From Sodalis sp. CWE (GTDB lineage Bacteria; Pseudomonadota; Gammaproteobacteria; Enterobacterales; Enterobacteriaceae): DNA of 64,000 nucleotides. Location of the stretch: NCBI RefSeq assembly GCF_019646055.1, contig NZ_JAESFE010000001.1, positions 1 to 64,000 on the forward strand, in the 5' to 3' direction. A program made the translations under genes and the position numbers. The notes under the pieces were generated by a model. It was not told the DNA's origin. It did no database searches and saw only the letters and a program-made list of their open reading frames with translations. This document shows positions 1-64,000 of the stretch, in pieces; positions within the stretch are counted from its first letter, which is position 1, and each line of letters begins with the position of its first letter.

Positions 1-73
1 GGGGCGTAGTTCAATTTGGTAGAGCACCGGTCTCCAAAACCGGGAGTTGGGAGTTCAAACCTCTCCGCCCCTG
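1..73 (+). tRNA. trpT: tRNA-Trp (anticodon CCA), first base cut off by the window edge
   Basis: A cloverleaf closely matching E. coli tRNA-Trp. The acceptor strand GGGGCG pairs with CGCCCC at 66-71. The anticodon stem is 27-31/39-43, and the loop at 32-38 carries CCA at 34-36. The T arm has stem GGGAG/CTCTC and loop TTCAAAC. The A expected at position 1 of the tRNA lies just outside the window. The D loop has one more T than E. coli. After the discriminator G73 the sequence reads CTT, so the 3' CCA is not encoded and must be added by an enzyme. In E. coli trpT ends the rrnC operon after aspT, so an rRNA operon or tRNA-Asp may lie upstream; that is inference. Confidence 0.96.
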
Positions 74-191
74 CTTAACAATTTATATTAAATAAAATTT
101 TGCTCTTTGAATGTAAAGAAGAAATTAATCGAATAAAATCCGGGTTTTATAATTGCTTACGTAAAACAATACTCTTTCTCTTACTTCTGTA

Positions 192-1550
192 TTATAAAAG
201 AATTCGATTGATTAATCGATCAATAAGCATTCTACGTAATCGACGAATGAATTTTCGAATCTTAATTGGATAGTCATCTATATTTTCAAGTTCTGAAAAA
301 TGTTGGATTATTTTAGTATGAATACAAATTTGGTCGAGTTCTTTTTTACGTTGTAGGCAAAGCACTTCTTCGGGATCATGAATTAGTAACGCATTTTCTA
401 AATCAAGGCGCCAAGCACGTGGGTTGAGGTTATTGCCAGTTAGTAATTGCCACGTGTTATCTATCCATATTCCTTTTATGTGAAAGCTGTTTGTACCGTC
501 TTGCCATAAGCGAACTATCAATTTATTTTCATCTATATATCTTTGTAATGGTCGAAGAAAATGACGCAAATTGATCTCATATAGATACGGTAAAATATCA
601 ATCATTTTGAATGAGCTTTCTTCTGGAACATAAAAATCGTTAGCAGTTTTGTCACCAATAACAATTTCAATTCTCTTACCTATACGTAATAGACTGATTA
701 AATCATATTTAAGTAAAGTGGGTAAATTAAAATAAGGCGTACATAAAATTAAATTATTTTCAGTAGAACACAATAAGTGATGAATTGTTTTATTTAATGG
801 ACTTTGCCTACCTAACCCAATCAGTGGAGTAATAGCTAATTCATTGCTATTAGCTTTTCCTTGAAAACGATAATCGGCTTTACGCAAAAGCTGGCGAAGC
901 ATTTTAGTATCGTGCTTTATCTCAAAAGTTTTCGGTCTTGAAACATTATCCAATCTACGTACTGCTGGTGCGGTTAGTAAATATTGCTTAATATAAGTAA
1001 GTAGCGTGTCAGATAAGGAAAGATTACGAATAATTTTATAACGGTCATAACGATATTTGTCTAATTGATGCAAATAAACATTATTTAAACTAGCTCCACT
1101 GTAAATCACTTGATCATCAATAATGCAGCCTTTTAAATGAAAAACACCTAATGCCTCACGTGTATTAACTGGTATACCATAGATCGGTACGTCTATATCT
1201 GGATGATCTTGCATCATACGACAATACCAATCCGCATTGGTATTGGAACCGATTTCTCCTATACGGTTTCGTTGTGCTCGATGCCAATCAATTAAAATTG
1301 TTGCATCTAGAGATACATTATGATATTTAGCTTTGTAAACCGCTTCAAGGATTCGTTTTCCACCTTGATCCTGTTCTAAATATAGTGCGACTAAGTAAAT
1401 TCGTTTTTTAGCAAAAGAAATAATCCTTATAAGCTCACGGTAAAAATCATGAGGACTATAAAGAGTTTTAACATCTGCAGCTACCTGAGGAATTTTTGGC
1501 AGTTGTGCAACGTACTGTCGGTGCTTTTTTTGCTTAAAGTTCGAAAACAT
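192..1550 (-). CDS. pssA: Phosphatidylserine synthase (CDP-diacylglycerol:serine O-phosphatidyltransferase)
   Basis: Makes phosphatidylserine from CDP-diacylglycerol and L-serine, the committed step to phosphatidylethanolamine. The enzyme associates peripherally with the inner membrane. At 452 aa it matches the E. coli length (451) and aligns throughout. It belongs to the phospholipase D superfamily and keeps both HxK motifs: H138-L-K140 in FHLKG and H357-I-K359 in FHIKG. It also has the family blocks SNTNADWYCRM and TGNNLNPRAWRLDLENA. The C-terminus is strongly basic, suiting contact with acidic lipid. The start is ATG at 1550. It stands alone on the minus strand between tRNA-Trp and a 0.7-kb spacer. 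Retention implies that the symbiont makes its own main membrane lipid. Confidence 0.97.
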   Translation of the reverse strand: MFSNFKQKKHRQYVAQLPKIPQVAADVKTLYSPHDFYRELIRIISFAKKRIYLVALYLEQDQGGKRILEAVYKAKYHNVSLDATILIDWHRAQRNRIGEIGSNTNADWYCRMMQDHPDIDVPIYGIPVNTREALGVFHLKGCIIDDQVIYSGASLNNVYLHQLDKYRYDRYKIIRNLSLSDTLLTYIKQYLLTAPAVRRLDNVSRPKTFEIKHDTKMLRQLLRKADYRFQGKANSNELAITPLIGLGRQSPLNKTIHHLLCSTENNLILCTPYFNLPTLLKYDLISLLRIGKRIEIVIGDKTANDFYVPEESSFKMIDILPYLYEINLRHFLRPLQRYIDENKLIVRLWQDGTNSFHIKGIWIDNTWQLLTGNNLNPRAWRLDLENALLIHDPEEVLCLQRKKELDQICIHTKIIQHFSELENIDDYPIKIRKFIRRLRRMLIDRLINRILL

Positions 1551-2272
1551 TGCAACTAATTTTAAAAAATTAAGTATTCTAGTAGAGTTATTTTTTTTGA
1601 ATTAAAAATGTATTTTTTCTATTTTAGTTATTAGTTTTACTGTTTGAAAAAACAATTTCCTTTAAAGCTCTTTTTTTTTGATTAAAACTTACATAGAAAA
1701 ATATGATCATTTGTTATTTCAGCGCAGCAAGCATTTTAAATTTTAAATCTTAGTTTTTTATTAAATGTTTTAAACATCATTTAATTTTAACTTCTTCAAT
1801 TTTATTTGACCTTTTGTTTACTGAAAGAAAATTTCTTCTTTAAAAGAATGAAATAAAGACAAGGTTTCTAGCAATGTTTTAGTATAGAAAAAACTACTTT
1901 GATGAGCTCTATATTAGAACAATGAAAAATTATGAATTTTGGTATTTTAACACGTATTGCTTTAATATGGACGAGTTAACATTTATCCAAGCTAGGCAAT
2001 AACCTTCTAAAAGACACACCATTGTTTCAATAATATTGAAGGACTATTACTTTTTACAAGTACTTATTTAAATGTTCTCGGAATCTTCTCTTAGAATTAG
2101 TAGAACAGTGATTACCTTTTACCTTAAAAGCAAGTCTTCTTAAAACAAAAAGAACTAATATAGCCCTTTACTTATTATTTAGAATAAATGATTGGCATAT
2201 ATTCACTAATTAAATTAAAAAAACTAATTAATTCTCCTGTTTAAGAATTTAGTTTTTAAAAAAATGTTTTTT
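1551..2272. other. Intergenic spacer, no gene recognised
   Basis: Very A+T-rich, with no open frame of useful length. A slightly less A+T-rich stretch at about 1890-2110 could be an eroded gene, but I could not match it to a family. A small hairpin with 5-bp arms TTCTT/AAGAA lies at 1836-1848. No terminator is convincing. Confidence 0.6.
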
Positions 2273-4477
2273 TTAATTTTCAATGGGATCTACATCTAAA
2301 TACCATCTTATCTTTTTGTTAAGTGGCAAAGAATTTATTAATGGAAGACTAGTAGTAATTAAATTTTGTAGCTGATAACAGGAAAGATGAAAGAGTAACA
2401 ACTGCCAACAAAAACGTCTATCCTTTTTAGGAACTATTGCAGGAATAGGTCCTATAATCCATAAATCATCATTATGCAACGAACTAAATTCTAATATTTG
2501 ACGTAATTGATTAAGAAACAGCTGTGCATAATGATTATTTTGATCATATGCTCGGAATAAAATTTGTTTACTAAATGGGGGCAGGTTTGTTTGACGTCGT
2601 TCTTCCAGACTTTGCTTAGCAAAATTCATATAACCGTACGATAACAAGGTTTGCAATAAAGGATGATCTGGGTAACAAGTTTGTATTAATACTTCCTTTT
2701 GTTTTCGAGTTCGTCCAGAACACTCAATAATCTGTGTATATACTTGTGCAAAACGTTCAGGAGCACGAAAATCATAAGAAAATAGAACACCATCTATGTC
2801 CAAAAAAGATATTAAAGTAATGCATGGAAAATAGTAATTTTTTACTAAAATTTTTGTACCAATTAAAATACATGAATTACCTTTTTGTGCTTGAATTAAA
2901 CGCATCCTAAAAGAGTTTTTACATGCTATAGTATCTCGATCAATTCGAATTATTGGTGTACCTGGAAATAAAGATATTAGCGCCTCCTCTAATTGTTCAG
3001 TTCCAACTCCGACTGTAACTAAGCCAATCGATCCACAGTGTAAACATTGATATGGTAAAGCACAATGGCTTCTGCAATGATGGCAACGCAATTGCCAGTG
3101 ATAATGCTGGTGTAAAGTATAGTAACGATCGCATCGTTGACATGTAGCAATCCAACCACATTCACAGCACAATAATACCGGCGAAAATCCACGTCGATTC
3201 AAATATAGCATCACTTGATTGCCCTCTGCTAAATGCAAACGCATTCTGCTTAGCAAAGGCAGAGAAAGTCCGTTTATCAGCCTGTGTCCTTTTATATTGA
3301 GCAATTTACGTCTAACAATTTTAAGTTGTGTGATTCTATTTCTTAGAGTAAGTTGACGGTATTTTTTTTTATAAACATTAGCAATAGTCTCAAAAGAAGG
3401 TGTAGATGTAACAAGAACTATTGGAATCTTTTCTTCTCGTGCACGAAATACTGCCATATCGCGAGCATGATACCGCCATCCTTTTCTTTCTTTATAAGAG
3501 TTGTCATGTTCTTCATTAATTACAATGATTCCTAATCGAATAAAAGGGGCAAAAATTGCTGAACGGGTTCCAATGACAATTGCACACGCTCCATGAAATA
3601 CCTTTAACCAAATTGCTAATTTCTCACTATCATTGAGTTTTGAATGTAGAACTTCAATTGGAACATTAAAATACTTGCGAAATTGTATAATTTTTTTTAG
3701 AGACAAATTAATTTCCGGTACTAATACTAAAGCTGGCTCTCCTTTAGAAAGGAGATTTTCTATTATAGTTAAACATACATCAGTTTTTCCAGATCCACTA
3801 GCACCAGTCAATAACCAAACAACAAATTTATTTCGTTCACTAAGAATAGTCTTAACAACAGTCTTTTGTTCTATATTCAGTTTCAGTTTCCTCTCGTTAG
3901 CCTGGAATCTTAATCGCCAATCATAGTACATGTTCGATTCTTTAGATTGTAAAATGCACAACCCTTTATTGCGTAATAAATAAAATGTTGATGGGTTTAA
4001 CTGTAATGCGTTCATTTGATGATAGTATATTGGCTTTTTTAAAAGCAATGCTAAGACTCGTCTTTGTTGTGGCGCTCGATTTAAACTGCATAATTTTATT
4101 GAACGACCTTGCTCTGTAACAATCCACTGTCGTGGATAATTTATTACTGCAGGTTTACCATGACGAAGTAAAGCGGGTAAAGCATGAAACAATACTTGTC
4201 CAGTAGGATAGTGGTAATATTTTGCAGACCAATTCAAAACATGCCATAAATTAACTGAAAATAATGATTGCTTATCAAGCACTTTACAGATAAATTTCAA
4301 TTTATCTCGAGATATTTTGCTCCTTTCATCTTGAAAAGAAATGATTATTCCAGTAACCTGACGACTCCCAAAAGGAACTCTAACACGACTTCCAATTATT
4401 GGTGACATATTATTTGGCATAAGATAATCAAATGTCTTTGCCACCGGAACTGGTAATACAACTTTTACAATTAACAT
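2273..4477 (-). CDS. priA: Primosomal protein PriA with degenerate helicase motifs
   Basis: PriA recognises stalled forks and D-loops and loads the replisome away from oriC. The protein is 734 aa (E. coli 732) and aligns end to end. The N-terminal DNA-binding region is present. Walker A GASGSGKT is intact (225-232). All eight zinc-binding cysteines are present in four CxxC-type pairs at about 438-481. The other superfamily 2 motifs have decayed. DEEH is NEEH (321-324), SAT is TST (357-359), motif V KG is KN (546-547), and motif VI QVAGRAGR reads QIIECSGR (582-589). The frame is open, so this is amino-acid decay rather than a classic pseudogene. DNA binding and PriB/DnaT loading may survive without unwinding. 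As in E. coli it is divergent from rpmE. The start is ATG. Confidence 0.95.
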   Translation of the reverse strand: MLIVKVVLPVPVAKTFDYLMPNNMSPIIGSRVRVPFGSRQVTGIIISFQDERSKISRDKLKFICKVLDKQSLFSVNLWHVLNWSAKYYHYPTGQVLFHALPALLRHGKPAVINYPRQWIVTEQGRSIKLCSLNRAPQQRRVLALLLKKPIYYHQMNALQLNPSTFYLLRNKGLCILQSKESNMYYDWRLRFQANERKLKLNIEQKTVVKTILSERNKFVVWLLTGASGSGKTDVCLTIIENLLSKGEPALVLVPEINLSLKKIIQFRKYFNVPIEVLHSKLNDSEKLAIWLKVFHGACAIVIGTRSAIFAPFIRLGIIVINEEHDNSYKERKGWRYHARDMAVFRAREEKIPIVLVTSTPSFETIANVYKKKYRQLTLRNRITQLKIVRRKLLNIKGHRLINGLSLPLLSRMRLHLAEGNQVMLYLNRRGFSPVLLCCECGWIATCQRCDRYYTLHQHYHWQLRCHHCRSHCALPYQCLHCGSIGLVTVGVGTEQLEEALISLFPGTPIIRIDRDTIACKNSFRMRLIQAQKGNSCILIGTKILVKNYYFPCITLISFLDIDGVLFSYDFRAPERFAQVYTQIIECSGRTRKQKEVLIQTCYPDHPLLQTLLSYGYMNFAKQSLEERRQTNLPPFSKQILFRAYDQNNHYAQLFLNQLRQILEFSSLHNDDLWIIGPIPAIVPKKDRRFCWQLLLFHLSCYQLQNLITTSLPLINSLPLNKKIRWYLDVDPIEN

Positions 4478-4703
4478 GATATCTTTCTTGAGCAGAAAAG
4501 AAACACTGTGTTCAAATTTTATTGAAAATTTGCTACTGATATTTGTATTTATAAGAAATAACTTCAGATTAAAAGACCATTGTACAAAAACGAATAGACC
4601 TTGCTTTTTCTAAAAGAATTAATTTTTTTATAAAAAAAGTAAATATATCTAATGCAAAAAAAATATTTTCAGTTTTTAAAAAAATTGTATTTTTAGAGGT
4701 ATT

Positions 4704-4922
4704 ATGAAAAAAAACATTCATCCAAATTATGAAGATATAACCGCTTTCTGCGCCTGTGGAAATATTATTAAGACACGCTCTACATTAGGGCGCAACCTAA
4801 ATTTAGATGTTTGTGGGAAATGTCACTCTTTCTATACAGGAAAACAGCGTGTGGTCGATACTGGTGGCCGTGTTGATCAATTTAAGAAACGATTTAACGT
4901 ACTAATTGGTAAAAAAAGTTAA
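4704..4922 (+). CDS. rpmE: 50S ribosomal protein L31, zinc-binding type
   Basis: A component of the large ribosomal subunit that bridges to the 30S head. It is 72 aa (E. coli 70) with near-identical sequence. The four zinc-ligand cysteines C16, C18, C37 and C40 are present, so this is the C+ form, which also acts as a zinc store in related bacteria. The ribosome-binding site AGAGG lies just before ATG. The 226-bp divergent spacer to priA matches the E. coli arrangement and should contain both promoters. Confidence 0.97.
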
Positions 4923-5956
4923 TCTCGCAGATTTAAAAGTTAATTGATTTGATCAACATTAAGTAATAACAACGATATCTATTTGATCTTTGTTTTATTT
5001 TTTCTTAAATTTACTACCTGAAGCTAGATTAGCTGGCAATTTAAAAAGTTAAAAGTGATTTTCAACATAAAAAATTGAAATTGCTTTGCTTATTATTAAA
5101 TTCCATTCGCTAATAAAGTACCGTATACATACGAATATCTATAATTCCTTAAGAATTTATCCAAAAAAATTGAAAGTTAATTTCTATCCATCAGGTTTGA
5201 TTTGTTAAAAAACGCAACATTAGCAATTAAGAGCGTAGAACTTTGCTTAATAAAATTAATTTCAATTGAAAATTGACTTTAATATTTCTTTTATTTATTC
5301 AATAAATTTACTATTTTCAGTACTTTTTTATTTAAGCTAAACAAAAGTTCCGCATAAAAATGAATATCTACGTAAAAATATTTACATGTTCTGCTTTAGA
5401 TAAACAAGCAGAAAGAAGATGTCTTTCTTTTTTTTTATTTCCAATACTTTAGAAAATCTTAAAAATTCATTGATTTTCGAAATACAAAAATATAATTGTT
5501 CCGAGCTAATGTTTAGATAGAACATCATTTAGTTTTTAAAATCTATTTTTTAGAAATAAAGGTAATATTTCAAATGTATTGAATTAAATACTTATTTATA
5601 ACTACCTTACTTTGAAAAGTATTTTTAGAACTTTAAAAGTTAAGTACTTGTTGATGGGCAAAATTAGAAGATTTTTTTTAGAAACTCTTTCTTACTAAGA
5701 GTCAGTTATTATGTTATTGTATAGAGATAGTTATATAATAACTATTTAATTTTAATAACGTCATTAAAGAAAATTAGAAGTTACAACCATTCAAACAATG
5801 TAAATTCTTTGCATTCTTTTTTCCTGTAAAAATAGAAATATTAATTAGTAATTAATACAGAATTATCCCTTGATAAAAAGAAACGCCTTAACAAATTGTT
5901 AAAAAAATAAAAATCTTTTTTATTAAAATTTTTAGAAAAAAATACTAATTTGCTTA
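4923..5956. other. Spacer between convergent rpmE and nfo; only small inverted repeats
   Basis: About 1 kb with no open frame and no recognisable gene remnant. Two inverted repeats sit side by side near the nfo end. One has 6-bp arms ACTCTT/AAGAGT around 7 nt at 5684-5702. The other has 9-bp arms AGTTATTAT/ATAATAACT around 22 nt at 5704-5743. Neither is followed by a U-tract, so I do not call terminators. Confidence 0.6.
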
Positions 5957-6808
5957 TTAAGCAGATAATGATTTTAGCCAAGAAATTTCTTTTAACCAAA
6001 GTTTTGAGTCAATTGTTTCTAAAATTATAGGAATTTCATTAAAACGATGATCAGTTACTATCCAAGAAAAAACAGCTTCTCCTATCTTTCCTCCAAAAAG
6101 ATTGTAATGACGATCGACCCGACTACCACAACTAACCATAGTATTATTAAGATGTAAACCACGTAAATAGAAAAAACCAATAATATCATCAAATTGCTTG
6201 AAAGTATCAACGCAAGATGATACGTTACACAAGTTATAACCAGCAGAAAAAGCATGACACGTATCAATACAAACCCCGACACGATTTTTGTCATCCACCC
6301 TGTAAATAATTTCTGCAAGCTGCTCAAACCGAAAACCAACCATTCCTCCCTGACCAGCTGTATTTTCGATGACAGCGGTAACATTACAAGTTTTTTCTAA
6401 TGCTAGATTAATAGAATCAGCAATACGAATCAGACAATTATTTTCACTAATTTGTTTTAAGTGACTACCAGGATGAAAATTAAGTAAATGTAATCCAAGT
6501 TGCTGACAGCGCTGCATTTCATCAATAAATGCCTCACGCGATTTTTTAATACCTTCATAAGTTGGATGCCCAAGATTGATAAGGTAACTACTATGTGGAA
6601 GAATTTGCTTAGACATATAACCATAATGCTTGCAAGCGTTTTGAAAAGTACTAATAGCTTTATAAGAAAGTGAATCAACTTTCCATTGACGATGATTCTT
6701 AATAAAGAACGAAAACGCTGTTGCTTTAAGATTACTAGCATGTCTTACTGCATTAGACACGCCTCCCAATACACTAACGTGTGCTCCGATAAATTTTTTC
6801 ATTTTCAT
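5957..6808 (-). CDS. nfo: Endonuclease IV (AP endonuclease)
   Basis: Cuts DNA 5' of abasic sites in base-excision repair and removes 3'-blocking groups. It is 283 aa (E. coli 285). All nine tri-zinc ligands can be placed: H72, H112, E148, D182, H185, H219, D232, H234 and E264. These equal the E. coli positions plus three. The protein may therefore start at the first ATG (6808) or, more like E. coli, at the in-frame ATG at 6802. It is monocistronic, with long spacers on both sides. In E. coli nfo lies far from priA/ftsN, so it marks a rearrangement point. Confidence 0.96.
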
Positions 6809-7445
6809 TTTAATTTCTTATGTCTAAATTCTAAATACGATAGAATTGTATAAGACGATCATATTATTGAAATAGATAGATTTTCCTTTCCTTCATTTTA
6901 TGCGTTAATGGAAGTTTACGAGTTAATTTAAGTTACGCTTTGACGTTAAATGCTTTTTACACGGATTCTCTTTTCTGATATTGTTTTCAACAACTTTTTA
7001 TTTTCGAAAAATTCGAAATATTATTTTTCTTTTTTATCATTCTCTAATTTTTTCTAAAAATTAGAAAATCACATAATTTATCCTTTAGGTAAACAAAATT
7101 CCAGTTTGGAATATAATCAAAATTTGCAGTTCCTTAACTATTAAAATGCATAATTAATTAATAGTGATTGTTGAAGGTAATTAGTTATTTACTGTGACTA
7201 GTTCTTTCAAAGATGGTGACTGCAAAATGCAATAACTACTCATGAAACTGCTTTTTTAAATTTTTTATTCGTTTAAATTCTTACATTAGTAAATATTAGA
7301 AATATGCTAAAACTACATTTGTTTATATAATTAATACCTTATATTCAATATATTTTAATATATCTGAAAATTCGTTCTAAATTTGTACTAGCCAAAGATC
7401 ATTATATTCAGTAGCATAGAGTATTGATAATCAATTTAGAATGTA
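6809..7445. other. Divergent spacer between nfo and ftsN; site of lost cytR
   Basis: Should hold the nfo and ftsN promoters, but no convincing -35/-10 pair stands out. E. coli has cytR between priA and ftsN, and I see no remnant of it here. The strongest structure is a perfect hairpin at 7043-7065 with 10-bp arms starting TCTAATTTTT around loop TCT. It is nearly all A/T and has no terminator tail. Confidence 0.55.
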
Positions 7446-8294
7446 ATGAAAATAAAAACAGCACGAAAGGACTATGCGAGACATGGTTTCTTTTTGAGAG
7501 ATCGATATAGAAGAACGTTGCATCGAAAAAAAAACCGTATCTTTTTTGGTATATCTAAAATGTTTGTTATGCAAATAACTGTTATATTAAGTATGCTTTT
7601 TGGTTGCCTTTATTTAATCGCTCATAATTCAGACAAATTAGTAAACGCAACCAATTATAATAAAAAAGTTGATAGTCTACTTCCAAGTAAACCAAAAGAG
7701 CGATGGCGTTATATTAAAGAATTAGAAAATCACCAAATTAGCACAAAAGCTCAAAAAACTACTAATAATCTAAAAATAGTAGATAAAACACACTTAGTAA
7801 AAAAAATATCAATTAAAAAAAAGAAAAAAAATATGTACTGGCATTCAGCGTCCTCTAACCCTGATAAATTGATTCATAATGAACAAAAAAAAATACCTAA
7901 TATATGGCCACATTTAATTACTCAGACGTCTCATAATCTCTTGCAAGAAAGATCCATACGACCATTAAATCGTATAACATCATCAAACATAATATCACAA
8001 TTTTTATCTAAACAAATAGAGCAAAATGTTACTATGTTAATAGGTGAAAAAAAAATGGTAACTAAAGAGCAATCACGACGTTGGTTAGTTCAATGTGCAT
8101 CTTGTAGAATTAAAAAAAGAGCGGAGTCAATTCGAGCTCAATTAGCACTCTTTGGAATTGAAAGTCAAGTTGCCATAAGCAACGGTTGGAATCGAGTTGT
8201 ACTAGGTCCTTATACTCATCGCATTATTGCTAGTAAAGTCTTACAAAGAATGCGAAATACTGGAATATCAAATTGTATCCTAGTTGCTAACTAG
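7446..8294 (+). CDS. ftsN: Cell division protein FtsN (short linker form)
   Basis: Late divisome protein that switches septal peptidoglycan synthesis on through FtsA and FtsQLB/FtsWI. It is 282 aa against 319 in E. coli. It has a basic cytoplasmic segment (1-40), one transmembrane helix (about 41-60) and then the conserved essential periplasmic block LLPSKPKERWRYIKELENHQ (78-97). A lysine-rich linker that lacks the usual Gln repeats follows, and a C-terminal SPOR domain (about 208-282) ends in the block NGWNRVVLGP. The linker has shrunk while both functional ends remain. It lies upstream of hslVU as in E. coli. The FtsQ member of its partner complex is broken in this same window (47835-48642). 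Confidence 0.94.
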   Translation: MKIKTARKDYARHGFFLRDRYRRTLHRKKNRIFFGISKMFVMQITVILSMLFGCLYLIAHNSDKLVNATNYNKKVDSLLPSKPKERWRYIKELENHQISTKAQKTTNNLKIVDKTHLVKKISIKKKKKNMYWHSASSNPDKLIHNEQKKIPNIWPHLITQTSHNLLQERSIRPLNRITSSNIISQFLSKQIEQNVTMLIGEKKMVTKEQSRRWLVQCASCRIKKRAESIRAQLALFGIESQVAISNGWNRVVLGPYTHRIIASKVLQRMRNTGISNCILVAN

Positions 8295-8383
8295 AATTAA
8301 AAAATTTAAAATGTTACTCCGTGCAGTAATATTTATATTTTGATTACTGAGACAATATTTGTATTTGTTTTAAGGAATTATTC

Positions 8384-8914
8384 GTGACAACAATTATAAG
8401 CGTACGTCGCAATGGAAGTGTCGTTATAGGCGGTGACGGACAAGCCACTTTAGGAGATACCGTTATGAAAGGTAATGTACGTAAAGTTCGCCGCTTATAC
8501 AATGACAAAGTTATTGCTGGTTTTGCTGGTAGCACTGCGGATGCTTTTACTCTTTTTGAGCTATTTGAGCGCGAATTAGAAGTGCATCAAGGTCACTTGG
8601 TTAAAGGTGCAGTTGAGTTGGCCAAAGATTGGAGAACTGATCGTATGCTTCGTAGATTAGAAGCTCTTTTAGCAGTCGCTAGCTCATCAGATTCGCTTAT
8701 CATTACAGGAAACGGTGACGTTATTCAACCAGAAAATGATCTTATTGGTATTGGATCCGGAGGTCCCTACGCACAATCCGCAGCACGTGCGCTCTTGGAA
8801 AACACTGATTTAAGTGCTCGAAAAATTGTAGAAAAAGCATTAAGAATTTCTGGTGATATCTGTATCTATACTAATCAGTTTCATACCATCGAAGAGTTAT
8901 CATATAAAGTATGA
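8384..8914 (+). CDS. hslV: ATP-dependent protease subunit HslV (ClpQ)
   Basis: Proteolytic core of the HslUV complex, a two-hexamer-ring threonine protease that degrades misfolded proteins. It is 176 aa, identical in length to E. coli. The start is GTG, as in E. coli, preceded by AAGGA. Removal of Met exposes the nucleophile Thr in the start MTTI, and the family blocks GDGQATLG and GSGGPYAQ are present. It is coupled to hslU 12 bp downstream. I looked for a sigma32 promoter in the 89-bp gap after ftsN and did not find a convincing one. Confidence 0.98.
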
Positions 8915-8926
8915 AGGACGAATAAA

Positions 8927-10264
8927 ATGTCTAAAATTACTCCACGAGAAATTGTTAGCGAACTTGATGGCTATATTGTAGGTCAGCATAAAGCTAAGCG
9001 AGCTGTAGCTATCGCATTACGTAACCGTTGGCGTCGTATGCAGTTAGATGGCATTCTTCGCCAAGAAGTAACTCCAAAAAATATTCTTATGATTGGACCT
9101 ACTGGCGTAGGTAAAACAGAAATTGCTCGTCGCCTAGCTAAATTGGCCAATGCTCCATTTATTAAAGTTGAAGCGACAAAATTTACAGAAGTGGGTTATG
9201 TAGGAAAAGAAGTAGACTCGATCATTCGTGATTTAACTGATTCAGCTGTTAAAATGGTACGATTGCAATCTATCGAACGAAATCGTTTTCGAGCCGAAGA
9301 ACTAGCTGAAGAACGAGTACTTAGCGTTCTCACTCCATCCTTTAAAAAGAGCTGGGAACAAGAAGAAGGTAATACCGATGCTCTTAGTATTCGTCAGAGT
9401 TTTCGAAAAAAGTTACGAGAAGGTCAATTAGATGAAAAAGAAATCGAAATTAACCTCGCTGAAACTTTAGCTCCAGTTGGTATTGAAATCGTAGCCCCTC
9501 CTGGCATGGAGGAGATGACTAATCAATTACAATCGATGTTCAAAAATTTGGCTAGTCAAAAACAAAAGCCTCGCAAAATAAAGATTAAAGACGCTATGAA
9601 AATTTTAATAGAAGAAGAGGCTGCCAAATTAGTAAATCTTGAAGAATTAAAAGAAACCGCAATAGAAATGGTAGAACAACACGGCATCGTTTTTATTGAT
9701 GAAATAGATAAAATTTGTAAACGTAGCGAAATGTCTGTCTCCGATGTATCGCGAGAAGGGGTTCAGCGTGACCTTCTTCCATTAGTAGAAGGTTGCACCG
9801 TTTCTACAAAGCATGGAATGGTAAAAACAGATCACATCTTATTTATTGCGTCTGGTGCATTTCAAGTTGCTAGTCCTTCAGATCTCATTCCTGAATTGCA
9901 AGGAAGATTACCAATCCATGTTAAGTTAGAAGCGCTTACTAAAAATGATTTTGAACGAATCTTAACGGAACCAAACGCTTCTTTAACTGCTCAATATATT
10001 GCATTAATGGCAACAGAAGGAGTAAATATTATTTTTACTGAAGACGGCATTAAACGTATTGCTGAAGTAGCCTGGCAGGTAAATGATCGTACTGAAAATA
10101 TTGGCGCTAGACGTTTACACACCGTTTTAGAACGTTTAATGGAAGATATTTCTTACAACGCTAACAGTCAGAATGATAAAATAATTTCCATTGATGCAGA
10201 CTACGTTCGAAATCATTTAGATGAACTAATATATGATGAAGATTTAAGCAAATTTATTTTATAA
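8927..10264 (+). CDS. hslU: ATP-dependent protease ATPase subunit HslU (ClpY)
   Basis: AAA+ unfoldase that feeds substrates into HslV. It is 445 aa (E. coli 443). Walker A GPTGVGKT is at 57-64, the pore loop GYVG at 90-93 and Walker B VFIDEID at about 255-261. The sensor/arginine block PELQGRLP is present. The C-terminal tail ends EDLSKFIL, the segment that inserts into HslV and activates it. The intervening I-domain (about 110-240) has normal length. The ribosome-binding site AAGGA sits just before ATG. It forms an operon with hslV. Confidence 0.98.
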
Positions 10265-10998
10265 ATAAGACGGATTACAATTTTTATTTTAAGTTTAGAC
10301 CAATTTCCAGTTTTATTTCTATCTAATAATCAGACTAACTAGTCAATACTACAATGAACTAATTGTACCAAATTACTTAGAATTTTTCTTTGATTTTCTT
10401 CAATAAGTAATTTGATAATTTACTGAACAATAGACTTGTTCAGAGCGTTTTTGCTTTTATTAGTTACATATATATAAAATTCTGATAGAGTGAAAAAAAT
10501 TGGTTTTTTTTGATCTACTTAGCATAATGAATAATCAATGAAAAATTCTTTCTATGTTCAGATATCGCTCATAAAAAAATGGTATGATTATTTTTAAATA
10601 TAAAGGTCGAGTAATTGTCATGTCTATTTTTCTAAGGTAGAAAAATTCTACGATATCGGTAATTAGTAAGTTAATTAGTTTTATTAATTATTAACCAACC
10701 CATTTTGATTGAAAAAAAACGAATTTGATAGAGAAGTTCAATAATATGATTACTTAGTTTAAATAATAAATGCAAAGCAAAAATGCATAGAATTGAGTTC
10801 ATATATTTCATTTCAGCTGTTTTTCTTGAAAAATTAATAAAGTAAATAATCCATGCTCATCTCTTATAAGATTCGTTTAACTAGATGATGAAATGTCTAC
10901 TTCAAAATTGTTATATTAACACGTTAATAATTGTGTATCACGTCTATATCAGATGAACTAAGAAAATAATAAAAACTTATTTAATGAGGATCAATATT
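10265..10998. other. Spacer marking the lost menA-rraA-zapB-glpFKX block
   Basis: In E. coli menA, rraA, zapB and glpFKX lie between hslU and fpr; here there is only A+T-rich DNA with no readable remnant. A perfect hairpin with 9-bp arms ATTTTTCTA and loop AGG is at 10626-10646. A second hairpin, with arms GTAGAA/TTCTAC at 10637-10651, overlaps it, so the two folds are mutually exclusive. A separate palindrome near fpr is listed on its own. Confidence 0.55.
10914..10929. promoter_or_regulatory. Palindrome upstream of fpr, possible operator
   Basis: Reads TATTAACACGTTAATA: 7-bp arms around AC, about 70 bp before the fpr start. The position and symmetry would suit a dimeric regulator or a promoter element. 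No regulator can be named, and in such A+T-rich DNA chance is a real alternative. Confidence 0.2.
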
Positions 10999-11745
10999 AT
11001 GTCTGAATGGGTGATAGGTAATGTAGTTCAAGTGAAACATTGGACTGATAATCTTTTTAGTTTAATCATCCGTGCTCCAATTGACCCTTTTGTTGCTGGA
11101 CAGTTTACTAAACTAGGGTTAGAAATTAATGGAAAGAAAATACAAAGGGCTTATTCTTACGTTAATGCACCAAAAAATAGAAATTTGGAATTTTATTTAA
11201 TTGCTGTACCAGGAGGCAAATTTAGCGGGAAACTGCATGCAATGCAACCCGGAAATAATTTAATGATTACTAAAAAAGCAGCAGGTTTTTTTATATTAGA
11301 TGAAATTCCATCCTGCAAATATCTATGGATGCTAGCAACAGGTACCGCTTTAGGTCCATACCTGTCAATATTGGAACAAGGTGATGGACTCGAGCGTTTT
11401 GATAAAATTATTTTAATTCATGCAGTAAGATTCGCTAAAGAATTAAGTTACCTACCGCAAATGCTAAAACTTCAGAGGCGTTTTAATAACAAATTATCTA
11501 TACTAACAATAGTGAGCAGAGAAATAAATCAAGGGTCGCTTACTGGTCGGATCCCTTCTCTTATTAAAGATGGTTCACTAGAACAAGCGATAAACCTAAA
11601 ATTAGAAGCAAAAAACTGTCATGTTATGTTATGCGGCAATCCAAATATGGTACATGATACGCAACAGATTTTAAAAGAAACAAGAGCTATGCAAAAACAT
11701 TTCAAAAACAGTCCTGGACATATAAGTACTGAACATTATTGGTAA
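10999..11745 (+). CDS. fpr: Ferredoxin/flavodoxin-NADP+ reductase
   Basis: FAD enzyme passing electrons between NADPH and flavodoxin or ferredoxin, supplying reductant to radical and Fe-S enzymes. I start at the ATG at 10999 (MSEWVIG) because the AGGA of TGAGGATC lies about 8 nt upstream. The result is then 248 aa, exactly the E. coli length; a longer frame from 10984 would overlap that ribosome-binding site. FAD motif RAYS is at 50-53, the NADP-binding GTALGP at 115-120 and CGNP at 212-215. The C-terminal HYW places the aromatic residue that stacks on the flavin. It is monocistronic, followed by tpiA in the same order as E. coli. Confidence 0.96.
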   Translation: MSEWVIGNVVQVKHWTDNLFSLIIRAPIDPFVAGQFTKLGLEINGKKIQRAYSYVNAPKNRNLEFYLIAVPGGKFSGKLHAMQPGNNLMITKKAAGFFILDEIPSCKYLWMLATGTALGPYLSILEQGDGLERFDKIILIHAVRFAKELSYLPQMLKLQRRFNNKLSILTIVSREINQGSLTGRIPSLIKDGSLEQAINLKLEAKNCHVMLCGNPNMVHDTQQILKETRAMQKHFKNSPGHISTEHYW

Positions 11746-12159
11746 GCAGAATAATGTTCATGATATTTGATTTAACATTAGATTAGATTTCTTTTAAAGA
11801 GAAAGATCCCCCAATAGTTTTTGGCAAATTTTATGTTCTTAATTTAAAAAGAATAAATTTACTTTAATAAAAGTATTACGCCTAATTAAAGATTTTTTTC
11901 AAAAAAACTAAAAACATATTAATAAGCATGCTAAGTTTGTTTAATTTTAAACAAAAAATTTAGATGTTTTTTATAGATACAAAAAGCTTAAAAAAAATAA
12001 AACTGAATTTTCTTTTTTATTTCACTAACCTAAAATGATCAACGTTTAATCCTTTATTATCAAATCTACACATTAGAAAATGTGCAAAAGAGGATATTTC
12101 AATGTTTTTATATGGTCAATCTTGAATAAGAAACCTTCTCTATTCATAGGAGAATAATA
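11746..12159. other. Spacer between fpr and tpiA, nothing recognised
   Basis: About 410 bp of A+T-rich sequence without an open frame. It should carry the tpiA promoter, but no clear element stands out beyond the ribosome-binding site AGGAGA directly before tpiA. Confidence 0.55.
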
Positions 12160-12942
12160 ATGCGTTATCCATTAGTAATAGGTAATTGGAAACTTAACGG
12201 AAATAAAACCACTATTAGTGAATTACTTACGGTGATAAAAGCTGAACTCAATAGTTTCACTGTTACCTGTAGTGTTGTTATCGCCCCACCGATGATTTAT
12301 CTTGATTTAGTTAAGCGTTATCTTGATAAAAGTTTGATTATGTTAGGTGCTCAAAATGTCGACATTCATATTTCCGGACCCTATACTGGAGAAATTTCTT
12401 CTGAAATGCTTAAAGATATCGGTACGAAATATGTTATTATTGGGCATTCAGAACGACGTATTTATCATAAGGAAAATGATTGGCTTATCGCTAAAAAATT
12501 CTCTATTTTAAAAAAAATAGGATTAATTCCAGTATTATGCATTGGAGAAAATGAAATGGAAAAAAATGCCGGTAAGACTGAAGTGGTATGCGCTTATCAA
12601 ATTGATTCCATATTAAATCATTTAGACATTAAAGCGTTTGAGAATATTGTTATTGCTTATGAACCGATTTGGGCTATTGGCACTGGAAAATCTGCTACTC
12701 CATCACAAGCACAAAAAGTACATGAATTTATCCGAAAACACATTGCTGTGCACGATGCAGCAATTGCAAAACGTGTTATCATTCAATATGGTGGATCGGT
12801 TAATACCCATAATGCTGCTGAATTTTTTTCTCAGCCAGACATTGATGGCGCCTTAGTTGGTCAAGCTTCTCTGAATGCTTATACTTTTTCAGCTATTATC
12901 AAGGCTGCTTCTATAATAAAGCAAGAAAAACTTGATAGTTAA
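12160..12942 (+). CDS. tpiA: Triosephosphate isomerase
   Basis: Interconverts dihydroxyacetone phosphate and glyceraldehyde 3-phosphate in glycolysis. It is 260 aa (E. coli 255). Catalytic residues are visible: K11 in GNWKLNG, H96 in IIGHSERR and E168 in [11 protein letters not shown]. The mobile loop [11 protein letters not shown] is intact. The phosphate-binding GGASL near the end reads GQASL here, replacing a normally invariant glycine; I expect the enzyme still works, but the change is unusual. AGGAGA precedes ATG. It is convergent with mrcB. Confidence 0.97.
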
Positions 12943-12961
12943 AATTTCAAAAAATTAACAC

Positions 12962-12979
12962 CTATCCATCTATGGATAG
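12962..12979. terminator. Hairpin between convergent tpiA and mrcB, possible shared terminator
   Basis: Arms CTATCCA/TGGATAG (7 bp) around TCTA, in the 116-bp gap between two convergent genes. T-runs occur only some 10-25 bp away on each side rather than directly after the stem, so a classical rho-independent terminator is not proven. Confidence 0.3.
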
Positions 12980-13058
12980 ATAGATACAGAATTAAAATTT
13001 TCTTTTTTCAATAAAAAGATTTTTTTCATCTTTCTATAAAAATTACAATTTTAGATAA

Positions 13059-15455
13059 CTAATTTATTTTCATCTCCAATGAAGATGAGCAAAGTAAATT
13101 TGGATTATCAGTCCAAACTGGTAATGTACGTACTCCATCACTACTGTTACAAACAAAATTACCTGCATAGTCAATATACATTTGATTAATGCCATCTGGT
13201 GGTATCAAGTTCAATGTTAATGGCATTTGATTTTCTAAATAAAAATGATAAAGAACTAAAGCACCTTTGGCACCAGTCAATTTTGTAGGACCGTTATTAT
13301 CGCGTCCTACCCAAGTAATAGAAACTTCCTTTCCATCAATACCAACAAACCAACTATCACGAAAGTCATTTGTCGTTCCGGTTTTTGCTGCCAAATGTGA
13401 AGAAGCAAATTTTTTTGATAAAGAACGTGACGTTCCGTACATAGCAACCTGTTGCATTGCATATAGTGTTAAATATGCCGCTTGAGCAGGGATAACTCGT
13501 TCGGCTTGCGGTAAGCTTTGATGTAAAATAGTATTATTTTCTCCTATTACTGATCGCACTGCTGATAAAGCAGCATGGTATCCACCACTAGCAATAGTTT
13601 GAAATTCTTGAGCTACCTCTATTGGAGTTAGGTTTATAGCACCAAGTAGCAGCGATGGTACTGGATTAATTAATGAAGAAGGAATACCTAACTTTTTTAA
13701 AGTGACAATGACACGATCAAGTCCTACTGATAATCCAAGATTCACTGTAGGCACATTCAAAGAATTAGTTAGCGCATCCACTAACATAACCTTACCACGA
13801 AATTGTCGATCGTAATTTTTTGGTGACCAAAGACTACCATTCGGTTGTTTAAAAGCAATTGGTTGATCAGCAGTCCAAGTGTTAAGTCGATATTTATCTG
13901 GTTCGCTTAAAGCAGTTAAATATGTAGCTGGTTTCGCTAAAGATCCTATTGAACGTCGTGCCTGCATTGCGCGGTTAAAACCAGCAAATTGTGGTTCTGC
14001 ACCACCAACCATAGCACGTATTTCTCCGCTAAATCTGTCGACTATAACCATGGCAGCTTCCAGATCCTTAATACCACGATTTGATCGAAGCATTTGAATG
14101 CCAACTTCTACCGCTTTTTCTGCTGCTTTCTGTGAAAGAAGATCTAATGTAGTAAAAATTTTAGTGCCAGATAAATCTTCAATTTTTTCTCCTAGTTTTT
14201 TCTGTAATTCTTCACAAACCTTTTGTATAAAAGCCGGTTGAGATGCTAATATTTCTTTTTTTGGCTGAACTTCTAATGGACGAGCAATTAGTACGTTGTA
14301 TAATTTGCTATCTATTATTTTTTGATTTTCTAATAATTTTAGGATTTGATTTCTTCTCTCTAATGTTAGATCGGCATTACGCCAAGGATTATATAAGGAT
14401 GCTCCTTTTACCATTCCTACTAACACTGCTTGCTGACCAAGATTTAACTCATTAATCGGACAACCAAAATAATATAAGCTGGCTAATGGAAAACCTCGAA
14501 TTTGATCGTTTTTATCTTGACCAAGATATACTTCATTTAAGTATAGTTCTAAAATGCGATTTTTATCACACCGCCAACTTAAAATAAGGGCCATATAAGC
14601 TTCATTAATCTTACGCCATAGTGAGCGTTTGTTAGATAAAAATAGATTTTTAACCAACTGTTGTGTCAGTGTGCTACCCCCTTGCACTGCACGTCCAGCA
14701 GTAATGTTTGCCAAAAAGGCACGACAAATAGAAGTAAAATTAATACCATCGTGTTGGTAAAAATATCTATCTTCTGTGGCAATCAAGATTTTTGTTAGAA
14801 AATCTGGAAAGTCAGAAAGAGGTATAAACAAACGTTGTTTACCTTTTGGTGAATTTAGCATTGTAATGAGTAATGGATCGAGACGAAAAAGTCCAAAGTT
14901 TCGCCCAGTGTTTTGATTTTTTATTTCTAATAGTTTATCCCTTTCAAAGGTCATACATACATGTATTTGTCCTTCTTTCCCATCCGGGAAATTAAATGGA
15001 CGTCGTAATAGTTCAATACTATTGCCCTGCACGATAAATTCACCAGGGTGCGTAATGTGAGATACTTCACGATATTTCAAATTTTCCAATAATGTTATTA
15101 TGTTGCTTTGACTATAAAAATTACCAGGCTCTAATATTACTATACGACTATAAACAGCTGCAGGAAATTTCCAAACTTTTCCGTTAACACAATTTCGAAT
15201 TTTTATATCTAAATGTACGCCATAAACTAAAATGACGATTATTGCTAATATCAAAAAAACACCAATAGACCAATTTTTTATTCGGCCATTTTTTCTTTTT
15301 TTTGAAATGATTCTATTTGAACATGAATACAGAGAATATTCTTCTTTAGTTTTATTACCTTGCAGATAATTAAGGAAGGGTCCATTTCTATTCGAAGTCT
15401 TGAGATTCGCTGATCGCTTGTAACGACTTATAGGTTCACGATCATTCCAAGACAT
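13059..15455 (-). CDS. mrcB: Penicillin-binding protein 1B (bifunctional transglycosylase/transpeptidase)
   Basis: Class A PBP that polymerises lipid II and cross-links peptidoglycan. I start at ATG 15455 because GGGGAGG lies 7 nt upstream; a GTG three codons earlier overlaps that site. It is 798 aa (E. coli 844). It has a basic cytoplasmic N-terminus, one transmembrane helix (about 63-82), a UB2H-like region and a GT51 domain with [12 protein letters not shown] (E228) and [12 protein letters not shown]. The transpeptidase domain has S505-L-A-K508, SLN (565-567) and KTGT (691-694). The E. coli Gln-rich C-terminal tail is missing, as is the acidic part of the N-terminus. With FtsI it shows that the symbiont keeps a cross-linked wall. 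Confidence 0.97.
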
Positions 15456-17246
15456 TACTTCCACCTCCCCTTAAGGAATCTTCTAATGACTAATTATTGG
15501 AGTAATTTCGTTCGTTTTTTTTAGCACTTTTAATTTAACTAAAAATAGATATTATGGATTTTTATGAGATAAATTCTTATCTCATTATTAACCATAATCG
15601 AAATTATACAACTGTATATTTATACTTTATAATGACAATCTATGAAAGATACAAAACGAGTACAGTGTCATTATATAGATTCCTTTATACCATTTAAAAA
15701 AATACATATAATTTTTTATCAAATTCTAATTTAGAAAATCTCACAGAAACATAAAAGACCCATTGTTCTTCTATAAAGAATGGAATTTTTAGTTTTTTCC
15801 GTCTTATCAATACACTGGATCTAATTATTGTTCTATACGACAGTTTTTAAATCTTATTCTTTTATAAGAAATCGCTATAAGATAAACACGACATATCAAA
15901 ATGGCATGAAGAATAAAATAATTTTTTCTTTTCTTTTTTTATATCATAGATGAATTTTGCATCAAAATTATTTTTAACTACTAAAAAGATTTTTGATAAT
16001 GGTTTTCATTATAAAATGAATTTATTATTATCAGTTCTGTTTTACTACCACTAAATCTAGTGTTCGTTAGGCATGCTTGAAGAAAAACCAGACGTCTTTT
16101 GCGTTTAAAGAACGTTCTGTCTTTCAGACAGAATAGTTTGGAAAGAGTAAAATTCGATTCAACAATTAAAAATCAGCCTTTAACAAAAAATCAAAAAGAA
16201 AAAGATCTATTTTAGAAAAATCTTTCTCCAATTTCCTTATCAGGAGGATACCACTGATAATATTTTGTAAAAGTTTTAACTGAAAACATCAACAGTAACT
16301 AGAAATTAAATTTGTGAATTACCAATTTAAGTATCGTTTTTCTTTATGAAGTTTCTTTCCTATATAATCAATTGCTAATGTTCATATAGAATTCTATAGA
16401 TGAATAAAAATTTAGATCATTGTCTTTTTAAGAATTAATATCTCCACCGCGATTATTAGGATACAATTGCAGTGGTTATAGTCTTGAAAGACAAAAAAGA
16501 AACATATGTAAGTAAAGACCAATTGTTTTTTTAAAAAAATCAAAAAACTTAAAAATTGATTAAGCAAAAAATAAAGCTAACCATATATTATTATTTTTGT
16601 AACCAGAGTAGAAATACTGATTTTTTTTGGCCTTACAGACGCTTCTTTAAAAGAAGAACAATTAAGATAAAACTAAAAAATATGAATGAAAAATTTGAAC
16701 TTATCAAAAACATTAAAATTTCTTAAAATAGAAGGGAATAAATTTGAATTAAATGTGCATTTGATAAGAAATCAAGTATTTAAATTTAAAACAGGCAAGA
16801 CTATTTCGATGGTACACTTTTTGTGAAATTCTGATTATATTTTGCAGAAAGTAAAAAGTAGAATCGATATAAAACATGTAATGTAGTCTGATTGTTTAAA
16901 AATTATCTTTATTAAAATATGACATTATGGCGTTGTTTTTTTATTTACATGTTTCCATAGGAAAATTAACTCATGCTCAGGATTTACTTAATTCCACTTT
17001 CTTTTGTAAGAAAACTGTTCTCACACTGTTTATTTTAAATTAGCAATTTCTAATTTACTACAAACTGAACAGTAAATTAATTAAAAATTTTTTTAACTAA
17101 ATGACGAAAATATTTTGTCTCTAACTTAGATAACTTTTTAATTTTATGAATGAACACTAATTATAAGACCTTTACTTGAAAAAATTAAATATTTCATATG
17201 AAATTTAACTAAAATCACAAACGACCCATAAGGGAAATTCTATTTG
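15456..17246. other. 1.8-kb divergent spacer; hrpB-to-gluQ interval lost
   Basis: E. coli carries hrpB, ligT, sfsA, dksA and gluQ between mrcB and pcnB. I searched by eye for dksA (zinc-finger CxxC blocks) and gluQ and found no convincing remnant. Visible structures are perfect hairpins: arms ATGAGATAA around ATTC at 15564-15585, about 110 bp upstream of mrcB; TTCTGTCT around TTC at 16115-16133; and CTTCTT around TAA at 16642-16656. None has a U-tract. The ribosome-binding site AAGGGA at 17230-17235 belongs to pcnB. Confidence 0.55.
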
Positions 17247-18413
17247 ATGATTGTTCCGCATAATCAGTATGCTATTTCTCACGAAAAGATCAGCATAAAC
17301 GCGTTAAAAGTTCTTTATCGGCTAAAAAAAGTAGGGTATCGAGCTTACCTAGTTGGAGGTAGCGTACGCGATCTAATTCTCGGTAAACAACCAAAAGATT
17401 TTGATATTGCTACTAACGCTACTCCGGAGCAAATTCGCAAAATATTCCGCAATTGTCGCTTAGTTGGTCGGCGTTTTCGTCTTGCTCATATTATGTTTAG
17501 ATCTGAAACTATCGAAGTTGCTACTTTTCGCGGCCATCACCAAACATTAGAGATTAAAAAATTTAAAAACAGAACAGATTATATCAACCAAAATGGTATG
17601 TTGTTGTGTGATAATATATTTGGCTCTATTGAAGAAGATGCTCAACGCCGTGATTTTTCTATAAATAGCTTATATTACGATGTAACTAAATTCACTTTAT
17701 ATGATTATACTGGCGGCCTAAACGATCTGAAGAGAGGGATTATACGCCTGATTGGAGATCCAGAAACTCGTTATCGCGAAGATCCAATTCGCATGCTACG
17801 CGCAATACGTTTTTCTGCTAGATTGAATATATCTATCAGTTTTGAAACGGCAGAACCAATCTCTCGTTTAGTCAAATTGCTTTATCATATTCCTTCTGCA
17901 AGGTTGCTTGAAGAGGCTCTCAAATTATTTCAAACAAGAAGCGGTGAAATTACCTACCAATTATTATGTAAATATCAACTATTCAAATTTTTATTTCCAC
18001 CAACTAACAGTAATCTTGAAAAGGAAAATTATCTCGTAAAGCAAATACTAATCTATGCATTAGCAAGCTCAGATCGTTTTTTTAAAAAAAATATGTATGT
18101 TCATCCAGCTTTTTTGTTTTCTGCGATCTTATGGTATCCACTGTTAACTCGTGTAAAAAATTTAATTCAGAGAGATAACATCTCCTATACTAATGCGTTT
18201 TTTTTAGCAATAAAAGACATACTTAACCAGCAATGTAAAATTTTAGTTATTCCAAAACGTTGGGTTATTTTAATACGAGATATATGGCAACTGCAATTGC
18301 AACTATCAAAACGTCAGTGTAAAATTGCTGATAAATTAATTAAGCAACCTAAATTCTACGCTGCCTATAATTTATTCAAATTGCGTGCTAAAATTGAAAA
18401 AATATCAAATTAA
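17247..18413 (+). CDS. pcnB: Poly(A) polymerase I, C-terminally shortened
   Basis: Class II nucleotidyltransferase that adds 3' poly(A) tails to RNA and so promotes decay. I start at ATG 17247 after AAGGGA, giving 388 aa against 465 in E. coli. The polymerase core LVGGSVRD and KDFDI carries catalytic aspartates D51 and D53. The block [11 protein letters not shown] fits the signature separating bacterial poly(A) polymerases from CCA-adding enzymes. The neighbourhood pcnB-folK also matches E. coli pcnB. The basic Arg-rich C-terminal tail of E. coli PcnB is absent, ending after LRAKIEK. A CCA-adding role cannot be excluded from sequence; tRNA-Trp in this window needs one. Confidence 0.9.
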
Positions 18414-18555
18414 AAAAATATTGTCTACAGGAAGTAAAAATAATCTTTTAGAACTTTATAATAAAAAAGAAAACCCATTGTTTTAAATGAAAAAAAGTCT
18501 ATATTGATTAAACATAACCGCTCAAAATTTCTAATGACGATAGTACTCAAAATGT

Positions 18556-19050
18556 ATGGAACGTGTGTGGCTTTCTATAGGAAGCAATCTTTCGAATCCC
18601 TTACAAAAGGTTAATAATGCTATTAAAGCATTAAAAGATTTGCCAAAAACGCGGCTTGTTGCTTGCTCATCCTATTATCGGAGTCGTCCATTAGGACTAA
18701 AAAATCAACCTGATTTTTTAAATGCCGTAGTCGCTTTAGATACAAACTTGGCACCAGGAACATTACTTATTTATATTCAAAAAATTGAACTATGTCAAGG
18801 TCGTATACGTACGAAAAATCGTTTTGGACCTCGTACATTAGATTTGGATATTTTATTGTTTGGTAAAAAGATTATTATAGAAAATCATTTGGTGATACCA
18901 CATTATGATATGTATAGACGAGAATTTGTACTTTATCCCCTTTCTGAAATCGCGCCAGATTTAAAGCTTCCTAATGGCGTTTTGATATCTAATCAATTAC
19001 AACAAGTTCCGTTTAATGGACTGACTTGTTGGGGAAAAAAAGATGTTTAA
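18556..19050 (+). CDS. folK: 6-hydroxymethyl-7,8-dihydropterin pyrophosphokinase
   Basis: Transfers pyrophosphate from ATP to 6-hydroxymethyl-dihydropterin in folate synthesis. It is 164 aa (E. coli 159). SIGSNL starts the fold, the pterin-binding region is RPLGLKNQPDFLNAVV, and the Mg-binding block GPRTLDLDI carries D96 and D98. The start is ATG 18556; the ribosome-binding site is weak. It follows pcnB by 142 bp and precedes panB by 239 bp, the E. coli order. It indicates that folate is at least partly made by the symbiont. Confidence 0.96.
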   Translation: MERVWLSIGSNLSNPLQKVNNAIKALKDLPKTRLVACSSYYRSRPLGLKNQPDFLNAVVALDTNLAPGTLLIYIQKIELCQGRIRTKNRFGPRTLDLDILLFGKKIIIENHLVIPHYDMYRREFVLYPLSEIAPDLKLPNGVLISNQLQQVPFNGLTCWGKKDV

Positions 19051-19289
19051 TGAAAAGTAAAGAGATCTTTATGTCGTAAAGCTTATGTTTATTCTATTTA
19101 TAGAGATGATTTTCTCTGCTTATTAGATAAATTTTTATCAAATATAATAATTTCTATTTTTAAATAGAACGAAAATTTCAGCGTTCTTACTAATTAATCG
19201 ATATGTATATCAAAAAAATTTTTAAGATAATCTATTAATATTTAGCTCTAAATAGAAGATAGTTAGAATGGAGGTTTGTTAAAAAAACT

Positions 19290-20081
19290 ATGGTAACAAT
19301 TTCTCATTTACAGGAATGGAAGCGGGAACAATTTAAATTTGCCTCTATTACCGCCTATGATGCCACGTTTGCACGCCTTTTTTCTAAAAATGGAGTTAAA
19401 GTGATTCTAGTTGGAGATTCTCTTGGAATGACTATACAAGGACATAATTCTACTTTACCAGTTATCTTAAATGATATGGTATACCATATTCGCTGTGTAC
19501 GACAAGGAGCACCTTCTTGCTTTCTTTTGGCTGATTTACCATTTATGACTTATGCAACGCCATCTCAAGCTTTCGAGAACGCAGCAAAACTAATGCGTGC
19601 GGGAGCTAACATGGTTAAGTTAGAAGGAGGTGGTGCATGGTTAGCTGATACTATCAGAAATTTAGTCATGCGTTCGATACCTGTTTGCGGACATCTTGGT
19701 CTAACTCCGCAATCGGTTAATATGCTTGGAGGATACAAGGTCCAAGGTAAAAATATGAATGATGCAGAACAATTATTGGCTGACGCGCATATTTTAGCAA
19801 AAGCGGGAATGCAACTTCTAGTTTTGGAATGCGTGCCAAGTAAGCTTGCGGAGCAAGTAACATCTGAACTAACTATTCCAATTATTGGAATAGGTGCTGG
19901 GTCTAAAACTGATGGACAAATTTTAGTTATGCAAGACGTTCTTGGTATTACAGAGGATATTAATATGCCTACCTTTGCTAAAAACTTTTTAGCATCCGAA
20001 GGAAATATTCCTGCTGCTGTGCGTTGTTATATCCAAGAAGTTGAATCAGGACAGTTTCCTGCATTGGAACATAGTTTTTAG
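19290..20081 (+). CDS. panB: 3-methyl-2-oxobutanoate hydroxymethyltransferase (ketopantoate hydroxymethyltransferase)
   Basis: Adds a hydroxymethyl group from methylene-tetrahydrofolate to 2-ketoisovalerate to make ketopantoate. It is 263 aa (E. coli 264) and aligns throughout. Mg ligands and active-site residues are visible: D43 in VGDSLGM, D82 in ADLPFM, K110 and E112 in VKLEGG, and E180 in LVLECVP. A GGAGG element lies about 15 nt before ATG, which is longer than usual. It runs in tandem with panC 16 bp downstream. It needs ketoisovalerate from valine metabolism, which may be a host or symbiont supply. Confidence 0.97.
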
Positions 20082-20097
20082 AAGTAGAAGAGGTACA

Positions 20098-20961
20098 GTG
20101 CTTATTATCGAATCACCAAAATTACTGCGCCATACGGTTAAACAATGGCATCAAAAGTGCAATCGTATAGCCCTTATTCCTACCATGGGAAATTTACACG
20201 ACGGACACATGGCATTAATTGATGCTGGGAAGACTTATGCAGACAAAGTTTTGGTCAGTATATTTATTAATCCTATGCAATTTGACCAATTTGAAGATCT
20301 ACTAAAATATCCGCGTACCCCAAGGAAGGACTATGAAAAATTGATTAAAAAAGGCGTAGATGTGGTTTTTGCACCAAAAATAGAATCCATTTATCCTAAT
20401 GGTCTTGATAATCAAACTTCTGTTCATGTACCTTCTTACATCACAAATATACTAGAAGGTGAAAGTCGGCCAAATCATTTTTGTGGAGTTTCCACTATTA
20501 TTAGCAAATTATTTAATTTGATTCAACCAAACATGGCTTTCTTTGGGGAAAAAGACTTTCAACAATTACTAGTCATCCGTCAATTAGTAAAAGATATGAA
20601 TTATGACGTTGAGATCATTGGGATACCAACAGTGCGTGATTCTGACGGACTAGCATTTAGTTCGCGCAATAGTCTTCTGAATGCCTCAGAGCGGCATCTG
20701 GCTATTAAATTAAACCAAGTACTTACACAACTTGTAAATCAGTTTTTTGAAAAGAGAAATCATATCGACAAGTTTGATGAATTACTTGAATCAGCAAAAA
20801 AGGAATTGGTAAATTTTGGTATTAAGCCGAACAGACTTGTCGTTAGAGACGCGAAAACATTGAAACCTTTGACAACCAGTAGCCAAAAAGCAATAATTTT
20901 ATTTACCGTTTATATTGGAAACATTCGTCTTATTGACAATGCACAAATAGATTTAATTTAG
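20098..20961 (+). CDS. panC: Pantothenate synthetase (pantoate-beta-alanine ligase)
   Basis: ATP-dependent condensation of pantoate and beta-alanine to pantothenate. I start at GTG 20098 (MLIIESPK) because AGAGG precedes it, panB ends 16 bp upstream and the length becomes 287 aa (E. coli 283). A longer frame would run back into panB. The nucleotide-binding HIGH-like block PTMGNLHDGH is at 28-37, FGEKDFQQL follows, and SSRNS takes the KMSKS-like position. panD, which supplies beta-alanine and neighbours panC in E. coli, does not follow here, so beta-alanine must come from elsewhere. Confidence 0.96.
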   Translation: MLIIESPKLLRHTVKQWHQKCNRIALIPTMGNLHDGHMALIDAGKTYADKVLVSIFINPMQFDQFEDLLKYPRTPRKDYEKLIKKGVDVVFAPKIESIYPNGLDNQTSVHVPSYITNILEGESRPNHFCGVSTIISKLFNLIQPNMAFFGEKDFQQLLVIRQLVKDMNYDVEIIGIPTVRDSDGLAFSSRNSLLNASERHLAIKLNQVLTQLVNQFFEKRNHIDKFDELLESAKKELVNFGIKPNRLVVRDAKTLKPLTTSSQKAIILFTVYIGNIRLIDNAQIDLI

Positions 20962-23208
20962 ATCTAAAATTCTTAAATTAATTTAACTTATTCACAAGTC
21001 TTTCTCAAAAAATAGTGAAGAAAATAATTATAGACTAAAGAGAAATTTTTCTATTGTAAATAGAAGAATTAATTTTATAAATTAAGTTTATAATACAAAA
21101 TGATTTTTCTATCAAAAAAACATATTAAAAGCACTATGAAAAAATATAAGATCGAGGTATGCGTTTCTTCTTAGAAGATTGAATCGTTTTCATTATTTTT
21201 CATACAATTGATAATTAAAAAATTAACTCCAAAGCGTTATCACAACATTTTATATATTAAAGATTCATTAATTTCTTGTTGAGTGAAACTTATTTAATAG
21301 ATATACCTTATCTAAATAGGTAAAACTAGTGATCAACTTTTCTAAGTTAGTCACACAAAAATCAGAAAAACATTAAAATTAAGCTTAAAGCCAAATTTTT
21401 TAGAGTAAAATTCGAAAAAAAAATAAAATAAAATATTATTGGAAAAGAAAGATAGCACGAAATACTATACAAACACTATAAGTAGTATTATTCATAAATA
21501 ATATTAAAACCCATAATGCTAAGAAAAAAACTAAAAAAGTAAAAAATTAGTCATACATTGAAAATGTTTCAATTAGTTGAACTTTAGCATTAAACGAAAC
21601 TATAAAAACAGTTGCATTTAATGAAGATAACTTTTATAAAAGATGACTGATGTATCATGTTACTCATAACTTTATTAGAAATTTTTAACTGTTAATGAAG
21701 CAAAAATGCTGACTTACTTTATAAATCAATATCTTTAATATAAGAAGATAATAACGATTAACACAAAAGATAAAGTAATACAATTTTGTACAGAATATCT
21801 TTCTCCAAATAATGCAACCTGCTTCGAATAAGTCGTAATTTAGATTAGTAGTTTTAAATAGAGTAAATTTTTTCTAAAAAATAAAAGGATTTTGACGTAA
21901 TTATTACCGTAAAAACTGTATCAGTTTCTTAATTGAGTCAGAAGAGACGGTATATTTACTATAAGAATGCGCATGTACATTACAATTGAATGAGTAAATA
22001 GCTGCTTTGATTTTAGCGAAATTTCCAATAATATTGGATGCATCAAACAGTTAAAATAAATATAAATACATTAATAAACGATTAGTACAAGCTGATTTAA
22101 ATTAAATCTACCAAATTGCTTAATATTATTAACTTACATGTAATTAATTAATTATTTGATAATAAATATTTTTTATTTTTTTCAAAATCAATTAAAGAAA
22201 TTGATTTTTTGATTATGCAAGTGATGCCCTACACATGTTTGCAATTGCACTTTGCATGATGAGATTTATTTTTTTGCATAAATCTTTCTTACAGAAAGAA
22301 CCGTTGATATTTTAATTTTATTAATTAAATGCAAAATAATTAATCATTGAAGTCTAATAAATTTTTTCAATTAATATTGGATATTTTCTCATCTCAATTT
22401 ACGAGAATAAGTCGTTTTCAGTGACTCTTCATAAAATGAATTATGTTTGAACTAAATTAGATTAGACATCTATAGTTATTTAATAAAAATTAAAGCGAAT
22501 AACCTTTAAAACCTACTTATTGTGATCAGTAAGCGCATATTTTTTATCTATAAAAATTTTTATTTAAAAACTATTTAAAACTAAAAATAGTTAAAAGAGA
22601 TAATTCTTTGATAGAATTTATGAGTTATTTTAATTCACTAATCAATCTATATTTATAATCCAATTTTTTATTGTAGAATTTTTTAAAAAAGTTTATTATT
22701 AATCAATCACCGTTCAAAAAAATATTTAAAATTCTTTAAAGATTCTTGCTTTAAATAGCAACACTAGCTTTAATCCAATGCTTATATTGATCTTAAAAAA
22801 AAACGGGTTGTTTAAACAATTGTTTTTTAATTTAAAAAATTGAGAACATAAATAGCCTTTACTGTAAGCATAAAATTTGAAATCTTCAGAAAATCATTTT
22901 AGTTAAAAAAACTAAATAAATATAATGAAATTTGTTATTTTCTTAAAATCAATTGCACCTTGCAGCATGCAATAATTTAACTTAAAAAATTTCAGAAACA
23001 CATTCTTTTTATTTCTCTCTATAAGAGAGGTGTGCTTTGTTTCCTTCTTTTAAGAAGAGAAAATCAATTTCGAGTTTAAGCATTCAATCATTTCTCTTTT
23101 CAAGGTTTATTTATGTATTGTATTATTCGTCTATTCTTTTAGATATGACAGAAAAAATATGAAAGGTGAAAATATGAATGAATAATTACATTCAATATAT
23201 AGATTCAA
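20962..23208. other. 2.2-kb spacer between convergent panC and ubiA; largest empty stretch
   Basis: Extremely A+T-rich with no open frame. By synteny panD (after panC) and plsB (facing ubiA) would be expected nearby; I could match neither. An imperfect 15-bp direct repeat CAATTGCAC-T/C-TTGCA occurs at 22242-22256 and 22950-22964 (14/15 identical). Perfect small hairpins lie at 22283-22299 (arms TCTTTCT, loop TAC) and 23015-23029 (arms CTCTCT, loop ATA). Erosion after gene loss is the simplest reading. Confidence 0.55.
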
Positions 23209-24084
23209 TTATCGTTGAAGCGGTAAACCGAAAAAGATTCCGATAAAAATAACCATTCCAACAAAATTATTTTTTAAAAAAGCTTGAAAACTAGCGTTGC
23301 TTTTTGAGGCATTAGTAATTTGTTGTTGCCAGATAAACAACCACGTTGCACTTGCTAAAGATAAGAAATAAATTCCATTTAGATTGAGATATATACCGAC
23401 TGCACCTAATAGCAATAGCATCATTAGATGTAGTAACATAATGATAACTCTATCCAAATTTCCAAATAAGATGGCAGTTGATTTAATACCAATAATCATA
23501 TCGTCGTCTCGATCTATAATGGAGTATTGGGTATCATAAGCTATTGTCCATATAACATTTGCTAAAAATAACAGCCAACAATGTAACGGTAAAGATTGAC
23601 TTACTTCAATAAAAACCATAGGAATTGAGCAACTGAACGCTATTCCTAAGATTAGTTGCGGAAAATACATATATCTTTTCATGAATGGATAAACACAGGC
23701 TAATATTAAAGCAACTACTGAAAGTGCAATAACCTTTATATCTAAAGTTAATGCCAAAATAAAAGAAACTCCCAGCAAAAAAATGAGCAATATTCTCGCT
23801 TCTTTTTTTTTTATTTTTTGATTTGGTAATGGACGATTGCAGGTGCGTTTAACGAAAAGGTCTATATCATAATCAATATAATCATTTATGACGCAACCCG
23901 CTGCACGCATAAAAAACACACCTAACATAAATACTACCAATGTTTTTAATTTAGGCACGGCCATACTTGCTAGCCATAATGCCCATAAAGTTGGCCATAA
24001 AAGCAAAAATAATCCAATTGGCTTGTTAATCCGTATTAAACAACACCATGTTTTCCACTTGTTTTTTATGAAATTGTAATTCAA
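23209..24084 (-). CDS. ubiA: 4-hydroxybenzoate octaprenyltransferase
   Basis: Integral membrane prenyltransferase that attaches the polyprenyl tail to 4-hydroxybenzoate in ubiquinone synthesis. It is 291 aa (E. coli 290) with about eight or nine hydrophobic helices. Both Asp-rich prenyl-diphosphate motifs are intact: NDxxDxxxD at 67-75 and DTQYSIIDRDDD at 184-195. The start is TTG at 24084, supported by AAGGA upstream and by alignment of the N-terminus with E. coli. ubiC (chorismate lyase), upstream of ubiA in E. coli, is not seen. The substrate must come from a distant gene or the host. Confidence 0.95.
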   Translation of the reverse strand: MNYNFIKNKWKTWCCLIRINKPIGLFLLLWPTLWALWLASMAVPKLKTLVVFMLGVFFMRAAGCVINDYIDYDIDLFVKRTCNRPLPNQKIKKKEARILLIFLLGVSFILALTLDIKVIALSVVALILACVYPFMKRYMYFPQLILGIAFSCSIPMVFIEVSQSLPLHCWLLFLANVIWTIAYDTQYSIIDRDDDMIIGIKSTAILFGNLDRVIIMLLHLMMLLLLGAVGIYLNLNGIYFLSLASATWLFIWQQQITNASKSNASFQAFLKNNFVGMVIFIGIFFGLPLQR

Positions 24085-24853
24085 TTACCAGATTTCCTTT
24101 AATTGTTTTAAATTCTAATACAGAGAAATTTCAGCTATTTTAGCTATTAAATAATTTTCTAGATTTCATCAATAAATAGGATTTTTAGTGATTTAGAATA
24201 ATTTAATTTATATTAAAAATATAAAGCAATGTTCTTAATTAAAGAATTTATTATTTTTTTAGAAAAGTTAATAAAAGTAATTTCTTGCAATATGATTATA
24301 TTGATAGTGCTATTCTCGCAATAGAAAAAATACTGTAGAAAATAAAAATAATGAGTTAAAACACTCCCAATAAAAAATTTAGGCAAATTTCATTTAAAGT
24401 GAAAATGCATTATTTATGCAAATAGATTTTTTGGAAAATCAAAATAATTTCACACATTATTATTTAAAATAAGTGTAAGATTTTAAATTATATAACAAAA
24501 TAATAAATTTCTTATTTAGAATAAGATGCAATAAACGTTGTTTTCAAATTAACAAAAATATTTTCCCTAAATTAGGAATTAATATTTTGATCACTATAAA
24601 TCAATAAACGTTAAATATTAACATAATATTAATTTTTTTAAAGATTACTAAGTTGCTTATTCCTAACTTTCCAAATAAAAAAACTTTTAAAAAGTATCTA
24701 ATTCCAAAATAAATAAACAGATTTTATCATTACTGTATCATCCTCATATTAACCCAGTTTTATTGGATTAAATTTTTAATATGTGCATGATTTTATCACA
24801 GATAGTTTCTAAGTTAGATACGAAATCAAATTTTTGAAAACTTGTACTAAAAA
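24085..24853. other. Spacer between ubiA and pgi; ubiC and maltose region lost
   Basis: About 770 bp, strongly A+T-rich, without an open frame. E. coli has ubiC and the mal genes in this interval. I checked the minus strand upstream of ubiA for the end of ubiC and saw nothing reliable. Confidence 0.55.
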
Positions 24854-26506
24854 TCAACAACGACGCCAAGAGTGATAACAGTTAATTAAACCATTAGTAG
24901 AACTATCATGAGTATTCACTGGACTATTTTGAGTTAATTCTGGTAGAATGCGGCCAGCGAGCTGCTTCCCTAATTCAACTCCCCATTGATCAAAGGTATA
25001 TACGTTCATAATTATTCCCTGTGTAAAAATTTTATGTTCATATAATGCAATAAGTGCTCCCAAAGTATAGGGAGTGATTTTACGAATCAAGATAGAGTTA
25101 GTGGGACGATTACCTTCAAACACCTTAAATGGTATAACATTCCTGACTTGATCCAGTGTTTTTCCGTTTGAAAAAAACTCTTCTTCTACTTCTTTACGCG
25201 ATTTTCCAAAAGCTAAGGCTTTAGTTTGAGCAAAAAAATTGGAAAGTAACTTAGTATGATGATCAGCAATAGGATTATGGCTGATAGCAGGTGCAATAAA
25301 GTCACATGGAACAATTTTAGTTCCTTGATGAAACAATTGATAAAAAGCATGTTGACCGTTTGTTCCTGGTTCGCCCCAAATAATAGGTCCAGTTTGATAA
25401 TTAACAAAATTTCCGTTTCGATCAATAGATTTTCCATTAGATTCCATATTTCCTTGTTGAAGATAAGTAGGAAAGCGATGCATATACTGATCATAAGGGA
25501 GAATCGCTTCGGTTTCCATACCAAAAAAGTTATTATACCAAACACCAATCAGTGCTAATAAAACCGGTAAATTTTTATTAAACGGAGTTGAAATAAAGTG
25601 ATGATCCATAGCGTGCGCGCCGCTAAGTAATTTTTGAAAATTATCAAATCCCAATGATAACATAATAGAAAGACCAATAACAGACCACAATGAATAGCGA
25701 CCGTTTACCCAATCGCACAATTTAAACATATTTTCCATTTCAATGCCGAACTCCATCACTGCTTTTTTATTAGAAGATAGCGCAATAAAATGACGAGAAA
25801 TGTGTCGCTCGTTTTTGGCAGCTTTTAAAAACCAACTTTTTGCACTATGGGCATTCATCATAGTTTCTTGAGTAGTAAAAGTTTTAGAGGCTACCAGAAA
25901 TAAAGTGGTAGACGGATCGAGATTTTTTACTGTTTCAGCAAAATGAGTTCCATCTATATTTGATATGTAATGCATATTTAAATGATTTTTATAAGGTCGA
26001 AGTGCCTCGTTGACCATATATGGGCCAAGATCGGATCCTCCTATACCGATATTGACAATATCGGTAATTGGATGATTAGTATAACCTTTCCATGTTCCAC
26101 TAATTATTTTCTTACAAAACTGATTCATTTTTTCTAATGTTGCATTAATATCTGGCATAACATCTTTTCCATCTACATTAATTGGCATATTACTACGATT
26201 CCGCAAAGCGACGTGTAGTACAGGTTTATTTTCAGTACGATTGATTTTTTTTCCAGTAAACATAGAAGAAATACCTTCTTTAAGGCCACATTCGTCTGCT
26301 AAAGCCAATAATCGAGTTAAAGTTTCATTGGTAATGCGATTTTTTGAATAATCCACTAGAATTTGATCATCGAAGGTAGCTGAAAAGGAAGAAAAACGAT
26401 CAGGATCTTGCGCGAACAGGTCGCTTATTTTTACATCTTTCATTATAAAGAAATGTTGTTGCAGTGCCTTCCAGGATCTGGTATGACAAGGATTGATATT
26501 TTTCAT
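24854..26506 (-). CDS. pgi: Glucose-6-phosphate isomerase
   Basis: Interconverts glucose 6-phosphate and fructose 6-phosphate. I start at ATG 26506 (MKNINP) because AAGGG precedes it and the protein is then 550 aa (E. coli 549); an upstream in-frame ATG would add seven residues. Strong family blocks are present: [45 protein letters not shown] and the substrate-binding [10 protein letters not shown]. One departure is seen. The signature WVGGRYSLWS reads [10 protein letters not shown], putting Asn for the first glycine next to the active-site arginine. It is divergent from lysC, as in the E. coli neighbourhood. Confidence 0.97.
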
Positions 26507-27080
26507 AAAAAACCCTTTTGAGAACAAGTTTGCTTATTTTTTTGTTGTATATTTTTCAGACGATTGCTACTTATCTTTATTGAATTTTAAAGTTATGTAA
26601 ATTTTCCATTATTTCAATGATTTATTTGGTACAGAAATCATTGGTTCTTTTTAAGAATTATTCCTTTTCTTCAAAAGAAAAGATAAAACTGCCCTTTAAA
26701 ATAATTTCTATATCATTAATAGAACTTATGTAAGATTCTTAAATTTCATTATTTATATTTTTGGCGTATATATCATGTATTAAAAATATTCCAGATGGAA
26801 ATAAAAACAACACCAAAGAATTTGTCTTAAAAAGACATGCGCCTTTTCAAAAGGAAATAAATAAAATATTGACAATGTTGTGATTAATCTTGTTATCTTG
26901 TCCGTAAGAAACATTAATTTTTTATTAAAAATTATCAGAATATTCTTTGTTTCTTTCTAAAAGAAAATGTTTACTGTATTTAATCCTTAATTTCCATTTC
27001 TTATCTATGATCTTCCAAATTGGAATTATTTAATTTTATTAATTCTACATCTTCTATGATGCTTAATATGAGTCTCACAT
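26507..27080. other. Divergent pgi-lysC spacer; no lysine riboswitch seen
   Basis: E. coli lysC has a lysine riboswitch leader. I looked for the conserved AGAGG core and the long multi-helix fold and did not find them. Perfect hairpins present are 26664-26682 (arms CTTTTCTT, loop CAA), 26823-26837 (arms TGTCTT, loop AAA) and 26842-26854 (arms CCTTT, loop TCA). The last two stand in tandem just upstream of a TTGACA box. Confidence 0.5.
26869..26897 (+). promoter_or_regulatory. Candidate lysC promoter (-35 TTGACA)
   Basis: A consensus -35 TTGACA at 26869-26874 is followed after 17 bp by GTTATC, a poor -10. It lies about 180 bp upstream of the lysC start. The perfect -35 is suggestive; the weak -10 keeps confidence low. 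Confidence 0.3.
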
Positions 27081-28448
27081 ATGTTAATTGATTCTGCTAC
27101 TTCATTTCAAGTAGCTAAATTCGGAGGAACTAGCTTGATTGATTTTGAATCAATGAACCATAGCGCAAATATTGTACTAAATAATCCTATGGTGCGCTTA
27201 GTAGTACTTTCTGCGTCAGCTGGCATTACTAATATACTTATTGCACTTTCTGGAGGTCAAAAAGAAAGCTACAGAAGATATTTTCTAAATAAAATTCGGC
27301 AAATTCAATATAATGTTATTGATCATCTTATCGATAAAACGAGCGTTCGAAAAAAAATTGATCAAATGATTTATAACATTGGATTACTGGCTAAACTAGC
27401 ACAACTTAAGACTTCATTAGCACTGACTGATGAATTGGCTAGTCACGGAGAATTAATGTCTACATTATTGTTTGTGGAAGTTTTACGTCAACGTGGCGCA
27501 TCAGCAACATGGTTTGATATACGTAAGGTTATGCTCACTGATAACCAGTTTGGCCATGCTAAACCTTATGACTATCTACTTAAAACCCAAACACGCGCTT
27601 TACTTATACCACGTTTAAAAACTGAGTTAATCATTACTCAAGGATTTATTGGAAAAGAGTTCAACGGTCGTACCACTACCCTTGGACGTGGCGGAAGTGA
27701 TTATACAGCAACATTACTTGGAGAAGCGGTAAAGGCAAGACAGGTTAATATTTGGACTGATGTACCAGGAATTTATACTACTGATCCACGTATCGTACCA
27801 CAAGCCAAACGAATTGAAAAAATCAGCTTTAAAGTGGCTGCCGCAATGGCTATCTTTGGTACTAAATTTTTACATCCTGAGACACTAAAACCAACGATAC
27901 GCAGTGCAATCCCAATTTTTATTGGATCCAGTAAAGAACCCAACGCTGGTGGAACGTTGGTGTACAACTATACCGAACATCAGCCATCATTCTCTGCCAT
28001 ATCTTTGCGTTATCATAACATATTACTAATATTACAGAATTTCGGTATAATGTGCGCAAATAAACTCCTAGAACAAGTACTTAATACATTAAACCGACAC
28101 TCTATTTTGGTAGATTTTATCACTTTTTCTAAAATTAGCGTATCGTTAATAGTCAACCCCTTTTCAAGGCTACCTATTAACGACAAAAATTTGTTTATAA
28201 ATTCTATTTTGACAGAATTATCTCTTTTATGTAACTTTTCAATAGAAGAGAACTTAGCTATTGTCACAATAATTGGTAATAGGTTACGAAAGATAAATAA
28301 ATCGGATAGAGAGTTACTATATAATACTCTTGATAAGCTTAACATTCGGCTTATTTTTGGGGCTAGTAATTATAATATTTCTTTGTTAGTTTCCAACGAT
28401 GATGCTGAAAATATTGTTAGGGTTCTACACAATTCATTATTTAGATAA
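27081..28448 (+). CDS. lysC: Aspartokinase III with altered lysine-sensing ACT site
   Basis: Phosphorylates aspartate, the first step to lysine, diaminopimelate, threonine and methionine. It is 455 aa (E. coli 449). The kinase domain keeps KFGGTS, TDELASHGE, GFIG, TTTLGRGGSDYTA and WTDVPGIYTTDPR. The C-terminal ACT domains are normal in length, but the lysine-contact region differs. By alignment, E. coli M318 is I323, H320 is C325, S321 is A326, G323 is K328, F324 is L329, T344 is F349, E346 is K351 and T352 is I357. E250 is A255, and D340 and S345 are kept. From memory, M318I and T352I are feedback-resistant E. coli alleles, and other substitutions at E250, G323 and T344 also desensitise. 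I infer weak or no lysine inhibition. The start is ATG 27081. Confidence 0.96.
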   Translation: MLIDSATSFQVAKFGGTSLIDFESMNHSANIVLNNPMVRLVVLSASAGITNILIALSGGQKESYRRYFLNKIRQIQYNVIDHLIDKTSVRKKIDQMIYNIGLLAKLAQLKTSLALTDELASHGELMSTLLFVEVLRQRGASATWFDIRKVMLTDNQFGHAKPYDYLLKTQTRALLIPRLKTELIITQGFIGKEFNGRTTTLGRGGSDYTATLLGEAVKARQVNIWTDVPGIYTTDPRIVPQAKRIEKISFKVAAAMAIFGTKFLHPETLKPTIRSAIPIFIGSSKEPNAGGTLVYNYTEHQPSFSAISLRYHNILLILQNFGIMCANKLLEQVLNTLNRHSILVDFITFSKISVSLIVNPFSRLPINDKNLFINSILTELSLLCNFSIEENLAIVTIIGNRLRKINKSDRELLYNTLDKLNIRLIFGASNYNISLLVSNDDAENIVRVLHNSLFR

Positions 28449-29199
28449 GTTTATAAAACATATATACACACTAGTTTAGTTAAAACATATTTCTCCTATT
28501 TACTTTTTCAATAAAATAATGAAAAGATTTAAATTTTAAAAAAATAAGATGTTTTTTATCTTAAAAAGATCTGCTTTCAGTAACATCTTTAGATATAATA
28601 TTTTTGGAATTTATTGTTTAATTGATGTACTGATATTAAATAGTAGTTAAAATTTTTTAAAAATTTAAAGAACATTCTCAAAAATTGATGTTGAGAAGTA
28701 AGTGTTATTACCTTGACTTTTGATCAAACCATTAACCTAATTTCAATAAAAATTTTTTCAAGACTGTTTCTTTGCCTTTTTCTTAAAAAGAATGATTAGT
28801 GTTAATTAAATTAACTTTTTTAAATTTTTCAAAAGAAGCTTTTAAGTAAAGGTAGATTTCATCAATAAAATGCTCTAATAAAACAGGTTCTCGAATTCGA
28901 AAATTATCCTAGTTGCTTTATAGAAATAAAAGCTAAAACCAATTTAAATTCAGTACAGATAGTTTTTTGAAAATTTATTTTAAATGCTTGTATATTTTAC
29001 ATACTTTTTATATTAAAAGTTGAAACATCTTAAATTTTTATATTGATAAGCAATAAAGCCAATCGCTTAAAAGAAGCACTCGTAAAACTTGCTTCGCACT
29101 CGTTATATTTTAAGCTTCTTTAAAAGATATAACGCTAGAACTGCAAATTAAAAGGCCGCATAGCGTGTTATTAAATTAATCAAGAGAATAAGAATTATC
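28449..29199. other. Spacer upstream of the speD remnant; speE expected but not readable
   Basis: In the E. coli speED operon speE precedes speD. I compared this stretch with SpeE blocks and found no convincing match, so it is either deleted or eroded beyond recognition. A short direct repeat GCACTCGT occurs twice at about 29075-29100. Small hairpins include arms CTTTTT with loop CTT at 28776-28790. Confidence 0.5.
29101..29134. repeat. Long imperfect hairpin beside the speD remnant
   Basis: Outer arms CGTTATAT/ATATAACG pair over 8 bp. An inner TTTAA/TTAAA stem of 5 bp, with a two-base bulge, closes on a 6-nt loop. There is no U-tract. It could be a relic of the speD leader or a chance fold. 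Confidence 0.35.
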
Positions 29200-29710
29200 A
29201 ACAATTTGATTTAGATCACTACATGCAAACTTTTAAAAATCAAAGAACTACTACAGGAACCAATAGCGCGATTTATGCACTTAGAAGTCGTCCATATTTG
29301 CGTTCATTTTATCTCAGAACGCTAGTCAAACGATAATTTTATATTCATCGTAACGATGTTAAAGGAGAAATACATTGTTTCATTTTTATTCATTAAAAGC
29401 TTCAAATTATTCACTTCATCAAATTAGGCAATCAGATATCAGTGTTTTATCATAATTGATTATTATTTCTGCGTAATTTTTAGAAATGTAGAGCAGTTAA
29501 GGTACTACATTTACTGAATTATTTCAATTTAAAATCTTCTTTTAAAGAAATGAAAGCGTTCAGTCAGGCGAGAGATACAAAGTTTTATCTGAAAATATAT
29601 TTCATACTAAAATGGTTCTTGGAAATTTTGATCTAATTATTCTGGAAATTAATAATGTTAATTCTAAAGAGAACAGTGGTCGCTTATTTGATCGAATAAA
29701 GAGTTTATAA
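29200..29710 (+). pseudogene. speD: S-adenosylmethionine decarboxylase pseudogene
   Basis: Intact SpeD makes decarboxylated S-adenosylmethionine for spermidine. Several pieces match E. coli SpeD in the correct order but in different frames. HLEVVHICVH near 29293 corresponds to HLDKSHICVH. RNDVKGE...C near 29349 corresponds to RADIEVSTC. LKASNYSLHQ with SDI near 29393 corresponds to LKALNYLIHQ...SDI. ENIFHTKM.L..FDL near 29591 corresponds to the same residues in E. coli. Stops and frameshifts lie between the pieces. The serine that becomes the pyruvoyl cofactor is replaced by Val in the first fragment. E. coli speD also lies downstream of lpd and faces it, so position supports the call. The 5' boundary is approximate. 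Confidence 0.88.
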
Positions 29711-29816
29711 ACGCTAGTAGCAAATGAGATTTTTAATAAAAGTTTATTTTGAATAAAAAGAAATTTTTTGAATAAGCTTCAAATTTAGATACGATTAAAA
29801 TAATCAATTCCATGCC

Positions 29817-31235
29817 TTATTTAATAAGTTCAGTAATTGTTCCTTCGTATATTTCTGCTGCTAAACCAATTGATTCATACAGTGTAGGATGGGCATGAAT
29901 TGTTAAAGCAATATCTTGCGCATTGCATCCCATTTCGATAGCTAACCCAATCTCGCCTAATAGTTCGCCACCATTAGTTCCAACAACAGCACCGCCTAAA
30001 ATTCTACGATTCTCTTTTTCAAAGATTAGTTTAGTTATGCCGTTTTGACAACCGGAAGCAATAGCGCGTCCAGAAGCTGACCAAGGAAAAGTAACTGCTT
30101 TATAATTAATACCCTTGTTTTTTGCTTCTTTTTCTGTTAAGCCTACCCATGCTACCTCTGGTTCAGTGTAGGAAATAGATGGAATTACTTGAGCATCAAA
30201 ATAGTGATTTTTACCAGCAATTACCTCTGCTGCTATGTGTCCTTCATAGCTGCTTTTATGCGCCAACATTGGATAACCGTTAATATCGCCAACAGCATAA
30301 ATATGTGGTATATTAGTTCGCATTTGGTTATCGACACGAATGAAACCCTGATTATCTACTTCAACGCCAGCTTGAGAAGCATTTAATAATTTTCCATTTG
30401 GTATACGACCCGCAGCAACTAATATAGTTTCGTAACATTGCGTTTCTAACGGTGCATCTTTTCCTTGAAAATCAACATAGACACCATCTTTTTTAAATTC
30501 TACGTTGATAACTTTTGTTTCTAACATGATCTTGAAATAACTGTTAATATATTTTGTAAATACTTTTATTATATCTTGATCAGCTAATGGAAGTAGTTGA
30601 TCGGATACTTCGACTATATCTATTTTCGATCCAAGCGTGTGATAAATAGTTCCTATTTCTAATCCAATAACACCACCACCTATAACCAGTAATTTTTTAG
30701 GTATTGACATTAGTGAAAGTGCGTCAGTAGAATTCCATATGCGTATATTTTCCTTTTCATATGGAATGCACGAAAGCTGAGCTGGACGAGATCCAGCAGC
30801 AATAATGGCGTGTTCAAAAACAACAGAAGTAACACTATCACTTTTTGCTTCTTTTACCTGGAGTGTATGAGAGTTAATAAATCTACCAGTACCATTTATT
30901 ATTTTCACTTTTCGCGCTGCAGCCATGTTTTTTAGTCCAATAACTAACTGATTTACTATTTTCTCTTTTGAGAGACGTATTTTTTCAATATTTATCTTTA
31001 GATTTCCAGAAAAGATGCCGCGGTTTCTTAACGAATCTGTTTCTTTAATAATCCTTGAAAATTGTAATAGTGCTTTTGAAGGAATACAGCCCACGTTTAA
31101 GCAAACTCCACCAAGAGTAGAATAGCGTTCTACTAGTACAGTTTCTAAGCCTAAATCTGCACAACGGAAAGCTGAAGAGTATCCTCCTGGACCACCTCCA
31201 AGTACTAAAACTTTAGCTTTTATTTCGGTGTTCAT
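29817..31235 (-). CDS. lpdA: Dihydrolipoamide dehydrogenase (E3)
   Basis: FAD/NAD flavoprotein that reoxidises dihydrolipoyl groups in pyruvate dehydrogenase, and in 2-oxoglutarate dehydrogenase and glycine cleavage if present. It is 472 aa (E. coli 474). The FAD-binding GGGPGGYS is near the start, the redox disulfide C45/C50 is in GGVCLNVGCIPSK, and NAD-binding GGGVIGLEIG follows. The C-terminal HAHPTLYES block supplies the catalytic base at the dimer interface. The ribosome-binding site AAGAGG precedes ATG. It is the third gene of aceE-aceF-lpdA and lies convergent to the speD remnant. Confidence 0.98.
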   Translation of the reverse strand: MNTEIKAKVLVLGGGPGGYSSAFRCADLGLETVLVERYSTLGGVCLNVGCIPSKALLQFSRIIKETDSLRNRGIFSGNLKINIEKIRLSKEKIVNQLVIGLKNMAAARKVKIINGTGRFINSHTLQVKEAKSDSVTSVVFEHAIIAAGSRPAQLSCIPYEKENIRIWNSTDALSLMSIPKKLLVIGGGVIGLEIGTIYHTLGSKIDIVEVSDQLLPLADQDIIKVFTKYINSYFKIMLETKVINVEFKKDGVYVDFQGKDAPLETQCYETILVAAGRIPNGKLLNASQAGVEVDNQGFIRVDNQMRTNIPHIYAVGDINGYPMLAHKSSYEGHIAAEVIAGKNHYFDAQVIPSISYTEPEVAWVGLTEKEAKNKGINYKAVTFPWSASGRAIASGCQNGITKLIFEKENRRILGGAVVGTNGGELLGEIGLAIEMGCNAQDIALTIHAHPTLYESIGLAAEIYEGTITELIK

Positions 31236-31374
31236 TTTAAAACCTCTTAACTGCTGTTTTTAAAAACCATGGTTAATTGTTCTATGTTTTTCAAGAAATT
31301 TTTAGAAAAATCACAACTAATGTAAGCAACGTTGTATTAAAGAGAGATAAATAGGTACATGGGAAATTTTTTAA

Positions 31375-32874
31375 TTACATTACCAAACGACGAAAATCAG
31401 ACATTATCTCATTGATTAAATTGATAAAACGAGCACCATCAGCACCATCAATAACTCGATGATCGTAAGATAATGACAAGGGAAGTATTAATTTTGGCGA
31501 AAAATCTTTACCATTCCATATTCCCTTCATAGATAACTTGGATACACCGAGTGTAGCTACTTCGGGAGCATTTACAATAGGAGTAAAAGCAATACCCCCG
31601 ATTCCTCCTAGATTAGAGATGGTAAAACACCCACTTTCCATATCTGATAAATTTAATTTACCAGAACGAGCTTTTTTTGAAATTTCTGTCAGTTCGTAAG
31701 ATAACTCTAAGATACCTTTTTTTTTTATGTTTCGAAACACCGGCACAAGCAAACCATTTGGCGTATCAACTGCAACACCAATATTAATATATTTTTTCAA
31801 AATTAATTTCTGTGTGTCTGCTAATAATGAACTATTAAAACGAGGAAATTCTTCTAAAGCTTTAGCAACCGCTTTCATAATAAAAACTAATAGAGTGATT
31901 TTAATATTTTCTTTTTTCTTTGCCGCTTCTTCGTTTTGCTTTTTACGAAAAATTTCTATCTCGGTTACATCAACTTCATCAAATTGAGTAACATGTGGGA
32001 TCATCATCCAATTTCGATGCAAATTAGCACCAGAAATTTTTTGAATGCGATTTAATTCTTCCTCTTTAGTATCACCGAACTTACTAAAATCTATTTTAGG
32101 CCATGGGAGCAACGATGATGCAACCGAATCAAAATTTATGGTCCTTAAATTAGCATCAGTATTTTGTACTGCTTTTTTAATATAGAACTGAACATCTTCA
32201 TATAGAATGCGACCTTTTCTTCCAGAGCCTTTTATTTTTTCTAGATTAATACCAAATTCTCTTGCTAAACGGCGAACTACCGGGCTAGCATGGATATAGG
32301 GGTATTTTTCGATAATTTGATCTACTCCATTGGAGGACGATAAAACATCGTTCACACTTTTATGTAAATTTGACTGCGACGAAGAACCTTCAGTTCCAGC
32401 TGTATCGCTCGTCATGTCAATAGTTTTCGAAGAAGAAATAGAAACAACGTCTTCCTCAAGTTCAAATATCATTATCTTTGAACCAGTTCTTACTGTATCA
32501 CCAATATTAACACTAATTTCTCTAACAGTACCTGTACACGGAGAAGGAATTTCCATTACGGCTTTATTCCCTTCAACAGTGATAAGTGACTGCTCAACTG
32601 TAACTTTTTCGCCAATTTTTACTAAAATTTCCGTAACTTCTACCTCATCGATACCAATATCAGGCATATTAACTTCTTTTTTCTGTAAAAAAGAACTCGT
32701 CAATTCAGATTGACAAGTAGACTCAGCTCCAATTATTTCATGACTCATTATTAATTCTTCATCAACACTGTCATCACACGAACTCATTAAAGTTTCAGTA
32801 ACTTGTTCTTTATTCTCTATGCTGACGATATCTGAATCTTTGGCTATAGCTGATAAATTGATTTTGATATCCAT
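31375..32874 (-). CDS. aceF: Pyruvate dehydrogenase E2 (dihydrolipoyl acetyltransferase), single lipoyl domain
   Basis: Core of the pyruvate dehydrogenase complex; moves acetyl groups from E1 to CoA. It is 499 aa against 630 in E. coli, which has three lipoyl domains. Here one recognisable lipoyl domain (about 68-140) follows an atypical acidic N-terminal segment of about 65 residues. That segment starts MDIKIN and may be the worn-down first domain. The lipoyl lysine K104 sits in GNKA, where the family has GDKA. The peripheral subunit-binding domain is about 190-232 ([14 protein letters not shown]). The catalytic domain ends with [11 protein letters not shown], giving H472 and D476. AGGAG precedes the ATG. 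It lies 22 bp after aceE. Confidence 0.96.
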
Positions 32875-32896
32875 AATGTATTTACTCCTGCCTCGC

Positions 32897-35578
32897 TTAA
32901 ATTAAGCGAGGACTAACTTTATCGGGATTGATATTGAACCTATTAATGGCTTGTGACGCAACATTAAAACTAATATCACCACATTTGGCAAGTGCACTAA
33001 GTGCTGCAAGTACAATGTAGCTAGCATCTATTTCAAAATAATGACGCAAATTTTCGCGGCTATCGGAACGACCAAAACCATCAGTACCTAAAACTTGAAA
33101 TGTTTTAGCAGGGACAAAGTTTCGTATTTGTTCAGCAAATAGCTTCATATAATCAGTGGACGCCACTATTGGTGAATCATTTAATACAGTAGTTATGTAT
33201 GGTACTCGCGGATTTTCCATTGGATGTAACATGTTCCATCTTTCACAATCTTGTCCTTCTCTCGCTAATTCAGTAAAAGAAGTTACACTATATACATCAG
33301 AACCGATCCCATAATCCTGCAATAAGATATGTGCAGCATTACGAACATGACGAAGAATTGCTCCTGAACCCATAAGTTGCACTTTACCTTTACTTCCTTC
33401 TAATGTTTCTAGTTTATAGATTCCTTTACAAATTCCCTCTTCTACACCTTTTGGAATAGCCGGCATAATGTAGTTTTCGTTTACTGTTGTAAGATAATAG
33501 TAAATATTTTCCGGATTGTTTCCATACATCCTAGTTAATCCGTTATGGATAATTACTGCAACTTCATAGGCATAAGCAGGATCATAAGATATACAGTTTG
33601 GAATAGATAAAGATTGAATATGACTATGACCATCTTCGTGCTGTAACCCTTCTCCGTTCAAAGTAGTTCTTCCAGAAGTTCCGCCGATAAGAAAACCTCG
33701 CGCCTGTTGATCTCCAGCAGCCCAACAAAGATCACCGATTCGTTGAAAACCGAACATTGAGTAATAAATATAAAATGGGATCATTGGAAAATTATTTGTA
33801 CTATAAGAAGTAGCCGCTGCTAGCCAAGAGGCAGCTGCTCCTAATTCGCTTATTCCTTCTTGCAAGATTTGTCCATTCTTATCTTCACGATAATAAGAAA
33901 CTTGTTCCTGATCTTGGGGAGTGTATAACTGTCCATTAGGACTATAGATACCTATTTGACGAAAAAGACCTTCCATACCAAAAGTGCGAGCTTCATCAGC
34001 AATAATTGGAACTATGTGATTTTTGATCGAGTTATTTTTTAAAATTAAATTCAGAATACGAACAAAGGCAATTGTTGTAGAAATTTCTCTCTTCTGCTCC
34101 TCCAGAAGAGATGCAAACTCTTTTAATGTAGGTAGTTCAAGTTGCTTAGTAGAATTTTTTAGTCGACTAGGAAGGTAACCAAACAGTGCTTGTCGTTTTT
34201 TATGCAAATATTTATATTCTTCACTTTCTTTTTTGAAGGTTATAAAAGGTAGCGTTTCAATCTTGTCATCAGTAATACTCTTTAGATTAAAACGATCGCG
34301 AAAATAACGAATGCCTTCCATGTTAATTTTCTTTACCTGATGAGCAACATTCATTCCTTCTGCGGAGATACCCATGCCATATCCTTTGATAGTGTGCATT
34401 AAGATAACTACAGGTTTACCAATTGTGTTTTTGGCTTTTTCGAAGGCTGCATAAATTTTCTTTGGATCATGTCCACCACGATCTAATGCCCATATTTCTT
34501 CATCGCTCATATCTTTTACTAGTGATGCGGTTTCTGAAAATTTACCGAAAAAGTGTTTACGAATATAAGCACCATTTTTTGATTTAAATGTTTGATAATC
34601 CCCATCGACAGTTTCATTCATTAATTGAACAAGTTTACCAGATTTATCTTTACGTAGCAACGTATCCCAACGGCTTCCCCAGATGACTTTAATTACTTTC
34701 CAACCAGCGCCTTCAAATATTCCCTCTAGTTCATTAATAATTTTTCCATTACCGGTTACCGGTCCATCTAAACGTTGCAAGTTGCAATTAATAACAAATA
34801 CCAGATTATCTAATTTTTCACGAGTTGCAATGGTAATAGCGCCTTTAGATTCTGGTTCGTCCATTTCACCATCTCCAAGAAAAGCATAAACAGTTTGATT
34901 AGTGGTATCCTTCAGTGAACGATGATTTAAATATTTTAAAAATTTTGCTTGATAAATAGCACTAATTGCACCGAGACCCATTGATACTGTCGGAAATTGC
35001 CAGAAACTTGGCATCAATTTTGGATGAGGATAGGAAGGCAGCCCTTTTCCGTTTATTTCTTGACGAAAGTTATCCAACTGTTCTTTATTTAATCGACCCT
35101 CAAGAAAAGCTCGTGCGTATATTCCTGGAGAGGAGTGCCCTTGAAAATAAACTAAATCTCCACCATCCATATCATTACGTGCTCGAAAAAAATGGTTGAA
35201 ACAAACTTCATAAATAGTGGCTGATGATTGAAACGAAGCTATGTGACCACCTAATTCTAAATTTTTTTTCGAAGCATGCAATACAATCATAAGAGCGTTC
35301 CAACGAATAGCAGAACGAATGCGACGTTCTAGTTCTAGATCGCCTGGATATTCCGGTTCCTCTTCAAGAGGAATTGAATTAATATAATCTCCTCGCCTAG
35401 TATAAACTATTTCTTTCTTTGTAATTTTACTAACGGGATCCATGCATACTTTTTTAAGTATCTGATTAATCAAAAATTGTGCGCGTTCGACGCCTTCTTC
35501 ACGGATAACAGATTCGACTGCTTGAAGCCAATCGCGTGTTTCGATCGGATCCACGTCATCGTACAAATATTCTGACAT
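32897..35578 (-). CDS. aceE: Pyruvate dehydrogenase E1 component (homodimeric)
   Basis: Thiamine-diphosphate enzyme that decarboxylates pyruvate and reductively acetylates E2. It is 893 aa (E. coli 887) and aligns throughout. The thiamine-binding motif runs from [10 protein letters not shown] to [11 protein letters not shown]. Active-site histidine blocks YFQGHSSPG and HTIKGYGMG are present, as is the conserved [18 protein letters not shown] stretch. It starts at ATG 35578. First gene of the aceEF-lpdA operon. The pyruvate-sensing repressor gene pdhR, which heads this operon in E. coli, is not found upstream, so pyruvate control of transcription is probably lost. Confidence 0.98.
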
Positions 35579-37950
<2,372 letters not shown>

Positions 37951-38500
37951 TTGTTTAATGATAAGTATGATACTACTATTTATTCTTCTTCTGTTCTACT
38001 GATCAAAAAAAAGACTTTCTTTTTATTTGTACAAAACATCTTTTTAAGATGAGTGTATGAAATTTTGAAAAAATGCCTGCATTCTTTAAATGAAGCTGAG
38101 AAGAATTAACTAACGATTTGCAGTAAACATAAATGCTCTACTTAAAATTTTCTCAAAAAATAGTTTCCTTATATATTAGTTTTAAATCTTTTTATATATT
38201 TAGAGTAATAAATCAGTTCGACTCTTCAATGTTTTTCTTTAACTTATTAAAGTGTCCAAATTAGAACTAAATTGTGAAGAAATTTAATTTATTAAATGTA
38301 TTTTTTTAATTGTTGGTATTGTGAAAAAAACGTACTTATCGTTGTTTATTCCTTATTAACTATAAGTTTCAATAGAATTGAACATAATTGTCTGAAATAT
38401 TATTTAAATCGTAATACTATTTTCAATAATCTCGAAAGAATATTTCTTCTATTAGAAATTTTTGGTTTATATTTTTCAAATCTCATAATTGTAATGACTA
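37951..38500. other. Spacer between convergent nadC and guaC
   Basis: E. coli has the ppdD-hofBC pilin genes here; none is recognisable. A hairpin with arms CATCTT/AAGATG and loop TTT is at 38037-38051. A low-complexity 71-aa frame at 38296-38511 overlaps the end of guaC and looks fortuitous. Confidence 0.55.
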
Positions 38501-39544
38501 CTAAAACTTAGTAAAAATCTTGTTCTCTTGTTCGGCAACATAAATAAAAGTAGTACGTTTAGTTAATTCTTTAAGTCTTGATGCTCCAACATAAGTACAA
38601 GCAGAACGTAAACTACCCAGTATATCACGGATGGAATGTTTTACAGGACCACGAATCGGTAATTTTACAGTTTTTCCTTCTGTTGCACGGTAATGAGCTA
38701 TACCTCCTATGTGCTTTTTCATGGCTGATTCTGAACTCATCCCATAGAATAACATAAATTTTTCTCCACATTCTTCAATGATTGTTCCTTCGCATTCGTC
38801 ATGACCAGCAAGCATGCCTCCTAGCATCACAAAATCTGCACCACCACCAAATGCTTTAGCAATATCACCAGGAACCGTACAACCACCATCACTAATAATT
38901 TGACCGTTCAGTCCATGAGCAGCATCTGAACATTCTATTATGGCTGATAATTGTGGATAACCAACTCCAGTTTTAACACGTGTGGTGCATACTGAACCAG
39001 GACCAATTCCTACTTTTACAATATCAGCGCCTGATAAAATCAGCTCTTCTACCATTTCTCCTGTAACTACATTACCAGCGCAAATCACTTTATTTGGCCA
39101 TTCTTCACGAGATTTTTTAACAAAAGTTACAAAATGTTCTGAATAGCCGTTAGCAACATCAATACAAATAAAATTTAAGTTTGGTGATAAAGATAAGATC
39201 TGTTTTGTTTTATCAAAGTCAAAAGGAGAAGTTCCGGTAGATACAATTACATCACGTAAAACCGCTTCTGATGTGATCGAGATAAATTCACGCCACTGAT
39301 TTGTATCATAATATTTATGTACAGCAGTGAGAATATTAAAAGAAGCAAGTGATTTAGCCATATGAAAAGTTCCTATAGTATCCATATTTGAAGCAATAAT
39401 TGGCACACCAGACCATTGAATGTTGGAATGTCTAAAAATAAAGTCACGCTGTAACTCAACGTGAGAACGACTTTTTAATGTAGATCGTTTTGGTCGAATA
39501 AGAACATCTTTGAAGCCTAGCTTCATATCTTCTTCTATGCGCAT
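38501..39544 (-). CDS. guaC: GMP reductase
   Basis: NADPH-dependent deamination of GMP to IMP, used to rebalance purines. I start at ATG 39544 (MRIEED) because AGGA sits about 8 nt upstream and this gives 347 aa, exactly the E. coli length; a longer frame begins at 39607 without support. The catalytic cysteine lies in [11 protein letters not shown]. Also present are the K+/substrate region [10 protein letters not shown] and the flap block [13 protein letters not shown]. Nearest neighbour with E. coli synteny is nadC. Retention of an interconversion enzyme rather than only de novo genes suggests purine traffic with the host. Confidence 0.97.
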
Positions 39545-40336
39545 AGAGTGTTCCTGATGAAAAGCGCATTGATCGCTTTCATATATTGAACGTGGTTTTA
39601 CCATCAAACACAGTTTTGTTTTTTAGAAAAAACCAGAAAAATGTATTAGATCGGAGTTAGCGCCTGTTTCTACCTGACTTATGTAGAACCGTATATTTAT
39701 TCTTACTTATTCTAAATCTTTTTTGGGAGATTACAAATCTCCTCGACTAAAGAAAACATTATCATTATAATGGCTACATTTTTTATTAAAAAAAATAAAG
39801 ATACATAATAGCCAGTATAGCTTTTTGCGTCTTTATTTTTGTCGTAAATAAATATAACTTAATGATTTAACGATCGAGTTAAAGTAATTAAGAAACTTTT
39901 CACTTTTTTAAATCACTTAAATGTAGATGCATCTCATGGTGAGTGATGATGATCCATACGGGCAAATAAGTGTGATTATACCTGAATAATATGAGCACCA
40001 ATAACTACCAATATTATTAACCATAGACATAGTACGTGATAGTACATTTATCTCAATAACGTGTTCTGTAAGCTAATCAGAAGGCTGATAGCGCTTATCC
40101 AAACATCCATGAAGAACAAAATATCTAGCTTTTTTCGATCACTGTTAGTTAATTAAGTTTTTATAAAAAATGATATCTGAACTTCCTCTTTGAAGACAAA
40201 AAAATTGATCTGTCAAAATTAATGCTTTGCTTGCTTTACTATTTATATTCTTCCTGATTTTAAATTCATATGATATTTTAATTACCTTAGAAAGATTATC
40301 TAAGAACCAGTGCTAATCAAATAAAAAATTAACTCT
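39545..40336. other. guaC-secA spacer with possible eroded yacG
   Basis: In E. coli mutT, yacG, zapD and coaE lie here. The stretch 39940-40120 is less A+T-rich than other spacers and looks like decayed coding DNA. On the + strand at 40064 the translation starts FCKLIRRLIALIQ, resembling FCSKRCQLIDLGEW of YacG, a small zinc protein that inhibits gyrase. It is also on the expected strand and next to secA. Stop codons interrupt the frame upstream. A hairpin with arms GGAGATT and loop ACA is at 39726-39742. Confidence 0.3.
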
Positions 40337-43054
40337 CTAAGAAGAATTATATTTTCCATGACAGTTTTTAAATTTTTTACCTGAACCACATAGACAAGGG
40401 TAATTTTGTTTTAACCTACCATTATCTATTGGTTTTTTTACAATTTTCCGTAGCTTTTCTTCTTCTGAAGCGAAATATACTATTTTCTGTTTTTTAATTG
40501 GGAAATTAAATCTCTCGTTTTTTTCTCTTTTTGTTTTTATTTCATTTGTCTCGTTTGTTTGCACCTTACTGAGTATACTAATAACTTCATATTTCAATAA
40601 ATCTAGCATGCCAGAAAACATGGCAAATGATTCTCTTTTATATTCTTGCTTCGGATCTTTTTGTGCATAACAACGTAGGTGAATTCCCTGACGTAAATAG
40701 TCCATTGACGCTAAGTGTTCTTTCCACAAGAAGTCAAGTGTTTTTATCATAACACTTTTCTCAAACTTACGCATTGCGTTGATGCCAACGATCTTTTCTT
40801 TTTTCCGATACTGAATTATTGCTTGCTCAAAAATACGTGTTTGTAGCGCTTTTTTATATAGTCTTGGCTCATTATTCAACCACTGAGATATAGGAATATC
40901 TAAATCAAAATCATTTTTAAGGCGTTTTTCTAATCCTGACAGATTCCAAAGCGATTCTGTTGGTTTTAGTAGAGTAGGAACGTAGGTATCAAGAACGCTC
41001 TTTAAGACATCTTTTCTAATATTCTTAATAGTTGCGCTAATATCTTCCTTACTAAGTAATGCATTGCGTTGAGTATAAATTATTCGACGTTGATCATTAG
41101 CAACGTCATCAAATTCTAATAATTGCTTACGAATATCAAAATTTCTACTTTCCACCCTCCGTTGAGCATTAGCAACTGCTTTGGTGACCCATGGATGTTC
41201 AATGGCTTCGCCATATTTCATGCCTAACTTTCGCATCATATTAGTAATACGTTCTGAAGCAAAAATACGCATCAAGGAATCTTCCATGGACAAATAAAAA
41301 CGAGAAGATCCAGCATCTCCCTGTCGTCCTGCACGACCACGTAACTGATTATCGATACGTCGAGATTCATGACGTTCGGTTCCAATAATATGTAAACCAC
41401 CAGAAATTAATACTGCCTCGTGGCGCGACTTCCAAGCATTTTTAATTTTAGAAATTTGTTTTTTATTTGGAAAACTCAGAGACGCAACTTCTGTCCGCCA
41501 GTTTCCTCCTAGCATGATATCAGTACCTCGTCCTGCCATATTTGTAGCAATGGTGACAGCTCCAGGTTGTCCTGCCTGGGAGATAATTTCAGCTTCCATG
41601 GCGTGGAATTTAGCATTTAATATCTTATGGGGAATACCAACTTTTTTTAATTTTCTGGAAATGAGTTCTGATTTTTCTATAGAAACAGTTCCAACAAGGA
41701 CAGGCTGTTCTCGTTGGGTACACGCTTTAATGTCATTAATAATTGCATCAATTTTTTCTTTTTCTGTCATATAAACAAGATCAGCTAAATCTTTACGAAC
41801 CATAGGGCGATTAGCTGGTACTACAATCGTATCTAGTTTATAAGTTGAACTAAATTCAAAAGCTTCTGTTTTGGCTGTACCCGTCATGCCTGCTAATTTC
41901 TCGTATAGACGAAAGTAATTCTGAAAGGTTATTGATGCCAATGTTTGATTTTCGCCTTGAATTATAACATTTTCTTTAGCCTCTATTGCTTGATGTAAAC
42001 CATCAGACCACCGTCTTCCAGGCATTGAACGCCCTGTATGCTCATCAACAATAATCACTTCTCCATTTTTGACAATATAATCTACATCACGAATAAATAG
42101 TATATTAGCCCGTAAAGCGGCAATTATATGGTGCATTAATCCAATATTATTGGATGAATAAAGTGAGTCATCTTTCTTTATGAATCCGTTTTTTAATAAC
42201 AATTTTTCGATAAATATCAAACCACGTTCAGTTAAATTTATTTGACGACTTTTCTCATCTACCGAAAAATGTCCTTTACCATGAAAATTTTCTGAGTCTT
42301 CCTGATCTTGAGGAATCAGATAAGCAATAAGCTTGTTGATACGATGATATATATCTGAACTATTTTCTGTTGGACCAGATATAATTAACGGAGTACGAGC
42401 CTCATCAATCAATATAGAATCTACTTCATCTATTAGCGCATAATGTAGCTTGCGTTGGACTCGTTCTTCTTGATTAAATATCATATTATCACGTAAATAA
42501 TCGAATCCGTATTCATTATTAGTACCATAAGTAATATCAGCTGCGTAAGCAGCATGTTTATCTAACATTGACAAACCAGGAAGGTTAACCCCAACGCTTA
42601 ATCCCAAAAATTCGAATAATGGACGATTGTTTTCTGCATCTCGCTGCGCCAGATAATCGTTTACAGTTACTATATGAACCCCTTTTCCAGTCAAAGCATT
42701 CAAATATGCAGGTAAGACAGCCGTTAGAGTTTTTCCCTCTCCGGTTTGCATTTCAGCAATGCAATGGTCATTAAGCACTATTCCACCTATTAATTGTACA
42801 TCAAAATGACGCATACCAAATATTCTTTTACTAGCTTCGCGTACTACAGCAAAAGCCTCTGGTAATAGACTATCAAGAGTTTCTCTTCGAGAGAGACGAT
42901 TTTGAAATTCAATAGTTTTAGCCGCAAGTTGTTCGTTACTTAATTGTTCTATTTTTGGCTCTATTTGATTAATGAAGTCTACTGTTCTATTTATGCGGCG
43001 TAAAGCACGATCATTGCGATTACCAAATAATTTGGTGAATAATTTTGCTAACAT
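40337..43054 (-). CDS. secA: Preprotein translocase ATPase SecA
   Basis: Motor that drives preproteins through SecYEG. It is 905 aa (E. coli 901). Walker A MQTGEGKT ends at K108-T109, and Walker B with the DEAD-like block [15 protein letters not shown] starts near 205. The helicase motif block GRAGRQGD and the helical scaffold are intact. The C-terminal zinc finger C887, C889, C898 and H899 binds SecB and lipid in relatives. The translational regulator secM, located between lpxC and secA in E. coli, is absent here, so arrest-based secretion sensing is not possible at this locus. Confidence 0.98.
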
Positions 43055-43698
43055 ATTAGTTAATAAATCTCATCTGTAAATATAGTTTATCTGTGAATAT
43101 TGATTAAAATTTTCAACAAAGAAATATAATCTCCTTCTTTTTTTTAAACAATTTTATTTATGGTAACGTTATACCTTCCTTTCATTTGTATCAAGGATAT
43201 ATCCTTTCTTACATTCTTAAGAAGTAATATACATATAATGAGGCATTATCAATTCACATAATCTAAAATTATTATAGTTGTGCTTTTTTACAATTTACTA
43301 AAAACTCGATAATAAGTGTGTCATCAATTTTATCCAAAACAACTAACTCTTAATTACATGCTATTATGTTTTCTTAATTCTATAAAAAAGACAATTATGC
43401 ATTTAAATAAAAAAATAAATAGAATTCTATATAAAAGAAGATCGATCTAATTATCTAGAAATAGTAAGTTATAAAAAAGAACTTTCATCAACCTTGTTTA
43501 ATCATCATTAAAAATGCTAGTGTCTCACCTATTGACTTAGTAAATATAAATTGTTAGCTTGTTCTTTTGTGCAAAAAGAATTTACAGCATAGTGATCAGC
43601 TTTAAATTCAAAAAGTGTTTAAATACATATTTTTTCGAACTTATCTTAATGGGATAATGATCTTTACTTCAAAATATTTTTTATTTCATTCAAACGTC
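43055..43698. other. Divergent spacer between secA and the DciA-like gene; secM absent
   Basis: About 640 bp without a gene. I looked on the minus strand for the secM arrest peptide ending GIRAGP and did not find it. The region should hold promoters for secA and for the plus-strand gene. A TTGACT at about 43523 has no good -10 partner. A longer frame for the downstream gene reaches back to GTG 43615, but that part lacks homology. Confidence 0.5.
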
Positions 43699-44241
43699 AT
43701 GTGCAATAATCGTCCGCAACCTATCAACAACTTATTTAACCTTTTTTCTAAAAAAGATTATCGTTTTGCGCCTTTATTAAAAATTCAAAGACATGCTACT
43801 TTATTATTAAAAATAAATCGTGCAATTAATGAATTATTACCGGAATCAATACGACCATGGTGCCGCGTTGCAAATATTCGTCATAAAGTCTTAATATTGG
43901 AAGTCGCCAGTGCTAGTTGGAAATTTCGGTTAAATTTTGAACGATCTCAATTGTTGTCAGCATCAAAAGCGCGAATTTTGCCGTTTTTTTCGTCTATTGA
44001 TATTAGAATTAATCCAGGATTAGCTAGAAAACAGCTTTTAACCATGAAAAATAGTAATCAAAATTATCAAGCTGATAATCCTTTTCTTAACAAGAAAAAA
44101 CTACGACATAAAATGGTGAGACAATTTTTGAGTGAAAAAAGTGCAGAATCTATCCGTCATCTTGCTTTGCAAAATAACGGAAGAGTAAAAAACGCGTTAG
44201 AACGGTTGGCTTCCCTCTCAGAGAGAAGATCAATTAATTAA
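43699..44241 (+). CDS. DUF721/DciA-like protein
   Basis: Has the DUF721 pattern at about residues 25-95: a helix with [16 protein letters not shown], then [23 protein letters not shown] and a final SIDIRINPG. DciA is the ancestral operator that helps load replicative helicase DnaB; phage-derived DnaC replaced it in E. coli. The location between lpxC and secA, transcribed opposite to both, is a usual home of this family in gammaproteobacteria. I start at ATG 43699 (MCNNRPQPI), giving 180 aa. The longer frame from GTG 43615 is possible. The C-terminal third is basic and unlike anything I recognise. The 3' end overlaps the lpxC 3' end by 12 bp. Domain call firm; helicase-loading role inferred. 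Confidence 0.85.
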
Positions 44242-45174
44242 TCTTTTATCACTATTATAGCAAGTATTTTTCTTTGCAACATCAAACGTCAACGGTAATT
44301 TAGTTTCATCTTCAAAGGTTTTTAATTCCCAAGCCCATTGAGATTCTAAAACTTTTTTTAGTAATTTATTATTCATAGTGTGACCGGATTTAAAGGCACT
44401 AAATGCACCAATAATATTGTAACCACAAATAAATAAGTCACCGATAGCGTCAAGTACTTTATGACGAATAAATTCATCTTCAAATCGCAAACCATCTTTA
44501 TTCATTATACGATAATTGTTAATTACAATAGCGCAATCAAAACTGCCGCCAAGCGCTAATCCGCAAGATTGTAGACGTTTAATGTCGCACATAAAACCAA
44601 AAGTTCTTGCGCGACTTATTTGTTGCACGAAAGATTCCGTAGAAAAATTTAAAAAAAAATGTTGCGATCTAGCCTCGATTACAGGATGATTAAAATCAAT
44701 AGTAAAATCAAGTGTAAAACCTTCATGCGGGCTCAACTCAGCCCATTTTTCTTCTTCTTCAACGCGTATTTTTTGTTTTAGAAAAAGAAATTTTTTAGCA
44801 CTATCAACTTCTTCAATTCCTGCATCTAGTAACAAACGAACAAATGGACTAGCGCTTCCATCCATGATAGGAATTTCAGGTGCATCTACTTCAACAACAA
44901 TGTTATCAATTCCTAACCCAGCTAGTGCAGCATTTAAATGTTCTACAGTTGAAATTTTTATATTGTTTTCATTTACTAAGCAAGTGCATAAAAAAGTATC
45001 TCGTACTGATCGAATATCTATAGGAAAATCTATTGGTGGATTCAGATCTGTTCGACGATAGATTACCCCAGTATTTGCAGATGCAGGTTTTAGGGTTAAT
45101 TTAACTTTTTTTCCGGTATGAAGTCCGACTCCGATAGTTTGTGCAATACGCTTTAATGTCCGTTGCTTGATCAT
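44230..45174 (-). CDS. lpxC: UDP-3-O-acyl-N-acetylglucosamine deacetylase
   Basis: Zinc amidase catalysing the committed step of lipid A synthesis. It is 314 aa (E. coli 305). The zinc-binding [13 protein letters not shown] block (H about 79) and the [10 protein letters not shown] motif supply two His and one Asp; a further active-site His is in [10 protein letters not shown]. It starts at ATG 45174 and follows ftsZ by about 90 bp, as in E. coli. Retention with mur genes implies a genuine outer membrane. E. coli LpxC is degraded by FtsH through its C-terminus; the tail here differs, so that control may not apply. Confidence 0.97.
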
Positions 45175-45266
45175 TTACTTCTCATGTATATTTTATCGAC
45201 GCTATCCATTTAGCGGAAAGATTAAAATATAGAATGAATATCTTTTGGAAAATCTGCTACCGTATT

Positions 45267-46436
45267 TTAATCTACCTGCTTACGCAGAAATGCTGGGATA
45301 TCTAAATAACTTAGTTCTTCTTCTTGAAATTTCTTATTATTAACTTCTCCTTTTTCTGTTATTTCGTGCTTTCTGTTAAGAAATGACGCATTTTTATCGC
45401 GATTATGATAACAATAATTATTTGTAGCGGGAGATTGATGATTTTTTTGTTTGTTTGTTAACAATGTAATCTCTTGACGTTTATCCATACCAATTCCTGT
45501 TGCTACCACAGTAACACGTAATTCATCATTCATTTCTGGCTCTAATGAGGTACCAATCACTACAGTAGCTTCATCTGAAGAGAACGCACGGACTGTATTG
45601 CCTACAGTTTCAAACTCATCCAAACGTAAATCAAGCCCAGCAGTAATATTTACTAGAACACCGTGAGCGCCAGATAAATCAATGTCTTCCAGTAACGGGC
45701 TTGAAATGGCTATTTCTGCTGCTTTTTCTGCTCTATCGTCACCGCAAGAAGTTCCAGAACCCATCATGGCGTAACCCATTTCCGACATAACGGTTCGCAC
45801 ATCAGCAAAATCAACATTCATTAACCCGGGACGAGTAATTAACTCAGCAATACCTTGTACTGCACCTTTTAGCACGTCGTTAGCTGCTTTGAATGCATCT
45901 AAAAGAGAAATTCCACGCCCCAAGACTTTTAGTAACTTGTCGTTAGGAATGATAATCAGTGAGTCAACATGTTTAGAAAGTTCAATAATACCTTGTTCGG
46001 CGAATGCCATGCGTTTTTTGCCTTCAAAGTTAAAAGGTTTGGTAACTACAGATACAGTTAAAATATTAAGATTTTTAGCAATCTCAGCTACAACAGGAGC
46101 AGCGCCTGTGCCAGTTCCACCTCCCATACCGGCAGCAATAAAAACCATATCAGCTCCTTCTAACGCAGCTTGTAATGATTCACGATCTTCTTCTGCTGCA
46201 TTACGTCCAATTTCTGGGTTAGCTCCAGCTCCTAAGCCTTTAGTTATATTGCTACCGATTTGGATTGTTTGTCCTAAAGATGTTTTGCGTAATGCTTGCG
46301 AATCGGTATTTACAGCAAAAAAATCCACACCTTCAATGCGCTCACGCACCATGTGTTCAACAGCATTACCACCACCTCCACCAATTCCGATAACTTTAAT
46401 AACTGCATCGGTAATTAACTCCATAGATTCAAACAT
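45267..46436 (-). CDS. ftsZ: Cell division GTPase FtsZ
   Basis: Tubulin-like GTPase that forms the Z ring. It is 389 aa (E. coli 383). GTP signature GGGTGTG is at 105-111, and the N-terminal [13 protein letters not shown] block is intact. The C-terminal conserved peptide [13 protein letters not shown], which binds FtsA and ZipA, is unchanged. The variable linker before it (about 320-375) is rich in Asn, Lys and Glu, as is usual in A+T-rich genomes. It starts at ATG 46436, 66 bp after ftsA. Confidence 0.98.
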
Positions 46437-46502
46437 AACTTATCCCCGTTTTACATTTTATCGAGAATCGGAGTCCCCTACTTTGTTCCTGTGAAAAAGT
46501 CT

Positions 46503-47762
46503 TCAAAATTCTTTTTGTAGCCAACTACTTAATCGTTTAAACCATCTTCTAACTGACATTTTTTTTTCTATTTGCATTTCATTGTTTAAATAATGGTCTT
46601 TACCATAATGCAATAATCCAACAACCGTAGAATAATAAGGTTCTCTCACGTGATCTTTTAAACCAGTGATATTTAATGGATAACCTATGCGCACTTGTGT
46701 ATGAAAAATCTGCTTTGCACAAGCTGTCAAACCATCAATTTTTGCTGCACCACCAGTGATGACAACACCAGCAGACAGAGAATGATTTTTTGCCCATTTT
46801 GCTCGGAGTTTTTCTTGTAATTGAATGATCTCATTATTAACTAGACTAAGTAGTTCCATGTATCGTGGTTCAATTACTTCAGCTAAAGTTTGTCTTTGTA
46901 AGCAACGTGGCGGTTGTCCATCAGTAGTTGGTATTTCTATACTTTCTTCTTTGCTAAGGAGTGCGCCTAGTGCACAACCGTAACGTACTTTAATTGTTTC
47001 AGCATCAATTGGTAATGCTTCGAAAGCATAAGCAATATCATTTGTAACAGTATTACCAGCATAAGGAATTACTTTGATATGCCTTAAGGAACCAGCAATG
47101 AAAATTGCCACATCTATGGTTCCACCACCAATGTCAACTAAGCATACACCTAGTTCACGTTCGTCCTCGGTTAGCACAGCATAACTTGATGCTAAACCAG
47201 AAAAAATTAATTGATCGACTTTTAATCCGCAACGCTCTACTGAACGTACAATATTTTTTGCCATATCATTATGACAAGTAATTAGATGAACTTTAACCTG
47301 CATACGTATGCCGGTTAAACCAATTGGATTTTTAATTCCATCTTGGTAATCAATTGTATAATCTTGTGGGAGAACATGTAAAATACGGTGTTCATCGCGA
47401 ACCCGAACTGATTTAGCGGTATGTACTACATTTTCTACGTCTTCTTGCGTCACTTCTTCCTCAGAAATTGGCACTATACCAATTTCATTTTGACAATCAA
47501 TGTGTCTACCTGACAAAGCAAGATACACAGAGGAAATTTGACAGTCCGCCATTAATTCTGCTTTATCAATAGCAGATTGCACACATTTTACAACTGATTC
47601 TAAATCACTAACGCTGCCCTTATCCATACCGCGAGATGGACAGCCGCCAACTCCGATAATGCTTATCATTCCATCGGAAAGCACTTCCCCCACAAGGACA
47701 GCAACTTTAGCCGTACCTATTTCTAAGCCTACCAATAATTTTCTATCTGCTGCTTTGATCAT
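46503..47762 (-). CDS. ftsA: Cell division protein FtsA
   Basis: Actin-like ATPase that tethers FtsZ to the membrane and relays the FtsN signal. It is 419 aa (E. coli 420) with high identity. Phosphate-binding EIGTAKV is near the N-terminus, VDIGGGTIDVA and VITGGAAKIDG form the rest of the ATP site, and the 1C subdomain is present. The C-terminal amphipathic anchor ends SSWLQKEF. The start is ATG 47762. Immediately upstream is the broken ftsQ, so FtsA may now depend on a promoter inside that relic. Confidence 0.98.
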   Translation of the reverse strand: MIKAADRKLLVGLEIGTAKVAVLVGEVLSDGMISIIGVGGCPSRGMDKGSVSDLESVVKCVQSAIDKAELMADCQISSVYLALSGRHIDCQNEIGIVPISEEEVTQEDVENVVHTAKSVRVRDEHRILHVLPQDYTIDYQDGIKNPIGLTGIRMQVKVHLITCHNDMAKNIVRSVERCGLKVDQLIFSGLASSYAVLTEDERELGVCLVDIGGGTIDVAIFIAGSLRHIKVIPYAGNTVTNDIAYAFEALPIDAETIKVRYGCALGALLSKEESIEIPTTDGQPPRCLQRQTLAEVIEPRYMELLSLVNNEIIQLQEKLRAKWAKNHSLSAGVVITGGAAKIDGLTACAKQIFHTQVRIGYPLNITGLKDHVREPYYSTVVGLLHYGKDHYLNNEMQIEKKMSVRRWFKRLSSWLQKEF

Positions 47763-47834
47763 TATTCATTTTGCCTGCATCTGCGTTGTAGTCAGTTTTT
47801 TATTTTTTTTATCAAAAAAAGTACAATTTGCATT

Positions 47835-48642
47835 TCAACCGACGGCCAGACCTGAGTCATAACGCAAATCAACATAATTTATATATTTATTTTCATTGTG
47901 TGCTTGTTGTAAAAAGTATAGGATAAATTTCAATAAAGCGTTGTAGTCGTTTAATTTGATCTTTCTGGCCTATTTCTAGCTTAATACCATTCATTAATAT
48001 TAAATGCCATGAACTTTGTCACTCATAATGGTCGTTTTAATCTGAAGTTTGATAGTCATCAGTATGTTGTTCATAACATAATAATTGCTCAAAACTTTTT
48101 TTAACTTTCTTGTGGTCCATGTAATATTGGTACAAATTGGTTGATAATGTGAGCTGAAATTGGCTCGATTAATATCTTTTCATTATTTTTAATTAAATAC
48201 ATATTGCTCCATTGAGCTATGACTAGCTTAGTGTCTTCTACTGGAAGAACCTTAAACTCCTCTGTCCATGTTTTTTCCTTTTTTGCGTTAATTTTCTGTT
48301 TAATCCAAGGAATTCGTTTAATTTGTTTCTGCATAAGGCCAATTTTTTTTATAAAAGTAACATCAACTTTATCAAAAATTGGAGTTTTTTGTCGAACATC
48401 ATTATTATCATTATCGGCGAATTTTCTGATAATTATTAGTTGATACATTTTTGATAAAAAATTAGGATCTCTCGTTCAGTTAATAATTCTATATCCTGTC
48501 CATGAAAAAGCGCTAAGAGCTACCAGGAAAAGCGCTGAATTAAAAATAAGTTGACTGTTTCTCTATAATCACAACCACAACGTATGGAGGTTTTTCTCGT
48601 CTTATTACTGCTGTACGTATTTACAACTGCTTGTGGTACCAT
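47835..48642 (-). pseudogene. ftsQ: Cell division protein FtsQ pseudogene
   Basis: All domains of FtsQ can be traced but not in one frame. The start MVPQAVVNT matches MSQAALNT (ATG 48642). A frameshift leads to the membrane helix SALFLVALSAFSWTGYRII, then a TGA where E. coli has Trp. The POTRA region (RIPWIKQ, ending HGPQES) is open at 48448-48101. A shift at a run of seven A leads to a stretch with TAA and TGA, then [15 protein letters not shown] and [12 protein letters not shown] third shift leads to YVDLRYDSGLAVG and a TGA at another conserved Trp. FtsQ normally bridges FtsK to FtsBL and is essential in E. coli. At least three shifts and three internal stops argue against a sequencing error. 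ddlB, which precedes ftsQ in E. coli, is gone. Confidence 0.92.
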
Positions 48643-48701
48643 ATTAAACCATTCCGGATGAAATCTTCTTACAAAAAGAAGTTATTTTGGATAAACTTAT
48701 T

Positions 48702-50186
48702 TTATCCATCATTAACTAACTGTTTATCTAATTTAATTTGGATCTTGTTTTCAATTAGTTTTCTGACAATGTTTCCAATCGTGCCAGCACCTTGAATTAA
48801 CACTAAATCATTGTTTTTCATCACTAATTCTAAAATCATCGATAGTTTATTTATATGCGACACAAAAATCGGATTTATTATCCCAAGGTTTCGAATAGTG
48901 CGACATAAAGAAAAACCGTCTATACCTGATATAGGTAGTTCTCCAGCAGGGTAGATGTCTAGTATCAATAGAACATCTACTCTAGAAAGAACAATAGAAA
49001 AATCTTCATATAAATCTCTAGTACGAGTATATCTATGCGGTTGAAATATCATCACAAGTCGCTTACCAGGCCATCCTATTCGAATTGTTTGAATTGTTGC
49101 TTTTATCTCTGTTGGATGATGACCGTAATCGTCTATTAGCATTACGTTACCAGATTTACCATTGATATTGGTTAAATCATAACGTCCTAAATTATCAAAT
49201 CGTCGTTTTGTTCCTTGAAAATTTTGCATTGCTTGAAAAATATTTTTATCATCAATACCTTCCTCGGAAGCTACTACGATTGATGCCATTGCATTTAGTG
49301 CGTTATGTTTGCCAGGCGCATTGAACAGTTTTATTTTTAATTTTAATTTTCTTTTTCGAAGAACGATAAAATTACTATACATACCGTTCTGATGGTATTC
49401 GATAATGCGAAAATCAGCGTCATCACTAAAACCATAAGTGGTGACTTGTCTTTTGATAAAAGGTAATATCTCACGGATTGCTGGATCGTCAATGCACATT
49501 ATTGCTCGGCCATAAAACGGCATTTTATGCAAAAAGTTAATAAATGTTTTTTTTAAATTTTCGAAATCTCGATGATAAGTATCCATATGATCAGCTTCGA
49601 TATTAGTAATAACAGCTATCATTGGTTGTAAACTTAAGAAGGAAGCATCGCTTTCGTCAGCTTCAACAATGATATGACGACCAGATCCCAAACGAGCTCG
49701 AGTATTAATGGTTTTTATTATTTCTCCATTAACAAATGTTGGATCAAAACCAGCTTGAATATAAATACTAACTATCATTGAAGTAGTGGTGGTTTTTCCA
49801 TGTGTTCCTGCAACAACGATACTATGACGAAAACGCATTAATTCTGATAGCATTTCTGCACGTTGGATAACTGGAATACGTGCCTTTCTGGCTGCTATAA
49901 TTTCTGGATTATCAATTGCAATAGCATTCGATACTACTACCACATTAGCATTACAGATATTTTCTGGTTGATGATTAAAAAAAATGTATGCGCCAAGATC
50001 TATTAATCTTTTTGTAATTGAGTTCGAAACTAAATCAGATCCACTAATTTGGTAACCTTCATTTATTAGAACTTCTGCAATGCTACCCATACCATTGCCT
50101 CCAATTCCAACAAAATGAATTTTCTTGACCCGCTGCATACCGGGTAGCATTAAATCTTGAAATTTAATCAATCGTTTTATGTTCAC
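48702..50186 (-). CDS. murC: UDP-N-acetylmuramate-L-alanine ligase
   Basis: Adds L-Ala to UDP-MurNAc, the first amino acid of the stem peptide. It is 494 aa (E. coli 491). The nucleotide-sugar-binding GIGGNGMG block, ATP loop GTHGKTTTT, central EADESDASF and [10 protein letters not shown], and the C-terminal DDYGHHPTE block are all present. The start is GTG at 50186; alignment with the E. coli N-terminus MNTQQLAK supports it, although the ribosome-binding site is weak. In E. coli murC is followed by ddlB and ftsQ; here the ftsQ relic follows directly. Confidence 0.97.
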
Positions 50187-50271
50187 ATTGCTATTAATTT
50201 TTTAATTATCTGTAATAAAATTACAACAAAATAATTTCAAAACTTTGATGTTATCAATTAAAATTTAATCA

Positions 50272-51369
50272 TTAAAAATAAGAAGAAGCCGCTTTTTTCA
50301 GCGCTAGCGCTATGCGTTCTGTTGCGTTAAAAGTATTTACTGCACGAGCACGTTGTGCCATTGTTAACAGAATTGATCGATTCCAGCTAATTAGTAGTCG
50401 AGTTACTCGTTCAATGCTAAAAAATGGCTGTTCAATAATTTTTGCTGCTCCATGTTCCTCTAATAAACAAGCATTCCAATATTGTTGACGGTCTTTGTGA
50501 ATAAACGGAACGAACAAAGCTGCCACCCCTGCTGTAGATATCTCACTTACTGTTAGTGCTCCAGCACGGCAAATTACAATGTCCGCCCAAGCATAAGCAG
50601 AAGACATATCGTCAATAAATTCTACAACCTTGTACTGTGTCATCCTGCTGGTTTTATTATTATTTTCTTTTTCCATATAGGTTTGAATAACCTCTTCTAA
50701 CCTTCCTTTTCCTGTTTGGTGCCAGACGGTTATAGTATTAATTAACTGTGAAAATACTTCCGGCATTACTTTATTAAGTACCTGTGCACCTTGACTTCCT
50801 CCTATAATTAAAACCCGAATTGGCCCAGTTCGATTTCGAAAACGTATTTCAGGTGAAGGAAGACTTATAATTGTATCACGTATTGGATTACCAACTACTT
50901 CAGCATGTGGAAATGCATTAGGGAAAGCTTGAAGTACTTTATACGCAATTTTTGCCAAGCTGCGATTTGTTAGTCCAGCAACACGGTTTTGCTCATGCAA
51001 AACTAAAGGAATTCCGCAACTCCAAGCTGCCAAACATCCTGGTCCGGAAACATAGCCTCCCGTACCTAGCACTACGCTAGGTTTCCAAGAATATATAATT
51101 GATCGTATTTTTCGTATAGTTCGGAAAATGTAGAGACAAGCTAGGAACTTTGCTTTTAATCCTTTTTTACGACGCGGATTACTGATGCAAATATGACTAA
51201 TATTAATACCATATTGTGGTACCAAATTTGCTTCTATACGTTCAGAAGTTCCAATCCAAAGAACTTGCCAACCATGCTTCATTAGATGTAATGCTACCGT
51301 TAATCCAGGAAAAACATGTCCGCCAGTACCGCCTCCTATCACCAATAATCGTTTTTTCTTTCTTTTCAT
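50272..51369 (-). CDS. murG: UDP-GlcNAc:lipid I N-acetylglucosaminyltransferase
   Basis: Peripheral inner-membrane enzyme that converts lipid I to lipid II. It is 365 aa (E. coli 355). GT-B fold motifs are clear: N-terminal [33 protein letters not shown], and in the C-terminal half GGSQGAQ and [12 protein letters not shown] with [12 protein letters not shown] for UDP-GlcNAc. Its ATG overlaps the end of ftsW by 4 bp (ATGA), indicating translational coupling. An insertion of about ten residues in the region after [10 protein letters not shown] accounts for the extra length. Confidence 0.97.
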
Positions 51370-52532
51370 CGAGATCCTATTAGGAATGCTTGTTTTTTAG
51401 CTATTCGTCTTTCAAAATCTATTCTCAAAAGAATTACCATTGCTATTGTCATAACGATTAAACTAGAACCTCCGTAACTGATTAATGGCAACGTTAGACC
51501 TTTGGTTGGCAATACACCAACAACAACCCCTATATTAACCAAAGTTTGAAATCCAAACCAAATTCCAATAGAACATGCCAAGAAACCAGAAAACTGTTGG
51601 TTAGCTTCCAACGCCTTTCGACCAATACTCATTGCGCGAAATGAAATAAAAAATAACAATGATAACGTTAAGACTACTCCAAAATATCCAAGTTCTTCTC
51701 CCAAAATAGCGAAAATGAAGTCAGTATGGGCTTCTGGTAAATATTCCAGTTTCTGTATTGAATTTCCTAATCCTCGGCCCCAGAATTTTCCACAACCAAA
51801 AGCCATTAGCGATTGAGTAAGCTGATAGCCACTGCCAAATGGATCATCCCATGGTTTCCAGAACGACATTATACGACGTATGCGATACGGTTCAGAAAAT
51901 ATAAATAAAAAAACTGTAAATATTCCAGAGCCGATAATTAATGAAAAATGCCAAAGTTTAGCGCCAGCTAAAAATAACATCGCTAAAGCAGTAACAAACA
52001 ATATTATCGTAGTCCCAAAATCGGGTTGTGCTAGCAGTAATGCTGATGATAATATTATTACACTTATTGGTTTACAAAGTCCCAAAAAATTAGCACGCAC
52101 TTCCTTTGCTTTTCGCGCTAAATAATTTGCAATATAACAAAATAGTGCAAGTTTAGATAATTCTGCAGGTTGAACTCGCAATGGACCAAAAGCTAACCAA
52201 CGAATTGAACCATTAGCCGAACTTCCGATTAGTAAAACTAATATTAACATCGCTAAAGCAACAAATAACATTAATGGACTGCAACGTTGCCAAGTAATCA
52301 TTGGTACCCTAATTATCACTAATGATAATAAAAATACTGAAGTGAGATAAAGAGCATCGCGCTTTATAAAATAAAATGGATCACTTGATATACGCGCTCC
52401 GATTGATATCGAAGCCGAAGCAACCATCACGAAACCAATACTAATTAATCCTAATACTGACCATAAAAGAGCGCGATCATAAAGCACATCTTTTTGTTGT
52501 CTTTTAAAATTGAGACTGTTAATCAACCACAT
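51366..52532 (-). CDS. ftsW: Septal peptidoglycan polymerase FtsW (SEDS family)
   Basis: Membrane glycosyltransferase that polymerises lipid II at the septum with FtsI. I start at ATG 52532, giving 388 aa; a TTG two codons earlier is possible. E. coli FtsW is 414 aa because of a longer cytoplasmic N-terminus. About ten transmembrane helices are seen. SEDS signature blocks are present: RIQPAEL-like [44 protein letters not shown] and [13 protein letters not shown]. It is coupled to murG by a 4-bp overlap. Confidence 0.97.
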
Positions 52533-52574
52533 ATTCAATAATATAGGTTTATTTCTTTTTCTAAGATTATTACG

Positions 52575-53894
52575 CTATCCTAATTCTAAAGCGAGACGAG
52601 TGAAAGTCTCACCACGTTCTTCAAAATTGATGAACTGATCTAAGCTCGCACAAGCAGGAGATAACAAAACCAAATCTCCTTTCTTTACACAGCAACCAAT
52701 AATACGCATCGCTTGTTCAAGCGTATCAGTAATAATTGACTTGTCAGGGCATAAAGAAGCTAGTTTTGCGCCATCTTGTCCAAAACAATATAACCGTATT
52801 TGATGATAACTTTTCTGTATTCGTAACTGAAGTGTTGTAAAATCTGCAGATTTTCCATCACCTCCCAAAATCAAATGGAGTGTACCAACTACCTCTAATC
52901 TATCTAGGGCAGCTTCTGTACTGCCTGTATTTGTTGATTTTGAGTCGTTAACCCAATGCACACCGTTACGTTTGTGTATTAACTCAAAGCGATGCGCTAG
53001 GCCACAAAAATGACGCAGCGCCATTAAACTGCTTTCACGGGGAATTTTTAGTTCGTCTGCTATCGCTAATGCCGCTAAAGCATTAGTATAATTATGAACT
53101 CCGCTAATTCTTAGTTCTTTGCATTCCAGTAATTGTTTGCCATAAGCCATAAGCCAAATTTTTCCAGAGCAACGATGTAAGCAATAATCTCCTCTTTTTA
53201 TGCCGAAACTAATAAAACGCGCGTTTTTTCTATGCTCTGGAAAAGTAGAGATATCATCTGTATTAATCAAACAAGTTAAAGAGTTTCGATAGATAGCTAG
53301 TTTAGCCATACGGTACTGTTGCATACAGACCGAATAACGATTCATATGATCTTTGCTAATATTCAGAACAGTTGCCACAGAAACTTTTAGGCTATATGTA
53401 TTTTCTAGTTGAAAACTAGATAACTCTAAAATATACAATTGACATGATAAGTTTAATAATTCTAAAGCAGGTAATCCAAAATTACCACCAACACCAACTT
53501 TTAAGCCTGCCTTGGAAGCCATTTTGTTTACCATATGCACAACAGTGCTTTTACCATTCGTTCCTGTTACTGCTACCACTGGTACCTCTAATGCTTCACG
53601 TGCGAATAACTCAATGTCGCTAACAATAACAGCATCAGATGATATTAGAGAAGGATCCAACGACGGAACACCGGGACTTTTTACTATAAGTGTAGCATTA
53701 AGAAGCCATTGTTTATGTAACGAACCTAAATGAATTGGTATATCATGCGGAATTTTTCCCAAACCGATTGGTGAATAACATGTATCTATTACATACGGAA
53801 TCACACCGCGACGATGGAAGAAATTAACACAAGAAACACCGGTAATGCCTAATCCAATTATGACCACTCGCTCACGCCGATAGTCTGTTTTCAT
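52575..53894 (-). CDS. murD: UDP-N-acetylmuramoyl-L-alanine-D-glutamate ligase
   Basis: Adds D-Glu to the stem peptide in the cytoplasm. It is 439 aa (E. coli 438). The N-terminal GLGITGVS dinucleotide-like fold, ATP loop GTNGKST, SSFQLE, the carbamylated-lysine region NISKDHMNRY and the C-terminal block NDSKSTNTGST are intact. The start is ATG 53894, 5 bp after mraY, so the two are part of one transcript. Spacing and order match E. coli. Confidence 0.97.
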   Translation of the reverse strand: MKTDYRRERVVIIGLGITGVSCVNFFHRRGVIPYVIDTCYSPIGLGKIPHDIPIHLGSLHKQWLLNATLIVKSPGVPSLDPSLISSDAVIVSDIELFAREALEVPVVAVTGTNGKSTVVHMVNKMASKAGLKVGVGGNFGLPALELLNLSCQLYILELSSFQLENTYSLKVSVATVLNISKDHMNRYSVCMQQYRMAKLAIYRNSLTCLINTDDISTFPEHRKNARFISFGIKRGDYCLHRCSGKIWLMAYGKQLLECKELRISGVHNYTNALAALAIADELKIPRESSLMALRHFCGLAHRFELIHKRNGVHWVNDSKSTNTGSTEAALDRLEVVGTLHLILGGDGKSADFTTLQLRIQKSYHQIRLYCFGQDGAKLASLCPDKSIITDTLEQAMRIIGCCVKKGDLVLLSPACASLDQFINFEERGETFTRLALELG

Positions 53895-53899
53895 CTATA

Positions 53900-54985
53900 T
53901 CACCGCATTCTCATCGAAACCAACCCAACCAAAACTAACATTAATGAAATAATCCAAAAACGTACCATAATACGAGGCTCTGGACATCCTTTTAACTCAT
54001 AGTGATGATGAATTGGAGACATAAGAAAAAATCGATGACCACGCAGTTTAAATATACTAACTTGTAAAATCACCGACAAAGTTTCTATTACAAATACTCC
54101 ACCCATAATAAATAATAAAAGCTCTTGGTGTAATAAAACCGCTATTATTCCAAGCATGCCTCCAATCGAAAGAGATCCAACGTCTCCCATAAAAATTTGT
54201 GCAGGATAAGTATTAAACCATAAAAAACCGATACCTGACCCAATTATAGCCGCGCAAACTACCGCTAACTCGCCTGCAAATTGCGTATAAGGAATGTGTA
54301 AATAGTTTGCAAAACCTATGTTACCTGTTACCCAAGCTATTAGCGCTAAACCAAAAGCAACACAAACAACAGGAACAATCGCTAGGCCATCTAAACCATC
54401 TGTTAAATTTACTGCATTGCTAGTGCCAACAATTACAAAATAAGCTAAAGGTACGTACCATACCCCTAATTGTGGCTTAACTTCATTAAAAAAAGGGATT
54501 ACCAACTGAGTTGGTGATGGCGTATTTTTCTCTATTTTAAATATGATTAATATAACTGCCAAGGCTATTAATGATTGCCAAAAATATTTCCAAAAAGCAG
54601 TAAGTCCTTTAGAACTTTTATATGCTACTTTACAGTAGTCATCAATAAAACCTATAGTTCCATAACTAATTAAGACGAACAAAGTAAACCAGATATATGG
54701 ATTAAAAAGATAAGACCACATTAATACTGAGGTAACAATCGAAAAAAGGATCATTAATCCGCCCATAGTAGGGGTACCATGCTTTCTGATATGTGACTCC
54801 GGTCCATCTGTACGCACCGATTGTTCAATATGTAGTTTTTTTAGCCAAATTATTAGATACGGCCCGGTCCATAGGGATAAAAAAATTGCTGTCAAGCAAC
54901 TCATACCTGCACGAAACGTTAAACAATAAAAAAATTTAAATATCGAAAATGATTGAATCAAATATTCTGTTAACCATATTAACAT
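53900..54985 (-). CDS. mraY: Phospho-N-acetylmuramoyl-pentapeptide transferase
   Basis: Integral membrane enzyme that loads the muropeptide onto undecaprenyl phosphate to make lipid I. It is 361 aa (E. coli 360) with ten hydrophobic helices. Active-site Asp motifs are present: [20 protein letters not shown] and the MGDVGSL block. The C-terminal [15 protein letters not shown] supplies the HHH motif. The ATG overlaps the murF stop by 7 bp. Confidence 0.98.
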
Positions 54986-56358
54986 GATACCCTCTCTTGT
55001 ATGGAGAGCACCACTTGCTCCATCACAGCATTGCGTGATCCTTTTATTAAAATGGTTGTCGGTTTTTTTTCGGACAGAAGTAGCAAAATTCGATCAATTA
55101 ATATTGCTTTGTTTTGAAAATGTTCGCCTCGTCTGCTAGCATTGCTAATTAAATAACTAAAATAACCAATGCTGAGTATTTTGTCGATACCAGATGTTGC
55201 GGCAATAATTTTACCTATATTCCAATGATACGCTGCTGTGTTATTTCCCAATTCAGCCATATCACTAACTACCATTACTTTGTATCCAGGTATTTTCAAT
55301 AGAACTCTTATAGCAGCAATCATCGAGCCAACATTGGAGTTATAACTATCGTCTAATAATAATTGATTTCTTCCAAGAAGAATAGGAAATAATCGCCCAG
55401 GAAGGGGTTGAATTTTTTTTAAACCAGCAACGACAGAGGATAACGATGCTCCTACTGACATTGATAACGCGCAGGCAGCTAAAGCATTAGAAACGTTATG
55501 TATTCCCAGTAATGGCAATCGTACCGCACACGCTCCTGATGGAGTATGTAATAGAAAACGTATACCTTTTAAGTTTTCTTCAATATGGCTAGCAAAGAAA
55601 TCAACGTTGTTGGTTGCCTGTGTAGCAAATCGCCAAATATTTCTTTGATCTAAATCCTTTTTCCAATTTTTCCAATCATGACTGTCAGCATTAAAAATGC
55701 CGCGTCCATTAATACTTAAACCAGAGAAAATTTCTCCTTTAGCTTTTGCTACAGCTGATAAAGAGCCGAATCCAGTCAAATGAGCTATAAAAAGGTTATT
55801 TATCAAAGCAGCTTCCGGGCGAACTAAGCTAGTAATCCAAGAGATTTCACCAAGACGATTGGCTCCAATTTCAATAACTGCATAATCATGTATGGGTGTT
55901 AAACGTAGTAAAGTTAATGGTACGCCTATTTCATTATTAAAATTTCCCTGTGTTGCTAAAACGTTTCCGCATTGGCGCAAAATAGCAGCTGTCATTTCTT
56001 TAACTGTAGTTTTTCCAGAGGATCCAGTTACAGCAACAATTCGCGCCGAAACTTGTCGACGTACCCAGGCGCCTAACTGACCAAGTGCACGTTTTGTGTC
56101 AGTAACGATCAATTGCGGAACAGTTAATGGTATTGGACGATTAACCAATAAAGCACTACAAAAAGAAGTACTGATAGCTTGCTTAGCAAAATCATGCGCA
56201 TCAAACCTATCCCCTTTTAACGCAACAAATAAACATTTACGTTTCATAGTAGCACCTAGTGTACGTGAATCAGTTGTGACAGTTTCGATACAAACGTCTT
56301 CTCCAATCCAATCAGCACGAAGAATCGATGCGATGGTGCTGAGTCTAAATGAAATCAT
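54979..56358 (-). CDS. murF: UDP-N-acetylmuramoyl-tripeptide-D-alanyl-D-alanine ligase
   Basis: Adds D-Ala-D-Ala to the tripeptide precursor. I start at ATG 56358 (MISFRL), which overlaps the murE stop as ATGA and gives 459 aa (E. coli 452). A frame reaching 56481 would lie inside murE. ATP loop [24 protein letters not shown] and [13 protein letters not shown] blocks are present. AGGAGG lies about 12 nt upstream inside murE. The D-Ala-D-Ala substrate needs a Ddl enzyme; ddlB is missing from its usual place, so another ddl is expected elsewhere. Confidence 0.97.
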
Positions 56359-57851
56359 GTATCGATCGCTCCTCCTAATAACTGTGCTACAATGGCACGA
56401 TCGGAGTGATAGATTGTTTTTTGTCTGATAATTTGATAATTTTCGTGGCCCTTTCCAGCTATTAGGATTATATCTGTCCATTTAGCTTGCATAATTGCGG
56501 AAGTTATTGCTTCGGAGCGATTGAGAATCACCTGCACTCGCTTCTCATCTTGGAAACCTTTTCTGATATCATTAATGATGTCCAACTTTGTTTCATTACG
56601 TGGATTATCATCAGTAATGATAATTTCGTCAGCATATAGATAGGAAATAGAAGCCATTAGTTGTCTTTTTCCTTTGTCACGATTGCCTCCGCAGCCAAAA
56701 ACACACCACAATTTTCCATTACAATGCAATTTTGCTGTTATTAATGCTTTTTGTAGCGCTTCAGGATTATGAGCGTAATCGACTAAAACTGTAGGTAAAC
56801 CTTTTGCACGAAATGCTTCCATGCGTCCGCAAATAGAACGCAATTGACGTGCATTCTTAAGTAAGATTGGAAGCGAATAACCGATCGAAAGTAGTGTTGC
56901 TATTGCTAATAACAGATTAGTAACATTAAATTCTCCAATCAATGGACTTTGTAACTTTCCATTACCCCAACTAGAACAAAAAAGAATCTCTGTACCGTCC
57001 ATATGGTAATATATTTCTTCAGCATATAACCAATTTCCATTTCTTTTTTTTGGAAAATTTTTTTTAGTTGATACAGAAATTGCGGCTGGCAGCATTTTAA
57101 GCCAATGACGGCCGATAATATCATCTGCATTAATAACATATTGACTGACGTCTAATTCGCTAAAAAGTCTCCATTTAGCTGCTTTGTAATGCGACATATC
57201 ACCATGGTAATCTAAATGATCTCTACTGAGATTTGTAAATACTGCAGCCGAAAAATGAATATTCTCAACGCGATGTTGATCTAACCCGTGAGAAGAAACT
57301 TCCATTGCCACAAAATTTACTCCTTCTTTTTGAAATTCTGACAATTGTCGCTGTATTTTGATTGGTGATTCAGTGGTACTATTAGATGGAGAAAGATGAC
57401 TTAAAATGCCATTTCCAATGGTACCCATTACAGCACTATTTTCTATTCCTGACAGCTGTGCCAATAGATGAGTAGTTGTAGTTTTTCCGTTAGTTCCAGT
57501 AACGCCAACCAAACACATGGTTTGCGATGGATGTTGATAAAAACGTCCAGCTATCTCGGACAAACGCTCGCGAAGGTGATGCAAATAAATAACTGGTATA
57601 CCTTGAATTTTATAAATTTCATTATTGTTAGAATTTACTTCATTTTCTGCTTGTGCTACAATAGCAGCAACTCCTTTTGCGATAGCTTGCTTAATATAAA
57701 GACGTCCATCTGTTTGATGACCCGAAATTGCTACAAATAAATCGTTTTTTGATGCAACCCGGCTATCTAGAATTATTTCATTAAGTAAACATTCTGGAAC
57801 ATCAGAAGTCCAAGGAGCTAATAAGTAGCGCAAATTACAACGTTTAGTCAC
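56355..57851 (-). CDS. murE: UDP-MurNAc-dipeptide:meso-diaminopimelate ligase
   Basis: Adds the third amino acid of the stem peptide. It is 498 aa (E. coli 495). ATP loop [30 protein letters not shown] and the DDNPRNE motif are visible; DNPR specifies meso-diaminopimelate rather than lysine. The start is GTG 57851 with AAGGGA upstream. The enzyme links the wall pathway to lysC in this window, since diaminopimelate derives from aspartokinase product. It lies 17 bp after ftsI. Confidence 0.97.
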
Positions 57852-57868
57852 TAAACATATTCCCTTAA

Positions 57869-59596
57869 TCAGCGATGTACAATTTCTTGATGAGTTTGCA
57901 GTGCGTCTGGTTGTATATTCATAGTACGTAATACCCTTCCCATAATAGATCCAAATATAGGCGCAGTCACTACTCCTCCATAATATTTTCCACCTTGCGG
58001 ATCATTTATTAATACAACTAATGCAAATCTTGGATTGCTAGCAGGAGCAACTCCAGCTGTATAAGAAATATACTTGTTAATATAATTTCCGTCTGATCCA
58101 ACTTTTTTGGCAGTACCAGTTTTAATAGCAACACGATAGCCTTTAATCGCAGCTCTAGTGCCAACTCCTCCTGGAAGTGCTACACTTTCCATCATATGTA
58201 CTACAGATCGTACTAGCGATTCTGGAAATATTCTTTCTCCAGTTACAGGAATATTCACTCGTGTAATAGACAGAGGGCGCAAAATACCCATTCCACCAAT
58301 TGTTGCATAGACTCTGGCTAACTGTAATGGAGTGACCATTAATCCGTAACCATAAGAAAAAGTAACTCTTTCTACATCAGTCCACTTTTTTTTGCGGGGA
58401 AAAAAACCACTACTCTCTCCAACTAAACCTAGATTAGTTGCTTTACCTAGTCCAAATTTCAAGTATGTTTCGACTAATACTGATGGAGGCATTGCTAACG
58501 CCAACTTGGAAACTCCAACATTACTCGATTTCTGTAAAATTTCAGTTAAAGTTAGTTCTGGATAACAAGTCACATCCTTAATTTGATGTTTGTTGATCAT
58601 ATAAGGGAGCGTATTAAGTACGCTATTACTTTGTACTATACCGTTTTCTAATGCTGCCATTACTACCATTGGTTTAACTGTTGAGCCAGGCTCAAAAATA
58701 TCGGTAATGGCACGATTACGCATTACATTTACAGTCGTTCTAGTTAAGTTATTAGGGTTATAAGAAGGACTATTTGCCATTGCTAGTATTTCTCCAGTGT
58801 TAATATCTACTAGAATTGCAATACCAGATTCAGCCTTATGGAAAATTACAGCATTATTTAATTCGCGATAGACCAATGTTTGCAAACGTTCATCAATGCT
58901 CAGTATTAGATTATTTGATGTTTGGCTTTTAACTAAAGAAACATCTTCGATAATGCGTCCAAATCGATCTTTCCGAACTGATCGAAAACCAGCTTGTCCA
59001 GCTAGGAGTCGATCGAAGCTTTTTTCAATGCCTTCAATACCTTCACTATCAATGTTAGTTATACCTACAAGGTGTGCTGTTACTTGACCAGCTGGATAAT
59101 AACGTTTTGACTCTTGTAGCAAGTAAATGCCAGGAAGTCTAAGTTCATGAATATAATCGCCAATTGTCGGATTAACTTGACGTGCCAAATAAATAAAACG
59201 ACTATTAGGATTAGTATTAATTCGCGTGGCAAGTTGATTAAGTGGAATAGAAAGCGCATCGGACAATGCTTTCCATCGAAAGTCAACACCAATACCTCCA
59301 TGATCATTAAGTTCTTTTGGATCGGCACATACAGCTTTAACCGGTACACTTACCGCTAATGGACGTCCAACGCGGTCACTTATTATGCCACGTACTACGT
59401 GGACTCGCTGCATTCGCAGTGATCGCATATCTCCTTCACGTATTAGTTTGTCAGAATTAATTATTTGTAAATAAGTTATTCGTAGCGTTAAACCTAATAA
59501 TGCTAGAAAAAAACAATTACAAAGTAAAACGAAACGCCATCTAATAAAACTATTAGCTTTATTCTTCCATTTTATTGGATAAACTTTATCTTTCAT
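57869..59596 (-). CDS. ftsI: Penicillin-binding protein 3, septal transpeptidase FtsI
   Basis: Class B PBP that cross-links septal peptidoglycan with FtsW. It is 575 aa (E. coli 588). One transmembrane helix (about 22-40), the pedestal region with [15 protein letters not shown], then the transpeptidase domain: EPGSTVKP with nucleophile S305, the SSN motif in [10 protein letters not shown], and KTGTAKK. The short C-terminal tail removed in E. coli by Prc is missing. It starts at ATG 59596, 29 bp after ftsL. Confidence 0.98.
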
Positions 59597-59625
59597 ATTT
59601 AAAGATGATGTAATACGAACTATGA

Positions 59626-59955
59626 TTAATTAATCGATTGAGCGATAATATTTTCTTGCGATGGATCAATATGTTGCATTTTTAACTGCTCAATAGCGAT
59701 GCATTCTATTCGATTATGATTCTCTAATGTTTTTTCTTCTAGAATTAGATTTCGCCACTCTATTTCTAACTCATCTTTTTCTAGAACCACCTTTTCATGC
59801 TCCGTTGTTAAATACCTTATTTGATAGGTGGTACTAATTATCATGAGAGCTGAAGATATGGACGCAACTAACAGTAATAAAGAAAGTTTGCTATGGCATA
59901 ACAAATCATTTCCAATGATTCTCATCAGACAAAATCGTTTGTTATCAGTCATCAT
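59626..59955 (-). CDS. ftsL: Cell division protein FtsL
   Basis: Small bitopic protein of the FtsQLB complex. It is 109 aa (E. coli 121). A short cytoplasmic N-terminus is followed by a transmembrane helix (about 22-42). A periplasmic coiled coil then leads to the conserved [12 protein letters not shown] and [11 protein letters not shown] blocks, which include the region that activates FtsWI. Two adjacent ATG codons occur; the first overlaps the rsmH stop (ATGA). FtsL is intact although its partner ftsQ is a pseudogene. Confidence 0.96.
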
Positions 59956-60899
59956 ATAAGTTTTTCGGCAAAACGTAAAATTGAACTACGTGCACAAGGA
60001 TTGTTTTTAATTTCTTGTTCTGAAGGACGTATTTTCCCTAAAGCTTTAAATTTTCGAAAATTTTTGTATCGTTGAATTACTTGTTTTTCCGTAAGAGGAA
60101 AACTTATCGGAATTTGTGGCCAATTACTAAATTGATTAATAAATTGTTTAACCTTACGGTCTTCTATTGAATGAAAACTAATAACTGATAATCTTCCTCC
60201 AGGAGCCAATATTGTTAAAGTTCCTTTTAGTGCTTCTTCGATTTCTCTTAATTCATTGTTAATAAACATACGAATTGCTTGGAAACTGCGTGTAGCTGGA
60301 TGTTTTTTCCAGCTAGAAAAAGGATTAGCTCTAATAATTAGAGTAGCCAATTCGTGTGTACCAACTATAGGTTTTTGACGATTGCGAGAAACAATGAATT
60401 CAGAAATCCTTTTGGCATAGCGTTCTTCGCCTAACGTTTTTAAAACCAAAGCAATTTCTTTCACTTTAGCTTGTAATAACCATTGTGCAGCAGTTTGTCC
60501 ACACGACGTATCCATACGCATATCTAAAGGACCATCGCGCATAAATGAAAAACCTCGTTTGGGATCAGCCAGTTGCGGCGACGATAATCCAAGATCAAGC
60601 AATATTCCATCAACCTTTCCTAATAATTTCCACTGTTCCATATAGTTCTTCATAGCAGAAAATCGTCCATGAATAATAGTAAAGCGAGGATCTTTTATAG
60701 AAGAAGCTGATTTAATAGCTTCCAAATCTCTGTCAATAGCAAATAGTCGTCCACGTGCACCAAGTTTGGATAAAATTAGATGAGAATGACCACCTCTTCC
60801 AAAAGTTCCATCTATATAAATTCCATCTGATCGGAGATTTAAACTTTGTATGGCTTCATGTAATAAAACGGTAGTATGTTGTGAGTAGTTGTTTGACAT
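59952..60899 (-). CDS. rsmH: 16S rRNA (cytosine(1402)-N(4))-methyltransferase
   Basis: S-adenosylmethionine-dependent enzyme that methylates C1402 in the ribosomal P site. It is 315 aa (E. coli 313). The SAM-binding motif GTFGRGGHS is at about 32-40, followed by [14 protein letters not shown], a helical insert and the C-terminal [13 protein letters not shown] block. It starts at ATG 60899 and is the first gene of the division cluster here. mraZ, which normally precedes it and regulates the cluster, is missing. Confidence 0.97.
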
Positions 60900-61728
60900 A
60901 GCTGCTAAAGGTGCATCATTTTAATAAAAGTCATTAAAGCGCGTCGATTAATAGCAATTAATATGGGAAAACATTGTTTTTAGTGAATTTCTATATTAGT
61001 TATTTAATAGCTCATAAGAAATTGATACTTTTTTAGGTACAAACCTCATTTTTAGAAAAAACTTAGATCTGATGTAACAATTCCAAAATTTTATTCACAT
61101 AAAATAAAATTTTAAACTGTAAAAAAACTAAGAAAAGTAAATTAACTTTAATTTTTTATTTCGTCTGAAATAGGTCTAGCAAAAATTTATGAGATTTATA
61201 AAAAATTTGATAATTTCTATACGGCTTAACAATTGGAGGTAATGAACACACAGGATTTAGAGTAAAAACCAACGTGCTCACTAAGAAAGTTATATCTTCA
61301 TGCAATTTGCGTTATGCTAATGCTAACTACTTAATTTAATATTTTTTTTCTAAAAACTGCGCAGATAACAATTTTCCTTTTAGGAGGGATATTATTTTCT
61401 GATTTAAATCTTTTTAGTAAAAGAAAAGTAGCCATTGTTTCGATTAAAAATATTATGATAGTAAAAGCTCCTTGAACTCTTAAATCGTTTTAAGGTTTAT
61501 TAAACTAATAATTATGTTTCTAGATCTCTATTACAGATTAATCTTTTTTAGTGAGAATTAGAGATGTTAACACCTCTTAACTAGAGAAGGAGAAGACTCT
61601 AATAGAAGATCATTATCGTCTTAGAATTTTAAGGAAGAAAAAGGAAATTAATAGAAAAACTTGAAAAGTTTAATTTCGTTCGCATATCAGAATTAACGAT
61701 CGTTTACAGAATTTAGTGAGGTATTTTG
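60900..61728. other. Divergent spacer between rsmH and dnaK; mraZ lost
   Basis: About 830 bp. I looked for mraZ on the minus strand directly upstream of rsmH and saw no match. A tiny frame MNTQDLE at 61243-61266 follows GGAGG by only 2 nt, and reading through its stop adds about 24 more codons; it could be the worn start of a lost gene. The dnaK promoter is listed separately. The dcw promoter must also lie here but is not obvious. Confidence 0.5.
61660..61687 (+). promoter_or_regulatory. Sigma32 (heat-shock) promoter of dnaKJ
   Basis: A -35 element CTTGAAA (61660-61666), a 13-bp spacer, then TCGCATAT (61680-61687). Compared with the sigma32 consensus CTTGAAA...CCCCATNT, the -35 is perfect and the -10 differs in two positions. 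It lies about 40 bp upstream of the dnaK ATG, a plausible leader length. It implies that RpoH is retained and dnaK is still heat-inducible. Confidence 0.75.
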
Positions 61729-63657
61729 ATGGGAAAAATCATCGGTATTGACTTGGGCACGACTAATTCTTGCATCGCAATCACCGAAAGCAGTCAACCT
61801 CGCGTGCTCGAAAACAGCGAAGGAGACCGTACAACTCCTTCTGTTATCGCTTATACTCAGGATGGTGAGATTTTGGTTGGCCAGCCGGCTAAGCGCCAAT
61901 CTGTTACTAATCCACAAAACACTTTGTTTGCCATCAAACGTCTAATTGGTCGTCGTTATCAAGATAAAGAAGTTCAGCGAGATGTTAGCATTATGCCATA
62001 TAAAATTATTGCGGCTAATAACGGCGATGCTTGGTTAGAAGTAAAAGGTCAGAAAATGGCACCGCCTCAGATTTCCGCTGAAGTTTTAAAAAAAATGAAA
62101 AAAACCGCAGAAGATTATTTAGGAGAATCAGTTACTGAAGCGGTAATTACTGTACCAGCCTATTTTAATGATGCACAGCGTCAAGCAACAAAAGATGCAG
62201 GACGAATCGCTGGACTAGATGTTAAGCGAATTATTAATGAACCGACCGCAGCCGCACTTGCGTATGGTTTAGATAAAGAGACAGGCAATCGAATTATCGC
62301 GGTTTATGATCTAGGTGGTGGGACTTTTGATATTTCTATTATCGAAATTGATGATGTTGATGGTGAAAAAACATTTGAAGTATTGGCAACTAACGGAGAT
62401 ACCCATTTAGGTGGCGAGGACTTTGACAGTCGTCTTATTAAACACTTAGTCGATGCATTTAAAAAGGATCAGGGAATCGATCTGCGCAATGATCCGTTAG
62501 CAATGCAGCGTTTAAAGGAAGCTGCTGAGAAAGCCAAAATAGAGTTGTCATCTGTTCAACAAACTGACGTTAATTTACCTTATATTACAGCCGATAGCTC
62601 TGGTCCAAAGCACATGAACTTAAAAGTAACTCGTGCTAAATTAGAGTCATTAGTAGAAGAATTAGTAAATCGTACTTTAGAACCTTTAAAAATGGCGTTG
62701 AAAGATGCAAATCTATCTGTTTCTGATATCAGAGATGTTATCCTAGTAGGCGGACAGACTCGTATGCCTTTAGTTCAGAAAAAAGTCACTGATTTTTTTG
62801 GAAAAGAGCCGCGTAAAGATGTAAATCCGGATGAGGCTGTAGCTATTGGTGCTGCAGTTCAAGGTGGTGTGCTAGCCGGTGATGTGAAGGATGTATTGCT
62901 TTTGGATGTTACTCCTTTATCATTGGGTATCGAAACGATGGGCGGAATAATGACTCCACTGATTGCTAAAAATACTACTATTCCAACTAAGCATAGCCAG
63001 ATATTTTCTACTGCAGAGGATAACCAATCTGCTGTCACTATTCATGTTTTGCAAGGCGAACGCAAACGATCCAGCGATAACAAATCTTTAGGTCAGTTTA
63101 ATCTTGATGGTATTGAACCGGCTATGCGTGGTACACCACAAATTGAAGTAACTTTTGATATTGATGCTGATGGGATTTTGCACGTTTCTGCTAAGGATAA
63201 AAACAGTGGAAGAGAGCAAAAAATTACCATAAAAGCTTCTTCTGGGCTAAGCGAAGAAGAAATTAAAAAAATGATACGAGAGGCAGAAACAAATGCAGAG
63301 TCTGACCGCAAGTTTGAAGAATTAATACAGACTCGAAATCAAGCTGATCATTTACTGCACAGTACTCGAAAGCAACTAGCGAACGTAGCTGATCAGTTAC
63401 CTGCTGATGACAAAATATCTATTGAGAATGCTTTAAAGAATTTAGATGATTCCATGAAAAATGAAGATAAAGCTGATATTGAAACGAAAATTCAAGCACT
63501 TATTCAGGTATCTAGCAAATTACTCTCAATAACCAAGAACCGTACTAAAACAACTGGAGAAAGCAAAACAAGTAGCGACGACAACAACAATAAAAAAGCA
63601 AAAGCAGAGGATGACGTTGTTGACGCTGAATTTGAAGAAGTTAAGGATAAAAAGTAA
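61729..63657 (+). CDS. dnaK: Molecular chaperone DnaK (Hsp70)
   Basis: ATP-driven chaperone for folding and disaggregation. I start at ATG 61729 ([14 protein letters not shown]) after GAGG; a TTG one codon earlier is not needed. It is 642 aa (E. coli 638). Nucleotide-binding blocks [21 protein letters not shown] and [10 protein letters not shown], the interdomain linker VLLLDV, the substrate-binding domain and the acidic C-terminal EEVKDKK are all conserved. It is less A+T-rich than its neighbours, fitting strong purifying selection on an abundant protein. First gene of the dnaK-dnaJ operon. Confidence 0.99.
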
Positions 63658-63762
63658 TCTTCACGAATGAGTAAAGGTTGTTGTCTGCCGATTCTGTTCG
63701 GACGCTGCGATGAAAAGTGCGGATAGTGTGTTTGCCCTTACAAATTTGTTGAAGGAAAAGGA
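63658..63762 (+). ncRNA. dnaK-dnaJ spacer, possible tpke11-like RNA element
   Basis: A 105-bp gap that is clearly richer in G+C than other spacers in the window. It contains paired segments such as CCGA/TCGG around 63688-63701. E. coli encodes the small RNA tpke11 in the same gap. The end, with GAAGGAAAAGGA before ATG, is the dnaJ ribosome-binding region. Homology to tpke11 is inferred from position and composition only. Confidence 0.25.
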
Positions 63763-64000
63763 ATGGCAAAGTCAGATTATTATAGGATTTTAGGTGTTTC
63801 TCGAGATGCAGAAGAACGTGATATTAAAAAGGCATACAAACGTCTAGCAGTAAAATTCCACCCAGATCGTAATCCAGGAAACTCCGAAGCTGAAGCCAAA
63901 TTTAAAGAGATTAAAGAAGCTTACGAAGTACTAACTGACACTCGAAGACGTGCTGCTTATGATCAATACGGTCATGCGGCTTTTGAGCAAGGAAATGTAG
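63763..64000 (+). CDS. dnaJ: Co-chaperone DnaJ (Hsp40), truncated by the window end
   Basis: Only the first 79 residues are in the window. They form the J domain, with DYYRILGVS, the catalytic HPD tripeptide in KFHPDRNPG, and [11 protein letters not shown]. The block [12 protein letters not shown] marks the start of the Gly/Phe region. It stimulates DnaK ATPase and delivers substrates. The ribosome-binding site AAGGA precedes ATG. It is the second gene of the heat-shock operon. Confidence 0.97.

What the first reader, a model, noticed from the sequence alone, without database searches (positions are those of the whole stretch)
27081..28448. Aspartokinase III with the lysine-feedback site rewritten
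Of the E. coli regulatory positions I compared, M318, H320, S321, G323, F324, T344, E346, T352 and E250 are all substituted, while the kinase motifs are intact. I323 and I357 equal the known desensitising changes M318I and T352I. This fits a nutritional symbiont selected to release lysine or diaminopimelate flux from end-product control.
Basis: partly seen in the sequence, partly recalled or inferred. Interest (0 to 1): 0.72.

Follow-up and report, generated by a model that had tools for sequence, protein, structure and literature searches.

The report
Worn-out lysine sensor in symbiont aspartokinase
The only aspartokinase of this louse symbiont keeps its catalytic half but its lysine-sensing half has decayed, most likely because the pathway it starts now ends at a cell-wall building block and no longer makes lysine.

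Summary
The ORF at 27081-28448 (+) is an intact 455-aa aspartokinase III (LysC). Eight hit positions conserved in 35-38 of 38 large-genome rows; S321A is the family norm. Four other lysine-contact residues (L325, V339, D340, S345) are kept; S338L, a reported deregulating change, was missed. The change is domain-wide: 44 of 84 conserved regulatory positions differ against 23 of 151 in the kinase half, and lysine contacts are not hit significantly harder than the rest.

The assembly (797,418 bp) matches the published Columbicola wolffhuegeli endosymbiont. LysC is its only aspartokinase. No homoserine dehydrogenase and no lysA were found; asd, dapA and dapF are present, so the route appears to end at diaminopimelate for peptidoglycan. 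Lysine export is therefore an unlikely reason; relaxed lysine control of a cell-wall pathway is the best one. No lysine riboswitch was found, and DapA's lysine site has changed too.

Five of seven lysA-less genera show an eroded LysC lysine site, but one of six lysA-bearing small-genome genera does too, so the link to lysA loss is suggestive only. Lysine insensitivity itself is inferred. Side find: a relative's genome (G115) very probably reads UGA as Trp.

The parts
27081..28448 (+). lysC, aspartokinase III, sole aspartokinase found in the genome, 455 aa
   Evidence: ORF; NF006570 541 bits; PF00696 gives only LysC and one other protein (241-aa frame, taken to be PyrH)
27108..27926 (+). kinase (AA_kinase) domain, catalytic residues kept
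   Evidence: PF00696 match; 0 of 14 conserved substrate residues changed
27993..28445 (+). regulatory half (two ACT domains in E. coli AKIII) with 44 of 84 conserved positions changed
   Evidence: strands and helices in AlphaFold2 model, ten-residue mean pLDDT 49-88; Pfam ACT_9 matches only residues 416-452
28032..28154 (+). lysine-contact stretch (window residues 318-358): M318I, F324L, S338L, E346K plus H320C, G323K, T344F, T352I; L325, V339, D340, S345 kept (E. coli numbering)
   Evidence: contact residues from PMC8092979 table 2
26528..27080 (+). upstream gap between pgi and lysC; no lysine riboswitch found
   Evidence: Rfam
24854..26527 (-). pgi, neighbour of lysC also in E. coli
   Evidence: ORF (identified by eye); E. 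coli lysC-pgi order
56355..57851 (-). murE, consumer of diaminopimelate; carries DNPR, the diaminopimelate-type motif (motif meaning recalled)
   Evidence: ORF translation; named by eye

Best explanation
This is a working aspartokinase III that has become a dedicated first step of diaminopimelate synthesis for peptidoglycan. After loss of lysA and of the homoserine dehydrogenases, lysine is no longer a product of the pathway, so lysine inhibition stopped being useful (and could starve wall synthesis when the host supplies lysine). The regulatory domain then came under relaxed constraint: it keeps enough structure to fold and probably dimerise, but the lysine pocket and its coupling to the kinase decayed. 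Shown: intact gene, sole aspartokinase found, kept catalytic residues, eroded regulatory half, no lysA or homoserine dehydrogenase found, asd/dapA/dapF present, no riboswitch found. Inferred: catalytic activity, lysine insensitivity, and that lysA loss came first.
For: Sole aspartokinase. No PF00742 match (the family is found in 14 of 14 control genomes) and no lysA match (TIGR01048; found in 13 of 14 controls, over the cut-off in 11). dapA, dapF, asd present without stops; murE in the window. Kinase 23/151 against regulatory 44/84 conserved positions changed. M318I, S338L and T352I equal reported deregulating changes and E346K resembles E346R. DapA, the second lysine-inhibited enzyme, carries S48I and H56Y here (site positions recalled). 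No lysine riboswitch. Two or more changed lysine contacts in 5 of 7 lysA-less genera (G000, G008, G160, g116, G049) against 1 of 6 small-genome lysA-bearing genera and 0 of 38 large-genome rows (lysA was tested in 7 of those 38 and was over the cut-off in all 7). Published description of Columbicola symbionts: diaminopimelate kept for peptidoglycan (PMC11137140).
Against: Two lysA-less genomes (G036, G039) keep the whole LysC site, and genus g121 (4 genomes, all with lysA) shows the same domain decay, with 4 and 6 of 8 contacts changed in G294 and G353. The lysine contacts are not changed significantly more than other conserved regulatory positions (permutation p = 0.19). The independent-pairs test on the tree has 3 pairs, 1.5 on average in the predicted direction, none against, no power. 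D340 and S345 are kept, so weak lysine binding is not excluded. DapB, DapD, DapE and ArgD were not searched. Riboswitch absence is general to all 13 small-genome loci examined, lysA or not. Three of the eight lysA-less genomes (G049, G115, G219) have matches below the lysA cut-off (E 1e-27 to 1e-31), taken to be arginine decarboxylase but not checked.
Confidence: 0.62

Rival explanations
1. General decay of small genomes: AT-biased drift in bottlenecked symbionts erodes allosteric domains whatever the pathway's end product; lysA loss is a coincidence of genome reduction.
For: Genus g121 with lysA shows similar decay of the regulatory half (34-39 of 84); recurrent changes M to I, E to K, V to I are those that AT bias favours (counts, cause inferred).
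Against: G123 (0.7 Mb, lysA present) keeps 8 of 8 contacts with 23 of 84 regulatory changes, and G120 and G223 keep 7 of 8; the kinase half of the same proteins is less changed.
Confidence: 0.25
2. Adaptive desensitisation for diaminopimelate: host-derived lysine would shut off the only aspartokinase and stop wall synthesis, so insensitive variants were favoured (positive selection rather than relaxation).
For: M318I, a known desensitising change, appears in 5 of 6 eroded lysA-less proteins while the other 4 conserved Met positions show I in 0-1 of 6; E346K in 4 of 6. The window also has S338L and T352I. DapA site is altered too.
Against: No significant enrichment at the lysine contacts over the rest of the regulatory half (p = 0.19); M318I and E346K are single AT-favoured steps; only one conserved Met lies in the regulatory half; E346K also occurs in lysA-bearing G294 and G353.
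Confidence: 0.2
3. One reading: selection on a nutritional symbiont to overproduce lysine for its host.
For: [quoted passage not shown]
Against: The decarboxylase that makes lysine, lysA, was not found; PMC11137140 assigns the kept genes to diaminopimelate for peptidoglycan and calls feather keratin nutritionally complete in amino acids.
Confidence: 0.04
4. Lysine control persists in weakened form through the kept contacts D340, S345, V339 and L325.
For: D340 forms one of the two lysine salt bridges (PMC8092979) and is unchanged.
Against: E346K removes the other salt bridge and adds a like charge; M318I and T352I give lysine-insensitive E. coli enzyme, and S338L is reported as deregulating.
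Confidence: 0.12

Closest known systems
E. coli aspartokinase III (LysC; PDB 2J0W, 2J0X)
   Same: Full-length match, 471 bits, 51-52% identity, top fold match with TM-score 0.84, 14 of 14 conserved substrate residues kept
   Different: Regulatory half changed at 44 of 84 conserved positions; M318, H320, G323, F324, S338, T344, E346, T352 replaced; no riboswitch upstream
Feedback-resistant E. coli lysC alleles (M318I, S338L, T352I, E346R, G323D, T344M)
   Same: Three identical changes (M318I, S338L, T352I) and three other residues at the same positions (E346K, G323K, T344F)
   Different: Natural, many changes at once, in a symbiont without lysA; insensitivity not assayed
LysC of other lysA-less small genomes (G008, G160, G115, G219, G049)
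   Same: Eroded lysine contacts with a less changed kinase half; M318I in four of these five
   Different: Partly different residues replaced; other lineages, G115 and G219 being one genus; G036 and G039 are lysA-less but not eroded

Membership tests
Aspartokinase III (lysine-sensitive LysC) | Full-length match above the curated cut-off | tested here: met
   NF006570, 541 bits against 455
Aspartokinase III (lysine-sensitive LysC) | Aspartate and ADP binding residues | tested here: met
   0 of 14 conserved residues changed; V258 dropped, F in the window
Aspartokinase III (lysine-sensitive LysC) | Kinase plus two ACT domains, AKIII fold | tested here: met
   Model mean pLDDT 82, weaker in the regulatory half; best matches 2j0w and 2j0x, TM 0.84; Pfam sees only part of one ACT domain
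Aspartokinase III (lysine-sensitive LysC) | Conserved lysine-contact set M-x-F-L-S-V-D-S-E | tested here: not met
   4 of 8 conserved contacts changed: I, L, L, K at 318, 324, 338, 346. It is a LysC by descent; the lysine-sensitive label should not be carried over
Aspartokinase III (lysine-sensitive LysC) | Inhibition by lysine | not testable with these tools
   Needs enzyme assay
Lysine-provisioning pathway | lysA (diaminopimelate decarboxylase) present | tested here: not met
   No TIGR01048 match in G000; 10 of 17 genomes over cut-off in the same search
Diaminopimelate pathway for peptidoglycan | asd, dapA, dapF and murE present | tested here: met
   murE named by eye
Diaminopimelate pathway for peptidoglycan | dapB, dapD, dapC/argD, dapE present | not tested

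The most novel reading that the evidence does not exclude
The pocket is not dead but re-tuned: in lysA-less symbionts the ACT site has shifted from lysine to the new end product meso-diaminopimelate, with E346K (in G000, G160, G219, G049) pairing with the extra carboxylate of diaminopimelate while D340 (kept in G000, G115, G049) still holds the amino end. Against it: E346K also appears in lysA-bearing G294 and G353, and it is a single AT-favoured step.
Probability: 0.04. Interest if true: 0.75.

Novelty: new variant of a known kind. Interest (0 to 1): 0.37.

Why it matters
It gives a natural series of aspartokinases that seem to have lost amino-acid feedback, in several cases where the pathway's end product changed from lysine to a wall precursor. 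That makes a general question testable: does an allosteric site decay once its ligand stops being the product? It also offers a correction to the reading of a 'largely complete lysine pathway' in this symbiont and warns against carrying over 'lysine-sensitive' in annotation.

Tried and rejected
Lysine provisioning: disfavoured, no lysA found. Pseudogene in decay: not favoured, open frame and kept catalytic residues. Targeted rewriting of the lysine pocket: not supported, contacts changed no more than other conserved regulatory positions at a significant level (p = 0.19). A statistical link between lysA loss and site loss: not shown; by genus 5 of 7 lysA-less against 1 of 6 lysA-bearing small genomes, and 3 independent pairs on the tree cannot reach significance. 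DapA as a second test, 17 genomes plus E. coli: mixed. Changes in lysA-less genomes include S48I/H56Y (G000), S48M/H53K (G036), H53R (G039), S48A/H53Y (G008), E84Q/H53Y/L51I (G160), H56Y/N80S/E84K/Y106F (G115), and several in G049; but lysA-bearing G135 has E84K/H53Y and G094 A49V/H53Y, and the lysA-bearing rows G004, G103 and G134 have T/S at 48/49. Y at 53 is natural in a lysine-inhibited homologue (PMC11201819, section 10 read), so it was not counted as a loss. Positions 48, 49, 51 and 56 as lysine-site residues are recalled.

Literature: nine searches; from their listings, and from passages of the papers opened, I saw no description of loss of the LysC lysine site in symbionts. Only an open-licence library was searched and most listed papers were not opened. 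PMC12779916, PMC9084900 and PMC8659303 were looked at in passages only: the first says Blochmanniella lineages lack lysC; the second reports Wolbachia with lysC and no lysA and holds no mention of feedback or ACT domain; the third holds no mention of feedback. Kotaka 2006 (the 2J0X paper) was not held.

First scan of named genomes with the window protein alone gave 17 pattern matches and no relative. LysC fragments with stops (G026, G028, G106) were not fetched. In one search two rows (G219, G353) failed to be extracted and read as gaps; they were redone, and numbers are used.

Full report
What was checked. The ORF at 27081-28448 on the + strand is open from ATG to stop, 455 aa. It matches the NCBIfam equivalog for lysine-sensitive aspartokinase 3 at 541 bits, cut-off 455, and E. 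coli AKIII (2J0W/2J0X) over residues 9-454.

How unusual they are. Of 179 of 198 family genomes with a match I took 50 LysC loci (30 best matches and 20 picked) and later 4 more. With E. coli this gives 55 rows, of which 38 are from large genomes (2.7 Mb or more) and serve as reference. E250, M318, G323, F324, T344, E346 and T352 are identical in 38 of 38, H320 in 35 of 38, but 321 is Ala in 29 of 38. In the 80 best named relatives of a separate search (80 kept of 585) the same seven are 80 of 80. So eight changes are real departures and S321A is not.

Domain-wide, not pocket-only. At positions at least 95% conserved in the reference, the window differs at 23 of 151 in the kinase half (E. coli 1-292) and 44 of 84 in the regulatory half (300-449) (one-sided Fisher p = 2.7e-9), with 4 of 8 lysine contacts and 0 of 14 substrate residues changed. 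Over the six eroded lysA-less proteins the lysine contacts are changed in 3.5 of 6 on average against 2.8 of 6 for other conserved regulatory positions (permutation p = 0.19). An AlphaFold2 model (mean pLDDT 82; ten-residue means of 49 to 88 in the regulatory half) shows strands and helices of the kind expected of ACT domains, and its best solved matches are 2j0w and 2j0x with TM-score 0.84. The low confidence there limits what the model can say about the pocket, and no ligand was modelled.

Which organism. The window is the start of contig C2 of a 797,418-bp assembly of two contigs, 594,011 and 203,407 bp. These are exactly the figures published for the Columbicola wolffhuegeli (feather louse) endosymbiont, placed there in a clade with Sodalis (PMC8173840, sections 4 and 5 read, other passages seen). 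A tree of the kinase half places it in a set of six with G004, G054, G103, G134 and G036, supported 100/99 (the bootstrap had not fully settled). G036 has the contig length of the secondary endosymbiont of Ctenarytaina eucalypti, NC_018419.1.

What the pathway does here. LysC is the only aspartokinase found: PF00696 gives two matches, LysC and a 241-aa protein taken to be UMP kinase. No homoserine dehydrogenase (found in 14 of 14 controls) and no lysA (found in 13 of 14 controls, over the cut-off in 11) was found. dapA, dapF and asd are present without stops, and murE lies in the window. dapB, dapD, argD and dapE were not searched. The pathway therefore appears to stop at diaminopimelate. This agrees with PMC11137140 (section 10 read), which says louse symbionts keep only pathway parts yielding chorismate and diaminopimelate for vitamins and peptidoglycan. 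PMC8173840 called the lysine pathway complete but for one gene; lysA is the likely missing one, which is my inference.

Other layers of lysine control. The lysine riboswitch (RF00168) was found upstream of lysC in 7 of 20 loci examined, all from large genomes including E. coli, and in none of 13 loci of genomes of 2.4 Mb or less, whether or not lysA is present (gathering threshold). DapA, the other lysine-inhibited enzyme of this route, has S48I and H56Y in this genome, and Y107F at a catalytic position (positions other than 53, 80, 84 and 106 are recalled).

Comparison with other reduced genomes. lysA was scored in 24 genomes (17, 7); 16 are over the cut-off. Eight are not: G000, G008, G036, G039 and G160 without any match, G049, G115 and G219 with a weak one (E 1e-27 to 1e-31) of the kind that lysA-bearing genomes show in addition, in frames of about 635-695 aa, taken to be arginine decarboxylase but not checked. 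Changed lysine contacts (of 8): G000 4, G008 4, G160 5, G115 4, G219 6, G049 5, G036 0, G039 0. Among nine small lysA-bearing genomes: G134 0, G013 1, G094 0, G135 0, G123 0, G120 1, G223 1, G294 4, G353 6; the last four belong to one genus, and G294's count includes one alignment gap at 318. Counting two or more changes as loss, 5 of 7 lysA-less genera and 1 of 6 lysA-bearing small-genome genera have lost the site; no large-genome row has any contact changed (0 of 38), though lysA was tested in only 7 of those. The tree allows three independent pairs, in which the site goes the predicted way in 1.5 on average and never the other way, too few for a test. G049 is very divergent (33% identity; end branch 10) and its placement is unreliable; G160 lacks asd by the same model, so its pathway may be broken.

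Recurrent changes. M318I occurs in five of the six eroded lysA-less proteins, while the other four conserved Met positions show Ile in at most one; E346K occurs in four of six and also in lysA-bearing G294 and G353. These are single steps favoured by AT bias, so they are hints of desensitisation, not proof of selection.

Conclusion. The most likely account is a functional aspartokinase serving peptidoglycan synthesis whose lysine-sensing half is under relaxed constraint. Loss of lysine inhibition is probable but not shown, and the causal role of lysA loss is suggestive only.

Side result. While checking G115 I found in-frame TGA codons in core genes. Of 14 reference proteins (E. coli, window and G000; several chosen because their G115 frames held TGA), 11 gave matches; these hold 11 in-frame stops, all TGA, of which 10 fall on Trp and one on His. 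A first pass with window and G219 frames gave 4 in-frame stops: two TGA on Trp (again priA), one TGA on Pro in a weak alignment, one TAA at a natural end. Read as Trp, eight of nine frames tested give long or near full-length matches to recB, recC, nuoG, pheT, priA, dxs, asd and nuoCD; the ninth gave only a weak match. A cruder count of long frames is less telling (17 of 80 in G115, 0 of 16 in G219, 4 of 29 in the window), and no tRNA-Trp was among the four tRNAs found in the ten G115 stretches. UGA=Trp is already reported for another reduced gammaproteobacterial genome, XS4 (PMC12213064, passages).

Noticed in passing
L168, L169, L170, L174, L176 (stretches of G115, 755,758 bp; 21.7% GC over the ten stretches): UGA very probably codes for tryptophan in this small genome of the same family: 10 of 11 in-frame stops in recB, recC, nuoC, nuoG, dxs, pheT, priA and asd align with Trp (one with His) and all are TGA; eight of nine frames read with TGA=W match core families. 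Same-genus G219 showed no such frame among 16 in 40 kb. Organism unnamed; whether already known was not checked beyond one paper search.
   Followed up: partly
L166 (G115 dapF): A further in-frame TGA in dapF at a position that is Trp in E. coli DapF as recalled.
   Followed up: partly
L042, L076, L077, L079 (genus g121: G120, G294, G223, G353): Four genomes with lysA show stepwise decay of the LysC lysine site (G120 KKFLSVDSE, G223 QQFLSVDSE, G294 -KFLPVDDK, G353 YQILPVGTK).
   Followed up: partly
L069 (G000:C2:443152-444006, dapA): DapA of the window's genome has Y107F at a catalytic-triad position (role recalled) besides S48I and H56Y in the lysine site.
   Followed up: no
G160 (locus L038): Keeps lysC, dapA and dapF but no asd was found: either a broken diaminopimelate route or a missed or unrelated Asd.
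   Followed up: no
window 28449-29816 and 26528-27080: Long stretches without an ORF of 90 aa or more flank lysC, possibly remains of deleted genes.
   Followed up: no
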